Positions 1-64,000 of a DNA stretch of 64,000 nucleotides are shown here, piece after piece (the stretch's first letter is position 1; every line of letters starts with the position of its first letter). The notes under the pieces were generated by a model. That model saw nothing but the letters and a program-made list of their open reading frames with translations. It searched no databases and was not told the DNA's origin. The stretch is from positions 434,001-498,000 of the forward strand of contig NZ_CANLGU010000002.1 in assembly GCF_947490405.1 (NCBI RefSeq), read 5' to 3'. The position numbers were made by a program, and so were the translations under genes. This DNA comes from an uncultured Algibacter sp. Its GTDB lineage: Bacteria; Bacteroidota; Bacteroidia; Flavobacteriales; Flavobacteriaceae.

Positions 1-58
1 TTACTTCTCTATTGATATGTGCTGCTCTTAATTCGCCGCAATTATGACTTCTGTACAT
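1..58 (-). CDS. aspS: Aspartyl-tRNA synthetase, N-terminal fragment (cut by window edge)
   Basis: The first 19 codons read MYRSHNCGELRAAHINREV from an ATG at 58, running off the left edge. This matches the typical bacterial AspRS start (MYRxHxCGELR), the beginning of the OB-fold anticodon-binding domain. The enzyme charges tRNA-Asp in the cytoplasm. Only the start is visible, so discriminating versus non-discriminating type cannot be judged. A TAAATTTG box 18 nt upstream fits its promoter. Confidence 0.8.
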   Translation of the reverse strand, partial: MYRSHNCGELRAAHINREV

Positions 59-75
59 AGTTAAATTTTGATGTG

Positions 76-109
76 CAAATTTACGTAACTTCTGCAATTA
101 TTAATCAAA
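76..109 (-). promoter_or_regulatory. Candidate Bacteroidota-type promoter for aspS
   Basis: On the minus strand a TAAATTTG -7 box (76-83) precedes aspS. A TTTG lies 22 nt further upstream (106-109), overlapping the T-tract of the neighbouring terminator. The -7 box matches TAnnTTTG, but the spacing is longer than the usual 19 nt or so. Confidence 0.45.
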
Positions 110-132
110 AAGCCCTAACAATTGTTAGGGCT
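106..132 (-). terminator. Intrinsic terminator after the efflux operon
   Basis: A perfect 9-bp stem (111-119 with 124-132) with a 4-nt loop is followed on the minus strand by five T (110-106). It lies downstream of the RND permease gene, with a 162-nt gap, and would stop readthrough into aspS. A weaker AT-only hairpin (185-193 with 204-212) lies between it and the gene, without a clear T-tract. Confidence 0.75.
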
Positions 133-294
133 TTTCTTCGCTATTAACTAATCCTCCTGATCAAAGAACAAAAGGATCTTTTTAAAACAACTTAAAAGAT
201 GAAAAGTTGTTTAAACTGTCAGAAAATATCTGAGTGGCAAGAATACAAATTTCTTGAGGATACCAATACAAATTTTCGAAGAGCTGTTATTAAA

Positions 295-3200
295 TTAGTC
301 CAAACGTTGATCCATATTAAACACTTCCTGTGTCATCAATTCTTCATTTGTCGACACACGATTTTTATACAACCACATTTTAAATTTAGTTGCTAAGAAA
401 AACAGAATAGGCACGACAATTAACGTAAGGAAGGTAGCTACGAATAAGCCGTAAATAACAGTCCAAGCCAATGGCCCCCAGAAAATTACGTTATCGCCAC
501 CAACATAAATGTTAGCATCAAATTCACTAAACAAGGTAAAGAAGTTGATATTTAAACCTGTGGCTAATGGTATTAACCCGAGAATTGTTGTGATGGCGGT
601 TAATAATACGGGGCGCAAACGCGCTTTACCGCCTTTTACAATAGCTTCAATTAAATCGTTAGTTTGTAAATAGTGGTTGTCTTCTATGTCTAGTTTCACC
701 TTTTTTCTATCTATCAACAGTTGTGTGTAATCGAGTAAAACTACACCGTTGTTTACTACAATACCCGCAAGCGAAATGATACCCATCATGGTCATCATAA
801 TTACAAAGGCACTTCCAGTAATTACAATACCTCCAAATACACCAATTAAACTTAAGAAAATGGCCAACATGATAATAGCCGGTTTAGATACTGAGTTAAA
901 TTGAAATATTAAAATAAAGAAGATTAAACCTAAGCCAGAGAAAAATGCACCCATTAAGAACGCCATTTGTTTATTCTGTTCTTCAATTTGGCCTGTGTAA
1001 TCTACTTTTACACTATCTGGTTTTTCGGTAAAACTATTCATCTCATTTTGAATTTTTGAAACTATAGCACCTGCATCAGTAAACCCTGGAGCTAATGCTG
1101 AATACAAAGTAACTACACGACGCACATCACGATGTTTTATAGCGCTAAATCCAGAATTGTTATTTTGTTTAGCCACTGTAGAAACTGGAATTTCCTTAAT
1201 TTGCCCTGAAGCCATATCTCTAAATGTGATTTTCTGATTGAAAATAGCACTTGTGTTATATCGGTTTTCTTCGTTAAAACGAACATAGATATCATAATCT
1301 TCACCATCCTTTTTATAAATACCTGCTTTGGCTCCAAATATAGAATTACGTAATTGCTGACCAACTTGTCCTGCAGTTACACCTAATTCACCTGCTTTTT
1401 TTCGATCTACTAAAACCTGCATCGAAGGTTTAGATTTGTTTACATCAATCTTTAATTCATCAATACCTTGAATATTTTTAGAATTGATAAAATCACGCAT
1501 TTTTTCGGCAGTAGCAATTAGTTCACCGTAATCTTCACCTTCTAATTCTAAATTAATAGGATAACCCGCAGGAGGCCCAACAGCATCTTTTTCAACAGAA
1601 ATAGCAACACCAGGATAAATGCCTTTTAACGCTTCTTGTACTTTTTTAAGTAGTACGTTACTATCTGCACCGTCTCTAAATTTATATTCTCGCATGGTGG
1701 CAGTTATCTTTCCACGATGTGGCATTTCTGCAGCAGAACCACCATCAGTTTGTGGGTTTCCTGCACCTTCGCCAACTTGAGACACCGCACTTTCTGTTAA
1801 GAAATTAAAGTCGCCTTTCATATAGGCGTCTTCGTTTATAATTTTATAAACACGCTTTTCTATGTCTTTTGTAATGGCATTGGTTTTCTTAATGTCTGTA
1901 CCTTCAGGGTATTCTATATAAACAATAATTTGATTTGGTGTATTGTCTGGAAAGAATTCCACTTTTGTACGTTGGCTCCCAACCGATGCGCCAAAGCCCA
2001 TAAACGCAATAATTAATAAAACAAATGTGCCAATAGCTATAATACCTGGTTTTCTACCTTTTAGAGCCCCTCTTAGTGCTCTTTCGTAGAAACGTTCCCA
2101 CTTAGGTAAAATCTTGTTTTGAAATCCGTTGGCCCAAGAACGTAGAAATAAACGGTACATCCATAATAGTACAACCACAACAATCATAAGTGTTCCAAGG
2201 CCTCTGTAGCTTCCACCAAAAAGTGCAATTACTAAACCAATACCGCCTACTATGGCTGATATTTTAATGATATTTTGAAGAGGCATGTCTTTATCCTCAG
2301 TAGTCATATATTGGGATACTAATACAGAGTTGAAAAAGATGGCTACGAACAGTGAAGACCCTAAAACTACCGATAAGGTAATTGGGAAATATATCATAAA
2401 CTGCCCCATAACTCCAGGCCAAAGCCCAAGTGGTACAAAAGCTGCCACGGTTGTTAATGTTGAAATAATAATTGGAAATGCAATTTCTCCAATCCCTTTT
2501 TTAGCAGCTTCAATACGGCTCATACCTTCTTCGGTCATCAAACGATACACGTTTTCAACCACTACAATACCGTTATCTACTAACATACCAAGGCCCATGA
2601 TTAATCCAAAGAGAATCATGGTATTCATGGTGTATCCCATCACATTTAAAATCATCAAAGACATAAACATGGACATAGGAATAGCAAACCCAACAAATAG
2701 CGCGTTTTTAAATCCTAAGAAAAACATTAAAACGGTGACAACGAGTATGATACCGAAGATGATATTATTTACCAAATCGTCTACCTGACCGATGGTTTTT
2801 GAAGATTGATCGTTTGCAACCGTTACCGTAAGATCTGGAGGAAATACGTTTTCAATAGCATCATCCACAATAACTTGAATTTGTTCTGCTGCGGCTACCA
2901 TGTTTTTTCCAGCGCGTTTTTTTACATCAAGCATTACTACAGGATGCCCAAATTCTCTTGCATACGTGGTTTTGTCTTCGTCTTTAAAACTTACTTGTGC
3001 TACATCACGAAGGTAAATGGGGTTGCCTTTCTCTGATTTTACAACAAAACTTTCTAGTTCTTCAGGGGTTTCAATTTCGCCAATAATTCTAACAGTACGT
3101 CGTTGCCCACTTGTAATGAGGTTTCCAGCAGACATGGTCATGTTTTCGCGACTAATCGTGTTAATTATGTCATCAAAACTTACTTGTGCTGCCATCATTT

Positions 3201-3825
3201 TATAGATGTCTACTGCTATTTCTACCTCTTTTTCTTGTGCACCACGAATATCTACTTGCTTAATTTCTTGTAGACTTTCAATCTCATCTTCTAAATACTC
3301 ACCAAATTCTTTTAACTTATCTACAGGATAATCTCCAGAGATATTGATATTAAGAATTGGAATTTCTTCAGACATACTTAAATCGAACACATTAGGTTCT
3401 ACTTTCGCACCGTTAAAGGTTGGCCAATCTTCACTGGCGGTTTCTGAATCTACTTCGTCTTTTACTTTTTGTTTTGCAGCTTCAACAGTAATACTCTCAT
3501 CAAATTCAACAATTACAATAGAGTAGTCTTCTTGCGATGTTGAGGTGATTTCTACAACATTACTTACTGTTTTAAGTTGGTCTTCAATGGGGTCAGTAAT
3601 TAGTTTCTCAATATCTTCTGCTGTATTTCCTGGGTATACAGAGCTTATGTAGATTTTAGTTTCTTTAATTTCTGGAAAATTTTCTCTTGGCATGCTAAAA
3701 TAGGCGCTAGTACCAAGTATCAATATTACAGCTATCAACACATACATGGTTGTTTTGTTGTTAATAGCCCACGATGATAAAGCAAACTCTTTGTCTACTT
3801 TTTTGTTTTTTTTATTTTTAGTCAT
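295..3825 (-). CDS. Efflux RND transporter permease subunit (AcrB/HAE-1-like)
   Basis: A 1,176-residue inner-membrane pump that would use the proton gradient to export drugs or other amphiphiles through a tripartite channel. It has one TM helix near residues 26-44, a large periplasmic loop, a TM2-6 bundle near 355-560, a second periplasmic loop, and a C-terminal bundle. The TM4 motif is GMLVDNGIVVVEN with D417-N418, where AcrB has two Asp. The length is somewhat above the usual 1,030-1,050 because of extra sequence after TM6 and at the C-terminus. It is the last gene of tetR-tolC-mfp-rnd, 12 nt after the adaptor gene. The substrate cannot be told from sequence. Confidence 0.93.
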   Translation of the reverse strand: MTKNKKNKKVDKEFALSSWAINNKTTMYVLIAVILILGTSAYFSMPRENFPEIKETKIYISSVYPGNTAEDIEKLITDPIEDQLKTVSNVVEITSTSQEDYSIVIVEFDESITVEAAKQKVKDEVDSETASEDWPTFNGAKVEPNVFDLSMSEEIPILNINISGDYPVDKLKEFGEYLEDEIESLQEIKQVDIRGAQEKEVEIAVDIYKMMAAQVSFDDIINTISRENMTMSAGNLITSGQRRTVRIIGEIETPEELESFVVKSEKGNPIYLRDVAQVSFKDEDKTTYAREFGHPVVMLDVKKRAGKNMVAAAEQIQVIVDDAIENVFPPDLTVTVANDQSSKTIGQVDDLVNNIIFGIILVVTVLMFFLGFKNALFVGFAIPMSMFMSLMILNVMGYTMNTMILFGLIMGLGMLVDNGIVVVENVYRLMTEEGMSRIEAAKKGIGEIAFPIIISTLTTVAAFVPLGLWPGVMGQFMIYFPITLSVVLGSSLFVAIFFNSVLVSQYMTTEDKDMPLQNIIKISAIVGGIGLVIALFGGSYRGLGTLMIVVVVLLWMYRLFLRSWANGFQNKILPKWERFYERALRGALKGRKPGIIAIGTFVLLIIAFMGFGASVGSQRTKVEFFPDNTPNQIIVYIEYPEGTDIKKTNAITKDIEKRVYKIINEDAYMKGDFNFLTESAVSQVGEGAGNPQTDGGSAAEMPHRGKITATMREYKFRDGADSNVLLKKVQEALKGIYPGVAISVEKDAVGPPAGYPINLELEGEDYGELIATAEKMRDFINSKNIQGIDELKIDVNKSKPSMQVLVDRKKAGELGVTAGQVGQQLRNSIFGAKAGIYKKDGEDYDIYVRFNEENRYNTSAIFNQKITFRDMASGQIKEIPVSTVAKQNNNSGFSAIKHRDVRRVVTLYSALAPGFTDAGAIVSKIQNEMNSFTEKPDSVKVDYTGQIEEQNKQMAFLMGAFFSGLGLIFFILIFQFNSVSKPAIIMLAIFLSLIGVFGGIVITGSAFVIMMTMMGIISLAGIVVNNGVVLLDYTQLLIDRKKVKLDIEDNHYLQTNDLIEAIVKGGKARLRPVLLTAITTILGLIPLATGLNINFFTLFSEFDANIYVGGDNVIFWGPLAWTVIYGLFVATFLTLIVVPILFFLATKFKMWLYKNRVSTNEELMTQEVFNMDQRLD

Positions 3826-3837
3826 TAGTTGTAGTAT

Positions 3838-5019
3838 TTAGTCGTTAGAGGTTTCTAAATCCAAAATTTTCACATCTTGACCGTCTTTTACACTTCGTGC
3901 ACCTTCATCTATAATTTCATCTCCATTTGTAATACCTGAGAGCACTTCAATAGCATCGCCTTGTGTTTTTCCAGTGGTGATGATAGTGCGTTTTACCTTC
4001 GCTTTTTCGCCTTGTTTATTTGTAATGGTATAAACATATTGTTGGTCTTCTGCATTCTCAGAAATAATACTCTGAGGAATTAAAATGGCATTTTGATTGG
4101 TGTAATCGTTAATCTTAAGTTTTGCCGTAAGATTTGGTTTTATTGCTATATCTTTATTAGGAAGTGCTACTTCAACTTTAAAGGTTCTATTTGCAGGATT
4201 TATAAAGTTCCCAGCTTGACGCACTTTTGCATCAACTTCTTTTCCTAAAACTGGAAATTCTACTTTTACTTCTTTGCCTTTAACGATGTCTGAAACGTAA
4301 CGTTCTGGTACGTCAGTTTCAATATACATATCATCTAGATTTACGATTCTAAATAACATGGATTGTCCAGGAGCAACTACGCTACCTTGTTCTGTTATAA
4401 CATCATCTATAGATCCAGAAAATGGTGCACGAACAACTGTTTTGCCTACTTGTTGCTGTAATTGTTTGGTAGCTTCTAATTGAGATTCATAAGCTGCTTT
4501 TGCTTGTAAATATTGAATTTCACTACCTATTTTTTGTTTCCATAAGCGATCTTGACGCTCGAAAGTTGTTTTAGCCAAATCTGCTTGAATTTTTAATTGT
4601 GATAATTGTTGACTTAAACCACCATCATCAATTTTTGCTAAAATTTGACCTTTGCTCACTTTTTGGCCTTCTTTAACATAAACACGAGAAAGCACACCAG
4701 AAAACTCAGGATATATAACCAAGTTTTGTTTAGTGGTAACATTACCTTGCAATTCAACAAAGTGATTGAAAACTGTTTTTTTAGCAGGAAACGTTGTTAT
4801 TAAAGGAATTTTTTCTTGAGGGTCTAAGGTTTTAATAGACTTTTCTAATGCTTTTAATTGCGTAGAAATTTCCTGAACTGAGGCATCTAACTCTGTTTTC
4901 TTCTTTCTAATAAGTTCTAAGTCATTTGTGGCAATAATATCTTCAACAGATTTGTTTTTATCACTTCCACAAGATGTTAGAAAAAGTGTTGCTAATACGA
5001 GTGAATATATATATTTCAT
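3838..5019 (-). CDS. Efflux RND periplasmic adaptor (membrane fusion protein), lipoprotein
   Basis: 393 residues. A lipoprotein signal ends in LTSC with C17 as the lipidated cysteine. A coiled-coil segment at about 35-65 precedes the first barrel strand, which is unusual because most AcrA-like proteins have only the central hairpin. Next come a lipoyl/barrel-sandwich half (VKEGQKVSKGQILAKIDDGG), a short helical hairpin, the second half (VVRAPFSGSIDDV), and beta-barrel and membrane-proximal domains. It would bridge the RND pump and the TolC-like channel in the same operon. It lies 11 nt after tolC and 12 nt before the pump gene. Confidence 0.92.
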   Translation of the reverse strand: MKYIYSLVLATLFLTSCGSDKNKSVEDIIATNDLELIRKKKTELDASVQEISTQLKALEKSIKTLDPQEKIPLITTFPAKKTVFNHFVELQGNVTTKQNLVIYPEFSGVLSRVYVKEGQKVSKGQILAKIDDGGLSQQLSQLKIQADLAKTTFERQDRLWKQKIGSEIQYLQAKAAYESQLEATKQLQQQVGKTVVRAPFSGSIDDVITEQGSVVAPGQSMLFRIVNLDDMYIETDVPERYVSDIVKGKEVKVEFPVLGKEVDAKVRQAGNFINPANRTFKVEVALPNKDIAIKPNLTAKLKINDYTNQNAILIPQSIISENAEDQQYVYTITNKQGEKAKVKRTIITTGKTQGDAIEVLSGITNGDEIIDEGARSVKDGQDVKILDLETSND

Positions 5020-5030
5020 TTTGATTGATT

Positions 5031-6353
5031 TTAGTTATTAACGGTGTTTAAAACGGTTTCTAATTCAGCTTTTTTATTTATAACATCAAGCATGGCTTGT
5101 AAAAATTCTTGTTGAGAACTATAAAGTTGAGTTTGTGCTTGCCTTAAATCGAAACTTGAAGCGATGCCTTCAAAAAACTTGGTTTGATTCTTTTTTTCAA
5201 TACGTTCAGCAAGGTTTAAATTTTGCTTTTTATTTTCGTAATCTTCTATGGCAAATTTGAAATCACTTTTAGCAGATGCTATTTGAAGTTTTAATTTTTG
5301 CTCGGTTTCAGTAAGATCGTCTTTCGCTTTTTCTAAATTAATTTTTGCACGCTGTGTTCTGGCAGATTTTAAACCAGAACCAAATATGGGGATATTTAAA
5401 TTTAGACCAAATGCAGCTGTACCGACCCAAGTCTGACTGTTATCTAAAAATCTAAATTTTTCATTGTTTCCAATGTATGAACCTGTAACAAATCCACTTA
5501 ATGTGGGTAAAGCTCTACTTTGTTCTAGTTTTACTAATAACTCTTTAGATACTTTGTTGTTGTTTGCAATTTTATAGTCTATAGTACTTTCAACTTCATT
5601 ACTGGTATCTAATAAATCGAATTGCATATTAATAACAGTAAGATTTAAAAGGCTATCTGTTAAAGTAGTGCTGCTATCTATATCTAAACCTAAAGTTAAG
5701 TTTAGCATTTGGTACGATAAGTCTTTTAAACGTTTTGTGTTATTCATGTTGCTTTTTAAACCAGATAAGGTTATTTGCAGTTGTTCCACACTTTCTTCTT
5801 CTTCCAAACCATTTTCGTAAATTGTAGTAATTTCATTTAGGTTCTTTTCAAGAACATCAATATTACGTTGTAGAATTTGTAGACTTTCCTCGGCTAATAA
5901 TACATTACCATAAGCATTAATAACAGCTTTTCTAATTTCTAAATCGGTTTTTTCTTTAGCGTTTTCAGAGATTTCTAGAAATACTTTTGCAGATTGCAAA
6001 CCAACTAAATAAGACCCATCAAAAATAAGTTGGCTTAACGTTATTGTAGGCGTTATGTTTTGTTTTGCACCAATATCAACAGCGCCATCACCATCAAAAT
6101 CTATTCCTGGAAATTGGCGTTCAATATTGTTGATGTAGCTTATAACGCCATCAATTTGCGGTAAACCACTAGCTATGGTTTCCCATTTTTGCTTTTTTGC
6201 TGCCTTTATGTCTCGCTCCGCATTTTTTGCGGTCCTATTGTGTTCTAAGGCATAATCGATAGCTTCTTGTAAGGAGAAACTTTGTGTGCTTTCTTGTGAA
6301 AACATAATCGCAAAGCATAACAAACTTAAAGCTAATATTAGTTGTTTCTTCAT
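5031..6353 (-). CDS. TolC-family outer-membrane efflux channel
   Basis: 440 residues with a Sec signal peptide (hydrophobic core about 5-18, cleavage near FSQ-ES). Two long alpha-helical repeats rich in Ala, Gln, Lys and Glu follow, each with a short strand pair, as in outer-membrane efflux proteins. The N-terminal SLQEAIDYALEHN motif is typical of the family. It forms the exit duct for the adaptor and pump encoded downstream. Its ATG starts 1 nt after the tetR stop codon, so the two are probably translationally coupled. Confidence 0.92.
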   Translation of the reverse strand: MKKQLILALSLLCFAIMFSQESTQSFSLQEAIDYALEHNRTAKNAERDIKAAKKQKWETIASGLPQIDGVISYINNIERQFPGIDFDGDGAVDIGAKQNITPTITLSQLIFDGSYLVGLQSAKVFLEISENAKEKTDLEIRKAVINAYGNVLLAEESLQILQRNIDVLEKNLNEITTIYENGLEEEESVEQLQITLSGLKSNMNNTKRLKDLSYQMLNLTLGLDIDSSTTLTDSLLNLTVINMQFDLLDTSNEVESTIDYKIANNNKVSKELLVKLEQSRALPTLSGFVTGSYIGNNEKFRFLDNSQTWVGTAAFGLNLNIPIFGSGLKSARTQRAKINLEKAKDDLTETEQKLKLQIASAKSDFKFAIEDYENKKQNLNLAERIEKKNQTKFFEGIASSFDLRQAQTQLYSSQQEFLQAMLDVINKKAELETVLNTVNN

Positions 6354-6354
6354 T

Positions 6355-6960
6355 TTATGATTGATTTGATGTTATAAATTTGTTTAATATTTCAAAACCT
6401 TTTTCGGTAACAATAGCTCTTAAATGATATTCTAAATAGCTTTCCATTAAGTAATCCATAGTAAATAGTTCTTGCGGGAAAATAGAGTTGTCTTTTATAC
6501 CCGTCATACCATTAAAGTACATTCTAGAAATAAAATCGATGTTAATGTTGGCTCTAAATAACTCAGTATCTACCCCTTTTTTCAAACTGTCTTTTACAGA
6601 ATCGTGCATTTTTTCAAACTGTTTAAGTTTTAGCATTTCGTATATTTTTGGATAATACTTTTTTAACTGAAATTGGGGTGAAGATTTTTCGTTTTTAAGA
6701 TGATGCATTACAAACATTTTAATATCGTAAAGTTCTTCAATGGGATTGTTAGAACTTTCGCAAATACCGTCAATACCATCACATATCGTTTCAAAAAGCT
6801 CAAAAGTAACAGCTTCAACAAGTTTAGTTTTATTTGCAAAGTGCACATAAATGGTTTTTTTAGATATACCCATTTCATGTGCTATATCATCCATTGTAAC
6901 ACTCTTGAAACCAAGTGTAAGGAATAATTCTGCTGCTTTGTGTATAATTTTTTCTCTCAT
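6355..6960 (-). CDS. TetR/AcrR-family repressor of the efflux operon
   Basis: 201 residues from the ATG at 6960. An upstream in-frame extension to 6999 would run through the promoter, so I reject it. The N-terminal HTH is classical TetR (AAELFLTLGF, then VTMDDIAHEMGISKKTIYVHF, residues about 8-45). The C-terminal ligand-binding part is divergent. It is the first gene of the four-gene operon and sits directly behind a perfect inverted repeat overlapping its own promoter, so autorepression with release by a pump substrate is the likely control (inferred). The predicted transcript start leaves only a few nucleotides of leader. Confidence 0.9.
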   Translation of the reverse strand: MREKIIHKAAELFLTLGFKSVTMDDIAHEMGISKKTIYVHFANKTKLVEAVTFELFETICDGIDGICESSNNPIEELYDIKMFVMHHLKNEKSSPQFQLKKYYPKIYEMLKLKQFEKMHDSVKDSLKKGVDTELFRANINIDFISRMYFNGMTGIKDNSIFPQELFTMDYLMESYLEYHLRAIVTEKGFEILNKFITSNQS

Positions 6961-6969
6961 ATTTCGGTG

Positions 6970-7016
6970 CAAATATAACTCAGGAAACTTTAAACACAAA
7001 AAAAGTTTCCTGAGTT
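6970..7016 (-). promoter_or_regulatory. Promoter embedded in a 15-bp perfect inverted repeat (probable TetR operator)
   Basis: The arms 6977-6991 and 7002-7016 are perfectly complementary, with a 10-nt spacer. On the minus strand a TTTG -33 box (6997-7000) sits in the spacer, and a TATATTTG -7 box (6970-6977) begins at the end of the arm, exactly 19 nt apart. A repressor dimer pair bound here would cover the whole promoter. The spacer and arm also contain a T-run on the minus strand, so a terminator-like RNA hairpin would be possible only for transcription entering from the right. I see no gene there that needs one. Confidence 0.75.
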
Positions 7017-7150
7017 TTAATAATTATTTAACATATACTTTACTTAATAAACGTTTTGTGATTTACAATTGGGGACATATTTTTTAGATTTTTGTTAATT
7101 ACTTTTATAATGGCTTTTACATATCGTATTAATTCCATTATTTTTGTTTG

Positions 7151-8125
7151 ATGCTTTCAATACAAGAATATCAAGAAGAGTTTATAGGTTATTTAAATAG
7201 CTATCAAACTTTAAAAGAACCTAAAAACCTATACAATCCTATTGATTATATTTTAGGCTTAGGAGGAAAACGTTTACGTCCAGTTTTAACTTTAATGACC
7301 ACAGATGTTTTTGAAGGTGACCATAAAAAAGCATTAGATGCAGCATTAAGCATTGAAGTATTTCATAATTTTTCACTAGTACACGATGATATAATGGATG
7401 ACGCACCATTGCGAAGAGGTGAGCAAACTGTCCATGAAAAATGGGATCTTAACACAGGGATTCTTTCTGGTGATGCGATGCTTATAATGGCTTATCAATT
7501 GTTTGAAAATTATGAGTCAAATACTTTTAGGGATTTAGCAAAATTATTTAGTAAAACGGCTCTTGAAGTTTGTGAGGGACAGCAATACGATGTTGATTTT
7601 GAAACTAGAAATGATGTTACTATACCTGAGTATTTAAAAATGATTGAATATAAAACTGCTGTTTTAGTTGGTGCTGCTATGAAAATGGGGGCTATTGTCG
7701 CAGGAGCTTCGAGTGAAGATCAAAATAATATTTATGAATTTGGAAGAAACTTAGGTATTGCTTTTCAATTACAAGATGATTATTTAGATGCTTTTGGTAA
7801 TCCAAAAACGTTTGGAAAGCAAGTAGGTGGAGACATCATTGAAAACAAAAAAACCTATTTGTACTTGAAAGCTTTAGAGTTTTCCAACGAAAAAGACGGT
7901 GCTAGTTTGATTGAGTTGTTTTCTTTTAACCCTGAACATGTAGACTCTAAAGTAGAACTTGCAAAACAATTTTTTAAAACTTCTGGTTCTGCTGATGCTA
8001 CCAAACAAGCTATTCAAGATTATACTAATAGAGCGTTTTCTGAATTGGAATTGTTAAATATTTCTGAGGACAAAAAAGCTTTACTCAAAGCTTTTGGAAC
8101 GAACCTGATGAACAGAACAGTATAA
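7151..8125 (+). CDS. Polyprenyl (short-chain isoprenyl) diphosphate synthase
   Basis: 324 residues from the ATG at 7151; a TTG lies one codon upstream. It condenses isopentenyl diphosphate with allylic diphosphates. The first Asp-rich motif is DDIMD at 79-83 with HDD and RRG context, and the second is FQLQDDYLD near residue 205. A Phe lies five residues before the first motif and there is no two-residue insertion in it. That resembles type I GGPP synthases more than proteobacterial FPP synthases, so a C20 product is my guess. A TATTTTTG box (7139-7146) lies immediately upstream, which suggests a very short leader. It overlaps the next gene by 1 nt. Confidence 0.93.
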   Translation: MLSIQEYQEEFIGYLNSYQTLKEPKNLYNPIDYILGLGGKRLRPVLTLMTTDVFEGDHKKALDAALSIEVFHNFSLVHDDIMDDAPLRRGEQTVHEKWDLNTGILSGDAMLIMAYQLFENYESNTFRDLAKLFSKTALEVCEGQQYDVDFETRNDVTIPEYLKMIEYKTAVLVGAAMKMGAIVAGASSEDQNNIYEFGRNLGIAFQLQDDYLDAFGNPKTFGKQVGGDIIENKKTYLYLKALEFSNEKDGASLIELFSFNPEHVDSKVELAKQFFKTSGSADATKQAIQDYTNRAFSELELLNISEDKKALLKAFGTNLMNRTV

Positions 8126-8475
8126 TGCAATTACCAAAAACTTTTGAAAATTTAATTGAGCAGGCTACTGAGTTAGATTTGTACAAGAAATTAATCTTCC
8201 AACTTAATAAAGATTTTTTGCTAGCTAATATCGATTTAGATTTTCATGAAGATGTTTTACCTTCAAGTTTAAAACTCATACTGCATGAAACCGTTTATAA
8301 ACTCATTCAAGAGAAGTTTGCAGAGTATCTTAATTTACTATACATTATTGATGTTTCAGAAAAACAAGTTAAGGCTCTAGATGGCGAAGACACTTTAAAA
8401 CTATCAGAAGATGTTAGTTTTTTAATTTTGAAGCGTGAATGGCAGAAGGTGTGGTTTAAACAAAAATATTCATAG
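8125..8475 (+). CDS. Small conserved protein coupled to the isoprenyl synthase
   Basis: 116 residues, predicted soluble and mainly helical, rich in Leu, Lys and Glu, with no signal peptide, TM helix or metal motif. The ATG overlaps the stop codon of the isoprenyl diphosphate synthase (TAATG), so the two are surely co-transcribed and probably translationally coupled. I do not recognise a named family. The tight coupling suggests a role linked to isoprenoid synthesis or simply a shared expression unit. Confidence 0.8.
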   Translation: MQLPKTFENLIEQATELDLYKKLIFQLNKDFLLANIDLDFHEDVLPSSLKLILHETVYKLIQEKFAEYLNLLYIIDVSEKQVKALDGEDTLKLSEDVSFLILKREWQKVWFKQKYS

Positions 8476-8524
8476 GTTTATCTGAAAGAACTGAAATTAG
8501 TCAAGTCTTTATTTTATTGTTTAG

Positions 8525-9055
8525 TTAAAAGAAAAACCTAACAAAAGGTGCCCAAGGGTCTGCATAAATACTTCTTTCATCATCGTATAATACATCATAT
8601 CTGACACCAAAAGTAACATTGCCACTTCTGTAACCTATACCCATATATAAAGCTGGAATCCAGTAGTTGTCATCCTCAAAATTTGTATTTACATTAAAAC
8701 GCCTGTTAACATTTAGTTGTTCAAATTCTGTAGAAATTTGCAATTCTCTAACAATATTGTAGAGTCCTATTAAACTACCGCCTAAAATTGTAGATTTATA
8801 TAGGTTTTTTCGATTATTAAATGTTGCATTTAAGCCAATACCAACGGCAAAATTCTGATCAAATTCATAAATAGCACTTGGTGCAATTGTAGCACTGAAA
8901 AATCCGTCGCCAAAATTTAAACCTAGTCCGCCACCGTATCTTACATTTTTCCAGAAATCACTTTTCTGTTCTTGAGCAACGTTTTCTTGAAATGAAAACA
9001 CAATGATGATGCATATAAAAAGAGTATTATTTAAGGTTTGAGAAAATGGTTTCAT
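8525..9055 (-). CDS. Small outer-membrane beta-barrel protein (hypothetical)
   Basis: 176 residues from the ATG at 9055. An upstream extension to 9112 would put the signal peptide inside the protein, so I reject it. A signal peptide with core LFICIIIVFSF ends near VAQ-EQ. The rest consists of alternating Gly/aromatic beta strands (YGGGLGLNFGDGFFSATIAPSAI and later) and ends in VRFFF, a good BAM-type C-terminal beta signal. It resembles eight-stranded OmpA/OmpX-like barrels. No function can be assigned. It is monocistronic, convergent with the isoprenoid pair and divergent from sucA. Confidence 0.8.
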   Translation of the reverse strand: MKPFSQTLNNTLFICIIIVFSFQENVAQEQKSDFWKNVRYGGGLGLNFGDGFFSATIAPSAIYEFDQNFAVGIGLNATFNNRKNLYKSTILGGSLIGLYNIVRELQISTEFEQLNVNRRFNVNTNFEDDNYWIPALYMGIGYRSGNVTFGVRYDVLYDDERSIYADPWAPFVRFFF

Positions 9056-9212
9056 TTTTATGAGATTTTGATAAAAAATTAACAATAATTTAGAGAGATT
9101 ATTTAAAAGCATAATATCAGTTATAAATATAGTTAAAGAAACATCTAATTTTAGTAAAAGTTGTATTTTTGAAAAATATTTTGACTAACCTATTAGGGGA
9201 TTAAAAGCAATA

Positions 9213-11957
9213 ATGGATAAATTTTCATTTTTAAACGCAGCACACACAGCATATTTTGCTGATTTATACGAGCAATATCTAGAAAACCCAGACGCCGTTG
9301 AGCCAAGTTGGAGAGCTTTTTTTCAAGGCTATGATTTTGGAAGTGAAAATTATGGTTTAGATGGAGAGATTATCGAAGGTGTTTCTACTCAAATCCCAGA
9401 ACACGTTCAAAAAGAGTTTAACGTTGTTAAGTTAATTGATGGCTACAGAATCCGTGGACATTTATTTACAGATACCAACCCTGTAAGAGAACGTAGAACG
9501 TATACACCAACTTTAGATATTAGTAATTTTGGACTCTCTGAAAGGGATTTAGATACTGTTTTTAATGCAGGTGATATTCTTGGAGTAGGAGCCAAATCGC
9601 TACGAGAAATTATAGCACATTTAGAGCGTATTTATTGTGCATCCATTGGGGTGGAATATATGTATTTACGAAATCCTGAAGTAATTAAGTGGTGGCAAGA
9701 ACAATTAAATGAGAATGATAATCACCCTAATTATTCGCCAGAAACTAAGAAATACATTTTATCTAAATTAAACCAAGCGGTTCATTTCGAAAATTTTTTG
9801 CAAACTAAATATGTTGGGCAAAAACGATTTTCTCTGGAAGGTGGCGAGTCTCTAATTCCAGCAATTAGTAATGTGTTGTTTTATGCTGTTGAAAAGTATG
9901 GTGTAAAAGAATGTGTTTTAGGGATGGCCCATAGGGGGCGTTTAAGTACTCTAGTAAATATTTTTAGAAAGCCTTTAAATGAATTGTTTAGTGAATTTGA
10001 TGGAAAGGATTTTGAAGATGAAAATATTGATGGAGACGTTAAATATCATTTAGGTTTAACACTAGATAAAACATACCAAAACGGTAAAAATATTAAAATG
10101 AATCTGGTTCCAAACCCATCACATTTGGAAACAGTTGCTCCAGTTGCTGAGGGCATTACGCGAGCAAAAATAGATAATGATTATGATGGTGATGACTCTA
10201 AAATTATTCCAATAATTGTACATGGAGATGCTGCAGTTGCTGGACAAGGTGTTGTTTATGAAGTAGCACAAATGAGTCAGTTAAATGGATATAAAACGGG
10301 GGGAACCATTCATATTGTAGTTAACAATCAGATTGGATTTACCACAAATTATCTAGATGCTCGTTCAAGTACATACTGTACTGATGTGGCTAAAGTTACA
10401 TTGTCTCCTGTAATGCATGTAAATGCAGATGATGCCGAAGCAGTTGTTCATGCTGTTGAAATGGCTTTGGAATATAGAATGCGTTATAAAAAAGATGTGT
10501 ATATAGACTTGTTAGGTTATAGAAAGTATGGACATAATGAAGGAGATGAACCAAGGTTTACTCAACCCAAACTTTATAAGAATATTTCGAAACATTCGAA
10601 TCCTTTCAAAATATATTCTGATAAACTGATTTCTGAAAACACTATTGATAAAGTGTATTCGGATAAAATTATAAAAGAATTCAAAGAAACTTTAGAAAGA
10701 GAATATTCGAAATCAAAAGAGGCAGAATCTTCAAAGGTTAGGGAATTTATGCAAGAGCGTTGGAAAGGCTTTGAGCGCAAGGGTGTCGATGCTATGCTTA
10801 AAACGGAAGATACAACCTATTCTGAAGATAATCTTAAACACATTTCTAAAGTAGTTTCTACAGTGCCTGATGGTGTTAAGTTTTTGCGTAAGGCAGAAAG
10901 AATACTTCAAGGACGAGCTAAAATGGTTTTTGAAACTGATACTTTAGATTGGGGTATGGCAGAGACTTTGGCTTATGGAAGTTTAATGGAAGAAGGTTTT
11001 AATGTACGTATATCTGGACAGGATGTAGAACGCGGAACATTTAGTCATAGACATGCTATTTTACGTGATGAAATTTCCGAAGAACGTATAAATCTGTTAA
11101 ATACAAATCCAAATAATAAGGGCGAAATGTCAATTTTCAATTCGTTTTTATCAGAATATGGAGTTTTAGGTTTTGATTATGGTTACGCCATGGCAAATCC
11201 AAATACGCTTACTATTTGGGAAGCACAGTTTGGAGATTTTAGTAACGGTGCACAAATTATTTTCGATCAGTATTTATCGGCTGCTGAAGATAAATGGAAG
11301 TCTCAAAACGGTATCGTAGTTCTATTACCTCATGGATATGAGGGGCAAGGGTCTGAGCATTCTTCTGCAAGAATGGAACGGTATTTACAACTTTGTGGTA
11401 AGGATAATATGATAGTAGCAGATTGTACTACACCAGCCAACTTTTTCCACTTGTTACGCCGTCAAATGAAACGTGATTTCAGGAAACCTTTAGTGGTTTT
11501 TACACCTAAAAGTCTATTGCGTCATCCAAAGGCTGTTTCTACAATAAACGACTTAGCAACTGGACAATTCCAAGAAGTTATCGATGATTCTATTAACCCA
11601 GAAAAGGTTAAGAAATTAGTATTATGCACAGGTAAATTTTATTATGAACTGTTAGCAGAAAGAGAAGATTTGAATAGAGAAGATGTTGCATTAGTAAGAA
11701 TTGAGCAACTATTTCCACTTCATCTTGAAAAAATTCAAGAAATAATTGATAGATATCCAAACGTTGAAAATTATGTTTGGGCTCAAGAAGAACCAGAAAA
11801 TATGGGTGCTTGGAGCTATATGTTACAACGTATGAATTTAGTAAAGCTTGAGGTTTGCTCTAGGGCGTTTAGTTCTGTTCCTGCACCGGGATCGAGTACA
11901 CGAGATAAAAGAAGACAAAGACGTGTTATTGACGCTGTTTTTAACACCAAAAATTAA
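9213..11957 (+). CDS. sucA: 2-oxoglutarate dehydrogenase E1 component
   Basis: 914 residues. This is the thiamine-diphosphate-dependent decarboxylase of the TCA-cycle 2-oxoglutarate dehydrogenase complex. The N-terminal E2-docking segment (FLNAAHTAYFADLYEQYLE) is followed by the transketolase-like domain with HGDAAVAGQGVVYE and the NNQIGFTT cofactor region. The pyrimidine-binding domain contains GQDVERGTFSHRHA, and the C-terminal domain ends near ASSVPAPGSS-type sequence. The length is close to that of E. coli SucA (933). A TATTTTTG box at 9164-9171 could be its -7 element. sucB follows after 27 nt. No lpd gene lies nearby. Confidence 0.97.
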   Translation: MDKFSFLNAAHTAYFADLYEQYLENPDAVEPSWRAFFQGYDFGSENYGLDGEIIEGVSTQIPEHVQKEFNVVKLIDGYRIRGHLFTDTNPVRERRTYTPTLDISNFGLSERDLDTVFNAGDILGVGAKSLREIIAHLERIYCASIGVEYMYLRNPEVIKWWQEQLNENDNHPNYSPETKKYILSKLNQAVHFENFLQTKYVGQKRFSLEGGESLIPAISNVLFYAVEKYGVKECVLGMAHRGRLSTLVNIFRKPLNELFSEFDGKDFEDENIDGDVKYHLGLTLDKTYQNGKNIKMNLVPNPSHLETVAPVAEGITRAKIDNDYDGDDSKIIPIIVHGDAAVAGQGVVYEVAQMSQLNGYKTGGTIHIVVNNQIGFTTNYLDARSSTYCTDVAKVTLSPVMHVNADDAEAVVHAVEMALEYRMRYKKDVYIDLLGYRKYGHNEGDEPRFTQPKLYKNISKHSNPFKIYSDKLISENTIDKVYSDKIIKEFKETLEREYSKSKEAESSKVREFMQERWKGFERKGVDAMLKTEDTTYSEDNLKHISKVVSTVPDGVKFLRKAERILQGRAKMVFETDTLDWGMAETLAYGSLMEEGFNVRISGQDVERGTFSHRHAILRDEISEERINLLNTNPNNKGEMSIFNSFLSEYGVLGFDYGYAMANPNTLTIWEAQFGDFSNGAQIIFDQYLSAAEDKWKSQNGIVVLLPHGYEGQGSEHSSARMERYLQLCGKDNMIVADCTTPANFFHLLRRQMKRDFRKPLVVFTPKSLLRHPKAVSTINDLATGQFQEVIDDSINPEKVKKLVLCTGKFYYELLAEREDLNREDVALVRIEQLFPLHLEKIQEIIDRYPNVENYVWAQEEPENMGAWSYMLQRMNLVKLEVCSRAFSSVPAPGSSTRDKRRQRRVIDAVFNTKN

Positions 11958-11984
11958 AATTAAGATACATTAAAATTATAGACA

Positions 11985-13196
11985 ATGATTTTAGAAATGA
12001 AAGTGCCTTCACCAGGTGAATCAATCACAGAAGTTGAAATAGCAGAATGGTTGGTTGAAAATGGGGATTATGTAGAAAAAGATCAAGCTATTGCTGAGGT
12101 TGATAGTGATAAAGCAACCCTTGAATTACCTGCTGAAGCTAGTGGAATTATAACGCTTAAAGCTGAGGAAGGAGATGCAGTAGATGTTGGAGCAGTAGTG
12201 TGTTTGATTGATACAAGTGCTGAAAAACCTGAAGGGGGTGAAGCACCAGAGCAAGAGAAAAAAGCAGAGGTTTCTAAGACTGAAGCTTCAAAACCGGTGT
12301 CTTCTGAAACTAAAACTTATGCTACAGGTACTGCAAGTCCTGCTGCAAAAAAGATTTTATCTGAAAAAGGAATGGATGCTAGCACTGTTTCTGGAACAGG
12401 TAAAGATGGTCGAGTTACTAAAGACGACGCTATAAAAGCTGTGCCATCTATGGGAACACCTACAGGAGGAAACAGAGGGACTTCAAGAAGTAAAATGTCA
12501 ATGTTACGTCGTAAAGTGGCAGAAAGACTAGTTGAAGCGAAAAATACAACGGCTATGTTAACTACTTTCAATGAAGTAGATATGTCTCCAATCTTTGCTT
12601 TACGTACTGAATACAAAGAAACATTTAAAGCAAAGCATGGTGTTAGTTTAGGGTTTATGAGTTTCTTTACATTAGCTGTTGTAAGAGCATTAAAAATGTA
12701 TCCAGCTGTTAATTCTATGATAGATGGTAAAGAAATGCTTTCTTATGATTTTTGTGATATTAGTATTGCTGTTTCTGGACCAAAAGGACTTATGGTACCA
12801 GTAATTAGAAATGCAGAAAATTTAAGCTTTAGAGGTGTGGAGTCTGAAGTTAAGCGTTTAGCAATTAGGGCTAGAGAAGGAGAAATAACAGTTGATGAAA
12901 TGACAGGAGGAACTTTCACAATTACAAATGGAGGCGTTTTTGGAAGTATGTTGTCTACACCAATAATAAACCCGCCTCAAAGTGGGATTTTGGGGATGCA
13001 TAATATCGTTGAACGTCCTGTTGCAATTAATGGGAAGGTTGAAATAAGGCCAATAATGTACGTAGCTTTATCTTATGACCATAGAATTATTGATGGTAAA
13101 GAAAGTGTTGGGTTTTTGGTAGCAGTTAAAGAAGCTCTTGAAAATCCAGTGGAGTTATTAATGGATAATGATGTTAAAAAGGCATTAGAATTGTAG
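11985..13196 (+). CDS. sucB: 2-oxoglutarate dehydrogenase E2 (dihydrolipoyl succinyltransferase)
   Basis: 403 residues. One lipoyl domain with the lipoylated lysine in VDSDKAT (K43) is followed by a Lys/Glu/Ser/Thr-rich linker and a peripheral-subunit-binding domain ([12 protein letters not shown] through [11 protein letters not shown], about 105-145). The C-terminal catalytic domain carries SYDHRIIDG, with H367 and D371. It transfers succinyl groups from lipoamide to CoA. The single lipoyl domain and the neighbouring E1 identify it as succinyl- rather than acetyltransferase. A strong terminator follows. Confidence 0.97.
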
Positions 13197-13218
13197 TGTA
13201 ATCTATAAGTATCAAACT

Positions 13219-13254
13219 AAAAAAGGTGTTACATTTTTATGTAACACCTTTTTT
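13219..13254 (+). terminator. Intrinsic terminator after sucAB
   Basis: A perfect 16-bp stem (13219-13234 with 13239-13254) with a TTTT loop has A-rich and T-rich ends, so it can work in both directions. It closes the sucAB unit and, on the other strand, the small-peptide unit that ends at 13284. Confidence 0.9.
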
Positions 13255-13283
13255 AGTTCCAGTTTTGAGGCACTCTAGACTAA

Positions 13284-13400
13284 CTAAATAAAACACATAA
13301 CAATATTTACTGCGATAACGATAACAACTAAAATTGACAATCCTATAATAAAGTATTTATTTAGAGTGTTGTTCTCTTTTTCCATTTCGGCTTTAAGCAT
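13284..13400 (-). CDS. Small single-helix membrane peptide
   Basis: 38 residues from the ATG at 13400, or 33 from the ATG at 13385. A short charged N-terminus (MLKAEMEKENNTLNKY) leads into one long hydrophobic helix (FIIGLSILVVIVIAVNIVMC), and the protein ends at once. An ORF extension to a TTG at 13475 runs through an RNA hairpin, so I doubt it. The gene lies downstream of the RNA-like unit at 13414-13492 on the same strand and in front of the bidirectional terminator. The function is unknown. Size and hydrophobicity resemble stress peptides, small subunits of membrane complexes, or type I toxins, but nothing visible decides. Confidence 0.5.
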   Translation of the reverse strand: MLKAEMEKENNTLNKYFIIGLSILVVIVIAVNIVMCFI

Positions 13401-13413
13401 GATTTTTGTTTTA

Positions 13414-13492
13414 AAAAATTTGTTTAAAAACTCTGCACCATTACAGTGCAGAGTATCTAAAAAATTCTCTCTCAAAAGAATTAATTAATAGC
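13414..13492 (-). ncRNA. Putative small RNA or structured leader, unit A of a tandem pair
   Basis: On the minus strand a TATTTTTA box (13497-13504) is followed by two hairpins. The first has a 6-bp stem (13477-13482 with 13463-13468). The second is a perfect 9-bp stem (13446-13454 with 13430-13438) with the 7-nt loop TGTAATG and a T-rich tail. Unit B repeats the same order with changed but still paired stem bases, which suggests selection on RNA structure. The T-tract here is interrupted and the small membrane peptide starts 30 nt later, so this could be its leader rather than a free RNA. Ends are estimates. Confidence 0.4.
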
Positions 13493-13522
13493 ACTGTAAA
13501 AATAAGATGCATTAATTAAAAA

Positions 13523-13548
13523 AAAAATACGCACTTGTACGTATTTTT
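13523..13548 (-). terminator. Intrinsic terminator between the two RNA-like units
   Basis: A 9-bp stem AAAAATACG/CGTATTTTT (13523-13531 with 13540-13548) with an 8-nt loop continues on the minus strand into an unbroken run of T. It would stop transcription coming from the response regulator or unit B. A counterpart hairpin in unit B lies at 13680-13701. Confidence 0.65.
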
Positions 13549-13576
13549 ATAATTGTTAGTAAGAGAGATGAATCTA

Positions 13577-13647
13577 TAAAAAACGAAAACTCTAAATCAT
13601 TACAATTTAGAGTTTTCTATAATTCTCCCTAAGAACTAATTAATAGC
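13577..13647 (-). ncRNA. Putative small RNA, unit B of a tandem pair
   Basis: On the minus strand a TATCTTTA box (13652-13659) is followed by a small hairpin (13632-13637 with 13621-13626, one G-T pair). A strong terminator hairpin comes next (13605-13613 with 13589-13597, extended by A-T pairs) with the loop TGTAATG and the tail TTTTCGTTTTTT. No start codon with a credible ORF follows it, so a free RNA of about 65-75 nt is the simplest reading. Start and end are estimates. It lies 60 nt after the response-regulator stop codon. Confidence 0.45.
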
Positions 13648-13679
13648 ACTGTAAAGATAGAATATATAAATGATACAAT

Positions 13680-13701
13680 AAATACGTACATCTACGTATT
13701 T
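13680..13701 (-). terminator. Hairpin directly after the response-regulator gene
   Basis: A perfect 9-bp stem AAATACGTA/TACGTATTT (13680-13688 with 13693-13701) with a 4-nt loop begins 10 nt after the response-regulator stop. The following T-tract on the minus strand is broken (TTTATTG), so termination may be partial. Confidence 0.5.
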
Positions 13702-13710
13702 TATACGCAA

Positions 13711-14343
13711 CTACAAAAAGTCTTTGTTTAAGTTGGCCCAAATAGAAAGAGATGTGGGTTTGTTGTCAAGCTCTAGCTTATGCACAATATTACTTCTATG
13801 TTTATCTACTGTTCTAACAGAAATTGATAATTCATCTGCAATATCTTGACTCGTTTTACTCTCAGAGATAAGTTTTATAATTCTCAATTCAGATTTTGTA
13901 AGCATATCCAAAGCATCAGGCTTTTTATCAATAGTGCTTGCATTTAAATAAGATGCTATTTCTTCACTAAAATAAGGTTTACCATTTACGACCTGACTAA
14001 TGCAAGTCTCAATCTCTTCAATAGCAAATTCTTTTAAAATGTAACCGTAAACATCAAATTCTTGGGCTTTATCGTAAAGTTCTTCTTCTTTGTCAAAAGT
14101 AATAAGGATAACCTTTGTTGGTAAGTCATTTTTTTTGCAGGCCTCAGCAATTTCCAATCCAGTTTTATAAGGCATTCTTATGTCAAGAATAGCAATTTCT
14201 GGTTTTAATTTAACAATCAAATTATAAGCAGCCTTACCATCTTCTGCACTACCAATTATATTGTATCCTTTTGAGGTTAAAAAATCAGTTAGTCCACGTA
14301 ACATAAGTGGGTGGTCATCAGCTATAACAATAGATGTATTCAT
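13711..14343 (-). CDS. LuxR/NarL-type response regulator
   Basis: 210 residues. The receiver domain (1-120) has the acidic pair D9-D10, phospho-acceptor D54 in AILDIRMP, the switch Thr in ILITFD, and the conserved Lys in GYILKEF. A GerE-type HTH at about 145-205 contains LTKSELRIIKLISE and the recognition helix ISVRTVDKHRSNI. No histidine kinase lies beside it, so its partner is elsewhere in the genome. It is followed on the same strand by the two tandem RNA-like units and the small membrane peptide, which are candidate targets or co-transcribed partners. The retropepsin-like gene is 35 nt upstream. Confidence 0.92.
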   Translation of the reverse strand: MNTSIVIADDHPLMLRGLTDFLTSKGYNIIGSAEDGKAAYNLIVKLKPEIAILDIRMPYKTGLEIAEACKKNDLPTKVILITFDKEEELYDKAQEFDVYGYILKEFAIEEIETCISQVVNGKPYFSEEIASYLNASTIDKKPDALDMLTKSELRIIKLISESKTSQDIADELSISVRTVDKHRSNIVHKLELDNKPTSLSIWANLNKDFL

Positions 14344-14378
14344 TTAATTTAGGAGAGAGATAGGGTTTACTATTAATT

Positions 14379-14819
14379 TTATAACTTTAAATATAGATAT
14401 TTCTTTTCATAATCTATAATGGCTTTTCCTTTTTTTAAAATGTCTGCGCCTATAATCCCATCAACAGGTTTGGAGTTATGATTAACAAGCGCGGTATTAA
14501 CATGGGTAAGATTAAATAAAACTAAAACAATTTTGTTGTTAGACCATTTACCTATTTTAACTTTATTTTTTTTTGCTGTTTTAGTATCCATATTTGTAGC
14601 GCCAGCGCCAGCAGCCTTAATCAAAGAATCTTCTGCATTAAGTTTAAACGTTTCTATACCTTCAAAACCAACGCAAGAACTTGATGCTCCAGTATCCAAA
14701 ATGAAATTACCTCTTACACCATTAATGGTGGCTTTAATTTCAAAATGATTCGTTTTGGTAAACTTTAATTTTATTTTAGTGTATCCTTTCTTATCAAGAA
14801 ATTCTTTCAACGTTTCCAT
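14379..14819 (-). CDS. Retropepsin-like aspartic protease family protein
   Basis: 146 residues. The catalytic motif of single-lobe aspartic proteases is present as FILDTGASSSCV (D42), with the second family signature VDGIIGADIL near 122 and the flap region between. The length fits a retropepsin-like monomer that would work as a homodimer. There is no signal peptide, so it is probably cytoplasmic. The substrate is unknown. It reads in the same direction as the response regulator downstream (35-nt gap) and diverges from tatD, with only 75 nt shared upstream. Confidence 0.8.
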   Translation of the reverse strand: METLKEFLDKKGYTKIKLKFTKTNHFEIKATINGVRGNFILDTGASSSCVGFEGIETFKLNAEDSLIKAAGAGATNMDTKTAKKNKVKIGKWSNNKIVLVLFNLTHVNTALVNHNSKPVDGIIGADILKKGKAIIDYEKKYLYLKL

Positions 14820-14894
14820 CTTAATAGATTTTAAACAAATATAGTCCTATAAAACAATTATTTTTACAGAATAGTATAACCAAAACCTTTCACT

Positions 14895-15662
14895 TTGATA
14901 ATTACGGATACACATACTCATTTATACAGCGAAGCATTTGATAAAGATAGAGATGAAATGATTGCAAGAGCTATGGAACAGGGTGTTTCAAGATTTTTTG
15001 TTCCAGCCATAGATTCTACATATACCAATGCCATGTTTAAGCTTGAAGAAGATTATCCAGAATCTATTTTCTTGATGATGGGTTTGCATCCAACACATGT
15101 AAAAGATGATTATGAAGAAGAATTAAAGCATGTTGAAAATATGCTGGAAGAACGAAAATTTTATGCTGTTGGTGAAATAGGTATTGATTTATATTGGGAT
15201 AAATCTACTTTAGAGATCCAAATTAAGGCTTTTAGGCATCAAATAAAGTTAGCAAAGCTATATAATTTACCAATTGTAATTCATTGTAGAGAAGCATTTG
15301 ATGAGATTTTTGAAGTCTTAGAAACCGAAAATGATGATAACTTGTTTGGAATATTTCATTGTTTTACAGGATCTTTAGAACAAGCATACCAAGCGATGTC
15401 CTATAATATGAAATTAGGTATAGGTGGTGTAGCAACATTTAAAAACGGAAAGATTGACGCCTTTTTAAATAAAATTGATTTAAAACATATTGTCTTAGAA
15501 ACCGACTCGCCATATCTATCTCCAGTACCATACAGAGGTAAAAGAAATGAGAGTGCTTATTTAGTAAACGTTCTTGAAAAGCTTTCTGAGATATATAATG
15601 TATCTAAAGAAACGATAGCAAAAATAACAACACAGAATTCTAAAGATATTTTTAAAATCTAA
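14895..15662 (+). CDS. tatD: TatD-family metal-dependent hydrolase (DNase), TTG start
   Basis: 255 residues in a TIM-barrel amidohydrolase fold. Metal ligands are DTHTH at residues 5-9, GEIGID, VIHCR, and HCFTG, with the C-terminal LETDSPYLSP. An in-frame stop lies at 14877-14879 and the only possible start before the HTH motif is TTG at 14895, so a non-ATG start is nearly forced. The family has 3'-5' exonuclease activity and roles in DNA repair and quality control. It is coupled to the asparaginase gene 3 nt downstream. Confidence 0.93.
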   Translation: MIITDTHTHLYSEAFDKDRDEMIARAMEQGVSRFFVPAIDSTYTNAMFKLEEDYPESIFLMMGLHPTHVKDDYEEELKHVENMLEERKFYAVGEIGIDLYWDKSTLEIQIKAFRHQIKLAKLYNLPIVIHCREAFDEIFEVLETENDDNLFGIFHCFTGSLEQAYQAMSYNMKLGIGGVATFKNGKIDAFLNKIDLKHIVLETDSPYLSPVPYRGKRNESAYLVNVLEKLSEIYNVSKETIAKITTQNSKDIFKI

Positions 15663-15665
15663 AGT

Positions 15666-16697
15666 ATGGGAAAATCTAAAACTAGAATAATACTCATATA
15701 TACTGGTGGAACTATTGGTATGGTAAAAGACTTTAAAACGAATTCTTTAAAAGCATTTAATTTTAAAAATCTTTTAGATAGAATCCCAGAACTACAACTC
15801 TTAGAATGTGATATTCATACAGTTTCTTTAAAGAAACCAATAGATTCTAGTAATATGAATCCGAGTTATTGGCTTCAAATTGCAGAAATTATTGAATCTA
15901 ATTATCAAAAATTTGATGGCTTTGTTGTATTACACGGAAGCGATACGATGAGTTACACAGCCTCGGCTTTAAGTTTTATGCTTGATAACTTAGCTAAACC
16001 TGTAGTTTTTACAGGGTCGCAATTACCAATAGGAGATTTACGAACCGATGCAAAGGAAAATTTAATTACTTCAATTCAAGTGGCATCAATGCAAGATAAA
16101 GGGAAGCCTGTTGTTAAAGAAGTTTGTCTTTATTTTGAATATAAATTGTACCGAGGAAACCGAACAACTAAATTAAATGCTGAAAATTTTCAAGCATTTG
16201 CTTCTTTAAACTATCCTGATTTAGCAGAGTCTGGAGTTCATTTAAAAGTGAACCATGAGTATTTATTTAAACCAAACCTTAGAAAGAAATTCAAAGTAAA
16301 TAAAGTTTTAAATGAAAACATTGCTGTAGTCAAATTGTATCCAGGAATTACAGAGTCTGTTTTAAAAAGTATTTTTGAAACCTCTAATTTGAAGGCAGTG
16401 ATAATTGAAACTTATGGAGCTGGGAATTGCACTACTGAATCATGGTTTATTGATATTTTAAAAAAATATATTTTTAAAGGAGTACATATTATAAATATCA
16501 CACAATGTGCTGGTGGAAGTGTTATGATGGGACATTATGAAACTAGTAGTTTGTTAAAAAAAATAGGTGTTATCTCAGGTAAGGATATAACAACCGAAGC
16601 AGCAGTTGGCAAATTGATGTTTTTATTAGGACAAAATATTCCTGCTAAAACCTTCAAAACCATATATGAAAAACCCTTGCGAGGAGAAATGAATTAA
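15666..16697 (+). CDS. ansA: Type I (cytoplasmic) L-asparaginase
   Basis: 343 residues. It hydrolyses asparagine to aspartate and ammonia. The first catalytic Thr is in YTGGTIG (T13), and the second Thr with Asp is in HGSDTM (D93, T94). No signal peptide is present, in line with the low-affinity cytoplasmic type. It starts 3 nt after tatD, a pairing I know from other Bacteroidota. It ends 74 nt before tRNA-Ser, with no clear terminator between. Confidence 0.95.
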   Translation: MGKSKTRIILIYTGGTIGMVKDFKTNSLKAFNFKNLLDRIPELQLLECDIHTVSLKKPIDSSNMNPSYWLQIAEIIESNYQKFDGFVVLHGSDTMSYTASALSFMLDNLAKPVVFTGSQLPIGDLRTDAKENLITSIQVASMQDKGKPVVKEVCLYFEYKLYRGNRTTKLNAENFQAFASLNYPDLAESGVHLKVNHEYLFKPNLRKKFKVNKVLNENIAVVKLYPGITESVLKSIFETSNLKAVIIETYGAGNCTTESWFIDILKKYIFKGVHIINITQCAGGSVMMGHYETSSLLKKIGVISGKDITTEAAVGKLMFLLGQNIPAKTFKTIYEKPLRGEMN

Positions 16698-16771
16698 AAT
16701 TAACTCTTAAAATTTTAGCCTTCAAAGTTTTTTTTGTTATTTGAACCCCTGTAATTAATAAAATTAAATAC

Positions 16772-16859
16772 AGAGAGGTGGCCGAGTGGCTTAAGGCGCA
16801 TGCTTGGAAAGCGTGTATGCGTTAATAGCGTATCGAGGGTTCGAATCCCTTCCTCTCTG
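16772..16859 (+). tRNA. tRNA-Ser (anticodon GGA)
   Basis: An 88-nt type II tRNA with a long variable arm. The acceptor stem AGAGAGG (16772-16778) pairs with CCTCTCT (16852-16858), and G16859 is the discriminator base expected for Ser. The anticodon loop TTGGAAA has GGA at 16806-16808. The T-arm carries GGTTCGAATCC. CCA is not encoded. Confidence 0.97.
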
Positions 16860-16933
16860 CTGTTATTTTTTATTTTTAATTGCTTTTTTTTTATATCTTT
16901 AACACTTTAACTAATAAAATTAAGATCGAGAAC

Positions 16934-17704
16934 ATGAAAAGATTATTTTCTATCCTTGCCATAACAGTAATGGTGGCATTCGGAACAGCTAATGCAACTA
17001 CAATTGCTAACACTAGTACAGCCGTAACAACAGTTACAACAATGACTCAAGATGATGCAGCTCCTGCTGAAGAACTTGGATTTCATCAAGAATTAAAAAA
17101 GCGTTTTATTGAAGGAGGTCCTGGCTTCATGGGTATAGTATTATTATGTTTAATTCTAGGTTTAGCAATAGCTATTGAAAGAATTATCTTTTTAAATTTA
17201 TCTACTACAAACACAAAAAAATTAACTCAAGATGTAGAAGACGCATTGTCTTCTGGAGGTGTTGAAGCTGCTAAAGAAGTTTGTAGAAATACTAAAGGTC
17301 CTATCGCATCTATTTATTACCAAGGATTAGATAGAGCGGATGAGAGTGTTGAAGCTGCTGAAAAAGCTGTTGTAGCATACGGTGGTGTACAAATGGGACA
17401 GTTAGAGAAAAACGTATCATGGATTTCTTTATTTATCGCTTTAGCACCAATGCTTGGTTTCATGGGTACGGTAATCGGTATGATTCAAGCCTTTGATAAG
17501 ATTGAGGCAGCTGGAGATATGCAACCATCACTTGTTGCTGGAGGTATTAAAGTAGCACTTTTAACTACGGTATTTGGTCTTGTAGTAGCTATTATACTTC
17601 AAATTTTTTATAATTACATTATTGCTAAAATTGATAGCATAGTTAACAACATGGAAGATGCTTCTATAACGTTAATGGATCTATTAATTAGACACAAAAA
17701 GTAA
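16934..17704 (+). CDS. exbB: MotA/TolQ/ExbB proton-channel family protein
   Basis: 256 residues from the ATG at 16934. An upstream extension would place the signal peptide inside the protein. The N-terminal signal-like helix (LFSILAITVMVAFGTANA) is followed by a TM helix (MGIVLLCLILGLAIAIERI) and two helices enclosing the conserved LAPMLGFMGTVIGMIQAF signature. With two ExbD proteins downstream it would form a proton-driven motor energising TonB-dependent outer-membrane transport. The signal-bearing form is typical of Bacteroidota. First gene of a four-gene operon. Confidence 0.93.
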   Translation: MKRLFSILAITVMVAFGTANATTIANTSTAVTTVTTMTQDDAAPAEELGFHQELKKRFIEGGPGFMGIVLLCLILGLAIAIERIIFLNLSTTNTKKLTQDVEDALSSGGVEAAKEVCRNTKGPIASIYYQGLDRADESVEAAEKAVVAYGGVQMGQLEKNVSWISLFIALAPMLGFMGTVIGMIQAFDKIEAAGDMQPSLVAGGIKVALLTTVFGLVVAIILQIFYNYIIAKIDSIVNNMEDASITLMDLLIRHKK

Positions 17705-17725
17705 TAATTTAAAAAATAAAAAATT

Positions 17726-18157
17726 ATGGGTTTACATAAAATTTTAAAAATTGTAGCTTTTGCTTTAGCTATTATTGGTGCGATTTTTGCGCTAATGATT
17801 ATGGCTGGAGATGAAGATACAGCTCAGAATATGAGTAGTTATATGCTATTTATAGCCTATGTAGTTTTAGGTATAGTATTGTTGTTAGTTGTTTTGTTTG
17901 TTATCAAAGGCTTATTTGCTGGTGATATTAAAAAGACATTAATGACAGTTGGTGCGTTTGCAGCAGTAATCATTATATCTTATGTTATTTCGTCTGGAAC
18001 AGATTTAGATTTGAAACCTTTTACAGATAAAGGAGCTGATGTCACTACCGCAACTTCTAAAAATGTAGGAGCTGGTTTATATGCTTTTTATATACTAGCA
18101 GCAGTAGCAATTGGCTCAATGTTATATGGAGGAGCTAAAAAAATGTTTAATAAATAA
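17726..18157 (+). CDS. Membrane protein of the exb operon, function unknown
   Basis: 143 residues with four hydrophobic segments (about 7-28, 40-63, 73-92, 113-132) and few charges between them. It lies between exbB and exbD with 21- and 3-nt gaps, so it is part of the motor operon. I know such a gene from the same place in other Bacteroidota, but not a defined function. An accessory or assembly subunit of the ExbBD complex is an inference from position only. Confidence 0.85.
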   Translation: MGLHKILKIVAFALAIIGAIFALMIMAGDEDTAQNMSSYMLFIAYVVLGIVLLLVVLFVIKGLFAGDIKKTLMTVGAFAAVIIISYVISSGTDLDLKPFTDKGADVTTATSKNVGAGLYAFYILAAVAIGSMLYGGAKKMFNK

Positions 18158-18160
18158 ATT

Positions 18161-18748
18161 ATGGCAAAAAGAGCAGCACCAGAAGTAAATGCAGGCTCAA
18201 TGGCCGATATTGCTTTCTTATTATTAATATTCTTTCTTGTAACTACTACTATTGAAGTAGATTCTGGAATTAATAGAAAACTTCCTCCTATGGAAGAATC
18301 TGAAGAGGATGTCATCATCAAACAGAAAAATATTTTTACTGTTTTGTTAAATGGTAAAGATCAATTACTTGTTGAAGATGAACTTATGGAACTTAAGGAT
18401 TTAAGAGCAGCAGCCAAAGAGTTTTTAGATAATGGTGGGGATAAATCTTGTGATTATTGCAAGGGGAAAAAAGACCCAGCTTCATCAGATAATCCTGATA
18501 AAGCCATTATTTCATTGAAGAACGAACGTGAAACATCTTATAAACAATATATCGCAGTACAGAACGAATTAGTTGCTGCATACAACGATTTAAGAGATGC
18601 TAGAGCATTATCCCTTTACGGTAAACCATTTACCGAGATGGAGGCAAATTACAAAGATGTTAATTGGCCTGGGAATAAAGACGCGCTTAAGAAGAAAATC
18701 GATCAGATAAAGATAGATTATCCTCAAAAGCTTTCAGAAGTACAATAG
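18161..18748 (+). CDS. exbD: ExbD/TolR-family biopolymer transport protein (first copy)
   Basis: 195 residues. The N-terminal cytoplasmic stub leads into a TM helix containing the proton-carrying Asp in NAGSMADIAFLLLIFFLVTT, followed by a periplasmic domain. It is longer than E. coli ExbD (141): an insert at about 85-135 carries CDYCKGKKD (a CxxC pair) and a charged helical stretch. The second ExbD copy lacks the CxxC. The two copies may form an asymmetric dimer inside the ExbB pentamer. Confidence 0.93.
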   Translation: MAKRAAPEVNAGSMADIAFLLLIFFLVTTTIEVDSGINRKLPPMEESEEDVIIKQKNIFTVLLNGKDQLLVEDELMELKDLRAAAKEFLDNGGDKSCDYCKGKKDPASSDNPDKAIISLKNERETSYKQYIAVQNELVAAYNDLRDARALSLYGKPFTEMEANYKDVNWPGNKDALKKKIDQIKIDYPQKLSEVQ

Positions 18749-18772
18749 ATTAAAATTTAACATTTATTAAAT

Positions 18773-19249
18773 ATGTCTAAATTTAAAAAGAAAAAAGGTG
18801 GTGAAATACCTGCTGTAAATACTGCTGCATTGCCAGATATCGTATTCATGTTATTATTCTTTTTTATGGTGGCCACAGTAATGAGGCAAAATACTTTGAA
18901 AATTGAAAATAACTTGCCTTTTGCGGATCAAGTTGAAAAACTTGACAAGAAAGATTTGGTAATGTATATTTATGCTGGTAAACCAAGTCAAAATTACAAG
19001 CAGTTTGGTTCTGTAGCTAGAATTCAACTTAATGATGATTTTGCCAGTGTGAAAGATATAGCATCTTTCATTGCGCAAGAACGTGCCTCCAAGCGTGAAG
19101 AATTGGTTCCATTTCTTACTACAGCCTTAAAGGTTGATAGTGATGCAAATATGGGATTAATAGGAGATATTAAGCAAGAACTACGTAAGGTTAATGCACT
19201 TAAGATAAATTACACAACTAAGAAGGGTAGTGTGTTTACAGGACAATAA
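18773..19249 (+). CDS. exbD: ExbD/TolR-family biopolymer transport protein (second copy)
   Basis: 158 residues with the same plan: a Lys-rich N-terminus, a TM helix with the motor Asp in NTAALPDIVFMLLFFFMVAT, and a periplasmic domain ending in GSVFTGQ. It lacks the CxxC insert of the first copy. It is the last gene of the exb operon, 24 nt after the first exbD, and is closed by a perfect palindromic terminator. Confidence 0.93.
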   Translation: MSKFKKKKGGEIPAVNTAALPDIVFMLLFFFMVATVMRQNTLKIENNLPFADQVEKLDKKDLVMYIYAGKPSQNYKQFGSVARIQLNDDFASVKDIASFIAQERASKREELVPFLTTALKVDSDANMGLIGDIKQELRKVNALKINYTTKKGSVFTGQ

Positions 19250-19271
19250 CTTTACTTTCTTAATTTTATAT

Positions 19272-19303
19272 AAAGGCGTTTTGAAATTTCAAAACGCCTT
19301 TTA
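19272..19303 (+). terminator. Intrinsic terminator of the exb operon
   Basis: A perfect 30-nt palindrome (19272-19301), AAAGGCGTTTTGAAA followed by its complement, ends in a T-run. It lies 22 nt after the second exbD. Confidence 0.9.
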
Positions 19304-19379
19304 CTTTTTAGCGAAGTTCACAATTTTAATTTATTATTGTGGTTTTATAATATTTATACTTTAATTAATATCAGTTTTG

Positions 19380-20072
19380 ATGAGACATCTATTTTTTGTT
19401 TTGTTCTGCTTATCTAGTATTATGCATGGTATTGCTCAAGAAGAAACCAGTAAAGAAGTTGATTCACTTTATAAAGAAGATCAGCTTTATGCCGGTATAA
19501 CTTATAATTTATTGGGCAAGAGAGGTGATAATATAGATCAGAGTGGTTTTTCATTAGGGTTTCATTTAGGGTTTATTAAAGATATGCCTATAAATAAAAA
19601 TAGAAATTTAGCTATTGGTATAGGACTTGGTTATTCTGCAAATTCTTATAATCAAGATTTATTTATTAACCAGAATGACACAGGTGATTTTCTTTATACT
19701 ATTTTAGAGGACAGTGAAACCTATTCTAAAAATAAATTTTCTACACATTTGATAGAAATACCTTTAGAGTTTAGATGGAGAACATCTACACCATCGGAGT
19801 ATAATTTTTGGCGTATTTATGCTGGAATTAAATTGGGTTATACATTAATTAATACTTCTAAATACGAAGGTGATTTAGGGCGTATCAAGTTCACGAGCAA
19901 TAATGATTTTAATAGGTTTCAGTATGGACTTACTTTAAGTGCTGGATATAACACTTGGAATGTGCATGTGTATTATGGATTGAATCCAATATTAAAAGAA
20001 GATGCGGAAATAGATGGACAGCATTTGGATTTTAATGCGGTTAAAATAGGACTCATGTTCTATGTTCTATAA
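19380..20072 (+). CDS. PorT-like outer-membrane beta-barrel protein
   Basis: 230 residues from the ATG at 19380. A signal peptide (LFFVLFCLSSIMHGIAQ) is followed by an 8-10-strand barrel pattern: YAGITYNLL, GFSLGFHLGFI, LAIGIGLGYSAN, LIEIPLEFRWR and a terminal KIGLMFYVL. The pattern LIEIPLEFRW-RIYAGIKLGY is typical of the porin/PorT family of Bacteroidota. PorT itself is a T9SS component, but I cannot say this is the orthologue. It follows the exb operon after its terminator and overlaps the converging gene at its 3' end by 6 nt. Confidence 0.8.
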   Translation: MRHLFFVLFCLSSIMHGIAQEETSKEVDSLYKEDQLYAGITYNLLGKRGDNIDQSGFSLGFHLGFIKDMPINKNRNLAIGIGLGYSANSYNQDLFINQNDTGDFLYTILEDSETYSKNKFSTHLIEIPLEFRWRTSTPSEYNFWRIYAGIKLGYTLINTSKYEGDLGRIKFTSNNDFNRFQYGLTLSAGYNTWNVHVYYGLNPILKEDAEIDGQHLDFNAVKIGLMFYVL

Positions 20073-20675
20073 CAACCAATAGTTTACTAAAATTAATTGT
20101 GGAATTAAACCTATAAAAACACCCATGATTAATTCTTTATAGGTGTGGGCTTTTAAATGTAGTCTTGATGTTGCAATAGCTCCTATTATTATCGACATTA
20201 ATGCAAGTGTTCCATTAATATTTATGCTAAAATGAATACTTATAGCTATAAAAAACATAAATAAACCAGAGATCCCTATCATATGGATACTTGCTTTAAA
20301 TTTCATTATTGCTAGCAGCAAACAAGCCATGTTAGATAGTAATACCCCTACAAAGAAAAAATAAAGTTCTATAGCTTGCGAAGGCGTTAAAATTCGTTGT
20401 AAAACAATTAGAATAATAATACCATTGAGGATTAGAGGGTAAATACGCTCTTTGGTTGTATCAAGATTTAGAGTGCTAACTAAGCCAAGGGTTTTTAGAA
20501 GAAAATATAATAAAATTGGTAGAATTATAGTTAATATAAAAAGTGAAACTACTTTTGCTTGAATAACTTCTATTGGAAAATAACGTGGAGATTTTGCAAA
20601 ATAAAAAACAACTCCTAGTAACGGCATTATTAATGGATGAAAAATATATGAGATACTCTTTAGTAGTTTATCCAT
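20067..20675 (-). CDS. PAP2-like integral membrane protein, degenerate active site
   Basis: 202 residues with six hydrophobic segments. A C3-type motif of PAP2 phosphatases is visible as SRLHLKAHTYKE (SR, five residues, H, then E where D is usual), and a KERIYP segment stands where the C1 motif would be. The C2 motif PSGH is reduced to ISGL, so phosphatase activity is doubtful. The start codon overlaps the rpoN stop (TAATG), and the 3' end overlaps the barrel gene by 6 nt. Confidence 0.75.
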   Translation of the reverse strand: MDKLLKSISYIFHPLIMPLLGVVFYFAKSPRYFPIEVIQAKVVSLFILTIILPILLYFLLKTLGLVSTLNLDTTKERIYPLILNGIIILIVLQRILTPSQAIELYFFFVGVLLSNMACLLLAIMKFKASIHMIGISGLFMFFIAISIHFSININGTLALMSIIIGAIATSRLHLKAHTYKELIMGVFIGLIPQLILVNYWLL

Positions 20676-22135
20676 TATATTTTCTTACGTAAACGTGCCA
20701 CAGGAATGTCTAGTTGCTCTCTATATTTAGCTACTGTACGTCGTGCAATAGGATAACCTTTTTCTTTTAATATAGCAGCTAAATTCTCGTCTGTTAAAGG
20801 TTTTTTCTTATTCTCTTCTTCAACTACACTTTCTAGGATTTTCTTTATTTCTCTGGTAGAAACGTCTTCTCCTTGATCATTTTTCATAGATTCAGAAAAG
20901 AACTCTTTTATTAATTTAGTACCATAGGGTGTATCTACATATTTACTATTGGCAACCCTTGAAACGGTAGAAACATCCATATTGATTTCATCGGCAATAT
21001 CCTTAAGAATCATGGGTTTTAAATTACGTTCATCTCCAGTCAAAAAATATTCTTTTTGATAATGCATGATGGCGCTCATAGTTACAAATAAAGTTTGTTG
21101 ACGCTGTTTAATAGCTTCAATGAACCATTTAGCAGCATCTAGCTTTTGTTTGATGAATAATACGGCATCCTTTTGCGATTTAGATTTGTCTTTAGAATCC
21201 TTATAACCTTTAAGCATGTTGTTGTATTCTCTAGATACATGTAACTCAGGAGCATTTCTTCCGTTTAGGGTTAACTCCAATTCACCATCAACAATTTTAA
21301 TTGCAAAGTCTGGTACTACATGCTCCACAATTCGGTTATTTCCAGCATAAGAGCCACCAGGTTTTGGATTTAGGTGCTCTATTTCAGATATGGCATCTTT
21401 TAATTGAATTTCAGAAATATCAAATTTTTGAAGTAACTTTTTGTAATGCTTTTTTGTAAATTGATCAAAAGCATTATCAATAATATTAATTGCTAATTCT
21501 GTATCTACTGTTTTTTCTTTTCGGTGCAGTTGAATACTTAAACATTCTTGTAGATTTCTTGCACCTACACCAGCAGGATCTAATTGGTGTACAATTTTTA
21601 GAACTTTTTCTATGTTTTCTTCAGTTGTGTAGACGTTTTGAGTGAACGCCAAATCATCCATGATATCACTTAAATCACGTCTTATATAACCACTTTCATC
21701 AACGCTTCCAACCAAGAACTCAGCAATATCACGTTCTTCATCAGAAAGCCTGTAAGTGTTCAATTGATTTTTTAAATGTTGTGTAAACGAAGTTCCAGCT
21801 GCATAAGGCATTGTTTTTTCGTCATCATCGCTACTATAGTTATTGGCCTGAGTTCTATAGTCTGGAATTTCATCGTCACTTAAATACTCATCAACATTGA
21901 TGTCTTCTGCATTTATAGATTCGTTATCATCAAAATCATCTGTTGTATTGTCAAAATCAGAATCCAAGTCATCTTTACTCTCTTCTTTTCCTCCTTCTAG
22001 GGCTGGATTCTCTTCTAATTCTTGCTTTAAACGTTGCTCAAAAGCTTGTGTGGGCAGCTGTATCAATTTCATTAATTGAATTTGCTGCGGCGATAGCTTT
22101 TGTGATAATTTAAACTGTAAATGTTGTTTAAGCAT
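20675..22135 (-). CDS. rpoN: RNA polymerase sigma-54 factor
   Basis: 486 residues. Region I is Gln/Leu-rich (LQFKLSQKLSPQQIQLMKLIQLP, the activator-interacting segment). It is followed by an acidic region II (about 50-115), the core-binding domain, the HTH (ADEINMDVSTVSRVANSKYV) and the RpoN box ARRTVAKYREQL near the C-terminus. It directs core polymerase to -24/-12 promoters, with bacterial enhancer-binding proteins required. No enhancer-binding protein gene is in the window. It is translationally coupled to the PAP2-like gene. Confidence 0.97.
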   Translation of the reverse strand: MLKQHLQFKLSQKLSPQQIQLMKLIQLPTQAFEQRLKQELEENPALEGGKEESKDDLDSDFDNTTDDFDDNESINAEDINVDEYLSDDEIPDYRTQANNYSSDDDEKTMPYAAGTSFTQHLKNQLNTYRLSDEERDIAEFLVGSVDESGYIRRDLSDIMDDLAFTQNVYTTEENIEKVLKIVHQLDPAGVGARNLQECLSIQLHRKEKTVDTELAINIIDNAFDQFTKKHYKKLLQKFDISEIQLKDAISEIEHLNPKPGGSYAGNNRIVEHVVPDFAIKIVDGELELTLNGRNAPELHVSREYNNMLKGYKDSKDKSKSQKDAVLFIKQKLDAAKWFIEAIKQRQQTLFVTMSAIMHYQKEYFLTGDERNLKPMILKDIADEINMDVSTVSRVANSKYVDTPYGTKLIKEFFSESMKNDQGEDVSTREIKKILESVVEEENKKKPLTDENLAAILKEKGYPIARRTVAKYREQLDIPVARLRKKI

Positions 22136-22221
22136 GTGGTTTATTCAGGTTGTTACTCAAAGATATAAAAAGGGATTAGTATACCAAAGTCATACCAAAA
22201 GCTCTATTTTTAAAACTATTT

Positions 22222-23655
22222 TTAAAATTCAGCGTTTTGAGGTGTTCTTGGGTAAGGGATTACGTCTCTGATATTACTCATTCCTGTCGCAAACATCACT
22301 AAACGTTCAAATCCTAAGCCGAAGCCAGAGTGTACCGCAGTTCCAAATTTACGTAAATCTAGATACCACCAAAGCTCTTCTTCAGGAATATTTATGGCAG
22401 CCATTTTTTCTTTTAAAACATCTAAGCGTTCCTCACGTTGTGCGCCACCAACTATTTCTCCTATTCCAGGGAAAAGTATATCCATAGCACGTACCGTTTT
22501 TCCGTCTTCATTTAAACGCATATAAAAAGCTTTAATGTTAGCTGGATAATCAAATAAAATAACAGGGCATTTAAAGTGTTTTTCTACGAGAAAACGCTCA
22601 TGTTCACTTTGTAAATCTGTTCCCCATTCGTTAATGGGGTATTTGAATTTCTTTTTCTTATTAGGCTTAGAATTTCTAAGAATATCAATAGCTTCAGTGT
22701 AACTAACACGTTTGAAATTATTATCAGTTACAAAATTCAATTTCTCAATTAAATTCATGGGGCTTCGTTCAGCTTGAGGTTTAGTTTTTTCTTCATTTTG
22801 AAGACGTTGATCTAAAAATTCTAAATCTTCTCGATTATTATCCAAAACGTATTTGATGACTGATTTCATGAAATCTTCCGCTAAATCCATATTACCAGCT
22901 AAATCCATAAATGCAACTTCTGGTTCAATCATCCAGAATTCTGCTAAATGCCTTGAGGTATTTGAGTTCTCAGCTCTAAAGGTTGGTCCGAAGGTGTAAA
23001 CTTTTCCTAGAGACATCGCATAGGTCTCAGCTTCTAATTGGCCAGAAACAGTTAGGTTAGTTTCTTTCCCAAAGAAATCTTGCGAATAATCTATATTACC
23101 AGAATCATCAACAGGTGAATTTTTGATATCTAAATTGGTTACTTGAAACATTTCCCCGGCACCTTCTGCGTCACTGCCTGTAATAATTGGTGCATGCATG
23201 TAGTAAAATCCATTATCATTAAAATATTTATGGATGGCAAAAGATAGAGCAGAGCGTAATCGCATCACTGCACTAAACGTATTAGTTCTTGTGCGTAAAT
23301 GTGCATTTTCTCTAAGAAACTCAAACGAATGTTTTTTCGGTTGAATAGGGTATGTTTCGGGGTCAGAATCTCCTAAAATGTATAATTCATCAACTTGAAT
23401 TTCAACTTTTTGACCTTTGCCTTGACTTTCAATAAGCTTGCCTTTTACATGAATTGCTGCACCAGTCGTTATTCTTTTTAATAACGCTTCATCAAAATTT
23501 TCAAAATCAACAACACATTGAATATTATTGATTGTAGATCCATCATTTAAAGCAATAAATCGGTTTGCCCTAAAGGTTCTTACCCAACCTTTAATTTCTA
23601 CATCAGGTATGATAATATCTTCTGATAATAATTCTGAAACAGTTTTCAAAGTCAC
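22222..23655 (-). CDS. asnS: Asparaginyl-tRNA synthetase (non-ATG start)
   Basis: 477 residues. An N-terminal OB-fold anticodon-binding domain (about 15-105) precedes a class II core with motif 2 ([21 protein letters not shown]) and motif 3 ([11 protein letters not shown]). It charges tRNA-Asn. The reading frame begins at GTG 23655, or TTG 23649 two codons later; no in-frame ATG fits, so a non-ATG start is likely. A TATATTTAC box lies about 28 nt upstream on the minus strand. This direct route to Asn-tRNA fits a genome that also breaks asparagine down with the asparaginase encoded at 15.7 kb. Confidence 0.96.
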
Positions 23656-23759
23656 ACATATTTAAAAATTCATAGTGTAAATATAACGGTTTCAATGCTC
23701 ATAATTTAATTTCTAAAATCCAAAATTTTTCAGAGTTTGAAATTTATTAAGAGTAGAAT

Positions 23760-26147
23760 TTAACCTTCCTCCTCTTCCTCAGGAATAATGTTTATTGAAG
23801 GTTTTCTAAGCACTTGCTTGTTGGCAATACTTCGCTCTAAAGAAAGGAGTAGAGAAGGTAAAAGTAGTAGGTTTGATAACATGGCGAAAAGTAAAGTTGC
23901 TGAAACTAATGCTCCTAAAGCCACTGTACCACCGAAACTAGATATGGTAAATACTGAAAACCCAAAAAACAAGACAATAGAGGTATAAAACATACTTACA
24001 CCAGTTTCTTTTAAAGCACCGTACACAGATACTTTGATTTTCCAGTTATTAGCTTGAAGTTCCTGTCTATATTTTGCTAAAAAGTGAATGGTATCATCTA
24101 CGGATATACCAAAAGCGATACTAAAAACTAGAATAGTTGAAGGTTTTATAGGCACTCCCAGATAACCCATTAAACCTGCTGTAACCAATAGCGGTAATAA
24201 ATTTGGAATAAGAGAAATAATAATCATTCGTCCAGACCTAAACATATATGCCATAAATAAAGCGATTAAAATAATGGCTAATGATAGAGAAATCACGAGG
24301 TTTTTTACTAAGTATTTGGTGCCTTTTTGAAATACTAAGGCTTTACCTGTCATGGTTATATCATAACGTTCTTTAGGAAAAACTTTATCTATTTTGGTTT
24401 GAAGATTTTCTTCAATGCGCTCCATTTTATCAGTGCCAATATCCTTCATAAAAGTCGTTATACGAGCGTATTGCCCAGTACTATCTACAAAATTATTCAG
24501 CAAATCTATATTTGAAGATGAATTTTTGGCATAAGATAGAATAAAACTGTTTTCTTGTGAAGTAGGTAATTGATAAAATTTAGTATTACCATTATAATAG
24601 GCTTGCTTAGAATATTTAACTAACCCAACAATTGAAACGGGTTTTGAAAGCTCTGGCGTTTCTATAATCAAATCTTCAAGCGCGTCCATTCTTTTAAGCG
24701 TTGAAAGCTTCATGACACCTTTTTTTCGCTTAGTATCTACCATAATTTCTAATGGCATAATACCATTAAACTCGTCTTCAAAAAACCGAATATCATTTAC
24801 AAAATCAGATTCTTGGGGCATATCCTCAATTAAACTACCTGAGATTTTTATTTGATATATACCAATGATACTAACTACCAAAAGAATTATTGATGTAATA
24901 TAAATAGCAATACGTTTTTTCTTTACCATAAGTTCCATCCAATTTACAAAACCACCAATCCAGCGCTTGTTAAGGTGCTCTAAATGACGATCTTTTGGGA
25001 ATGGCATGAAGCTGTAAATAATTGGAATAATCAATAAACATAAAATAAAAATGGCTAAAATGCTTAATGAAGCTACAACACCAAATTCTTTTAAAAGTTT
25101 ACTTTCTGTAAGTATAAATGTTGCAAAACCAGAAGCGGTAGTTACATTAGTCATTAAGGTAGCATTACCAATTTTTGTAATAACCCGTTGTAAAGATTTT
25201 ACTTTATTCCCATGTAACTTTACTTCGTGCTGATATTTATTAATTAAGAAAATACAGTTTGGTATTCCAATTACTATAATAAGTGGTGGTATTAAAGCTG
25301 TTAAAACCGTTATTTCATAATTTAAGAATCCTATAATTCCTAGTGTCCACATAACACCAATACAAACCACAATCATAGAAATAAAAGTGGCTCTAAATGA
25401 TCTAAAAAAGAAAAAGAAAATAACTGATGTTACCAATAAAGCTGCTAAAATGAAGGTGCTTATTTCATCAACAATGTTTTGAGAATTTAAGGTTCTGATA
25501 TATGGCATTCCAGAAATACGCACATCCATACTATATTTGCTTTCAAAAGCTTCGATCTCTGGTATTAATATATTAACAACAAAGTCTTTTCTTGCTGAAG
25601 TGTTTACAATATCTTTCTTTAAATAAAGCGCAGAGCGTATTGTTTTTGTTTCCTTATTAAATAGAAAATTATCATAGAATGGATACTTCTTGAAAAGCTC
25701 GCTTTGTAAGATGCTTATTTGTGATAACGAGGTAATTGAATCTTTAATAAAAGGCTCTAATTTAAACCTTTCATTTTCAGTGTCCTTTATTAGTTTTTGA
25801 AGATCTTTTATTGAAATAACAGTTTCAATAGCCGCGTCATTTTTAAAATTTTCTGAAAGTTTATTCCAAGCATTTAATTTTTCAACTGAGAATAGTGTAC
25901 TGTCTTTAACTCCTAAAACAATCAAATTACCTTCTTCTCCAAAAGTTTTTAAAAAGTCATTGTAAATAATATTTATTTCGTGATCATCTGGAAGTAAGTT
26001 GGCTTCCGTGTAGGTAAAACGCATGTTTTCCCATTTCTGTGCTAATAGAAAAGTTGCAATTAGAATACTGAGAAGAATCACGATTTTATTACGTAAAATC
26101 AGTCTTGCAGTAACGTCCCAAAAGTCCTTAGAAAAAAGTTTAAACAT
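23760..26147 (-). CDS. MMPL/Patched-type RND exporter
   Basis: 795 residues, a two-fold repeat of one TM helix, a periplasmic domain and a five-helix bundle (TM1 about 22-40). The second-half TM motif keeps the paired acids in FGISVDDTIHFLAKY. The corresponding first-half position reads IGIPNCIFLINKY with no acidic residue. Size and motif fit the MMPL/sterol-sensing-like RND branch that moves lipids or hopanoid-like compounds. The C-terminus ends in a Glu tail. No adaptor or TolC gene is adjacent. The DUF5686-like barrel gene is 47 nt upstream on the same strand. Confidence 0.88.
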   Translation of the reverse strand: MFKLFSKDFWDVTARLILRNKIVILLSILIATFLLAQKWENMRFTYTEANLLPDDHEINIIYNDFLKTFGEEGNLIVLGVKDSTLFSVEKLNAWNKLSENFKNDAAIETVISIKDLQKLIKDTENERFKLEPFIKDSITSLSQISILQSELFKKYPFYDNFLFNKETKTIRSALYLKKDIVNTSARKDFVVNILIPEIEAFESKYSMDVRISGMPYIRTLNSQNIVDEISTFILAALLVTSVIFFFFFRSFRATFISMIVVCIGVMWTLGIIGFLNYEITVLTALIPPLIIVIGIPNCIFLINKYQHEVKLHGNKVKSLQRVITKIGNATLMTNVTTASGFATFILTESKLLKEFGVVASLSILAIFILCLLIIPIIYSFMPFPKDRHLEHLNKRWIGGFVNWMELMVKKKRIAIYITSIILLVVSIIGIYQIKISGSLIEDMPQESDFVNDIRFFEDEFNGIMPLEIMVDTKRKKGVMKLSTLKRMDALEDLIIETPELSKPVSIVGLVKYSKQAYYNGNTKFYQLPTSQENSFILSYAKNSSSNIDLLNNFVDSTGQYARITTFMKDIGTDKMERIEENLQTKIDKVFPKERYDITMTGKALVFQKGTKYLVKNLVISLSLAIILIALFMAYMFRSGRMIIISLIPNLLPLLVTAGLMGYLGVPIKPSTILVFSIAFGISVDDTIHFLAKYRQELQANNWKIKVSVYGALKETGVSMFYTSIVLFFGFSVFTISSFGGTVALGALVSATLLFAMLSNLLLLPSLLLSLERSIANKQVLRKPSINIIPEEEEEG

Positions 26148-26194
26148 GCCTTAGTTAAAAGATGCGCAAAGGTAGAAAAAACAAGTATAATACC

Positions 26195-27466
26195 TCATAA
26201 TGAGACGTTAAATGTAAATTTAAATGCAATATTATCTTCAAAGTTTGGTAAATGATATGCACCATAGCGATACGTAAAGCTTAAACCAAAACCAAAGAGT
26301 AGTTTATTCAGTTCAAAACCAGATTCTGTATATCCTTTTTTTAACGAACCGAATGAAATATTTTGATGTCTCTCAGGGCTATTCATATCTCCAACAGCAT
26401 ACCGAGTTATTAAGACCATTTGCGGTTTATATCTTGCAGAGATACTAAAAGGTTTTAAATAATGCTTCAGTTGAAATGTGGCAAATTTATCTGAAAAGAA
26501 TTCATTGAAATACATCGTCTCAAAACTATTTAGGCCAGCCACAGAAAAGCGTTGTAGTATCGTTTCTTTGGTGATGTTATTGGGGTATGCGTGGTACAAA
26601 TGAGTCAAAGGTGTATTGCCTCGGGCAATTCCTGAAACCACAGTTATTTCTGAAAACGCATCGTTCTCATTTCCTATTTTATGAATAGCTCTAAAATCTA
26701 ATTTAGAAAAACCAAAATTACTTCCTAAAACATCATTAAAAAATTTTGAATACTGAAGCGTAAATTTAGGATAACCATCTTCTATTTCCTCGGTATTTTT
26801 ATTTGAGACTTTAAACGTGTTAAATGGATTCCATTGAAGTCCTATTTTTGTACTACTTAAATGAAAAGAACTTATACTTTCACCATCAGAAATAAAGTTA
26901 TAGCTGTAAGTAGGGTTTACGTTGCTTACTGAGAATTCTGTTTTAGAAAGTAATTTAGGGGTTATTCTGTGTTCTAAACTTAATGATTTTGTGATGTGTT
27001 TATGGAATAAGTCGATATTTAATAAGCGAGGTTCAAAGAATTGAAAAAACCGTTTGTCAGTTAAGAATTTTGTGCTCCCTGTTTCTTGTAAATCATCTGT
27101 ATAAGATAAATTGATCCAAGTGTTCGATTTATCGGATAATCTAAATCCACCGCCTATACTATATTTAAAGCGGTGGTCTTTGAAACCATATACTACATAA
27201 CTATTAAATCTATATTTTTTTGAAAAAGCTTCGTTTGTAAGGCCACCAATACCTGTTCTAATTCCTTCGTATTGGTTAAACTTTATAAGGTATCTTAAAT
27301 CTGCGTTGAAGTATTTTGAGGGTAAAAATCCGTTTCCCAGACTCTTAAGTAATTCTTTCTTTTTTATAGAGTCTTGTTTAGGTTCTAAGTGTTTTTTATG
27401 ATATGATTGCGCTTGCAAAATAGTAGCACACATTAAAAAAAAGAAAGTATAATAACGCTTAACCAT
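26195..27466 (-). CDS. DUF5686-like outer-membrane beta-barrel protein (short form)
   Basis: 423 residues from the ATG at 27466; a TTG lies two codons upstream. The signal peptide ends near LQAQ-SYHKK. The body contains about 12 or more alternating beta strands and a terminal FKFTFNVSL beta signal. Segments such as FNADLRYLIKFNQYEGIRTGIGG resemble the C-terminal barrel of DUF5686 proteins, which normally also have a carboxypeptidase-regulatory-like domain in front. That domain is absent here. The function is unknown. The neighbouring MMPL exporter may feed a lipid to it, but that is only a guess from position. Confidence 0.75.
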   Translation of the reverse strand: MVKRYYTFFFLMCATILQAQSYHKKHLEPKQDSIKKKELLKSLGNGFLPSKYFNADLRYLIKFNQYEGIRTGIGGLTNEAFSKKYRFNSYVVYGFKDHRFKYSIGGGFRLSDKSNTWINLSYTDDLQETGSTKFLTDKRFFQFFEPRLLNIDLFHKHITKSLSLEHRITPKLLSKTEFSVSNVNPTYSYNFISDGESISSFHLSSTKIGLQWNPFNTFKVSNKNTEEIEDGYPKFTLQYSKFFNDVLGSNFGFSKLDFRAIHKIGNENDAFSEITVVSGIARGNTPLTHLYHAYPNNITKETILQRFSVAGLNSFETMYFNEFFSDKFATFQLKHYLKPFSISARYKPQMVLITRYAVGDMNSPERHQNISFGSLKKGYTESGFELNKLLFGFGLSFTYRYGAYHLPNFEDNIAFKFTFNVSL

Positions 27467-27497
27467 TTGCAAGAAATCCAGAAACTAGAAAATTTAT

Positions 27498-27525
27498 ATA
27501 AAAAAAGCGACATTTTAGTCGCTTT
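27498..27525 (-). terminator. Intrinsic terminator after pyrH-frr
   Basis: An 8-bp stem AAAGCGAC/GTCGCTTT (27504-27511 with 27518-27525) is followed on the minus strand by a T-run. It starts 6 nt after the frr stop codon. Confidence 0.85.
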
Positions 27526-27530
27526 ATAAG

Positions 27531-28088
27531 TTATACGGTCATGATTTCTTTTTCTTTATTATCGAAAAGTTCATCAACAATTTTAACGTGATTATCTGTT
27601 ATTTGTTGTATATCAATTTCAGCATTTTTCTTTAAATCTTCAGAGATGTCATCGTTCTTTTTGATATCATTCATGGCATCTTTACGAGCACTTCTGATGC
27701 TTACTTTAGCATCTTCGGTTTCTGCCTTGGCTTGTTTAGCCAAATCTCTACGGCGCTCTTCTGTTAATGGCGGTACATTTATAATTATAGTTTCTCCATT
27801 ATTCATTGGGTTAAAACCTAAGTTTGCATAGGCAATACCACGTTCAATTTCTTGAAGCATGCTTTTTTCCCATGGTTGAACGGTAATGGTTCTGCCATCA
27901 GGAGTATTAACATTAGCCACTTGACTGAGTGGTGTTTGAGTGCCATAATAATCGACCATAACACTTCCTAACATAGCAGGACTTGCTTTACCTGCTCTAA
28001 TGTTTAAAAATTGTTTTTTAAGATGAGCAATAGCGTTGTCCATTGCCTCTTTTGTGGTATCTAATATAAATTGTATGTCTTCGTTCAT
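27531..28088 (-). CDS. frr: Ribosome recycling factor
   Basis: 185 residues, the usual length. With EF-G it splits post-termination ribosomes. Family signatures are seen: LKKQFLNIRAGKASPAMLG near the N-terminus, VNTPDGRTITVQPWEKSML, and NVPPLTEERRRDLAKQAK in the hinge to the long helical bundle. It follows pyrH after 55 nt, the usual bacterial order. Confidence 0.97.
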   Translation of the reverse strand: MNEDIQFILDTTKEAMDNAIAHLKKQFLNIRAGKASPAMLGSVMVDYYGTQTPLSQVANVNTPDGRTITVQPWEKSMLQEIERGIAYANLGFNPMNNGETIIINVPPLTEERRRDLAKQAKAETEDAKVSIRSARKDAMNDIKKNDDISEDLKKNAEIDIQQITDNHVKIVDELFDNKEKEIMTV

Positions 28089-28143
28089 TGTCTTAAACTT
28101 TTATTTCAAATTATATATACGTATCCAAAAACTACGCCAATTA

Positions 28144-28851
28144 TTATACGTTTACAACAGTTCCAATATTTTCACCTGAAACCACTTTGAGTAAATTACC
28201 TTTTTTATTCATATCAAAAACTATAATAGGTAGCTTATTTTCTTGACTTAATGTGAAAGCTGTTGTATCCATTACTTTTAATCCTTTTCTTAAAACATCA
28301 TCAAAAGAAATAGAATTAAATTTAATAGCTGTAGTATCTTTTTCAGGGTCTGTATTGTAAATACCATCAACACGTGTTCCTTTTAAAATAACATCAGCTT
28401 CAATTTCTATAGCCCTTAAAACAGCTGCAGAATCTGTGGTGAAATAAGGGTTTCCTGTACCACCACCAAAAATTACAACACGACCTTTTTCTAAATGACG
28501 CATCGCTTTTCTTCTAATAAAAGGCTCAGCAACTTCGTTTATTTTTATGGCTGTTTGTAATCGAGTTGGAATATCAGCATCTTCTAATGCGCCTTGTAAG
28601 GCTAAACCGTTAATAACAGTTGCAAGCATCCCCATGTGATCTCCTTGCACACGATCCATTCCTTTGCTAGCTCCAGCTAAGCCTCTAAAAATATTTCCAC
28701 CACCAATGACTATGGCAACTTCTATACCTTTATTTGTAATAGTTTTTATGTCTTGGGCATATTCTGCTAATCGTTCAGGGTCTATACCGTATTGACGATT
28801 TCCCATTAAGGCTTCGCCTGATAATTTGAGGAGTATTCTTTTGTATTTCAT
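28144..28851 (-). CDS. pyrH: UMP kinase
   Basis: 235 residues, amino-acid-kinase fold. It phosphorylates UMP to UDP in pyrimidine synthesis. Typical elements are KLSGEALMG (P-loop-like), [10 protein letters not shown], the [16 protein letters not shown] nucleotide site, and a C-terminal ISxENKLPI-type segment. The gene begins after the tsf terminator and is co-oriented with frr. Confidence 0.97.
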
Positions 28852-28927
28852 TGTTTGCTAACTGAAGTTGTGCAAAACTACGTAATTTTTTTATTTTTTG
28901 AATTTTTATAATCCTAGAATTTAAGCA

Positions 28928-28961
28928 TAAAAAAACCACTATTCTCAATTAGAATAGTGGT
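28928..28961 (-). terminator. Intrinsic terminator between tsf and pyrH
   Basis: A perfect 11-bp stem (28935-28945 with 28951-28961) with a 5-nt loop is followed by seven T on the minus strand. It separates the ribosomal protein/EF-Ts unit from pyrH-frr, which must then have its own promoter. Confidence 0.9.
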
Positions 28962-28996
28962 GTGATTTTTATTTTGTTTTCGCTTTCGCGGAAGTT

Positions 28997-29971
28997 TTAT
29001 CCTACTGAAGCACGTTTGAAACCTGAGATTTCAACGTCTCCATAAGAAGAAACGTATTCAGCAACAGTTTTCTTTTCATCTTTAATAAACTTTTGGTCAA
29101 GTAAACATTGTTCTTGATCTAAAGTTGTATTATCAGAAATGAAACGTTCCATTTTACCTGGTAAAATTCTATCCCAGATTTGTTCTGGTTTACCTTCAGC
29201 TTTTAATTCAGCTTTTGCAGCTTCTTCAGCTTCAGCAATAACTTCAGGCGTTAATTGAGCCATAGAAATATATTTAGGAACATTTTTTAGAGTTTTCCCT
29301 AAACGTCCTAATTCAATATTGTCTTTTTCAATAACAGCAATTCTAGCTTCAGTTTCTGATGCAACATAGGCAGGATCAAAATCTTTATAAGATAATGAAG
29401 TTGCTCCCATAGAAGCTACTTGCATTGCTACGTCTTTAACTAAAACATCAGCATTATCAACCTTAGCAGATAATCCTACTAAAGCAGCAATTTTGTTAAT
29501 GTGAACGTAAGTACCAACATAAGCAGCTTGTAATTTCTCAAAAGCGTTGATTTCTAATTTCTCACCAATAACACCAGTTTGCTCAACTAATTTTTCAGCA
29601 ACTGTCATACCGTCAAAATTAGCAGCTAAAAATTCCTCTTTAGATTCTGTGTTTAATGCTATGTCAGCTAATTGGTTAGCCAATGCTAAAAAGTTTTCGT
29701 TTTTACCAACAAAATCAGTTTCACATCCTAGTACAATGGCAACACCTTCTGTTTGGTCTGCGTTAATTTTTGAAACTGCAGCGCCTTCAGAAGAATCTCT
29801 GTCAGCTCTTTTTTCAGCTACTTTTTGTCCTTTTTTACGAAGCACTTCAATAGCTTTATCAAAATCACCTCCAGCTTCTACTAAAGCTTTCTTGCAGTCC
29901 ATCATTCCTGCGCCAGTAGCTTGTCTTAATTTATTTACCTCTTGGGCTGTAACTTTTACAGTAGTACTCAT
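28997..29971 (-). CDS. tsf: Elongation factor Ts
   Basis: 324 residues. It is the guanine-nucleotide exchange factor for EF-Tu. The N-terminal UBA-like domain has LRQATGAGMMDCKKAL, and the EF-Tu-contacting segment TDFVGKNENF follows at about 80-90. The length is above E. coli Ts (283), with the extra residues near the end of the dimerisation region. It follows rpsB, with an inverted repeat in the 83-nt gap. Confidence 0.97.
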   Translation of the reverse strand: MSTTVKVTAQEVNKLRQATGAGMMDCKKALVEAGGDFDKAIEVLRKKGQKVAEKRADRDSSEGAAVSKINADQTEGVAIVLGCETDFVGKNENFLALANQLADIALNTESKEEFLAANFDGMTVAEKLVEQTGVIGEKLEINAFEKLQAAYVGTYVHINKIAALVGLSAKVDNADVLVKDVAMQVASMGATSLSYKDFDPAYVASETEARIAVIEKDNIELGRLGKTLKNVPKYISMAQLTPEVIAEAEEAAKAELKAEGKPEQIWDRILPGKMERFISDNTTLDQEQCLLDQKFIKDEKKTVAEYVSSYGDVEISGFKRASVG

Positions 29972-29988
29972 AATTATTATAATTTAAA

Positions 29989-30034
29989 AAGTCGTTTAAT
30001 TTATTTTCAATGTAGAAAAAGAACTAAACGACTT
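29989..30034 (-). promoter_or_regulatory. Hairpin between rpsB and tsf (partial terminator or processing site)
   Basis: A perfect 10-bp stem (29989-29998 with 30025-30034) encloses a 26-nt loop. On the minus strand the stem ends in TTTTTAAATT. It could reduce readthrough from rpsB into tsf or stabilise the rpsB mRNA end. Confidence 0.6.
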
Positions 30035-30054
30035 ATTTGTGTGTATTATGTTAT

Positions 30055-30840
30055 TTATTCTTCTTCTTCTTCTTCGGCAACAGCTTTTTTGGCTGGTGCA
30101 GCTTTCTTAGCTTTTGGAGCTTCCTCTTTTGGTGCTGCAGCAGCTTCTTTTTCAGCTTTGCGTTCAGCTAATCCACCAGATACTGCAGATGCTACATGCG
30201 TTAAGATTTTATCTATCGATTTAGAAGCGTCATCATTTGCAGGTATTACATAATCAACCTGACGTGGGTCAGAGTTGGTATCAACCATTGCAAAAATTGG
30301 AATGTTTAATTTTTGAGCTTCTTTAATCGCGATGTGCTCACGCTTAATATCTACAACAAATAAAGCACCTGGTAAACGTGTCATATCGCTAATAGAACCT
30401 AAGTTTTTCTCTAATTTAGCTCTTAAACGATCAACTTGTAAACGCTCTTTTTTAGATAAAGTCATGAAAGTACCGTCTTTCTTCATTCTATCAATAGAAG
30501 CCATTTTTTTAACCGCTTTTCTAATAGTAACAAAGTTTGTTAACATTCCACCCGGCCATCTTTCAGTGATGTAAGGCATGTTAATTTCTCCAGCTTTTTC
30601 AGCAACAATATCTTTTGCTTGTTTTTTTGTTGCAACGAATAAAATTTTACGTCCTGATGCAGCAATTTTCGCAAGTGCTGCTCCAGCTTCGTCAATTTTA
30701 GCCGCTGTTTTGTATAGGTTTATAATATGGATACCGTTACGCTCCATATATACGTAAGGTGCCATATTTGGGTCCCACTTACGTGTAAGGTGTCCGAAGT
30801 GTACACCTGCTTCAAGTAATTCTTTTACTTCTACTGCCAT
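30055..30840 (-). CDS. rpsB: 30S ribosomal protein S2
   Basis: 261 residues from the ATG at 30840 (MAVEVKELLEAGVHFGH, the canonical S2 start). An in-frame extension to 30873 lacks similarity to the S2 N-terminus and I reject it. The C-terminus carries an Ala/Lys/Glu-rich tail ending in a run of Glu, as in many Bacteroidota. It lies between rpsI (189-nt gap) and tsf. Confidence 0.97.
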   Translation of the reverse strand: MAVEVKELLEAGVHFGHLTRKWDPNMAPYVYMERNGIHIINLYKTAAKIDEAGAALAKIAASGRKILFVATKKQAKDIVAEKAGEINMPYITERWPGGMLTNFVTIRKAVKKMASIDRMKKDGTFMTLSKKERLQVDRLRAKLEKNLGSISDMTRLPGALFVVDIKREHIAIKEAQKLNIPIFAMVDTNSDPRQVDYVIPANDDASKSIDKILTHVASAVSGGLAERKAEKEAAAAPKEEAPKAKKAAPAKKAVAEEEEEE

Positions 30841-31029
30841 TTTGTAATAGTTTACGTTCTGTTGAATTAGCAATGATTAAGTGGTCATTTTTCAATTCGC
30901 CTTAACCATTTAGATGCTAAACTAAATCCTGTTTTTCACCAGGACAACAATAACTGTTTTTAATTTATTATTTTGTTTTGAAAATGATAAAGGAATCTGA
31001 AATACAGATCCTGAACCAAGTCCAGGATA

Positions 31030-31416
31030 TTAACGTTTAGAGAATTGGAACTTCTTACGAGCTTTCTTCTGACCGAATTTTTTACGCTCTACCATTCTTG
31101 GATCTCTTGTTAATAAACCTTCTGGCTTAAGTGTTAGTCTGTTTTCAGCATCTACCTCGCACATTGCACGAGAAATTGCTAAACGAACAGCTTCTGCTTG
31201 TCCAGTAATACCACCTCCATATACATTAACTGTAATATCAAAGTTGGCGTCATTGTTAGTCAAAGCTAATGGTTGTTTTACCTTGTACTGTAAAGTAGCA
31301 GTAGTAAAATAGTTAGCTAAGTCTTTTTTATTAATTGTAATGTTACCTTTTCCTGGGGCAACATAAGCGCGCGCAACAGCCGTTTTTCTACGGCCAATTT
31401 TGTGAATTACATCCAT
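31030..31416 (-). CDS. rpsI: 30S ribosomal protein S9
   Basis: 128 residues with IGRRKTAVARAYV at the start and the basic C-terminal tail KKARKKFQFSKR, whose last residue reaches the P site. Its ATG overlaps the rplM stop codon (TAATG), the usual coupled L13-S9 pair. Confidence 0.98.
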   Translation of the reverse strand: MDVIHKIGRRKTAVARAYVAPGKGNITINKKDLANYFTTATLQYKVKQPLALTNNDANFDITVNVYGGGITGQAEAVRLAISRAMCEVDAENRLTLKPEGLLTRDPRMVERKKFGQKKARKKFQFSKR

Positions 31417-31871
31417 TATTTGAATTCGTTTAAGTTAATTGCTTTTGGTTTTTGAGCGTCGTGTTTGTGCTCTGTACCAACAACAACTGTTAGGTTACGG
31501 AATAAATCTGCACCTAATTTGTTTTTAGGTAACATTCCTTTAACTGATTTTTCCACTACTCTTGCTGGGTCTTTCCCATACAACTCAGTAGCAGTTAAAC
31601 TTCTTTGACCCCCTGGGTAACCTGTGTGACGAATGTATGACTTATCAGTCCATTTGTTACCAGATAACGTGATTTTTTCTGCATTAATAATGATAACATT
31701 ATCTCCGCAATCAACATGAGGTGTGAAGTTTGGCTTGTGCTTACCTCTTAAAAGTTTTGCAACTTTAGAAGCTAAACGACCAAGCGCTTGACCTTCAGCA
31801 TCAACCAAAACCCACTCCTTATTTACAGTAGCTTTGTTTGCTGAAATCGTTTTGTAGCTTAATGTGTCCAC
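31416..31871 (-). CDS. rplM: 50S ribosomal protein L13 (GTG start)
   Basis: 151 residues with the family signatures [16 protein letters not shown] and the C-terminal [20 protein letters not shown]. The protein begins MDTLSYKT, as in other Flavobacteriaceae, and the codon there is GTG (31869-31871). No in-frame ATG fits upstream. It is the first gene of the L13-S9 unit, with a clear promoter 48 nt upstream. Confidence 0.97.
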
Positions 31872-31900
31872 ACTTTGATTTTTTAATTATTAAACATTCC

Positions 31901-31949
31901 TCTCTCAAAAAGAGTTTGCAAATTTACGATTATATATTTGATTACCAAA
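31901..31949 (-). promoter_or_regulatory. Promoter and short leader hairpin of rplM-rpsI
   Basis: On the minus strand a TTTG -33 box (31946-31949) and a TAAATTTG -7 box (31919-31926) are exactly 19 nt apart, a textbook Bacteroidota promoter. The leader begins with a short CTCT...AGAG hairpin (about 31901-31915), the type of place where a ribosomal protein could bind its own mRNA. That last point is a guess. Confidence 0.75.
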
Positions 31950-32300
31950 TAGTGAAGAGATATTATTTTATATACTGTTTAGTACTTTAATCAGCGTTCA
32001 TTTTTTTTGATTTTATTGTAGTTTTTGTTTCATAAAAAATAGGATAATATTCTTATATAAAATTATTGATTGTATTTAATTGTTAATGATTATTTTAAAT
32101 TAATAAGTTGAGAACAATACGAGTTAACCACTTAGAAATCAAAAATTTGAAATTTAACGGTTTTTTCTGTCAAATAACGAATACTATGTATGCCATTGAT
32201 TTATTTTTTTACTTTCGTTGATAGCTATTAGATTAGGTTAATTTTAATGAATTTTTTTTGAGCTAAATATTTCTTGCTCAAGCCTCTAAATCTCTCTGTC
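31950..32300. other. AT-rich intergenic region before the giant oxidase gene
   Basis: With the rplM promoter, this gap of about 430 nt holds no gene. It is extremely AT-rich. A weak promoter-like TACTTTCG (about 32211-32218) lies about 80 nt before the ATG at 32301. I see no terminator, repeat or riboswitch. A long AT-rich upstream region would fit regulated expression of the surface protein, but that is inference. Confidence 0.4.
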
Positions 32301-35300
32301 ATGAAAAAAAAATACTTTCATTTTATATTATTATTTTTTGGGTTAAGCTTTTTGCTGCCTTTAAAAATAAATGCACAAAACCCATCACAAGATGGGCAAT
32401 GGAGTGATCCTATCGTTTTCGATATTGTTCCTGTGGCTGCTGCTAATCTTCCCGATGGAAAACTAATAGTATGGTCTTCCAAATATAAGGATACTTATGG
32501 TGGAGCAGATGGTCATACCTATACTCAAATATTTGATCCTTTTCAAGGAACTGATGGGGTAGCTGAACCAAGTACAGAGTCTAATACAAATCACGATATG
32601 TTTTGTCCTGGTATCAATAACTTACCAGATGGCAGAATTTTAGCAGCAGGAGGAAGCTCAAGCGAAAAAACAAGTCTTTATGATTACCAAACAGGTTTGT
32701 GGACTGTTGCAGATGAGATGAATGTACCTAGAGGGTATCAAGGAAATGTAACCTTATCTGATGGTTCTGTGTTTACTATTGGAGGCTCTTGGGCAGGTGA
32801 ACGTGGAGGTAAGTATGCAGAAATATGGACGCCTAATACGGGTTGGATAGGAATGCCATCATTACCGGGTATATTATTAACTGATGGGAATGATCCAAAT
32901 TTAGATGATCCTGATCCTTCACAGCAGATTTATAGAACAGATAATCATGCTTGGTTAATCCCTGCTCCAAATGGTAAGATTTTTCATGCTGGACCCGGTA
33001 CTAATATGCATTGGATAGATGTAAATGATATTAGTAATCCACAAGTTCAAGACTTAGGTAGTAGATTAGATGATGTCTATTCAATGAATGGTAATGCGGC
33101 TATGTTTGATATTGGTAAGGTTTTAAAAACAGGCGGAGCAAGAACTTACAGTATGGGAGCACCCGCTTCTGATCTTTCTTATGTTATTGATATTAACTCA
33201 GAAATTCCATCAGTTACAAAAGTTCCTGGGCTTAACGAAGCCAGAGCTATGCACAATACTACAGTTTTACCAGATGGAACAGTCTTAATAACAGGAGGTT
33301 TAGATTCTGGATCTGTATTTACAGATGAAGGAGCAAGTTATGCAGGTGAACTTTTCAATCCTCAAACCAATACATGGTCTTACACAGCTGCTATGCAGGA
33401 AGCCAGAACTTACCATAGTGTGGCTATTTTGATGCAAGATGGACGTGTTTTTGTTGGGGGAGGAGGTTTGTGTGCAGGCCCAGTTCCAGATTGCGTAAAC
33501 CATTTTAGCGCAGAAATATATAGTCCAGCATATTTATTTAATTCTGATGGAACTTTAGCAACAAGACCAACAATTAGTGCTCCTGAAGCTGCAGATTATG
33601 ATAGCCAAATAACAGTTGCAGGTTCACCTAACATTCAAGAATTTAGCCTTGTTCGTTTTTCTTCAGCAACACATAGTACTAATAATGAGCAAAGACGTAT
33701 TCCTGTTTCTTTTAGCTCTAATGGCGGTGATTACTCAGTATCTATTCCTAATAGAGAATTACTACCTCCTGGAATTTATATGCTATTTGCTATAGATAAT
33801 AATGGTGTGCCTTCAATTGCTGAAAGTGTAAAAATTGGTTCAGTTATTCCTATCGAGAATGACCCAACATTGGTGCTAGACTTAAGATTTGAAGAGGGTG
33901 CTGGAAGTATAATAGAAGACTTTTCTATATACCATAATGATGCAACAATCGTAGAGCGGGATAATAATGCTAATTCAGTAGATTTAACACAAAATTATTG
34001 GAGTACAGATGGTTTTAAAGGTAATGCACTTGAAACAGACGGGAGTGAACACGATAGTAATACCCTTGTAGAAATTCCGTATTCTGCCTCAATGGGCACA
34101 ATAGCCAATGAGATTACAGTTATGGCTTGGGTGTACAGAGATGATATTGTCTTCAACGCAAGTATATTAACTAACGATTATCCAGATTTATTCTTTGGTT
34201 TTCATAACAGTCTATATAAATGGGCATTTCCAACAACAGATGGTTCTCATGTCCGATTGTTTTCAGGCTATACTCCGCCCCAAACATGGGTTCATATGGC
34301 AGCTACTTATGATGGTAATATTGCAAGACTCTATGCAAACGGTGTGGAAATAAATTCTGGTTACATAACTGGAGAAATAACTCTTGAAACCGTAGAACAA
34401 TATTTTTCTTCTTTTACTACTTCTGGTTTTTATGATAGAAGAATTATAGGTAATGGTAGTGGTATTACTGATGAATTAAATGGAAAGATTGATGAGCTTA
34501 AAGTATTCAACAAAGCACATAGACCTGAAGTGATAGAGTATTATTATAAATTAGGATTACAAGAAGATAATACTCTTTATGACTGTACTGTTGAGAATAT
34601 AATTACACAATATAAAATAGGAACAGATGGTGATTGGGTTGATGGAGATTATGTAGAAGTTGCTGAGGGTGTAGAAGTTTTTATAAGAGCTGTAATTCCA
34701 GGTAACAAAGAATATATGGTTACATTGCCTGTAGTAGATGGTCCTACTTTTAGCTCTGTAAATGATTTTCCAAATTTTGAAGATACAACGGCTTATAAAA
34801 TAGACACTTATTTTGGAGACGGTTTAGTGGAAATAGTAGATACGGGTACCTATGCTTTTACAACCATAGATGGATGTGCCAAAACAATAGATCTAAAGGT
34901 TTTTGCAGAACAAACATGTGATGATCATACACAAGAATATAATATAAACGGTGTTTGGTTAAGTGGAGAAGAAGTTATTAATGTTAATGTAGGTGATGAA
35001 GTTGTTTTAAGTGCATTACCTAATATAGAAGGGCTTACAATTACCTTACCCGATGGAACTAGAGTAGGAGATAATTTTGATTTAGGTACTGTAGATTTCG
35101 GTGATGCAGGAGTTTATAAATTAACTTCAGTTTATGGTTGTGAGGTAAGTTTACAAATTATAGTTAATGGAATGCCACCATTGCCTTGTGAAGGCGATAC
35201 TGAAATCTTTCCAGAATATATTGTTAATGGAATTTCTGATAGCGCTTCTGAAAGTATTATAATTGCAGAAGGAGACACACTTGTACTAAGTATACTCGGA

Positions 35301-37928
35301 GCTACTGATGGATTTACAATTATTTTGCCAGATGGAACAGTTGAAACGGGAAATTATGATTTAGGAAGTGTGACAACCTCACAATCGGGGGAGTATACTT
35401 TTGAATCTGATTTAGGTTGTATAAAAACATTAAATGTTACCATTACTGATGATACCGTGTGTGTAACAAATCCATTAACGCAAGAATACAAGATAAATGG
35501 AGTATGGCAAAGTGGATCAGATGTTATTAATGTTGAAGTTGGTGATGAAGTTATCTTAAGTGCTTTACCAAATGAGGTAGACCTTACCATAACTTTACCT
35601 GATGGTAGTGAGGTAGGAGATAATTATAGCCTAGGCGATGTAGAAGTTACGCAATCAGGAGTTTATACTATAGAGTCAGAATTCGGGTGTGTTATCACAT
35701 TAAATATAAATGTTGAAGATCCTAATGCCGACCCTGCATGTACTAGTAATCCAATGGACGTAGACTATATTATTAATGGTGTTTCTGGAAGTGGATCAGA
35801 ACAAATTACTATTGCAGAAGGAGATACGTTGGTATTGGGCATAAATCAAAGTGACACATTTACAATCACTTTACCAGACGGAACAGTTGAAACAGGTGAT
35901 TATAATTTAGGTAGTGTCACATTATCACAATCAGGATTATATACTTTTGAGTCAGAATTCGGATGCATTAAAACATTAAACATTACTATAACTGATGATT
36001 CAGTTTGTGTAACAAATCCACTAACACAAGAGTACAAGATAAATGGAGTATGGCAAAGTGGATCGGATGCTATTGATGTAGAGGTAGGTGATGAGGTTAT
36101 TCTGAGTGCTTTACCAAATGGAGTAGGCCTTACCATAATCTTGCCAGATGGTAGCGAGGTAGGTGATAATTACAGTTTAGGAGATGTTGAATTATCACAA
36201 TCAGGAGTTTATACTATTGAGTCAGAATTTGGATGCATAATAACATTAGATATAAATATAGAAGACCCAGATGCTAACCCATGTATCACTAACCCTATTG
36301 ATATTGAATATATTATCAACAGTGTTTCGGGAAGTGATTTGGAAACTATAACTTTAACAGAGGGTGATGAGTTAATATTGAGTATCATTCAAAGTGGTGG
36401 CTTTACAATCACATTACCAAATGGGTCTGATGTAATTGGAGATTATGACTTAGGTAATGTTACAACATCTCAATCTGGTTTGTATAGTTTTGAATCAGAC
36501 TTAGGATGTATAGAAACCTTAGATATAATTGTTAATGAGCAAGACCCTGTATGTGTATCTAATCCAATGAATGTTGAATACAGTATAAATGGTGTTTTAG
36601 GAATTGGTTTAGAAACTATAGCGTTAATTGAGGGTGATGAATTAATATTGGGTATCACTCAAAGTGATAGCTTTACGATTACTTTACCAGGAGGAGGAAT
36701 TCAAACTGGAGATTTTGATATGGGTAGTGTTATAACATCTCAGTCGGGGTTATATACTTTTGAATCTGAGTTTGGATGTATAAAAACATTGAATGTCATC
36801 ATAACAGATGACTCAGCATGTGTAACAAATCCATTAACGCAAGAATACAAGATAAATGGAGTATGGCAAAGTGGATCAGATGTTATTAATGTTGAAGTTG
36901 GTGATGAAGTTATCTTAAGTGCTTTACCAAATGAGGTAGACCTTACCATAACTTTACCTGATGGTAGTGAGGTAGGAGATAATTATAGCCTAGGCGATGT
37001 AGAAGTTACGCAATCAGGAATTTATACTATAGAGTCAGAATTCGGGTGTGTTATCACATTAAATATAAATGTTGAAGATCCTAATGCCGACCCTGCATGT
37101 ACTAGTAATCCAATGGATGTAGATTATGTTATTAATGGTGTTTCAGGAAGTGGAACAGGACAAATTACTATAGCAGAAGGAGATACTCTTGTGCTAGGTA
37201 TAGTTCAAAATGACGAATTTACAATTACTTTACCTGGAGGAACAGTTGAAACTGGAGATTACGATATGGGAAGTGTTACAACGTCTCAGTCTGGATTATA
37301 TACTTTTGAGTCAGAATTCGGATGTATAAAAACATTGAGTGTTACCATAACTGATGATTTAGCGTGTGTAACAAATCCATTAACACAAGAGTACAAGATA
37401 AATGGAGTATGGCAAAGTGGATCGGATGCTATTGATGTAGAGGTAGGCGATGAGGTTATTCTGAGTGCTTTACCTAATGGAGTAGACCTTACCATAATCT
37501 TGCCAGATGGTAGTGAGGTAGGCGATAATTACAATTTAGGCGATGTAGAGTTATCGCAATCTGGAATTTATGCTATAGAGTCAGAATTTGGTTGTGTTAT
37601 TACATTAGATATAAATATAATTGACCCGAATGCGAATGGAGTCTCAAGCAAATCAGAGCCTAAAACACTTTCAAGTAGTACTCAATCAGCGAGTATTGCC
37701 ACTTTAAGAGTAATCCCTAATCCTTCAGATGCTTTTATTGATGTTTATGGACACAAAAGTAGTAAGATTGAAATTATTAATGTTTTAGGAATTTCATTAA
37801 AAATAATCGAGAAAACACAATCAGAAAAAACAAGAGTAGATCTTAGTAGTATCCCAGATGGAGTATATCTATTACGTAGTACTATTGCTAGTAAAGTAGA
37901 GACAAAAAGAATAGTTATACGGCACTAA
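32301..37928 (+). CDS. Secreted galactose-oxidase-like copper radical oxidase with LamG, ten Ig-like repeats and T9SS signal
   Basis: 1,875 residues from the ATG at 32301. A signal peptide ends near INAQ-NPSQ. Residues about 30-420 form a Kelch propeller, followed by a DUF1929-type domain (about 425-515). Positions matching the galactose/glyoxal oxidase active site are present: C102 (FCPG), Y146 (RGYQG), Y371-H372 (RTYHSV) and H458 (THSTNNEQRR). So a Cys-Tyr radical copper centre oxidising alcohols or aldehydes to give H2O2 is likely. A LamG/concanavalin-like domain (about 525-750) may bind sugar. Ig-like repeats (about 870-1780) and a type A T9SS sorting domain (last 80 or so) follow. It is monocistronic. 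The substrate is unknown. Confidence 0.9.
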   Translation: MKKKYFHFILLFFGLSFLLPLKINAQNPSQDGQWSDPIVFDIVPVAAANLPDGKLIVWSSKYKDTYGGADGHTYTQIFDPFQGTDGVAEPSTESNTNHDMFCPGINNLPDGRILAAGGSSSEKTSLYDYQTGLWTVADEMNVPRGYQGNVTLSDGSVFTIGGSWAGERGGKYAEIWTPNTGWIGMPSLPGILLTDGNDPNLDDPDPSQQIYRTDNHAWLIPAPNGKIFHAGPGTNMHWIDVNDISNPQVQDLGSRLDDVYSMNGNAAMFDIGKVLKTGGARTYSMGAPASDLSYVIDINSEIPSVTKVPGLNEARAMHNTTVLPDGTVLITGGLDSGSVFTDEGASYAGELFNPQTNTWSYTAAMQEARTYHSVAILMQDGRVFVGGGGLCAGPVPDCVNHFSAEIYSPAYLFNSDGTLATRPTISAPEAADYDSQITVAGSPNIQEFSLVRFSSATHSTNNEQRRIPVSFSSNGGDYSVSIPNRELLPPGIYMLFAIDNNGVPSIAESVKIGSVIPIENDPTLVLDLRFEEGAGSIIEDFSIYHNDATIVERDNNANSVDLTQNYWSTDGFKGNALETDGSEHDSNTLVEIPYSASMGTIANEITVMAWVYRDDIVFNASILTNDYPDLFFGFHNSLYKWAFPTTDGSHVRLFSGYTPPQTWVHMAATYDGNIARLYANGVEINSGYITGEITLETVEQYFSSFTTSGFYDRRIIGNGSGITDELNGKIDELKVFNKAHRPEVIEYYYKLGLQEDNTLYDCTVENIITQYKIGTDGDWVDGDYVEVAEGVEVFIRAVIPGNKEYMVTLPVVDGPTFSSVNDFPNFEDTTAYKIDTYFGDGLVEIVDTGTYAFTTIDGCAKTIDLKVFAEQTCDDHTQEYNINGVWLSGEEVINVNVGDEVVLSALPNIEGLTITLPDGTRVGDNFDLGTVDFGDAGVYKLTSVYGCEVSLQIIVNGMPPLPCEGDTEIFPEYIVNGISDSASESIIIAEGDTLVLSILGATDGFTIILPDGTVETGNYDLGSVTTSQSGEYTFESDLGCIKTLNVTITDDTVCVTNPLTQEYKINGVWQSGSDVINVEVGDEVILSALPNEVDLTITLPDGSEVGDNYSLGDVEVTQSGVYTIESEFGCVITLNINVEDPNADPACTSNPMDVDYIINGVSGSGSEQITIAEGDTLVLGINQSDTFTITLPDGTVETGDYNLGSVTLSQSGLYTFESEFGCIKTLNITITDDSVCVTNPLTQEYKINGVWQSGSDAIDVEVGDEVILSALPNGVGLTIILPDGSEVGDNYSLGDVELSQSGVYTIESEFGCIITLDINIEDPDANPCITNPIDIEYIINSVSGSDLETITLTEGDELILSIIQSGGFTITLPNGSDVIGDYDLGNVTTSQSGLYSFESDLGCIETLDIIVNEQDPVCVSNPMNVEYSINGVLGIGLETIALIEGDELILGITQSDSFTITLPGGGIQTGDFDMGSVITSQSGLYTFESEFGCIKTLNVIITDDSACVTNPLTQEYKINGVWQSGSDVINVEVGDEVILSALPNEVDLTITLPDGSEVGDNYSLGDVEVTQSGIYTIESEFGCVITLNINVEDPNADPACTSNPMDVDYVINGVSGSGTGQITIAEGDTLVLGIVQNDEFTITLPGGTVETGDYDMGSVTTSQSGLYTFESEFGCIKTLSVTITDDLACVTNPLTQEYKINGVWQSGSDAIDVEVGDEVILSALPNGVDLTIILPDGSEVGDNYNLGDVELSQSGIYAIESEFGCVITLDINIIDPNANGVSSKSEPKTLSSSTQSASIATLRVIPNPSDAFIDVYGHKSSKIEIINVLGISLKIIEKTQSEKTRVDLSSIPDGVYLLRSTIASKVETKRIVIRH
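34915..37640 (+). repeat. Ten in-frame Ig-like repeats of about 90 codons inside the giant oxidase gene
   Basis: Two alternating types are seen. One contains TQEYKINGVWQSGSD, VGDEVILSALPN and GSEVGDNY. The other contains VDYIINGVSGSG and EGDTLVLG. All share SQSG.Y.fES.fGC and begin at a Cys, so each repeat probably has one disulfide. At DNA level the block from 35461 recurs from 36820 (offset 1,359 nt, five repeats) with about one mismatch over the first 280 nt. The block near 36006 recurs near 37365 with few changes. This indicates recent in-frame duplication or gene conversion. Confidence 0.93.
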
Positions 37929-37935
37929 TTTACTA

Positions 37936-37982
37936 AAAGGAGTACCTCTTTAAATCGTATTAAAGAGGTACTCTTTTCTTTT
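37936..37982 (+). terminator. Intrinsic terminator after the giant oxidase gene
   Basis: A perfect 13-bp stem (37940-37952 with 37961-37973) with an 8-nt loop is followed by TTTTCTTTTT. It starts 11 nt after the stop codon. It could also serve tsaC from the other side. Confidence 0.9.
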
Positions 37983-38006
37983 TAAATAATTTTTTACAGC
38001 AAAATT

Positions 38007-38969
38007 TTAACCGTTAAAAGCTGCCCGTTGCAACCTATCATTTATAGATTTACCTAAACCGTAGTCTGGGAAAACTTCTACGATAATTACATCTAAATTA
38101 AGTTCATCTAGTTGGTGTAAGGCTTCATATAATTTAGAAGTCGCTTCTGCCAGATCTCCTGTTTTAGATACTGTAATTTGGTGCGTTACCTTATCATTTT
38201 TTAATTGCTCTTTAAATGTTAAGATACCCACACGTTTGTTAGGGTATTTTGTTAGCGTCTCTAAAATATCATGCGATAAAACGGTTGGTGTTGTTGGCGC
38301 GTAATGTTTATCTAGCATTCCTGGTGCTTCAGGATTATTTTCTTTTTTATTTTTAATAGTAATTGTGCCAACTACAGCTTCAATATCTTCTACAGAAATG
38401 GACCCTAAACGGTAAATAATAGGTTCGTTATTTTCAAAACCTACAATGGTAGATTCTATACCATTTTTGCACGCGCCACCATCTAAAACCATTTTTATAG
38501 CATCTTTAAAATAGGCATCTACATGTTGTGCTGTTGTGGGGCTAATTCTATTAAACGGGTTTGCGCTAGGTGCTGCCAAAGGAAATTCGAGCTGTTTTAA
38601 AAGCTCTAAAGTTACGGGGTGATTTGGCACGCGAACCGCCACGGTAGTTTTACCCGCTGTAATAATGTCTGGAATGGTATCTTTTTTAGGAAGCACCAAG
38701 GTTAGCGACCCAGGCCAAAATGCGCGAGCTAATTGTGTTGCTTTTTCTGGTATGGCACTTACAATAGTATCAAGATGATGAATTGACGGAATATGTACTA
38801 TTAACGGGTTGAATAGTGGGCGTTGCTTGGTTGTAAAAATTGATGTTATAGCCGTTTTACTATAAATATTACCAGCTAAACCATACACGGTTTCTGTTGG
38901 AATTGCCACTAGTTCCTCATTATTTAATAAAGCAACGGCTTTTGATATGTCTTTTGAAATAATACTCAT
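38007..38969 (-). CDS. tsaC: Threonylcarbamoyl-AMP synthase (Sua5/YciO/YrdC family, long form)
   Basis: 320 residues. It makes threonylcarbamoyl-AMP for the t6A37 modification of ANN-decoding tRNAs. The YrdC domain (about 1-200) has PTETVYGLAGN, KQRP and SANPFNRISPT. The C-terminal Sua5 domain, linked by APGMLDKHYAPTTP, makes this the long Sua5-type rather than the single-domain TsaC. A GC-rich palindromic element lies between its start and the divergent ygiQ. Confidence 0.93.
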   Translation of the reverse strand: MSIISKDISKAVALLNNEELVAIPTETVYGLAGNIYSKTAITSIFTTKQRPLFNPLIVHIPSIHHLDTIVSAIPEKATQLARAFWPGSLTLVLPKKDTIPDIITAGKTTVAVRVPNHPVTLELLKQLEFPLAAPSANPFNRISPTTAQHVDAYFKDAIKMVLDGGACKNGIESTIVGFENNEPIIYRLGSISVEDIEAVVGTITIKNKKENNPEAPGMLDKHYAPTTPTVLSHDILETLTKYPNKRVGILTFKEQLKNDKVTHQITVSKTGDLAEATSKLYEALHQLDELNLDVIIVEVFPDYGLGKSINDRLQRAAFNG

Positions 38970-39031
38970 GCGCGTTAATTGCGCACAAAATTACTTAAAA
39001 ATATGATGTGATTTAAGTTTAAAGGATTTAT

Positions 39032-39137
39032 GCTGGCAAGTACGTCCGCGTTAGCGATTGTAGCGGCATCCTTTTTTGAGGCACGAAAAAAAGATATAGC
39101 GGAAAGCGCGACCCCGCCTTTTTGCGGGGTAACGCCC
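39032..39137. repeat. GC-rich palindromic intergenic element (REP-like)
   Basis: A stretch of about 105 nt is far richer in G and C than its surroundings. GCGTTA (39048-39053) pairs with TAACGC (39130-39135). ATCCTTTTTT pairs with AAAAAAAGAT across the middle. An inner 7-bp hairpin ACCCCGC/GCGGGGT lies at 39111-39117 and 39124-39130. I know similar fold-back elements as dispersed repeats in flavobacterial genomes. This window contains only one copy, so repetition cannot be shown here. Confidence 0.6.
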
Positions 39138-39192
39138 TAAATAGTTTGTATATACTTAGGAAGCCACGATTTTTGCCTATTTTTGCAATGCT

Positions 39193-41142
39193 ATGCAGGA
39201 GTTAAAACTTTCAGATTGGTTGCCTACCACAAACAAAGAGGTGAAAATTCGCGGATGGGAAGCGCTAGATGTTATACTATTTAGCGGTGATGCCTATGTG
39301 GACCACCCAACGTTTGGGCCTGCGGTTATTGGACGATTGCTAGAGAGTTTTGGACTGCGTGTGGCTATTGTACCGCAACCTAACGTGAACGATAATTTAC
39401 AGGATTTTGTGAAATTGGGGAAACCGCGCTTGTTTTTTGGTGTTACTGGTGGTTGTATGGACCCCATGGTGAGCAACTATAACGCTAATAAAAAACGACG
39501 CGATAAGGATGCATACACACCCAATGGCGATATTGGTTTTAGACCCGATTATGCCTCTACCGTTTACAGTAAAATTTTAAAAGAAAAATGGCCTGATACG
39601 CCTGTGCTAATTGGCGGTATTGAAGGGTCTTTAAGGCGCGTTACGCACTACGATTATTGGAGTGATACGTTAATGCCTACCATTTTGGAAACCTCTAAAG
39701 CAGATATGTTGGTGTATGGTATGGGCGAGCAACCACTTCGTGAAATTGTACGACTGCTTGAAAAGGGCGTGCCATTTAGTAGTATAACTACCGTAAAACA
39801 AACGGCTGTACTTTTACAAAAGGACCACAAAATACCAAAAAATAGTAATTGGGAAGATGTTGAGATTGCTTCGCACGAGTTGTGTTTAAAGGATAAAAAG
39901 CAGTATGCTTCTAACTTTAAAATTATAGAGCAGGAATCTAATAAATTGGCGGCGCGCCGTATTTTTCAAAAGGTAGATGAGAAGGTTTTGATGATAAACC
40001 CGCCGTATCCAACCATGACAGAGCAAGAGATTGATGCGTCTTTTGATTTGCCGTATACGCGCTTACCACATCCAAAATATAACAAACGCGGTGCTATACC
40101 AGCGTTTGAAATGATTAAAACGTCTATAAATATTCATAGAGGTTGTTTTGGTGGTTGTAGTTTTTGTACTATTTCTGCCCATCAAGGAAAATTTATTGCT
40201 TCGCGAAGTAAGGCATCTATTTTAAGAGAAGTAGATATTGTTGCAAATATGCCCGATTTTAAAGGGTATTTAAGTGATATTGGTGGCCCATCGGCAAACA
40301 TGTATCAAATGAAAGGGAAGGTGCAAGAAATTTGCGATAAGTGTGTGGCGCCGTCTTGTATTTCGCCTGTAATATGTAGTAATTTAGATACTTCGCATAA
40401 ACCGTTAACGGAGTTGTACCAAGCGGTTGATAGTCATCCAAAAGTAAAAAAATCGTTTATTGGTTCTGGTATTCGCCATGATATGTTGGTGCCTGAGTTT
40501 AATAAAAATGCAGATGCTAAAGAGCTAGACGATTATACTGAAGAGGTGATGACAAAACACGTTTCTGGACGCTTAAAAGTAGCGCCAGAGCATACTAGCG
40601 ACCCTGTACTTAAACTGATGCGAAAACCATCGTTTACGTATTTTCATAAGTTTAAAGAGCGTTTTGATAAAATTAATATTAAGAAAGGCTTAAAGCTACA
40701 GTTGATACCTTACTTTATATCAAATCACCCTGCTTGTGAGGCCGAAGATATGGCTAATCTTGCTGCCGAAACCAAAGATATGGGCTTTCAGTTAGAGCAA
40801 GTGCAAGGTTTTACGCCTACACCTATGACGGTGGCCACGGTAATTTACTATAGTGGATACCATCCTTACACGTTAAAAAAGGTAAAAACGCCTAAAACTA
40901 GAAAAGAAAAAGACGAGCAACATCGTTTTTTCTTTTGGTATAAAGATGAAAATAAAGCGTGGATTAAAAACACGTTGAATAAACTGGGGCGTCAAGATTT
41001 ATTGGATGTACTACTTCCTGCCAAAACCGAAAAATGGCGTAAAAACAAACCAGGTAAACCAAAGCATACGTTTGACGATGCGGTGCCTTTTAATCAACGA
41101 AAAAATAAGGCTAAGTTTAAGAGTAAGAAGAAGCGGCGTTAA
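39193..41142 (+). CDS. YgiQ-family radical SAM protein
   Basis: 649 residues. The N-terminal DUF-type domain (WLPTTNKEVKIRGWEALDVILFSGDAYVDHP) is typical of YgiQ. The radical SAM core has the CX3CX2C cluster motif GCFGGCSFC near residue 318 and binds 4Fe-4S and SAM. The C-terminal tail is Lys-rich (KKKRR). The reaction is unknown. Codon usage (many GCG and CGC codons) looks more GC-rich than in the flanking genes. Confidence 0.92.
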   Translation: MQELKLSDWLPTTNKEVKIRGWEALDVILFSGDAYVDHPTFGPAVIGRLLESFGLRVAIVPQPNVNDNLQDFVKLGKPRLFFGVTGGCMDPMVSNYNANKKRRDKDAYTPNGDIGFRPDYASTVYSKILKEKWPDTPVLIGGIEGSLRRVTHYDYWSDTLMPTILETSKADMLVYGMGEQPLREIVRLLEKGVPFSSITTVKQTAVLLQKDHKIPKNSNWEDVEIASHELCLKDKKQYASNFKIIEQESNKLAARRIFQKVDEKVLMINPPYPTMTEQEIDASFDLPYTRLPHPKYNKRGAIPAFEMIKTSINIHRGCFGGCSFCTISAHQGKFIASRSKASILREVDIVANMPDFKGYLSDIGGPSANMYQMKGKVQEICDKCVAPSCISPVICSNLDTSHKPLTELYQAVDSHPKVKKSFIGSGIRHDMLVPEFNKNADAKELDDYTEEVMTKHVSGRLKVAPEHTSDPVLKLMRKPSFTYFHKFKERFDKINIKKGLKLQLIPYFISNHPACEAEDMANLAAETKDMGFQLEQVQGFTPTPMTVATVIYYSGYHPYTLKKVKTPKTRKEKDEQHRFFFWYKDENKAWIKNTLNKLGRQDLLDVLLPAKTEKWRKNKPGKPKHTFDDAVPFNQRKNKAKFKSKKKRR

Positions 41143-41238
41143 TTTACATTCTACACACGCTTAATTTTTTTTAAATTTTAATGATGACATTTTTAATTTA
41201 TGCTTATGTACGAGTATATGAACATAAATTAAACGAAT

Positions 41239-41745
41239 ATGAAAACTATTAAAATTGCTGTTTTATCTCTATTTCTAATTACATTGTCATGCTCAAAATC
41301 ATCAGACGACACGGTTGAAATCGAGAATAACAATATTGTTGGAATTTGGGTATTAACCGATATTATTGTTGATGAAAGTAATCCTGTTGAAGAACAATTG
41401 GATGCGCAAGAGTTAAAAGAGGCTTTACAAGATTTAAACTGTAATTTAATATCTATTGATTTAAGAGCAGACAATACGGTAACGCTTGAGATATTTCAAG
41501 TTGAAGAAGTATTTGAGGGAAATGACCCGAATATACCAACTTTTGATTGCTTAGACCGTCAAGTTCAAGAAGGTACTTGGAATTTTGATGGAGAAATACT
41601 TACGCTCACATCCTTAAATGGTTTATCAGATTCATCAACCGTTAGATTTGAGAGTTCTCGCGTAGCCATTGTATCAAGTGAGCCTTTTGGTGAATTGGGA
41701 GATATAGCTTCAGAGCTAGTTTTTGAAAAACTTATTGAGATATAA
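41239..41745 (+). CDS. Lipocalin-like lipoprotein (hypothetical)
   Basis: 168 residues. The lipoprotein signal has the lipobox LITLSC (C18) followed by SKSSDD, a typical Bacteroidota exported-lipoprotein start. The body has the pattern of lipocalin-like proteins: IVGIWVLTDIIVDE, then DNTVTLEIF and GTWNFDGEILTLTS. It would fold into a small beta-barrel in the cell envelope. It is monocistronic, with its own terminator. Ligand and role are unknown. Confidence 0.8.
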   Translation: MKTIKIAVLSLFLITLSCSKSSDDTVEIENNNIVGIWVLTDIIVDESNPVEEQLDAQELKEALQDLNCNLISIDLRADNTVTLEIFQVEEVFEGNDPNIPTFDCLDRQVQEGTWNFDGEILTLTSLNGLSDSSTVRFESSRVAIVSSEPFGELGDIASELVFEKLIEI

Positions 41746-41784
41746 GTAAATGTCTTATATGTAACTTTATTAAAAATAATATAT

Positions 41785-41822
41785 AGTTCCTCTTTATTTA
41801 ATTTTTAAAGAGGAACTTATTT
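41785..41822 (+). terminator. Intrinsic terminator after the lipocalin-like gene
   Basis: A perfect 12-bp stem (41785-41796 with 41806-41817) is followed by TATTTT. The rest of the gap to polA (41823-42005) shows nothing recognisable. Confidence 0.85.
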
Positions 41823-42005
41823 TACACGAATACGCTTCAAATCTCCTGAATCTCTTAATTTGAGTTAAGACATCCTTTTAGATAACGTTTTTATGTTATG
41901 TTTAGTAGTTTGAAATATTAATTTTCGTAAAAGATATACTGTAATAATTGTTCCCTTGAGGAGACAATCCTTCGATTAAATATTTGAAATAATAAAAAAG
42001 ATACT

Positions 42006-44858
42006 CTAGTGCGCCTGTAGCCAATTCAAACCAGTATCCACTTCAACATCCAAAGGCACATCCATTTTAAAAGCATCTTCCATTTCAGTTTTAACTAAGG
42101 TTTTTATAGTTTCTAATTCTGGTTTGTACACATCAAATACCAATTCATCATGCACTTGTAGTAGCATTTTGGTTTTATAATTGCCTTCTTGTAATTTGTT
42201 GTAAATATTAATCATTGCAATTTTAATAATATCTGCTGCACTACCTTGTATTGGGGCGTTTACAGCATTACGCTCTGCTGCACCACGAACCACAGCATTT
42301 CTAGAATTTATGTCTTTTAAATAACGACGGCGCCCTAAAACGGTTTGCACATAACCATTATCGCGAGCAAAATCAACTTGCTCGCTCATGTAGGCACGTA
42401 ACTTTGGGTAGGTTGCATAATACGTATCAATGAGTTCTTTAGCTTCGCTTCTTGATAAATCGGTTTGGTTGCTCAATCCAAACGCAGAAACACCATAAAT
42501 AATACCAAAATTTACCGTTTTAGCATTGCTACGTTGCTCACGTGTTACCTCATCTATACCTACATTAAATACTTTTGAAGCGGTAGAGGCGTGAATATCT
42601 TCTCCGTTTTTAAAGGCCTCAATCATGGTTTCCTCTTTGCTTAGTGCGGCGATAATGCGAAGCTCTATTTGCGAATAATCTGCTGCTAATAATATGTAAT
42701 CTTCGCTTCGCGGAATAAATGCCTTTCGAACTTCACGACCTCGTTCTGTTCTAATAGGAATATTTTGAAGGTTAGGGTTATTACTACTTAATCGTCCTGT
42801 AGCGGCAACAGTTTGCATATAATCGGTATGTACACGCCCTGTAGCATCTTCAACTTGATTAGGAAGTGCGTCTACATAAGTACTTTTTAATTTAGAAAGC
42901 CCTCTGTATTCTAATATGTTTTTAATGATCTCATGATCTTTAGCCAAATAACTTAAAATTTCCTCACCAGTAGCGTATTGTCCTGTTTTGGTTTTTTTAG
43001 GCTTGTCTACAAGTTTTAATTTTTCGAATAAAATAATGCCTAACTGCTTTGGTGAGCCAATATTAAATGTTTCTCCTGCAGCATCGTAAATATTTTTTTC
43101 TAGAGTTGCAATGTCATTATTTAGCGCTTCAGATAATGAATTCAGAAATTTTTCATCAAGATTAATACCTTCTAATTCCATAGCCGCCAAAACTCTAAGC
43201 AACGGAATTTCAATATCATTAAACAGCTTTTGTGTGTTAGCTTCACCTAATTCATTTTGAAAATGTTCTTTTAACTGCAACGTAATATCAGCATCTTCAA
43301 CCGCATATTCGGTTTGTTTTTCTAAAGGTACATCGCGCATTGATAATTGGTTTTTTCCTTTTTTACCAATTAAAGTTTCAATAGAAATTGGTGTGTAATT
43401 TAAGTACGTTTCAGCCAATACATCCATATTGTGGCGCATATCTGGATTGATAAGATAATGTGCCAACATGGTATCAAACAATTTACCTTTTACATTGACA
43501 TTATACTTGGCTAAAACTTTGATATCGTATTTTAAATTCTGACCAACTTTTTCAATAGTTTCACTTTCAAAAAACGGACGTAGTTGCTCTATCAATTCTT
43601 GAGCTTCTGCTTTATCTTCAGGAAATGGCAGATAAAATCCTTTACCAACTTCCCATGAAAATGCAATACCAACCAATTCTGCAGTAAGCGGATTTAATCC
43701 TGTAGTTTCAGTATCAAAACATACTGAGATTTGATTCATTAGGTTTTTAATAAATAGCTTAGTTGCCATACCAGAAGCCACACTTTGGTAAAAATGCGAT
43801 GCGGTTTCAGCCGTTTTTCTTGAAGATACAGCACTTATTTCAGTATCTGTTTCTTTTGAAGGATCTGCTCCAAATAACGAAAATTGTCCTGCACCAGCAG
43901 CTGTAACTTCCTTAGGTGTTGCTTTTGTTTCGGATGTTTCCGAAGTTGCAGTGGTTTGGTTTGTTGTTGGTGTTTCGGTTGCAAACGTTTTTACAAAATT
44001 ATCAGTTAATCGTCTAAATTCTAATTCTTGGAAAATAGTTTTTACTTTTTCTACATCTGGATGGTCTAACTCAAAATCTTTCGCATTAAATTCAACCGGA
44101 ACATCTAGCATAATGGTTGCTAGTTTTTTTGAAAGTAAACCTAATTCGCCATTTGCTTCAACCTTTTCTTTCATTTTTCCTTTAAGCTGATCGGTATTTG
44201 CTAAAAGGCCTTCCATACTCCCAAACTGCGCTAAAAACTTTTTAGCAGTTTTTTCACCTACGCCTGGTAATCCTGGAATATTATCACTAGAGTCGCCCAT
44301 CATACCCAAAAAGTCAATCACCTGCATAGGGTCGGTTACTTCAAACTTTTTCTGAACTTCAGGAATGCCCCAAGTTTCATAACCGCCACCAAACACGGGG
44401 CGATACATAAAAATATTTTCGGTTACTAATTGCGCAAAATCCTTATCTGGTGTCACCATAAAGGTTTTAAAGCCTTCTTTTTCTGCTTGTCGCGATAAGG
44501 TTCCAATCACATCATCGGCCTCATAACCTTCCTTAACCATAATAGGAATGTGCATGGCCTTCAAAATTTCATAAATGTATGGTACAGCAGTTTTTATACC
44601 TTCAGGTGTTTCATCACGATTCGCTTTGTAAGCTTCGTACATTTCTAAACGGTCGGCACTTCCGCCTTTATCAAAACACACCGCTAAATGGTCTGGGCGC
44701 TCGCGTTTAATCACATCTAAAAGCGAATTCATAAATCCCATAATAGCTGAGGTGTCTTCTCCTTTGGAATTAATTCGTGGATTCTTTATGAACGCATAAT
44801 ACCCTCTAAAAATTAAAGCGTAAGCATCTACTAAAAAAAGGCGTTTTTGGTCTGACAT
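42006..44858 (-). CDS. polA: DNA polymerase I
   Basis: 950 residues with three domains. The 5' nuclease (about 1-290) has LVDAYALIFRGYYAF and GDSSDNIPGLPGVGEKTA. An intact 3'-5' exonuclease (about 365-555) has FDTETTGLNPL, QNLKYD and YAVEDAD. The polymerase domain has motif A DYSQIELRI, motif B RSNAKTVNFGIIYG and motif C QVHDELVFDV. The Ser/Thr-rich linker at about 295-345 is long. It is used for Okazaki-fragment processing and repair. A TAGCTTTG -7-like box lies at 44881-44888 on the minus strand. Confidence 0.98.
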   Translation of the reverse strand: MSDQKRLFLVDAYALIFRGYYAFIKNPRINSKGEDTSAIMGFMNSLLDVIKRERPDHLAVCFDKGGSADRLEMYEAYKANRDETPEGIKTAVPYIYEILKAMHIPIMVKEGYEADDVIGTLSRQAEKEGFKTFMVTPDKDFAQLVTENIFMYRPVFGGGYETWGIPEVQKKFEVTDPMQVIDFLGMMGDSSDNIPGLPGVGEKTAKKFLAQFGSMEGLLANTDQLKGKMKEKVEANGELGLLSKKLATIMLDVPVEFNAKDFELDHPDVEKVKTIFQELEFRRLTDNFVKTFATETPTTNQTTATSETSETKATPKEVTAAGAGQFSLFGADPSKETDTEISAVSSRKTAETASHFYQSVASGMATKLFIKNLMNQISVCFDTETTGLNPLTAELVGIAFSWEVGKGFYLPFPEDKAEAQELIEQLRPFFESETIEKVGQNLKYDIKVLAKYNVNVKGKLFDTMLAHYLINPDMRHNMDVLAETYLNYTPISIETLIGKKGKNQLSMRDVPLEKQTEYAVEDADITLQLKEHFQNELGEANTQKLFNDIEIPLLRVLAAMELEGINLDEKFLNSLSEALNNDIATLEKNIYDAAGETFNIGSPKQLGIILFEKLKLVDKPKKTKTGQYATGEEILSYLAKDHEIIKNILEYRGLSKLKSTYVDALPNQVEDATGRVHTDYMQTVAATGRLSSNNPNLQNIPIRTERGREVRKAFIPRSEDYILLAADYSQIELRIIAALSKEETMIEAFKNGEDIHASTASKVFNVGIDEVTREQRSNAKTVNFGIIYGVSAFGLSNQTDLSRSEAKELIDTYYATYPKLRAYMSEQVDFARDNGYVQTVLGRRRYLKDINSRNAVVRGAAERNAVNAPIQGSAADIIKIAMINIYNKLQEGNYKTKMLLQVHDELVFDVYKPELETIKTLVKTEMEDAFKMDVPLDVEVDTGLNWLQAH

Positions 44859-44924
44859 TTTGTGTGTTTTGATAGAACATCAAAGCTACAAAAAGTTAGG
44901 CTTAATTGTGTTATGGTAAATTAG

Positions 44925-46595
44925 TTAATACGTTACATTTTGTTTGTCTAAAACCGTTTTGGTTCTAAAGGCATAAAATACCAAATACGCAAAACAAGCT
45001 ACTGCAATCCAATAAGAGGATTGAATATTGAAAACATCGGCAAGTTTTCCTTGTACTGGAGGAATAATGGCACCACCAAGAATCATCATCACTAAAAACG
45101 CAGAACCTTGCGAGGTATACTTGCCTAAACCAGCAATACTTAACGTGAAAATACATGGCCACATAATAGAACAAAATAATCCACCAGACAAAAAGGCAAA
45201 CAATGCAATATTTCCTGAAGAAAACAACCCAATTAACATGGCTATAACACCTAATAAACTAAAGGTTTTTAATGTGTTTACAGGATTATCTTTAGCATAG
45301 AAGAACCCTAAAATTTGAACAGCGATACACACCGAGAAAAATAAAATTTCGTCTGTAGAAAACGTGTATTTGATAGAATTTACCAGAACGATTACCCCAA
45401 GCGCAATATATGGCACTATAATTTGAAGTGCTTTTTTTAAACCTTTACTTGGGTTAAAAACCGTAATAGCGCCCACCCAACGCCCAATCATTAATCCGCC
45501 CCAATATAATGAGATGTATTTGCCCAATTCAGAATCGTTTAAAACGGGTAAACCTATGCCGTTTAATCCAGAATCGCCTACACCTTTTTTAAGTAATTCT
45601 CCCAAATTACTGCCAATAGTTACTTCTACACCAACATAAGTAAAAATGGCTAACATCCCCAAAACCAATTGTGGATATTTCATTGCGCCCCAACCTTCAG
45701 GTTTTTTTGAAGCACTAGAGTTTGCAATAAAAATAGACACTATTACAGCAAATAACGCTACGAAAAGTACGATTAAACGTTGTTGCTCTAAATCTTCAGT
45801 GGCAACAGCATTACCAGAATATGTGCTAAAAATATAACCAAAACACCCAACAATAATGAGCGTTAAAACAATAAGTAAGTTTTTAGCTTTATTGGCAGAC
45901 TCAAAAGCAGTATCAGATTTAAGATCAGGTAATTTTTTTGAAAAATAAAATAGCGCAGCAGCAAGCAAAAATAGTACCCCAACACCTACATATAACCACT
46001 GTACTGTAATAAGCGTAATCTCGTTATTGTTAATCATTTTAGCCAACTCACTCGTAGACCACGATGCTGAACCAAATATTATAAGGCTAACAACAACGGG
46101 TCCAATGGTGGTTCCAAAAGAGTTAATACCTCCTGCTAAATTTAAACGATGAGAGCCTGTTTTTGGATCTCCCAATGCAATTGCAAACGGATTTGCAGCG
46201 GTTTGTTGTAAAGAAAAGCCCAAACCAACAATAAATAACACCACAAGCACAAAATAAAATACTGCAGTTTGCCCCTGCTCTGCACCAGCTGTGGCAGGAA
46301 ACATAATAAATGCGCCTATTGCAGATAACAATAAACCATATACAATACCATTTTTATATCCCCAATTGTTTAAAATATCGCGTTTTACTGCGCTAGATAA
46401 AATAAACAACAATAATGCGCCAATATAGTAAGCACCATAAAATGCAAAATCTACTAATTGCGATTGAAATTGATCAATATTAAAATAGGTCTTGCAAAAC
46501 GGAATAAACACTCCGTTTGATGCGGCTATAAAGCCCCAAAAGAAAAATACGGTTACTAAAGTGGTTAAGGCAGATTTATTATTTTGATGATTCAT
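44925..46595 (-). CDS. FHS-type sugar MFS transporter (fucose/glucose-galactose family)
   Basis: 556 residues, many TM helices. The start [44 protein letters not shown] is typical of the FucP/GluP group of proton-sugar symporters. FHS carriers usually have 410-440 residues. Here the middle (about 205-330) is enlarged and appears to hold two extra hydrophobic segments, giving perhaps 14 helices. The exact sugar cannot be read from sequence. It is monocistronic, 66 nt upstream of polA on the same strand. Confidence 0.87.
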
Positions 46596-46779
46596 AGAAA
46601 CTGATACTTTAAATAGTATTGATAAGTGAATATAAATTGATTAAAAAATCAATGCAACTAAGATAGTAAAATGAGATTCAAAAAATAGCTTCAAATTCTT
46701 TTCACAAGAATAAGTATGCTAAATTCTTAACAATTAGTTAAATAAAAACTACTTATACAGCATTGACTTGTAATACCAG

Positions 46780-46787
46780 TATCTTTG
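46780..46787 (+). promoter_or_regulatory. Candidate -7 box of the metallophosphoesterase gene
   Basis: TATCTTTG matches TAnnTTTG and lies 14 nt before the ATG at 46802. No TTG at the usual 19-nt distance is seen, so this is weak. It would give a leader of only a few nucleotides. Confidence 0.35.
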
Positions 46788-46801
46788 ATGAAAAAAGAAA
46801 T

Positions 46802-48043
46802 ATGCTACGTTGGATTATTTTCTTATTAGTATTTGCAGCTATTGATATATACGCTTATCAAGCTTTTAAAACCATATTTAAACACCAATGGTTGCCGTGG
46901 GTTTATTTCTTTGTTTCTCTTGCGGTTTATGGTTATTTCATGTATGTATTCTTAAATTATGATCGTAGCGTAGGACAAACAAGTAAAACGCTATGGGCTA
47001 TGGGGCTGTTTTTGCTTTCATTTATCCCAAAATTGGTTCTTTTTTTCATAATGTTTGGAGAAGATATTGTTAGAGTCTTGGTTGGAGGCTATAATTATAT
47101 AACTGATAATTTTTTCTCTGGCACATCAGAAAAACACTTACCCAGTAGACGGCATTTTGTTAGTAAAATAGCTTTAGGTATAGCAGTTATACCTTTTGCT
47201 TCCTTGTTGTATGGAATTTATAAGGGTAGGTATAATTACAAGGTTTTAAAATATTCGTTAAAGTTTGACGATTTACCAGACGCTTTTGATGGATTTAAAC
47301 TCACTCAAATAAGTGACATTCATTCAGGAAGTTTTGATGACAGAGAAAAAATTGAATACGCCATAGACTTAATAAATATGCAAGAAACAGATCTCATACT
47401 ATTCACTGGCGATATTGTAAATACAAGAGCTGAAGAAATGAATCCTTGGATTGATACCTTTAAGCGCATCAAAACACCTAAGTTTGGTAAGTATTCAGTA
47501 TTAGGAAACCATGATTATGGCGAGTATGCATCATGGCCATCAAAAGAAGCTAAACAAGTTAATTTTGAAGCCATAAAAAGTATTCACAATAAGATAGATT
47601 TTAACCTATTACTTAATGAAAATCGGTTTATAGAAAAGGATGGGGAACGATTAGCTTTAATTGGTGTTGAAAATTGGGGTAAAAAATTTAAAAAAGCTGG
47701 AGATTTAGAAAAGGCTATAAGCTCGGTTTCTAGTGAAGATTTTAAAATATTGATGAGCCATGACCCATCACATTGGGAATACGAAGTAAAATCACATAAA
47801 GAGCATTTTCACTTAACACTTAGTGGTCATACACATGGTTTACAATTTGGAATAGAAATTCCAGGTTTCTTTAAATGGAGCCCCGTACAGTATGTATACA
47901 AACAATGGGCAGGATTGTATAAAGAAGACAATCAATACATAAATGTAAATAGAGGGTTTGGTTATCACGCTTATCCGGGGCGGGTTGGTATTTGGCCAGA
48001 AATTACAGTTATAGAACTTAAAAAAGCCTCTGATAGTGCGTAA
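46802..48043 (+). CDS. Membrane-anchored metallophosphoesterase (YkuE-like)
   Basis: 413 residues from the ATG at 46802. Four hydrophobic segments in the first 130 residues are followed by a calcineurin-like phosphoesterase domain. Its metal ligands are in order: ISDIHSG, FTGDIVN, LGNHDYG, MSHDP and LSGHTHG. The membrane-plus-MPE plan resembles YkuE/LpxG-like enzymes, which act on phospholipids or lipid-linked phosphates, but the substrate here is open. It is followed 143 nt later by the thioredoxin-like gene. Confidence 0.9.
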   Translation: MLRWIIFLLVFAAIDIYAYQAFKTIFKHQWLPWVYFFVSLAVYGYFMYVFLNYDRSVGQTSKTLWAMGLFLLSFIPKLVLFFIMFGEDIVRVLVGGYNYITDNFFSGTSEKHLPSRRHFVSKIALGIAVIPFASLLYGIYKGRYNYKVLKYSLKFDDLPDAFDGFKLTQISDIHSGSFDDREKIEYAIDLINMQETDLILFTGDIVNTRAEEMNPWIDTFKRIKTPKFGKYSVLGNHDYGEYASWPSKEAKQVNFEAIKSIHNKIDFNLLLNENRFIEKDGERLALIGVENWGKKFKKAGDLEKAISSVSSEDFKILMSHDPSHWEYEVKSHKEHFHLTLSGHTHGLQFGIEIPGFFKWSPVQYVYKQWAGLYKEDNQYINVNRGFGYHAYPGRVGIWPEITVIELKKASDSA

Positions 48044-48186
48044 TTGCATGGAAATGTTATATTTACTCTAAAAATTTGTTATTTTTATCAATAAAGTCAG
48101 ACCAAACCTATCAAAGAAAGGAGATTTTTTTTATTTAAAATCTGCATGGGTTTGTATATGATGTTTGAACTAAAACATTAAAAAGT

Positions 48187-48483
48187 ATGTCAAAATTTGG
48201 GGAACTTATAGATGTTGAAATTCCAGTTTTGTTAGATTTCTACACAGAATTAAATACGCAATCTGAGTCTATGCATCTTGTTTTAAGAGACGTCGCAGCT
48301 GCTTTAGGTGATAAGGCAAAGGTTATAAAAATTGATGTTGAAAAAAACCAGGAGCTTGCAGAAGCACTTCGGGTGAAGACTCTACCAACATTAATTATTT
48401 ATAAGGATGGTGAGATGAAATGGCGCCAAAGTGGCGAACAAAATGCCAATACGCTAATAGATATTATTCAAGAATATATGTAA
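48187..48483 (+). CDS. Thioredoxin-fold protein lacking the catalytic cysteines
   Basis: 98 residues. The fold is recognisable: VLLDFYTEL, then KVIKIDVEKNQELAEALRVKTLPTLIIYKDGE with the cis-Pro before the central strand, and the C-terminal helix. Where active thioredoxins have WCGPC it reads LNTQS (residues 22-26), so both cysteines are gone, and there is no other Cys. It cannot do thiol-disulfide exchange. A chaperone, binding or regulatory role is possible. No partner gene is evident; the next gene is convergent. Confidence 0.88.
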   Translation: MSKFGELIDVEIPVLLDFYTELNTQSESMHLVLRDVAAALGDKAKVIKIDVEKNQELAEALRVKTLPTLIIYKDGEMKWRQSGEQNANTLIDIIQEYM

Positions 48484-48611
48484 TCTATTAATTTTTGAGC
48501 TTTACCAAAAGAGTTGAGCTTCAAGCTTTTTTTATGTATATCGAAACAGTTTTTGGTGTAAAGTAAAAAGCATGCCACTTTTACTTCTAGCTTTTGAGAC
48601 AAATTCAAACT

Positions 48612-49283
48612 TCAAATAGTATTCAAAGATTTAAAGAAATATCCTTTTTTAGAAAAATGCTCTAAAACCTTAGGTAAAGCATATTGCATATTTTTTGAAG
48701 CCTTTAGGCTGTCATGAAAGACAATAATACTTCCGTTTGAGGCTTTCTTTAAAACATTATCTAAACATTGCTCAGGCGATACGCTTTTATCCCAATCAAA
48801 AGATAAAATATCCCACATAATTATTTTATAGCCCAAAGCTATTAGCTTTTTCCCTTGTTTTGGTGTTATTTGCCCATAAGGCGGTCTAAAAAGATTTACG
48901 ATTAACGAATTTTGATTTGCGATTTCAGAACTTACAACTTGAGATTTCAAAACAGATTCACATAAATCAATATTGGTCAAATAATCTCCAGCCTTAGTTT
49001 TCCAACCTTTAATATGGTTATGTGTATGGTTTCCTATAGCATGCCCATTATTCAAAATATTCTGAAAAATTTCAGAATGCTTTTCAATATTATTTCCAAT
49101 GCAGAAAAAGGATGCTTTAGCTTTATATTGCTTTAAAATATCTAAAGTCCAATTGGTAATTTTTGGAGTTGGTCCATCATCAAAAGTCAAATAAATATTT
49201 TTCTCAGTTCTGGGCATGTTCCAAACATAATTCGGAAATAGTTTTTTCGCAACAACAGGTGTTTTTACAGTAACTAAGGGCAT
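48612..49283 (-). CDS. Polysaccharide deacetylase (NodB homology, CE4)
   Basis: 223 residues. CE4 motifs are present: TFDDGP (motif 1), HTHNH (motif 2, metal His), FRPPYG (motif 3), and the late MWDILSFDWD and IVFHDS motifs. The enzyme removes N- or O-acetyl groups from polysaccharide such as peptidoglycan or chitin-like sugars. No signal peptide is evident, so it may act inside the cell. It starts 13 nt after the DUF2723 gene, so the two are likely co-transcribed. Confidence 0.9.
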   Translation of the reverse strand: MPLVTVKTPVVAKKLFPNYVWNMPRTEKNIYLTFDDGPTPKITNWTLDILKQYKAKASFFCIGNNIEKHSEIFQNILNNGHAIGNHTHNHIKGWKTKAGDYLTNIDLCESVLKSQVVSSEIANQNSLIVNLFRPPYGQITPKQGKKLIALGYKIIMWDILSFDWDKSVSPEQCLDNVLKKASNGSIIVFHDSLKASKNMQYALPKVLEHFSKKGYFFKSLNTI

Positions 49284-49296
49284 GCCTTAAACAATA

Positions 49297-52200
49297 TTAA
49301 TTCGAGCTATCACTTTCAATAGGCAAGCTGCTATCAACAGGAATATCTACATCTGTTCTAACTTCATCTTCTTTCACATCATCGCCATAAAAATGTTTAA
49401 AAGCTCTCAAGTAGTTATTAAACACATCACCTTCGGCTTCAGCAAAATCAATGTCATATTTTATTAAAACATCAATCAAGCCTTTGTAACGTTGTATATC
49501 TGTATAAATATCTTCAAACGAACGTTCTTGGTTATCAATCTTTAAACTACTGTAATACGATAAGTTTTCTTGATACTTCTTGGCAACATCTTTAAATAAA
49601 CGTTGCGCTTTTTCTTTGTTGCCAACTTCGTAATAAGCACCAATAAAAGGCTCTAATAAAGTGTAATAGCCAAAATAGTCTACAGGCATGTTATCCATAG
49701 CTATATCTGCAATTTCTTCAGCTTTATCAAGCTTATCTTCGTTAATTAACTGCTCAGTAAGGCGCGCTAAGTTACCTCTGTAAGTAATTGAGTTTTTACG
49801 TGTTTCCACATCATGGTAAATCTCAGAGCTTCCGCTGTTACCCCAATCCCAATTTTTTACCTTTTCATACATTAAATCGCTATCTACACGTCCCATATCA
49901 AAAGGATTTGCTCTGTCAACTGGCGTTCTAATTGGCACAAGTTTATAACACATACCATCCAATTGTAAGTAGTCTTTCATCCAAATATAATCATCATCAC
50001 CAAAACTTCCTCCAGTAAAATAGATAGGGCGTTTCCATTCGTTATTAGCAACAATATCCAGCATTAATAATCTGTTTTTGTAAAGGGCACCACCCGTAAC
50101 TTTAATATCTATTTTCGATACAATTTTATCAGCGTCTTTAGGTTTTACAATACCCGAGTTTAAAGCGTTTTCTTTATTTACAGGAATTCTTAAAAATTGT
50201 GTTGGCAGGTAGGTTGCGTTGGCATCCTGACTCCTTACGTTAGTCATATCAACACCTTGCTGTTTCAAGACGTATTTATATTTTGTTTTAGGGTTGTCAC
50301 TGGCAACGAAATCTAAAAAGCGTTTAACTTCTAACGTGTCTTTTACAACAGGTTGAATAATAATATAATCATTAGTGCCATATTTATATAAGTCGTGCGT
50401 AAGTTGAGATGGCACAGGGTCACTCTCATAAGCCTTACGTTTCATTTGGTCTATGTACCAATCTGTTTGAAACAAACTGGTGTTTACAACACGCACATCA
50501 GTTCTATATCCCTCAATTTCTTGGGCATACCATAATGCAAACGTATCATTATCTCCAATAGTAAATAAAATGGCATTTTCAGCACAGGAATCTAAATACA
50601 TTTTGGCCATAGCTCTGGCAGTGTATTTGTCAGATCTATCATGGTCGTCCCAATTATTGGCTGCTAAAATTCCTGGAACTAGTATTAAACAAACCATAGT
50701 AACAATTGGTGCTACTAATTTTTTGGACATGTACTTTTTGAGTAAATCATAAATAGCATAAACTCCAAAACCAATCCAAAGTGCAAACACATAAAAAGAA
50801 CCAACTACAGAGTAATCACGTTCTCTAGGTTCAAAAGGTCGCACATTGGTATAAACCTGTATGGCAATACCTGTAAACAAGAAAAATACAAGCATCACCC
50901 AAAATAGCTTTCTGTCTTTATTAAATAAAAAGAAAAACCCAATTAAACCTAAGATTAGTGGTAATAGGTAATACGTATTTCTGGCTTTATTATTTTTTAC
51001 ATCACTTGGTAAATTATCTTGAGAAAATCCTAGATGCCATTCGTCAATTGGTTTTATCCCAGAAATCCAATTTCCGTGGTTGTCATATCGCCCTTGAATA
51101 TCGTCTTGTCTTCCAGTAAAATTCCACATAAAATAACGCCAATACATATATCCTAATTGATATTCAAAAAGGTATCTTACATTACTCGCTATAGAGGGCT
51201 TTTCTATAACAATATAGTCTTTAAACTGTTTTAAAAAAGCATTATAATCTTCATAATCAATGTTGCCTTGTTTAACATCGTTTCTAAATTTTGAAACCGC
51301 ACCAATCAACTCATTCTCCATGGCGTATTCTGGCTTCAATTTAAAATCTAAAAAACCAGAAAACATCATGTAGTTTTCAGCATGTTCTGTACTCCACATA
51401 CGAGGCAATATAGATGCGTGATCAGAATTGTAATTTTGCTTAGCATTTTTCCAATTATTAACTATCACATACTCCCCTTTTTCTTCATCTTTTTCATATT
51501 TAGGTTTGTCATCTATATACGGGTTATTATCATCTAAATATGCATATTGGTCAGTAAACTGCGGACCGTAAAACAAATGGGTTTCAGGGTATTGTTCTAA
51601 GTTGTAATATGCTAATAATTCGCGCGCGCTGGAAGGATTGTTTTCGTTAATAACAACATTAGCATTTGCACGAATAGGTAGCATTAACCAAGTTGAAAAC
51701 CCAATAATAACAAAAGTTAAACACAGAATTCCTGTATTTAAATGTGTGTAATTTTTTTGACGTGTATATTTTAAAGCATAAAAAATAATAGCTACTAATG
51801 CAATACCAGCAATTACAGAACCAGAATTAAAGGGTAAGCCAATAGTGTTTACAAAAAACAACTCAAAAGCACTAAAAATCCTTAGAATGTTAGGTGCTAA
51901 TAATTTAAAAACAAAAAGTAAAACCCCAACAGAAACTACATTAGCAATAATAAAGTTTTTAATAGTTATGTCTTTGTAGTTTTTAAAGTAATAAATAAGA
52001 CCAATGGCAGGAATAGTTAATAATCCCATGAAGTGAACTCCAAAAGAAAGTCCAATAACAAAAGCAATTAAAATAAGCCAACGGTTACCGCGAGGCTTGT
52101 CCATATCTTGTTCCCAACGTAAACCTAACCAAAACAAAACCGACATGATTAGAGTAGCCATGGCGTAAACCTCTGTTTCAACGGCATTAAACCAAAACGA

Positions 52201-52608
52201 ATCTGTAAAAGTAAACGCTAAACTTCCTACTAAAGCACTACCTAAAATAGCCATTGCTTTGCCTTGAGACATATCTTTTTTACCACCAACTAATTTTTTT
52301 AGAAGCAAAGTAATGGTCCAGAACATAAAAAGAATGGTGAATGCACTTGCTACGGCACTCATCATATTTAGCATAAAACCAACTTGAGAAGGCTCAAAAG
52401 CAAACATAGAGAAAAACGCACCCATCATTTGGAATAAAGGTGCCCCTGGTGGATGTCCAACCTGCAACTTAGCCGACGTTAAAATATACTCACCAGCATC
52501 CCAATAACTCACTGTAGGTTCAACGGTTAAGCTATATGTAATCAGTGCTATTAAAAACGAGAACCAACCTAAAATGGTATTCCATTTTTTATAGTTTAAA
52601 TGTGCCAT
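49297..52608 (-). CDS. DUF2723 (GT117-type) multi-TM membrane protein
   Basis: 1,103 residues. The N-terminal half holds about 12 TM helices with the family start (LTYSLTVEPTVSYWDAGEYI, GHPPGAP), where the WDAGEY acidic motif is placed as in GT-C glycosyltransferases. A large soluble C-terminal part with TPR-like helices follows. The family is restricted mainly to Bacteroidota and is thought to be a lipid-sugar-dependent protein glycosyltransferase. Coupling to a polysaccharide deacetylase supports a cell-envelope sugar role. Confidence 0.92.
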   Translation of the reverse strand: MAHLNYKKWNTILGWFSFLIALITYSLTVEPTVSYWDAGEYILTSAKLQVGHPPGAPLFQMMGAFFSMFAFEPSQVGFMLNMMSAVASAFTILFMFWTITLLLKKLVGGKKDMSQGKAMAILGSALVGSLAFTFTDSFWFNAVETEVYAMATLIMSVLFWLGLRWEQDMDKPRGNRWLILIAFVIGLSFGVHFMGLLTIPAIGLIYYFKNYKDITIKNFIIANVVSVGVLLFVFKLLAPNILRIFSAFELFFVNTIGLPFNSGSVIAGIALVAIIFYALKYTRQKNYTHLNTGILCLTFVIIGFSTWLMLPIRANANVVINENNPSSARELLAYYNLEQYPETHLFYGPQFTDQYAYLDDNNPYIDDKPKYEKDEEKGEYVIVNNWKNAKQNYNSDHASILPRMWSTEHAENYMMFSGFLDFKLKPEYAMENELIGAVSKFRNDVKQGNIDYEDYNAFLKQFKDYIVIEKPSIASNVRYLFEYQLGYMYWRYFMWNFTGRQDDIQGRYDNHGNWISGIKPIDEWHLGFSQDNLPSDVKNNKARNTYYLLPLILGLIGFFFLFNKDRKLFWVMLVFFLFTGIAIQVYTNVRPFEPRERDYSVVGSFYVFALWIGFGVYAIYDLLKKYMSKKLVAPIVTMVCLILVPGILAANNWDDHDRSDKYTARAMAKMYLDSCAENAILFTIGDNDTFALWYAQEIEGYRTDVRVVNTSLFQTDWYIDQMKRKAYESDPVPSQLTHDLYKYGTNDYIIIQPVVKDTLEVKRFLDFVASDNPKTKYKYVLKQQGVDMTNVRSQDANATYLPTQFLRIPVNKENALNSGIVKPKDADKIVSKIDIKVTGGALYKNRLLMLDIVANNEWKRPIYFTGGSFGDDDYIWMKDYLQLDGMCYKLVPIRTPVDRANPFDMGRVDSDLMYEKVKNWDWGNSGSSEIYHDVETRKNSITYRGNLARLTEQLINEDKLDKAEEIADIAMDNMPVDYFGYYTLLEPFIGAYYEVGNKEKAQRLFKDVAKKYQENLSYYSSLKIDNQERSFEDIYTDIQRYKGLIDVLIKYDIDFAEAEGDVFNNYLRAFKHFYGDDVKEDEVRTDVDIPVDSSLPIESDSSN

Positions 52609-52743
52609 GTATGTCTATGTTTGTTTGCATTGGCGAATTTAACAATAAATCTCAAACGAGACACAACTATTTGGTTTGTCTTAACATATACATCAATGAC
52701 ACACACAAAAACGTCAAACAGACTATATTATTTTTAAAAAATA

Positions 52744-52774
52744 CTTGTGCAAAGAAAATTTTATTTTAAATTTG
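52744..52774 (+). promoter_or_regulatory. Promoter of tRNA-Gln
   Basis: A CTTG -33 box (52744-52747) and a TAAATTTG -7 box (52767-52774) are separated by 19 nt. The tRNA begins 18 nt after the -7 box. Confidence 0.7.
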
Positions 52775-52791
52775 CACCCTCATTGCAAGAA

Positions 52792-52864
52792 TGGCCCATG
52801 GTGTAACTGGCAACACGTTGGTTTTTGGTACCAAAGAGTCTAGGTTCGAGCCCTAGTGGGCCAA
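52792..52864 (+). tRNA. tRNA-Gln (anticodon TTG)
   Basis: 73 nt. The acceptor stem TGGCCCA (52792-52798) pairs with TGGGCCA (52857-52863), with discriminator A. The anticodon stem TTGGT/ACCAA encloses the loop TTTTGGT with TTG. The T-arm has GGTTCGAGCC. CCA is not encoded. Confidence 0.96.
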
Positions 52865-52869
52865 CATTT

Positions 52870-52903
52870 AAATCCTAATTTCGAAAGAAGTTAGGATTTT
52901 TTG
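52870..52903 (+). terminator. Intrinsic terminator after tRNA-Gln
   Basis: A 12-position stem (52870-52881 with 52888-52899), with one G-T pair, has a 6-nt loop and a T-run. It begins 6 nt after the tRNA. Confidence 0.85.
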
Positions 52904-52932
52904 TTTTATTCGGGTATTAATTGTAAACAAAT

Positions 52933-53322
52933 ATGAAATTATTTAAAGTATTTTATTTTTACTATTACGAATTTTACACAAGAGTGATTCCAGATGATGA
53001 ACCACATGCTACAGTTATATTTACATTGAGTTTTGTGGAATCATTATGGATTAATAGTGTAATCGATATGATTGCTCTTAACTTGTTTTGCTGTAAGATT
53101 GATAAGTGGATTATGATTGGAGTTGCGATTTTATTAATGGCATTGAATTATATGTACTATCATAAAAAAAATAATGCTACAGAAATAATAAGTGAGAGGC
53201 CTAAAATAGACAATAGCCATTTATTATCTATTGTGTTAACGATAACATTCACTGTTATAGGTGTGTCTTGGTTATTCTGGGGATCTTTCTATGCTCAATC
53301 CGTATTGGAAAACTGTCAATAA
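52933..53322 (+). CDS. Small membrane protein of unknown function
   Basis: 129 residues with hydrophobic segments at about 27-55 (two short), 60-77 and 98-121, and an aromatic-rich N-terminus (FYFYYYEFYTRV). I recognise no family. It lies behind the tRNA-Gln terminator and 11 nt in front of another orphan gene, so the two form a small cassette. Both are more AT-rich than their neighbours. Such pairs beside a tRNA are often strain-specific insertions, but no integrase or repeat is seen. Confidence 0.75.
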   Translation: MKLFKVFYFYYYEFYTRVIPDDEPHATVIFTLSFVESLWINSVIDMIALNLFCCKIDKWIMIGVAILLMALNYMYYHKKNNATEIISERPKIDNSHLLSIVLTITFTVIGVSWLFWGSFYAQSVLENCQ

Positions 53323-53333
53323 AAAGCTTAGTT

Positions 53334-53711
53334 ATGAATAAAATATTTAAGTTATATTGGAAAATTGCTCTATATATAAGTCCAGTAATCTGTGTTATTT
53401 TTTTTATTACAAAAACTAACAATAGTATATCGTCATGTCAAAAATCTTTTGAAACGGAAAAGAATTTTTCCTATTCAGGCCTAGTATCTAAAAAATATAT
53501 TGACTCTACGAATCACTTGAACAAAACTATCAAGCTAACTAAAAATAAAGGAAAAGATATTGTAATTTTTAATTATGACAAAAGTGGTGCTTATGATTAT
53601 ATCCAATCTGGAGATATTATTTCAAAAAAAAGTGATAACTATGATTTAATTATTAACAGAAACGGTAGAGTTGTTGTTTTTGAAATTAATTACGAATGTA
53701 AAGACAAGTAA
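53334..53711 (+). CDS. Small membrane-anchored hypothetical protein
   Basis: 125 residues from the ATG at 53334. An extension to 53268 overlaps the upstream gene in another frame and I reject it. One N-terminal TM helix (ALYISPVICVIFFITK) is followed by a soluble Lys/Asn/Ser-rich domain with predicted beta strands (YSGLVSKKYIDSTNHLNKTI, KDIVIFNYDKSG, GRVVVFEINYEC) and two cysteines. I recognise no family. It is coupled to the membrane-protein gene upstream. Confidence 0.72.
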   Translation: MNKIFKLYWKIALYISPVICVIFFITKTNNSISSCQKSFETEKNFSYSGLVSKKYIDSTNHLNKTIKLTKNKGKDIVIFNYDKSGAYDYIQSGDIISKKSDNYDLIINRNGRVVVFEINYECKDK

Positions 53712-53805
53712 GCTTCATAATTTCCTCGCTTAATTATTCAAATTTACATAAATCAAAATAAATCCCAGATTAAACCTTTGCGCCTCTAAACCTCTGCGAG
53801 AAAAA

Positions 53806-54630
53806 TTAAATCTTAAAAGTAATCACAGGGCGTTTTGCATGATTCACCAAGTCTTCACTAATACTACAGTTAAAAAAATGAGAAATCCCTTGCCTGCCAT
53901 GGGTGCTCATACCTATTAAATCGGCACCAATAGACTCCGAGAAATTCATAATGCCTTTTTCAATAGTTACATCATTATAAATATTAGTAGAGTAATTTGA
54001 AAAGCTGGACGAATTAGCAAAATCTTGCATGCGCTCATTAGCATGGTCTGAAGTAATAAATTTATTAGGTGTATTTACCACAAGTAAATGTAATTTCGCT
54101 TTTAAAATTGCAGCAAAATCAACCGCTTTTTTATACGTAACCTTACTTTCCTCTTTAAAGTCAGAAGCAAAAACAAAATCACTTACTTTAAAAGTTTCAT
54201 GTTCCTTTTTAACAACAAGTACAGGGGTTTCAGAAGTTCTAACTATTTTTTCAGTATTGCTACCAATAAGCATTTCTTTTAAACCGCTTACACCATTTGA
54301 TCCCATGATAATTAAATCGATATCATGTTTTTTACATGTTTGAAAAACACCTTTAAAAATTTCATGAAAATCAACAGTTTCGTGTACGGTTACGCCTTCT
54401 AAGTAATCCTTATTTAAAATATTTTCAAACTTCTTATGAGCCAATTTCATAAAAAATACGGCTTCGGGTAAGTCGCTTTGCGAATTCATCGCATCTACCT
54501 CATGTAGGGGGATTTCTAAGATATGCAAAAGGTATATTTCTGCCTTGTGAGCCTTAGCTAATTGTGCAGCTACTTTTAAAGCGTTTTCTGCTTGTTCAGA
54601 AAAATCAGTAGGAACTAATATTTTTTTCAT
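53806..54630 (-). CDS. Universal stress protein, tandem UspA domains
   Basis: 274 residues, two Usp domains (about 1-145 and 150-274). Each has an ATP-binding signature: MGSNGVSGLKEMLIGSNTEKIV in the first and GMSTHGRQGISHFFNCS in the second. It begins KKILVPTDFSEQAENAL as in UspA. It is cytoplasmic, with roles in stress survival. It diverges from the rimP-nusA-infB operon. Confidence 0.93.
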   Translation of the reverse strand: MKKILVPTDFSEQAENALKVAAQLAKAHKAEIYLLHILEIPLHEVDAMNSQSDLPEAVFFMKLAHKKFENILNKDYLEGVTVHETVDFHEIFKGVFQTCKKHDIDLIIMGSNGVSGLKEMLIGSNTEKIVRTSETPVLVVKKEHETFKVSDFVFASDFKEESKVTYKKAVDFAAILKAKLHLLVVNTPNKFITSDHANERMQDFANSSSFSNYSTNIYNDVTIEKGIMNFSESIGADLIGMSTHGRQGISHFFNCSISEDLVNHAKRPVITFKI

Positions 54631-54694
54631 AATTAGTTAAGCTATGGTGTACTTAAATTTATGAAATATTCCTTTAAAAATCAATAAAATGTTA

Positions 54695-54757
54695 TATATT
54701 TGCACCGTTGAAAGGCGAAATTAAAGATTATGAGGGGACGGACAGTCCCCTCTTTTT
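54695..54757 (+). promoter_or_regulatory. Promoter-like box and leader terminator/attenuator of rimP-nusA-infB
   Basis: A TATATTTG -7 box (54695-54702) precedes a 65-nt leader. A perfect GC-rich 8-bp hairpin GAGGGGAC/GTCCCCTC (54732-54739 with 54745-54752) with five T (54753-54757) ends 9 nt before the rimP ATG. In form it is an intrinsic terminator placed between promoter and gene, so it either attenuates transcription or masks the rimP start. No alternative antiterminator structure was found. Confidence 0.7.
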
Positions 54758-54766
54758 ATACTTAAA

Positions 54767-55228
54767 ATGTTTAAAAATAAAGTTAAAGAATTACTTGAAA
54801 CAGCGTTAGTTGAACGTTCGGATTTGTTTTTAATTGATTTTTCAATTAACTCTGAAAATCATATTAAGGTGATTATTGATGGAGATAATGGTGTTTTGGT
54901 TGAAGACTGTATGTTTATAAGTAGAGCTATTGAACATAATTTAGATAGGGAAGAAGAAGATTTTTCTTTAGAAGTTATGTCTGCCGGAGCAGCGTCACCA
55001 CTTACGCATCAACGCCAGTATATAAAAAATATTGAAAGAACATTGAAAGTAAGAACATCTTCTGAGGAAATTGAAGGCAAACTTACAGAAGCAACAGAAA
55101 ATAATATAAAATTAGAGTGGAAAGTTAGAGAACCTAAACCTGTTGGTAAAGGCAAAGTAACTGTAAAAAAGGAAGTAAATATTCCTTATGAAAATATTGT
55201 AGAAGCAAAAGTTATGATTAAATTTTAA
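54767..55228 (+). CDS. rimP: Ribosome maturation factor RimP
   Basis: 153 residues. It assists 30S assembly. The two-domain family pattern is visible: FSINSENHIKVIIDGDNGVLVEDC, then SLEVMSAGAASPLTHQRQYIKNIERT, and a C-terminal SH3-like barrel. It is the first gene of rimP-nusA-infB, 11 nt before nusA. A terminator-like hairpin sits just in front of the start codon. Confidence 0.95.
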   Translation: MFKNKVKELLETALVERSDLFLIDFSINSENHIKVIIDGDNGVLVEDCMFISRAIEHNLDREEEDFSLEVMSAGAASPLTHQRQYIKNIERTLKVRTSSEEIEGKLTEATENNIKLEWKVREPKPVGKGKVTVKKEVNIPYENIVEAKVMIKF

Positions 55229-55239
55229 TTTAAAGAGTT

Positions 55240-56472
55240 ATGGAGAATGTCGCGTTAATTGAATCATTTTCAGAATTCAAAGACGATAAGCTAATTGACA
55301 GAGTAACGTTAATGGCAATTTTAGAAGATGTATTTAGAAGTGCCTTAAAAAAGAAGTTTGGGGATGATGATAATTTTGATATCATTGTAAATCCAGACAA
55401 AGGAGATTTAGAAATATGGAGAAATAGAATTGTTGTTGCAGATGGTGAGGTTGAAGAACCAAATCAAGAAATTTCATTAACTGAGGCTCGTAAAATTGAG
55501 CCAGATTTTGAGGTTGGTGAAGATGTGTCTGAAGAAGTTAAGCTTATTGATTTAGGAAGACGCGCTATTTTAGCATTACGTCAAAATCTGATTTCTAAAA
55601 TCCATGAGCATGATAACACCATTATCTTTAAACAATTTAAAGACCTAGTAGGAGAAATATACACAGCAGAAGTACACCATATTCGTCATAGAGCAGTGAT
55701 TCTTTTAGATGATGAAGGAAATGAGATTGTGCTTCCAAAAGACAGACAAATTCCTTCTGATTTTTTTAGAAAAGGGGATAATGTAAGAGGTGTTATTGAT
55801 AGTGTAGAGCTTAAAGGTGCTAAACCTACAATCATCATGTCTAGAAGTTCTCCAGTATTTCTTGAGAAATTATTTGAACAAGAAATACCTGAGGTTTTTG
55901 ATGGTTTAATAACTATCAAACATGTGGTAAGAATTCCTGGAGAAAAAGCAAAAGTAGCAGTAGATTCTTATGATGATAGAATTGATCCTGTTGGAGCTTG
56001 TGTTGGTATGAAGGGGTCAAGAATTCATGGTATCGTTCGTGAGTTAGGAAATGAAAACATTGATGTAATTAACTACACTAATAACTTACAATTATTCATC
56101 ACAAGAGCATTAAGTCCAGCACGTGTAACATCAATTAAATTGGATGAAGAGAATAAACGTGCCGAGGTTATACTTAAGCCAGAAGAGGTAAGTAAAGCTA
56201 TTGGTAGAGGTGGTCATAACATCCGTTTAGCGGGACAGTTAACAGGCTACGAGATAGATGTATTTAGAGAAGGTGCTGAAGAGGATGTTGAATTACGCGA
56301 GTTCTCTGATGAAATAGAATCTTGGATCATCGATGAGTTTAGTAAAGCAGGTTTAGATACTGCCAAAAGTATATTAGAGCAGGATGTTAATGATCTTGTT
56401 AAAAGAACGGATTTAGAAGAGGAAACGATTCAAGACGTTATTAGAATTCTAAAAGAAGAATTTGAAGAATAG
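55240..56472 (+). CDS. nusA: Transcription termination/antitermination factor NusA
   Basis: 410 residues, the short form: an N-terminal RNA polymerase-binding domain (about 1-130), an S1 domain (GEIYTAEVHHIRHRAVIL), KH1 (DPVGACVGMKGSRIHGIVRELGNE) and KH2 (AIGRGGHNIRLAGQLTGYEI). The tandem acidic C-terminal repeats of E. coli NusA are missing, as is common outside the Enterobacteria. NusA regulates pausing and intrinsic termination, so feedback on the leader hairpin upstream is conceivable. Confidence 0.97.
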   Translation: MENVALIESFSEFKDDKLIDRVTLMAILEDVFRSALKKKFGDDDNFDIIVNPDKGDLEIWRNRIVVADGEVEEPNQEISLTEARKIEPDFEVGEDVSEEVKLIDLGRRAILALRQNLISKIHEHDNTIIFKQFKDLVGEIYTAEVHHIRHRAVILLDDEGNEIVLPKDRQIPSDFFRKGDNVRGVIDSVELKGAKPTIIMSRSSPVFLEKLFEQEIPEVFDGLITIKHVVRIPGEKAKVAVDSYDDRIDPVGACVGMKGSRIHGIVRELGNENIDVINYTNNLQLFITRALSPARVTSIKLDEENKRAEVILKPEEVSKAIGRGGHNIRLAGQLTGYEIDVFREGAEEDVELREFSDEIESWIIDEFSKAGLDTAKSILEQDVNDLVKRTDLEEETIQDVIRILKEEFEE

Positions 56473-56550
56473 TAAATAAAAGTGCAGATTTGCATGATTT
56501 TATGCCTTAATTGGTATAATCTATATATTTGAGTATTTTAAAGGCGATTT

Positions 56551-59235
56551 ATGGCTGACACAATTAGATTAAATAAAGTATTACGCGAACTGAATATTTC
56601 TTTAGACCGTGCTGTAGAATTTTTAGATTCTAAAGGCGTGGAAATTGAGAAACGTCCCACTACTAAAATTTCTGAGGAGACTTATAATCTGCTTTCAGAT
56701 GAATTTGAGACGGATGCCAATAAGAAAATTAAGTCGCAAGCAGTAAGTGAAGCTAAGCTTAAGGAAAAAGAAGATTTACGTATTAAACGTGAAAAAGAAT
56801 TAGAAGAAAAGCAAAAAGCTCAAGAAGCCAGAGAAAAAGCTCAACAAGAAGAAGTTGTTAAAGCAGCTGCTGAACTTTCAGGACCTAAAACAGTTGGAAA
56901 AATTGATTTAGATGCAAAGAAGAAAGAAGAAAAACCTGCTCCTAAGAAGGAAGAGGTTAAAAAAGAAGCACCTGTAAAAAAAGAAGAAAAACCTGCTCCT
57001 GAGAAGGAAGAGGTTAAAAAAGAAGCGCCTAAAAAAGTTGTTGTAGATGGCGAATTGGTAACTCCAGATGAAAAAGTTACTACGCAATACAAAAAGTTAA
57101 CAGGTCCTAAAATTGCTGGAGATAAAATAGATTTATCACAATTCAACAAACCAAAAAAGAAGAAAGAAGATAAGAAACCTGATGCAAAATCTGGTGACGC
57201 TGCTTCTGGAAACAAGCGAAAACGTCGTCGTATAAGTAAAGCTGGTGGTCCTCAAGACAATAATAGAGGTGGAAATAGAAACGATCGTTTTAAAGGAAAA
57301 GGACGCCGTAATGTTGTTAAAGAAGAGCCTAGTGAAGAGGATGTAAAAAAACAAGTTAGAGAAACACTTGAAAAGCTTCAAGGTAAATCAAACAAAGGTA
57401 AAGGGGCAAAATATAGAAGAGATAAAAGAGATCAACACAGAGAACAATCTGAGATTGATCAACAGATAGAAGCAGCAGAAAGTAAAATAATTAAGGTTAC
57501 CGAATTTGTTACAGCAAGTGAAATGGCTACCATGATGAATGTTGGGGTTACCGAAATTATTTCAGCATGTATGTCTCTTGGTATGATGGTAACCATGAAT
57601 CAGCGTTTGGATGCTGAAACATTATCTATTGTTGCTGAGGAATTTGGTTATCAAGTAGAATTTGTAACTGCTGATATTGAAGAATCTATTGAAGAAATTG
57701 AAGATAAACCAGAAGATTTAGAATCTCGTGCACCAATTGTAACAGTAATGGGTCACGTAGACCATGGTAAAACATCGCTTTTGGATTACATCCGTGAAGA
57801 GAATGTAATTGCTGGAGAATCTGGTGGAATCACACAACATATTGGAGCTTACGGAGTTCAATTAGAAAACGGACAAAAAATAGCGTTTTTAGATACTCCT
57901 GGTCACGAGGCTTTTACAGCTATGCGTGCTCGTGGTGCTCAAGTAACAGATATTGCTATTATTGTAGCTGCTGCAGATGATGATATTATGCCGCAAACTA
58001 AAGAAGCTATTTCGCATGCTCAAGCTGCGGGAGTGCCAATTGTGTTTGCTATCAATAAAATCGATTTACCCGCCGCAAATCCAGAAAAGATAAAAGAAGG
58101 ACTTGCTAATATGAATCTATTAGTTGAAGACTGGGGTGGGAAAATACAATCTCATGACATATCAGCAAAGGTTGGTACGGGAGTTAAAGAATTATTAGAA
58201 AAAGTATTGCTTGAAGCTGAATTGTTAGAGCTTAAAGCTAACCCAGATAAACCAGCTGTTGGAACGGTTGTAGAAGCATTTTTAGATAAAGGTCGTGGTT
58301 ATGTATCAACTATTCTTGTACAAGCAGGAACACTTAAGGTTGGAGATTATGTTTTAGCAGGACAGCATAGTGGTAAAGTAAAGGCAATGCATGATGAACG
58401 CGGAAATGATGTTGTAGCTGCAGGACCTTCAACACCTGTTTCTATATTAGGTTTAGATGGTGCGCCACAAGCTGGTGATAAGTTTAATGTATTTGCAGAC
58501 GAACGTGAAGCAAAACAAATTGCCTCCAAACGTGCGCAATTACAACGCGAGCAATCTGTTAGAACACAACGCCATATTACGCTTGATGAAATTGGTCGTC
58601 GTATTGCACTAGGAGATTTCCAAGAATTGAATATCATCCTTAAAGGGGATGTGGATGGTTCTGTGGAAGCTTTAACAGATTCATTCCAGAAATTATCTAC
58701 TGAAGAAATTCATGTAAACATTATTCATAAAGGTGTTGGAGCTATTACTGAAAGTGATGTATTATTAGCAACAGCATCTGATGCCATTATTATTGGGTTT
58801 AATGTAAGACCTGTTGGTAATGCAAGAATGATTGCAGATAAGGAAGAAATTGATATCAGAACATACTCAATTATCTACGATGCTATTAATGACTTGAAAG
58901 ATGCGATGGAAGGTATGTTATCTCCTGAACTTAAAGAAGAAGTTACCGGTACCGCAGAAATTAGAGAAATATTTAAAGTTTCTAAAGTAGGTAGTATCGC
59001 TGGTTGTATGGTAACCAATGGTAAAATTCTCAGAAATTCAGGTATTCGTTTAATACGTGATGGTGTAGTAGTCTATACAGGAGAATTAGCATCGTTAAAG
59101 CGATTCAAAGATGATGCTAAAGAAGTATCAAAAGGTTATGACTGTGGTATGCAAATTAAAAACTACAATGATATTAAAGAAGGAGATATTATAGAAGCCT
59201 TCCATGAAGTTGAGGTTAAAAAGACTTTGAAATAA
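56551..59235 (+). CDS. infB: Translation initiation factor IF-2
   Basis: 894 residues. An IF2N-like start ([23 protein letters not shown]) is followed by a very long Lys/Glu/Pro/Ala-rich linker (about 60-330) with repeated [17 protein letters not shown] segments. The GTPase domain has [20 protein letters not shown] and NKIDLP, followed by the C-terminal fMet-tRNA-binding domains. A TATATTTG box at 56524-56531 in the 78-nt gap may be an internal promoter. It is followed by a strong terminator. Confidence 0.98.
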
Positions 59236-59259
59236 CCTTCTCATAAGGGGTAAATTACT

Positions 59260-59292
59260 AAAGAGCGACTTTTCTAGGTCGCTCTTTTTTTA
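59260..59292 (+). terminator. Intrinsic terminator of rimP-nusA-infB
   Basis: A perfect 10-bp stem AAAGAGCGAC/GTCGCTCTTT (59260-59269 with 59278-59287) is followed by a T-run. Confidence 0.9.
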
Positions 59293-59330
59293 TAAAGTAT
59301 ATTTATGATCTTTCTAACGGTATTAGACTT

Positions 59331-60368
59331 ATGGTGAAATATTTATATTATAACGCAAAGGCCAGATGGGGTGAAGGTTTGTCAGATAGAAGAGCTTGTT
59401 TGATGATTTTATTAGCAGAAGCAAAATTAAGTAATAGAACAGCAGTTATTCCAAAATTCGCTTTAGGTTCGAAACATAACAATGGTAAAAAAAAGGATAG
59501 TTACATAGTTGATGAGTATTGTAATATTGATAGTTTAAAAGTAGATTATATATTCAATGAGAACTTTGATGATATTGCAAATAAAATAGATGAAAAAGAT
59601 ATCTTAGAAATTAATGATACCCCATTAGATTATAATAGAAATGAAGTTTTAGTTGTTAGAAATCTAGTTGATGATAATTTTTGGAACCTAAACAAATTAG
59701 GTGATGTTGTTAGTTTAGCAAAACTATATCATGGTAATGGAGCTAAATTTGTGATTCCAATGGTTGCTGCACCCAAAAGAGTAATTGAAATAGCAAATAA
59801 AGTTATAGCTCAATTGCCAAAACCTACGATAGGATTACATTTAAGGAGAACAGATCGATTAAATAAAAAGTTGGATTTGAGTATGAATGAAAAAGTCATA
59901 ATAAGTAAAATGAATGACTTTGATTTCAATTCAGTTTTTTATTGTACAAATGATAAACATTATAGCATCAACCATAAAAAGTTTTATTCAAGCAAAAATT
60001 TCGATTTCCTTGAAAAATTGAAAACTGATAACTTTCTGTTTTTTTGTGTAGAAATGTATATTGTAGATAATTGTGATATTTCTATTAGAACATTTAAGGA
60101 TTCGTCACCTTTTTTTCAGATTGAAGATAAAACAAATAAAAATTATTCAATTTGCGATTACGGCATGCATATGTCTTTCAGTCAAAACAAAAAGATTCCT
60201 GATTCATTTGTTAAATGTACTTATGAAACTATAAATGATAGAGATGGAGAATCTTTCTTTGATAAAAAAGTAGGGCTTGTAACAAAGTTTAATAGTTTTT
60301 TGCTTAGAGCTAAAGCAAGTATAATGTACCGAATAAAAAAATTGAGGTTATCAAGTGCTAAAAATTAA
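59331..60368 (+). CDS. Fucosyltransferase-like glycosyltransferase (predicted)
   Basis: 345 residues. The motif TIGLHLRRTDRLNKK (HLRRTD at 170-175) matches the GDP-fucose-binding peptide of alpha-1,6-/O-fucosyltransferase-like GT-B enzymes (NodZ/FUT8/POFUT type: HxRRxD). The N-terminal RWGEGLSDRRACLMILLAEAK resembles their first Rossmann helix. The last 40 residues are basic. It stands alone, with no other glycan gene beside it, after the infB terminator. Composition is rich in Lys, Asn, Asp and Ile and poorer in GC than infB, so transfer is possible. Acceptor and donor are not proven. Confidence 0.65.
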   Translation: MVKYLYYNAKARWGEGLSDRRACLMILLAEAKLSNRTAVIPKFALGSKHNNGKKKDSYIVDEYCNIDSLKVDYIFNENFDDIANKIDEKDILEINDTPLDYNRNEVLVVRNLVDDNFWNLNKLGDVVSLAKLYHGNGAKFVIPMVAAPKRVIEIANKVIAQLPKPTIGLHLRRTDRLNKKLDLSMNEKVIISKMNDFDFNSVFYCTNDKHYSINHKKFYSSKNFDFLEKLKTDNFLFFCVEMYIVDNCDISIRTFKDSSPFFQIEDKTNKNYSICDYGMHMSFSQNKKIPDSFVKCTYETINDRDGESFFDKKVGLVTKFNSFLLRAKASIMYRIKKLRLSSAKN

Positions 60369-60763
60369 CTCTTTTCTTTCTTAGGTTTAAAAATAAAAGC
60401 ATTAGGGAATTTTCTCTTAATTTTCATTAGTGCTCTATCTGCCTCTAGTCTAGTTCTAAAATTGCCTGCCCAAACTTTAAAGTTTGGTGTTTCATATTGC
60501 ATGCTTGGATACCACCCGCCAAATGAACTACTAAATTCTTTTTGAGCTTCATAAGCACCAGAACGATTCCCAGAATATACTTGTATTTTATAACGTTCAG
60601 GACTCGTTTCGTTTTTATTCATCTCTTTTTTTAAGTCTAATAAAACCGTAATATGTTTATCTTGATTTATTACAACTTGTCCTTGTTGAGAAAAAGCATA
60701 TGATGATATTAAAATCAAGGAAAGAAAACTTATAATTTTGAATTTGGAATGTAGTGGTTTCAT
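60365..60763 (-). CDS. SPOR-domain exported protein
   Basis: 132 residues from the ATG at 60763. A signal peptide (FKIISFLSLILISSYAFSQ-QG) is followed by a short linker and a C-terminal SPOR domain (about 55-130: YKIQVYSGNRSGAYEAQKEF, then NFKVWAGNFRTRLEADRALMKIK). SPOR domains bind denuded peptidoglycan glycans, often at division sites. It is the whole functional part here. It overlaps the converging glycosyltransferase gene by 4 nt. Confidence 0.9.
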   Translation of the reverse strand: MKPLHSKFKIISFLSLILISSYAFSQQGQVVINQDKHITVLLDLKKEMNKNETSPERYKIQVYSGNRSGAYEAQKEFSSSFGGWYPSMQYETPNFKVWAGNFRTRLEADRALMKIKRKFPNAFIFKPKKEKS

Positions 60764-60864
60764 TTTTAAAATATTATTATACAAATGTATACGATATAAA
60801 ACTAAATATGGCTTTTTTTATTATTTAGAATCCCTCTAAATTAGTAATTAACACTTCGCTAACA

Positions 60865-60895
60865 TTTCTAAAATCGACTTTTAATATTACTTTTG
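60865..60895 (+). promoter_or_regulatory. Promoter of the alternative complex III (act) operon
   Basis: A TACTTTTG -7 box (60888-60895) matches TAnnTTTG, with TTTC (60865-60868) 19 nt upstream as an imperfect -33 box. The actA ATG follows 40 nt later. Confidence 0.55.
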
Positions 60896-60935
60896 CGAGA
60901 GATTTTTTTAACTGTATATTTTTCCATTTGTAGTA

Positions 60936-62276
60936 ATGAAAAAATCATACCAAAGTTTAGAAGTTAATTTGACCAACAATATGAAAAAGGTGATTCACCG
61001 TAAATTAAGTACGAACTTTCTTCGTTTGGGCTTAGTTGTATTATTAGCGTTTACATCTGCTCTTTCTGCTCAGGAAGGCGATCCAGCAAAAGGAAAATCT
61101 TTATTTAATGCCAATTGTGCGGCTTGTCATAAATTAGATAAGAAAATGACTGGTCCTGCTTTACGTAACGTAGAAGCAAGATTAGCTGAGGAACAAGGTT
61201 TAGATAGAGACTGGTTATACGCATGGATTCGTAACAGTGCTGGGGTTATTAAATCTGGCGATGCTTATGCTAACAAAATTTACAATGAGTATGGTGGTGC
61301 TGCAATGACGGCATTTCCACAATTGTCTGATGAAGATATTAATAATGTTTTGGCTTACACAGCTGCTGAAGCTCCTGCGCCTCCTGCTCCAGTGCCTGGA
61401 TCTGAGGTTGTAAGTCAGTCAAATACTTCAGGCGGAATTTCAAACGAGATAATATTAGGTGCATTAGCTATCTTATTTATTCTTTTGGCTGCAGGTTTAT
61501 ATTTAGTAAATAAAACATTGCGTCGTTTTGCAACGGCTCAAGGTTTGGATTTGCCAGAGTCATCTGGAAGAACACCGTTATGGAAAGCGTTTGTTCAGAA
61601 TCAATTCTTAATGATTGTAGTGTCTATATTTTTCTTATTGGCAAGTGCTTATTTTATTTATGGTTATTTGTCTCAAATAGGAGTAGATCAAGGCTATCAA
61701 CCAGTACAGCCAATACATTATTCACATAAGATACATGCGGGCGATAATGGTATAGATTGTAAATACTGTCACTCTTCAGCAAGAGTTAGTAAGCACTCTG
61801 GGATACCATCTCTTAATGTATGTATGAACTGTCATAAATCTATTTATGAGGTTGCTCCAGAAACAGCTACAGAAGAATACAGTAAAGAGTTTTATGATGG
61901 AGAAATCAAAAAATTATACGAAGCTGTAGGTTGGGACGATGCTGAGCAGAAATATACGGGTGAAACCAAACCAGTTAAATGGGTGCGTATCCACAACTTG
62001 CCAGACTTTGCATATTTCAATCACTCTCAACACGTAACAGTGGCAGGAGTAGAGTGTCAAACATGTCACGGTCCTGTTGAAGAAATGGAAGTGATGTATC
62101 AACATGCGCCTTTAACTATGGGGTGGTGTATTAACTGTCATAGAGAAACTAAGGTTGATGTAAAAGGAAATGCATACTACGAAAAAATTCATGAAGAACT
62201 TTCTAAAAAGTATGGGGTTGATGAATTAACAGCTGCTCAAATGGGCGGTCTAGAATGTGGTAAGTGTCATTATTAA
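60936..62276 (+). CDS. actA: ActA-type multiheme cytochrome c of alternative complex III, fused to a monoheme domain
   Basis: 446 residues; a second in-frame ATG at 60981 gives 431 and a neater signal peptide, so the true start is open. After the signal (LGLVVLLAFTSALSAQ) comes a class I cytochrome c domain with CAACH (61-65). A TM helix at about 170-190 and another at 224-244 are followed by the pentaheme part: CKYCH 275-279, CMNCH 296-300, CQTCH 374-378, CINCH 398-402 and CGKCH 441-445. In total six hemes carry electrons from the quinol oxidation site. In some organisms the monoheme unit is a separate subunit (ActE); here the two are one chain. Confidence 0.9.
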   Translation: MKKSYQSLEVNLTNNMKKVIHRKLSTNFLRLGLVVLLAFTSALSAQEGDPAKGKSLFNANCAACHKLDKKMTGPALRNVEARLAEEQGLDRDWLYAWIRNSAGVIKSGDAYANKIYNEYGGAAMTAFPQLSDEDINNVLAYTAAEAPAPPAPVPGSEVVSQSNTSGGISNEIILGALAILFILLAAGLYLVNKTLRRFATAQGLDLPESSGRTPLWKAFVQNQFLMIVVSIFFLLASAYFIYGYLSQIGVDQGYQPVQPIHYSHKIHAGDNGIDCKYCHSSARVSKHSGIPSLNVCMNCHKSIYEVAPETATEEYSKEFYDGEIKKLYEAVGWDDAEQKYTGETKPVKWVRIHNLPDFAYFNHSQHVTVAGVECQTCHGPVEEMEVMYQHAPLTMGWCINCHRETKVDVKGNAYYEKIHEELSKKYGVDELTAAQMGGLECGKCHY

Positions 62277-62346
62277 TAAAAAGTAAAGTTTTAGTCAGAA
62301 GAAATTCTAATAGCTAATAACTAACAACTAATAACTAGTAAACAAT

Positions 62347-64000
62347 ATGTCATCAAACAAGAAATACTGGAAAAGTGTTGAAGAGCTAAACGAAAATAGC
62401 TCTATTGTTGAGACGCTCAAACAAAATGAGTTTGTAGCAGAGATTCCTACAGATGAGTTTTTAGGTGATAAAGATACATTAGAGTCAACGTCTACTACAC
62501 GTCGCGATTTCTTAAAATATGTTGGGTTTAGTACAGCTGCAGCATCGTTAGCTGCTTGTGAGGGGCCAGTAAAAAAATCTATCCCTTATGTAGTTCAACC
62601 TACAGAGATTATTCCTGGAGTAGCTAATTACTATGCAACGACTATTGCTAATGGATTTGATTTTGCAAGTGTTTTGGTGAAAACACGCGAAGGTCGTCCC
62701 ATTAAGATAGAAAACAATACTATGGCGGCTACTAATGGTAGTGCAAATGCTAGAGTAAATGCTTCGGTTTTAGGTTTGTATGATAGTCTAAGAGTACAAG
62801 GTCCAAAAAAGGGTGATAAGTCAATTTCCTGGAGTGATTTTGATTCTGAAACTACTAGTAAGTTAACTGATATTGCAGCAGCAAATAAAGATATTGTGTT
62901 GCTAACACAAACTTTTGCAAGTCCTTCAACTAGTAAGTTGATATCTGAGTTTAAAGAAAAATACGGTAATGTACGTCATGTAGTTTATGATGCTGTTTCA
63001 GAATCTGCTGCATTAGATGCTTACCAAGCTAAATATGGTGAACGCGCACTGGCAAATTATGATTTTGAAAAAGCGATGACTATCGTTTCTGTTGGTGCTG
63101 ATTTCTTAGGAGATTGGCAAGGTGGCGGTTTTGATTCTGGATATTCTAAAAATAGAGTTCCAGATCACGGCAAAATGTCAAGACACGTTCAGTTTGAGTC
63201 TAACATGTCTTTAACTGGTGCAAATGCTGATAAACGTGTGCCTTTAACACCATCTCAACAAAAAATAGCTTTAGCTAAATTACATAGTCAAATCGTTGGT
63301 GGTTCTGTTTCAGGAGATTTACCTACTCATATTGAAGATGCAGTTAAAAAAGCTGCTTCTCAATTGAAGAAAGCAGGAAGTAATGGTGTTGTAGTTACTG
63401 GTATTAACGATGTAAATGCACAAACAGTTGCTATCGAAATTAATGAAGCTTTAGGAAGTAAGGCTTTTGATCCTAAAACACCAATTAAAACAAGACAAGG
63501 TAATGATAAAGCAGTAGCACAATTAGTAGCTGATATGAAAGCTGGTAAAGTTGCTGCAATTATCATGAGTGGAGTAAATCCAATATACACCTTGGCGAAT
63601 GCTTCAGATTTTGCTGAAGGATTGAAAAAAACAGAATTATCTGTAGCGTTCTCAATGAAAGCTGATGAAACGTCTACACAAGCACAATATATTGCAGCAG
63701 CACCTCACTACTTAGAGTCATGGGGAGATGTTGAATTTAAAAAAGGGCACTATGCATTAATGCAACCTACAATTCGTCCTTTATTTGATACAAGACAGTT
63801 TCAGGAAGCTTTATTAAAGTGGAATGGAAACGATGTGTCTTATCACGATTATATTAAAGACGCTTGGGGAACTAGTATTTTGGGTGGAGGTTCTTTCAAT
63901 AAAGCCTTACATGATGGTGCTTATGTTGGAACAATTGCTACAGAAGTTGAAGAAACTGCAGAAGTAGTTGAAGAAGAAAATGCAACACCTTTTGGAAATG
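62347..64000 (+). CDS. actB: ActB iron-sulfur/molybdopterin-like subunit of alternative complex III (cut by window edge)
   Basis: The first 551 codons of a larger gene from the ATG at 62347, 70 nt after actA. A Tat-type signal TRRDFLKYVGFSTAAASLAAC (RR-DFLK, then Cys of a possible lipobox) lies at about 51-70. The protein continues into the molybdopterin-oxidoreductase-like fold (NHGxM-type stretches, GVNPIYTLANA) that has lost its cofactor in this family. The iron-sulfur half lies beyond the window. It ends without a stop codon at 64000. The genes for ActC-F are expected next, outside the window. Confidence 0.9.
   Translation, partial: MSSNKKYWKSVEELNENSSIVETLKQNEFVAEIPTDEFLGDKDTLESTSTTRRDFLKYVGFSTAAASLAACEGPVKKSIPYVVQPTEIIPGVANYYATTIANGFDFASVLVKTREGRPIKIENNTMAATNGSANARVNASVLGLYDSLRVQGPKKGDKSISWSDFDSETTSKLTDIAAANKDIVLLTQTFASPSTSKLISEFKEKYGNVRHVVYDAVSESAALDAYQAKYGERALANYDFEKAMTIVSVGADFLGDWQGGGFDSGYSKNRVPDHGKMSRHVQFESNMSLTGANADKRVPLTPSQQKIALAKLHSQIVGGSVSGDLPTHIEDAVKKAASQLKKAGSNGVVVTGINDVNAQTVAIEINEALGSKAFDPKTPIKTRQGNDKAVAQLVADMKAGKVAAIIMSGVNPIYTLANASDFAEGLKKTELSVAFSMKADETSTQAQYIAAAPHYLESWGDVEFKKGHYALMQPTIRPLFDTRQFQEALLKWNGNDVSYHDYIKDAWGTSILGGGSFNKALHDGAYVGTIATEVEETAEVVEEENATPFGN

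Follow-up and report, generated by a model that had tools for sequence, protein, structure and literature searches.

What are the two tandem units that follow a response regulator gene in an uncultured Algibacter sp., and does that regulator control them? The window (the whole stretch of DNA analysed, 64,000 nt) carries the regulator at 13711-14343 on the minus strand, and the original prediction had proposed that the units behind it are a pair of small RNAs or a duplicated leader. From comparison with related loci, we consider it probable that the units belong to one sRNA family whose copies are each activated by a LuxR-type regulator of their own, and that the RNA in turn feeds back on the regulator mRNA.

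Two tandem units in the Algibacter window

Both predicted units were found on the minus strand, between the regulator gene and a 38-codon membrane ORF. They lie 155 nt apart, a little less than the roughly 157 nt first given, with TTTAC starting at 13655 in unit B and at 13500 in unit A. The block that they share without change, TTTACAGTGCTATTAATTA, measures 19 nt where 18 had been counted. Allowing up to three mismatches, units A and B are its only matches in the window; with 0.18 expected and two reached in 3 of 100 shuffles, two occurrences are beyond chance expectation.

Each unit follows the same order: a dyad, 26 nt, TAnnTTTAC, three free bases, GCTATTAAT, a small hairpin (hairpin 1) and a terminator hairpin. 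In unit B the operator-like 18-bp dyad ATACGTAGATGTACGTAT (13682-13699) matches the pattern exactly and occupies the same place in relatives. It precedes a putative -7 promoter box, TATCTTTAC (13651-13659), and a predicted small RNA of about 68 nt (13580-13647) with GCUAUUAAUUAGUUCUUAGGGAGAAUUA at its 5' end, hairpin 1 and a terminator. The operator-like dyad of unit A, ATACGTACAAGTGCGTAT (13527-13544), matches with one mismatch and is followed by the putative -7 box TATTTTTAC (13496-13504). The small RNA or leader of this unit (about 70 nt, 13421-13492) carries GAGAGAG in its hairpin 1 region and ends in a hairpin with a weak T run. Both RNAs were delimited by covariance model match and fold.

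The boxes were assigned by sequence and by the published consensus for the flavobacterial sigmaA box, given as TAnnTTTG at -12 to -5 (PMC9723704). TAnnTTTAC fits this box and is likely the -7 promoter element, which would put +1 at the G of GCUAUUAAU or GCTATTAAT, i.e. at 13647 in unit B and 13492 in unit A. Relative to this presumed start the dyad is centred near -43, where activators that substitute for the -33 contact commonly bind. The dyad had originally been described as an ATACG hairpin; the element is present, but it precedes the probable transcription start, and what is conserved is a DNA dyad. RNA structure was rejected as its main reading because the element is fixed in place, varies along with the regulator and in several loci is fully palindromic with no loop (ATACGTAACGTTACGTAT); it is better read as an operator-like dyad, which possibly also serves as terminator of the preceding unit.

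The folds of both RNAs beat 200 of 200 dinucleotide shuffles (z -4.07 and -4.16), and hairpin 1 reaches 8 bp in the predicted folds of both units rather than the 6 bp first proposed. The terminal stem is ACTCTAAAT/ATTTAGAGT in one unit and ACTCTGCAC/GTGCAGAGT in the other. Pairing is kept, as had been noted, but only three positions and not four are changed on both sides, the eighth pair being A-T in both. The T run after this hairpin is good in unit B and poor in unit A, after which the membrane ORF follows, in agreement with what had been described for the two ends.

A covarying RNA family in Flavobacteriaceae

The same genome holds a third copy (C1:486295), with 39 nt identical to unit B, directly downstream of another LuxR-type gene whose PAS_3 match is slightly under cut-off. 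With the two units as query, 27 of 60 genomes (own included) matched at E 0.01, some of the matches being at chance level only. A pattern scan of named genomes returned at least 115 stretches, a few of them probably chance (L039, L076). The genera among the matches listed include Algibacter, Olleya, Gelidibacter, Seonamhaeicola, Hyunsoonleella, Lacinutrix, Bizionia, Winogradskyella, Formosa and Mangrovimonas; at the loci so found GTATT, TTTAC and GCTATTAAT are fixed by the scan pattern itself. A covariance model built from 64 sequences matched 146 of 397 family genomes and 107 of 237 genera at E 0.01, a level with rough E-values at which about four chance genomes are expected. The 240 candidate units collected from related loci include chance ones, and one row of sequence set A2 (L002) starts 13 nt too early.

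Tandem copies vary in number, with up to nine model matches in one genome (G376), as might be expected of repeated extragenic elements or mobile-element remains that have no regulatory role. We regard that reading as very improbable, given the fixed gene context, the fixed spacing and the matched regulator-dyad classes described below, and the three model matches in the Algibacter genome itself.

All 12 of 12 pairs of the terminator stem show changes on both sides among the 64 sequences. The number of cells changed on both sides was 167, against 46 in shuffles, and 93.5% of stem cells were paired, against 75% when shuffled and at most 57% when slid. The terminator stem thus covaries strongly. 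The original prediction would have failed had related genomes lacked homologues with conserved pairing; such homologues were recovered in many relatives among the Flavobacteriaceae. At hairpin 1, 182 of 203 units are able to form a hairpin of at least 5 bp, a count taken without a chance control; 53 have GGG, GAG or GGA as part of the loop. Inner pairs are nearly invariant in the 89 units whose positions +17 to +21 read (U/A)AGGG, changing from U-A to C-G in two and from G-U to G-C in two; covariation of this hairpin is weak. A set criterion found the terminator in 140 distinct units of 210 tried (duplicates included), the median length between +1 and the end of the stem being 65 nt, with 11 overshoots among the 140.

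No family of Rfam release 15 reached its gathering score over the units in the window, and across 16 related loci the only families at threshold were tRNAs and one ribosomal-protein leader. Identity with Flavo-1 was rejected, as the Rfam match to that family sits at 39045-39117 on the plus strand of the window, with none over the units, and is apparently unrelated. The family is not described in any of the titles and abstracts listed by the literature searches. The sRNA family is apparently undescribed so far and widespread in Flavobacteriaceae.

Near-matches at L299 and similar loci were set aside, being close to an alaS-like reading frame (by eye). Another locus, L198 (G006:C67), has an sRNA-like unit with a GCTATTAAT start and a terminator-like hairpin, and no clear dyad.

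Regulators, dyad classes and a membrane microprotein

The gene beside units A and B encodes a REC-LuxR (NarL/GacA-like) response regulator, recognised by Pfam Response_reg and GerE, with NCBIfam GacA/NarL-like matches below cut-offs; it is both the presumed activator and a presumed target. Upstream of it on the same strand is a clan AA aspartic protease-like gene (14379-14819; Pfam Asp_protease_2), and the end of such a gene precedes the regulator in many relatives. Arrays were grouped by dyad, some genomes being counted twice (as G and as named loci). Among 105 arrays with the TACGTA dyad, a REC-LuxR gene lay directly upstream of 92 and was truncated or fragmentary at 4, while 5 were at a contig or locus edge and 4 had none. 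Linkage in 96 of 105 arrays supports the original proposal that the RNAs or leaders may be run by the adjacent regulator. Of 28 arrays with TACTCA dyads, 27 had a PAS-LuxR gene upstream and one was at an edge. Exchange between the two classes was zero.

Six arrays (L078, L048, L100, L057 and two in L052) carry a third type of dyad, ATACCCA or ATACCAA. The array in L078 follows another REC-LuxR gene, and those in L048 and L100 are divergent from large genes that look sensor-like by eye. In L052 (3449 and 5154, minus strand) the ATACCCA-type dyad, with the same promoter and GCTATTAAT start, stands directly before two secreted-looking genes near a REC-LuxR gene.

The TACGTA arrays with no regulator match were L066, L153, L043 and WIN, the last two probably chance units. 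Upstream of 4810 in L066 the regulator is apparently decayed (by eye) and one sRNA unit is kept, with no membrane protein detected; before 4851 in L153 (minus strand) the units come directly after the protease gene, with no regulator gene between. In L014, the regulator beside units in G006 was reported by the search as a 58-aa fragment only. For nine genomes lacking the RNA (eight with no covariance model match, and G003 with no match in two other searches), the best regulator match at E 1e-25 was none in three, 33-38% identical in five and 44% identical in G030. In G004, which has the RNA, it was 97% identical. No units followed the regulator relative in the three RNA-less genomes inspected (G030, G003, G011).

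The dyad also keeps its distance from the promoter. With every offset from -90 to -10 relative to TTTAC allowed, the REC-LuxR dyad began 44 nt ahead of TTTAC in most units: 26 of 28 where the locus had been found by similarity alone, and 128 of 145 among the matches listed for pattern-found loci. No dyad within four mismatches was present in 1 of 28 and 10 of 145 of these REC-LuxR-linked cores, respectively. These counts replace an earlier one (218/224 at -44) that allowed only -45 to -43. The 17-bp PAS-LuxR dyad stood at -43 in 27 of 27 units. A wider regulon acting through the dyad finds no support in the Algibacter genome, where dyads are not in excess (40 matches, 44 in the control); four other places in it match the dyad with one mismatch, equal to unit A, so such a regulon may exist.

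The ORF after unit A (13284-13400, minus strand) encodes a conserved small single-pass membrane protein of 38 aa, or 33 aa from an inner ATG at 13385. A profile made from ten peptides and searched within 500 nt after the last unit found this protein, of about 33 aa, in 86 of 102 TACGTA arrays (81 of the 90 with the full 500 nt), in none of 27 TACTCA arrays and in none of 4 ATACC arrays. Neither the opposite strand nor stretches lying 2 kb upstream gave a match to the profile, and no Pfam or NCBIfam family scored above cut-off for the protein. At least six T follow the stem in 20 of 55 last units, compared with 56 of 72 first or inner units.

Such a neighbour raises the alternative that, instead of encoding free sRNAs, the units form duplicated 5' leaders or attenuators for the membrane-protein gene. 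The frequency of the protein after last units, the weak T runs of those units, and two loci (L053, L145) where the unit promoter leads straight into the membrane-protein ORF with a leader starting with GCTATTAAT would all suit it. We nevertheless think it improbable as a full account, since first and inner units have stronger T runs and a search of the 27 TACTCA arrays found no such ORF. Both readings may be true, with inner units as free sRNAs and the last unit also a leader of the membrane-protein gene, as its weaker T run and its position before the conserved protein suggest. Read-through or leader use would then link the last unit to the protein. Between this ORF and a convergent odhB-like gene, a hairpin flanked by A and T runs (13221-13252) is probably a two-way terminator.

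Predicted feedback and comparison with known systems

Two elements in the leader of the regulator are complementary to the RNAs. ATTAATAGT (14369-14377, minus strand) could pair with the RNA 5' end, the last pair being G-U, and CTCTCTCCTAAATTAA (14344-14359, minus strand), directly before the start codon, with hairpin 1 of both units (duplexes of -13.3 and -13.7 kcal/mol). As a word the 9-mer is not rare in the window, with five matches against 3.85 expected. ATTAATAGC, complementary to the RNA 5' end, is enriched in regulator leaders, occurring in 26 of 81 distinct ones, which as related sequences are not independent. Among 579 control leaders, taken from the other genes of these loci, only 1 has it, in front of the protease gene that precedes the regulator in L085. 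TCCCT, complementary to hairpin 1, was found in 36 of the 81 against 7 of the 579, and CTCTCTC in 8 against 1. Mean duplex energy was -13.3 kcal/mol for regulator leaders and -8.9 for controls. With the 9-mer masked, RNAs and leaders from the same species were predicted to bind better than cross-species pairs (p = 0.0004, uncorrected for kinship). In Gelidibacter and some relatives (L144, L116, L094, L097) the ATG is immediately preceded by both elements, arranged in the order needed for pairing; predicted duplexes in L144, L116 and L097 range from -15.6 to -23.4 kcal/mol. Pairing was better than 95% of own shuffles in only 27 of 81 leaders (mean z -1.34), and none of 24 PAS-LuxR leaders had the 9-mer. 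The match between the RNA tip and the regulator's own mRNA suggests a self-limiting control circuit.

Could GCTATTAAT instead be a promoter or initially transcribed element? The RNAs would still be activated by the regulators, acting elsewhere through hairpin 1 only, and the leader match would be a DNA site for the same or another protein. In each of the three dyad classes, and on some mRNAs as well, GCTATTAAT comes immediately after the promoter. Aligned on the dyad alone, in place of earlier base counts that required G(C/T)TATTA, it stands unchanged at +1 in 14 of 18 distinct units from similarity loci, in 70 of 101 units among the matches listed for pattern loci and in 18 of 20 PAS-LuxR units, and is better kept than the bases after it. 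Against such an element, the leaders contain a second, separate element (TCCCT or CTCTCTC), whose sequence is complementary to that of hairpin 1 and varies along with the RNA of its own locus. Clades also differ in where the 9-mer stands, some having it about 25-35 nt ahead of the ATG and others immediately ahead of it; such variation is easier to reconcile with RNA pairing than with a fixed site for a protein. We therefore hold the promoter-element explanation to be unlikely, though part of the conservation may reflect promoter function, since GCTATTAAT starts two putative mRNA leaders in L052 and the membrane-protein leader in L053 and L145.

Under the preferred reading, RNA pairing, the active response regulator would bind the dyad near -43 of each unit and bring RNA polymerase to a promoter that appears to have a -7 box but no clear -33 box. 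An RNA of about 70 nt would begin at GCUAUUAAU and end at the covarying terminator hairpin. Its 5' end and hairpin 1 would base-pair with the mRNA of the regulator itself, in its start region, probably blocking translation, and this complementarity points to negative feedback. The weak terminator of the last unit would let some transcripts continue into the small membrane protein, so that the same signal would also yield that protein. The sRNA copy at the other locus of this genome would be driven, through a dyad of its own, by a second and different LuxR-type regulator. Neither Hfq nor CsrA was found in the genome, so the RNA would either need no protein partner or use a different one. More tentatively, one sRNA family with a shared 5' seed may be the common output of REC-LuxR, PAS-LuxR and ATACC-dyad regulators, each acting through its own operator at the same position; it would be an Hfq-free hub that merges signals, feeds back on one activator and is coupled to a membrane microprotein.

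The RNA probably acts on other mRNAs too. The Algibacter genome has 71 pattern matches for ATTAATAGC before an ATG and 21 for the pattern read backwards, a control that is not codon-neutral, so enrichment is not claimed. Of 63 distinct sites inspected, 21 pass a loose leader filter, two of these being sRNA units on the other strand. The best candidates for further mRNA targets are L160 and L252. L160 looks secreted and has a VGVGTTTP motif; the same leader is present in G004, a similar one in G007, and it is absent from the G008 and G006 homologues. L252 is aminotransferase-like by eye and has a 30-nt leader with the same letters in G007. CCCTAA or CTCTC was also seen near the start codon in leaders of secreted-looking VGIGTTTP-type proteins in several genomes (L214-L221), which are possible further targets.

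LuxO works with sigma54, and the Qrr sRNAs act with Hfq. Unlike that system, the regulator here is REC-LuxR, with no sigma54-interaction domain among its Pfam matches; the promoter is sigmaA-like by inspection (TAnnTTTAC), and Hfq gave no match in the Algibacter genome (5 of 14 control genomes were positive). The likeness to LuxO-Qrr of Vibrionaceae lies in the sibling RNAs and the feedback, here predicted: as described for Qrr, the response regulator switches on sibling sRNAs with a conserved 5' region, which repress the regulator's own mRNA (PMC3262071). GacA-RsmX/Y/Z of Pseudomonas likewise joins a response regulator to an 18-bp upstream activating site in each sRNA promoter (PMC4950607), comparable to the putative operator dyad. 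The sites differ from those given there, as GacA's is TGTAAG-N6-CTTACA, at -75 or -196, whereas the dyad here is TACGTA-N4-TACGTA (TACTCA and ATACC in the other classes), next to the promoter. Unlike RsmX/Y/Z, units A and B have no rows of GGA motifs. RsmY/RsmZ-type sRNAs bind and titrate CsrA/RsmA; a CsrA search of the Algibacter genome gave no match (3 of 14 control genomes were positive). Rfp18 of Flavobacterium psychrophilum is, like the present family, a flavobacterial sRNA conserved beyond its species with predicted mRNA pairing; it appears to differ in its description, which gives at least three stem-loops and metalloprotease targets (PMC9723704). The proposed circuit would work like LuxO-Qrr or GacA-RsmYZ, yet is neither, as defining features of both (Hfq and a sigma54 promoter in the one, CsrA and the GacA site in the other) were looked for and not found. 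What is unusual is the presence of the same RNA beside several regulator/operator pairs, and its tie to a microprotein.

To our knowledge, little is known of the regulatory RNAs of Flavobacteriaceae, which are important polysaccharide degraders, and much of the phylum apparently does without Hfq. The regulator, its likely operators, the RNAs and at least one predicted target lie within about 1.5 kb and make a tractable circuit, and the same design is seen with other regulators and operators. Such a circuit opens both sRNA pairing that is independent of Hfq and the merging of signals through sRNA copies to direct tests. The locus also points to a conserved membrane microprotein that has no named family.
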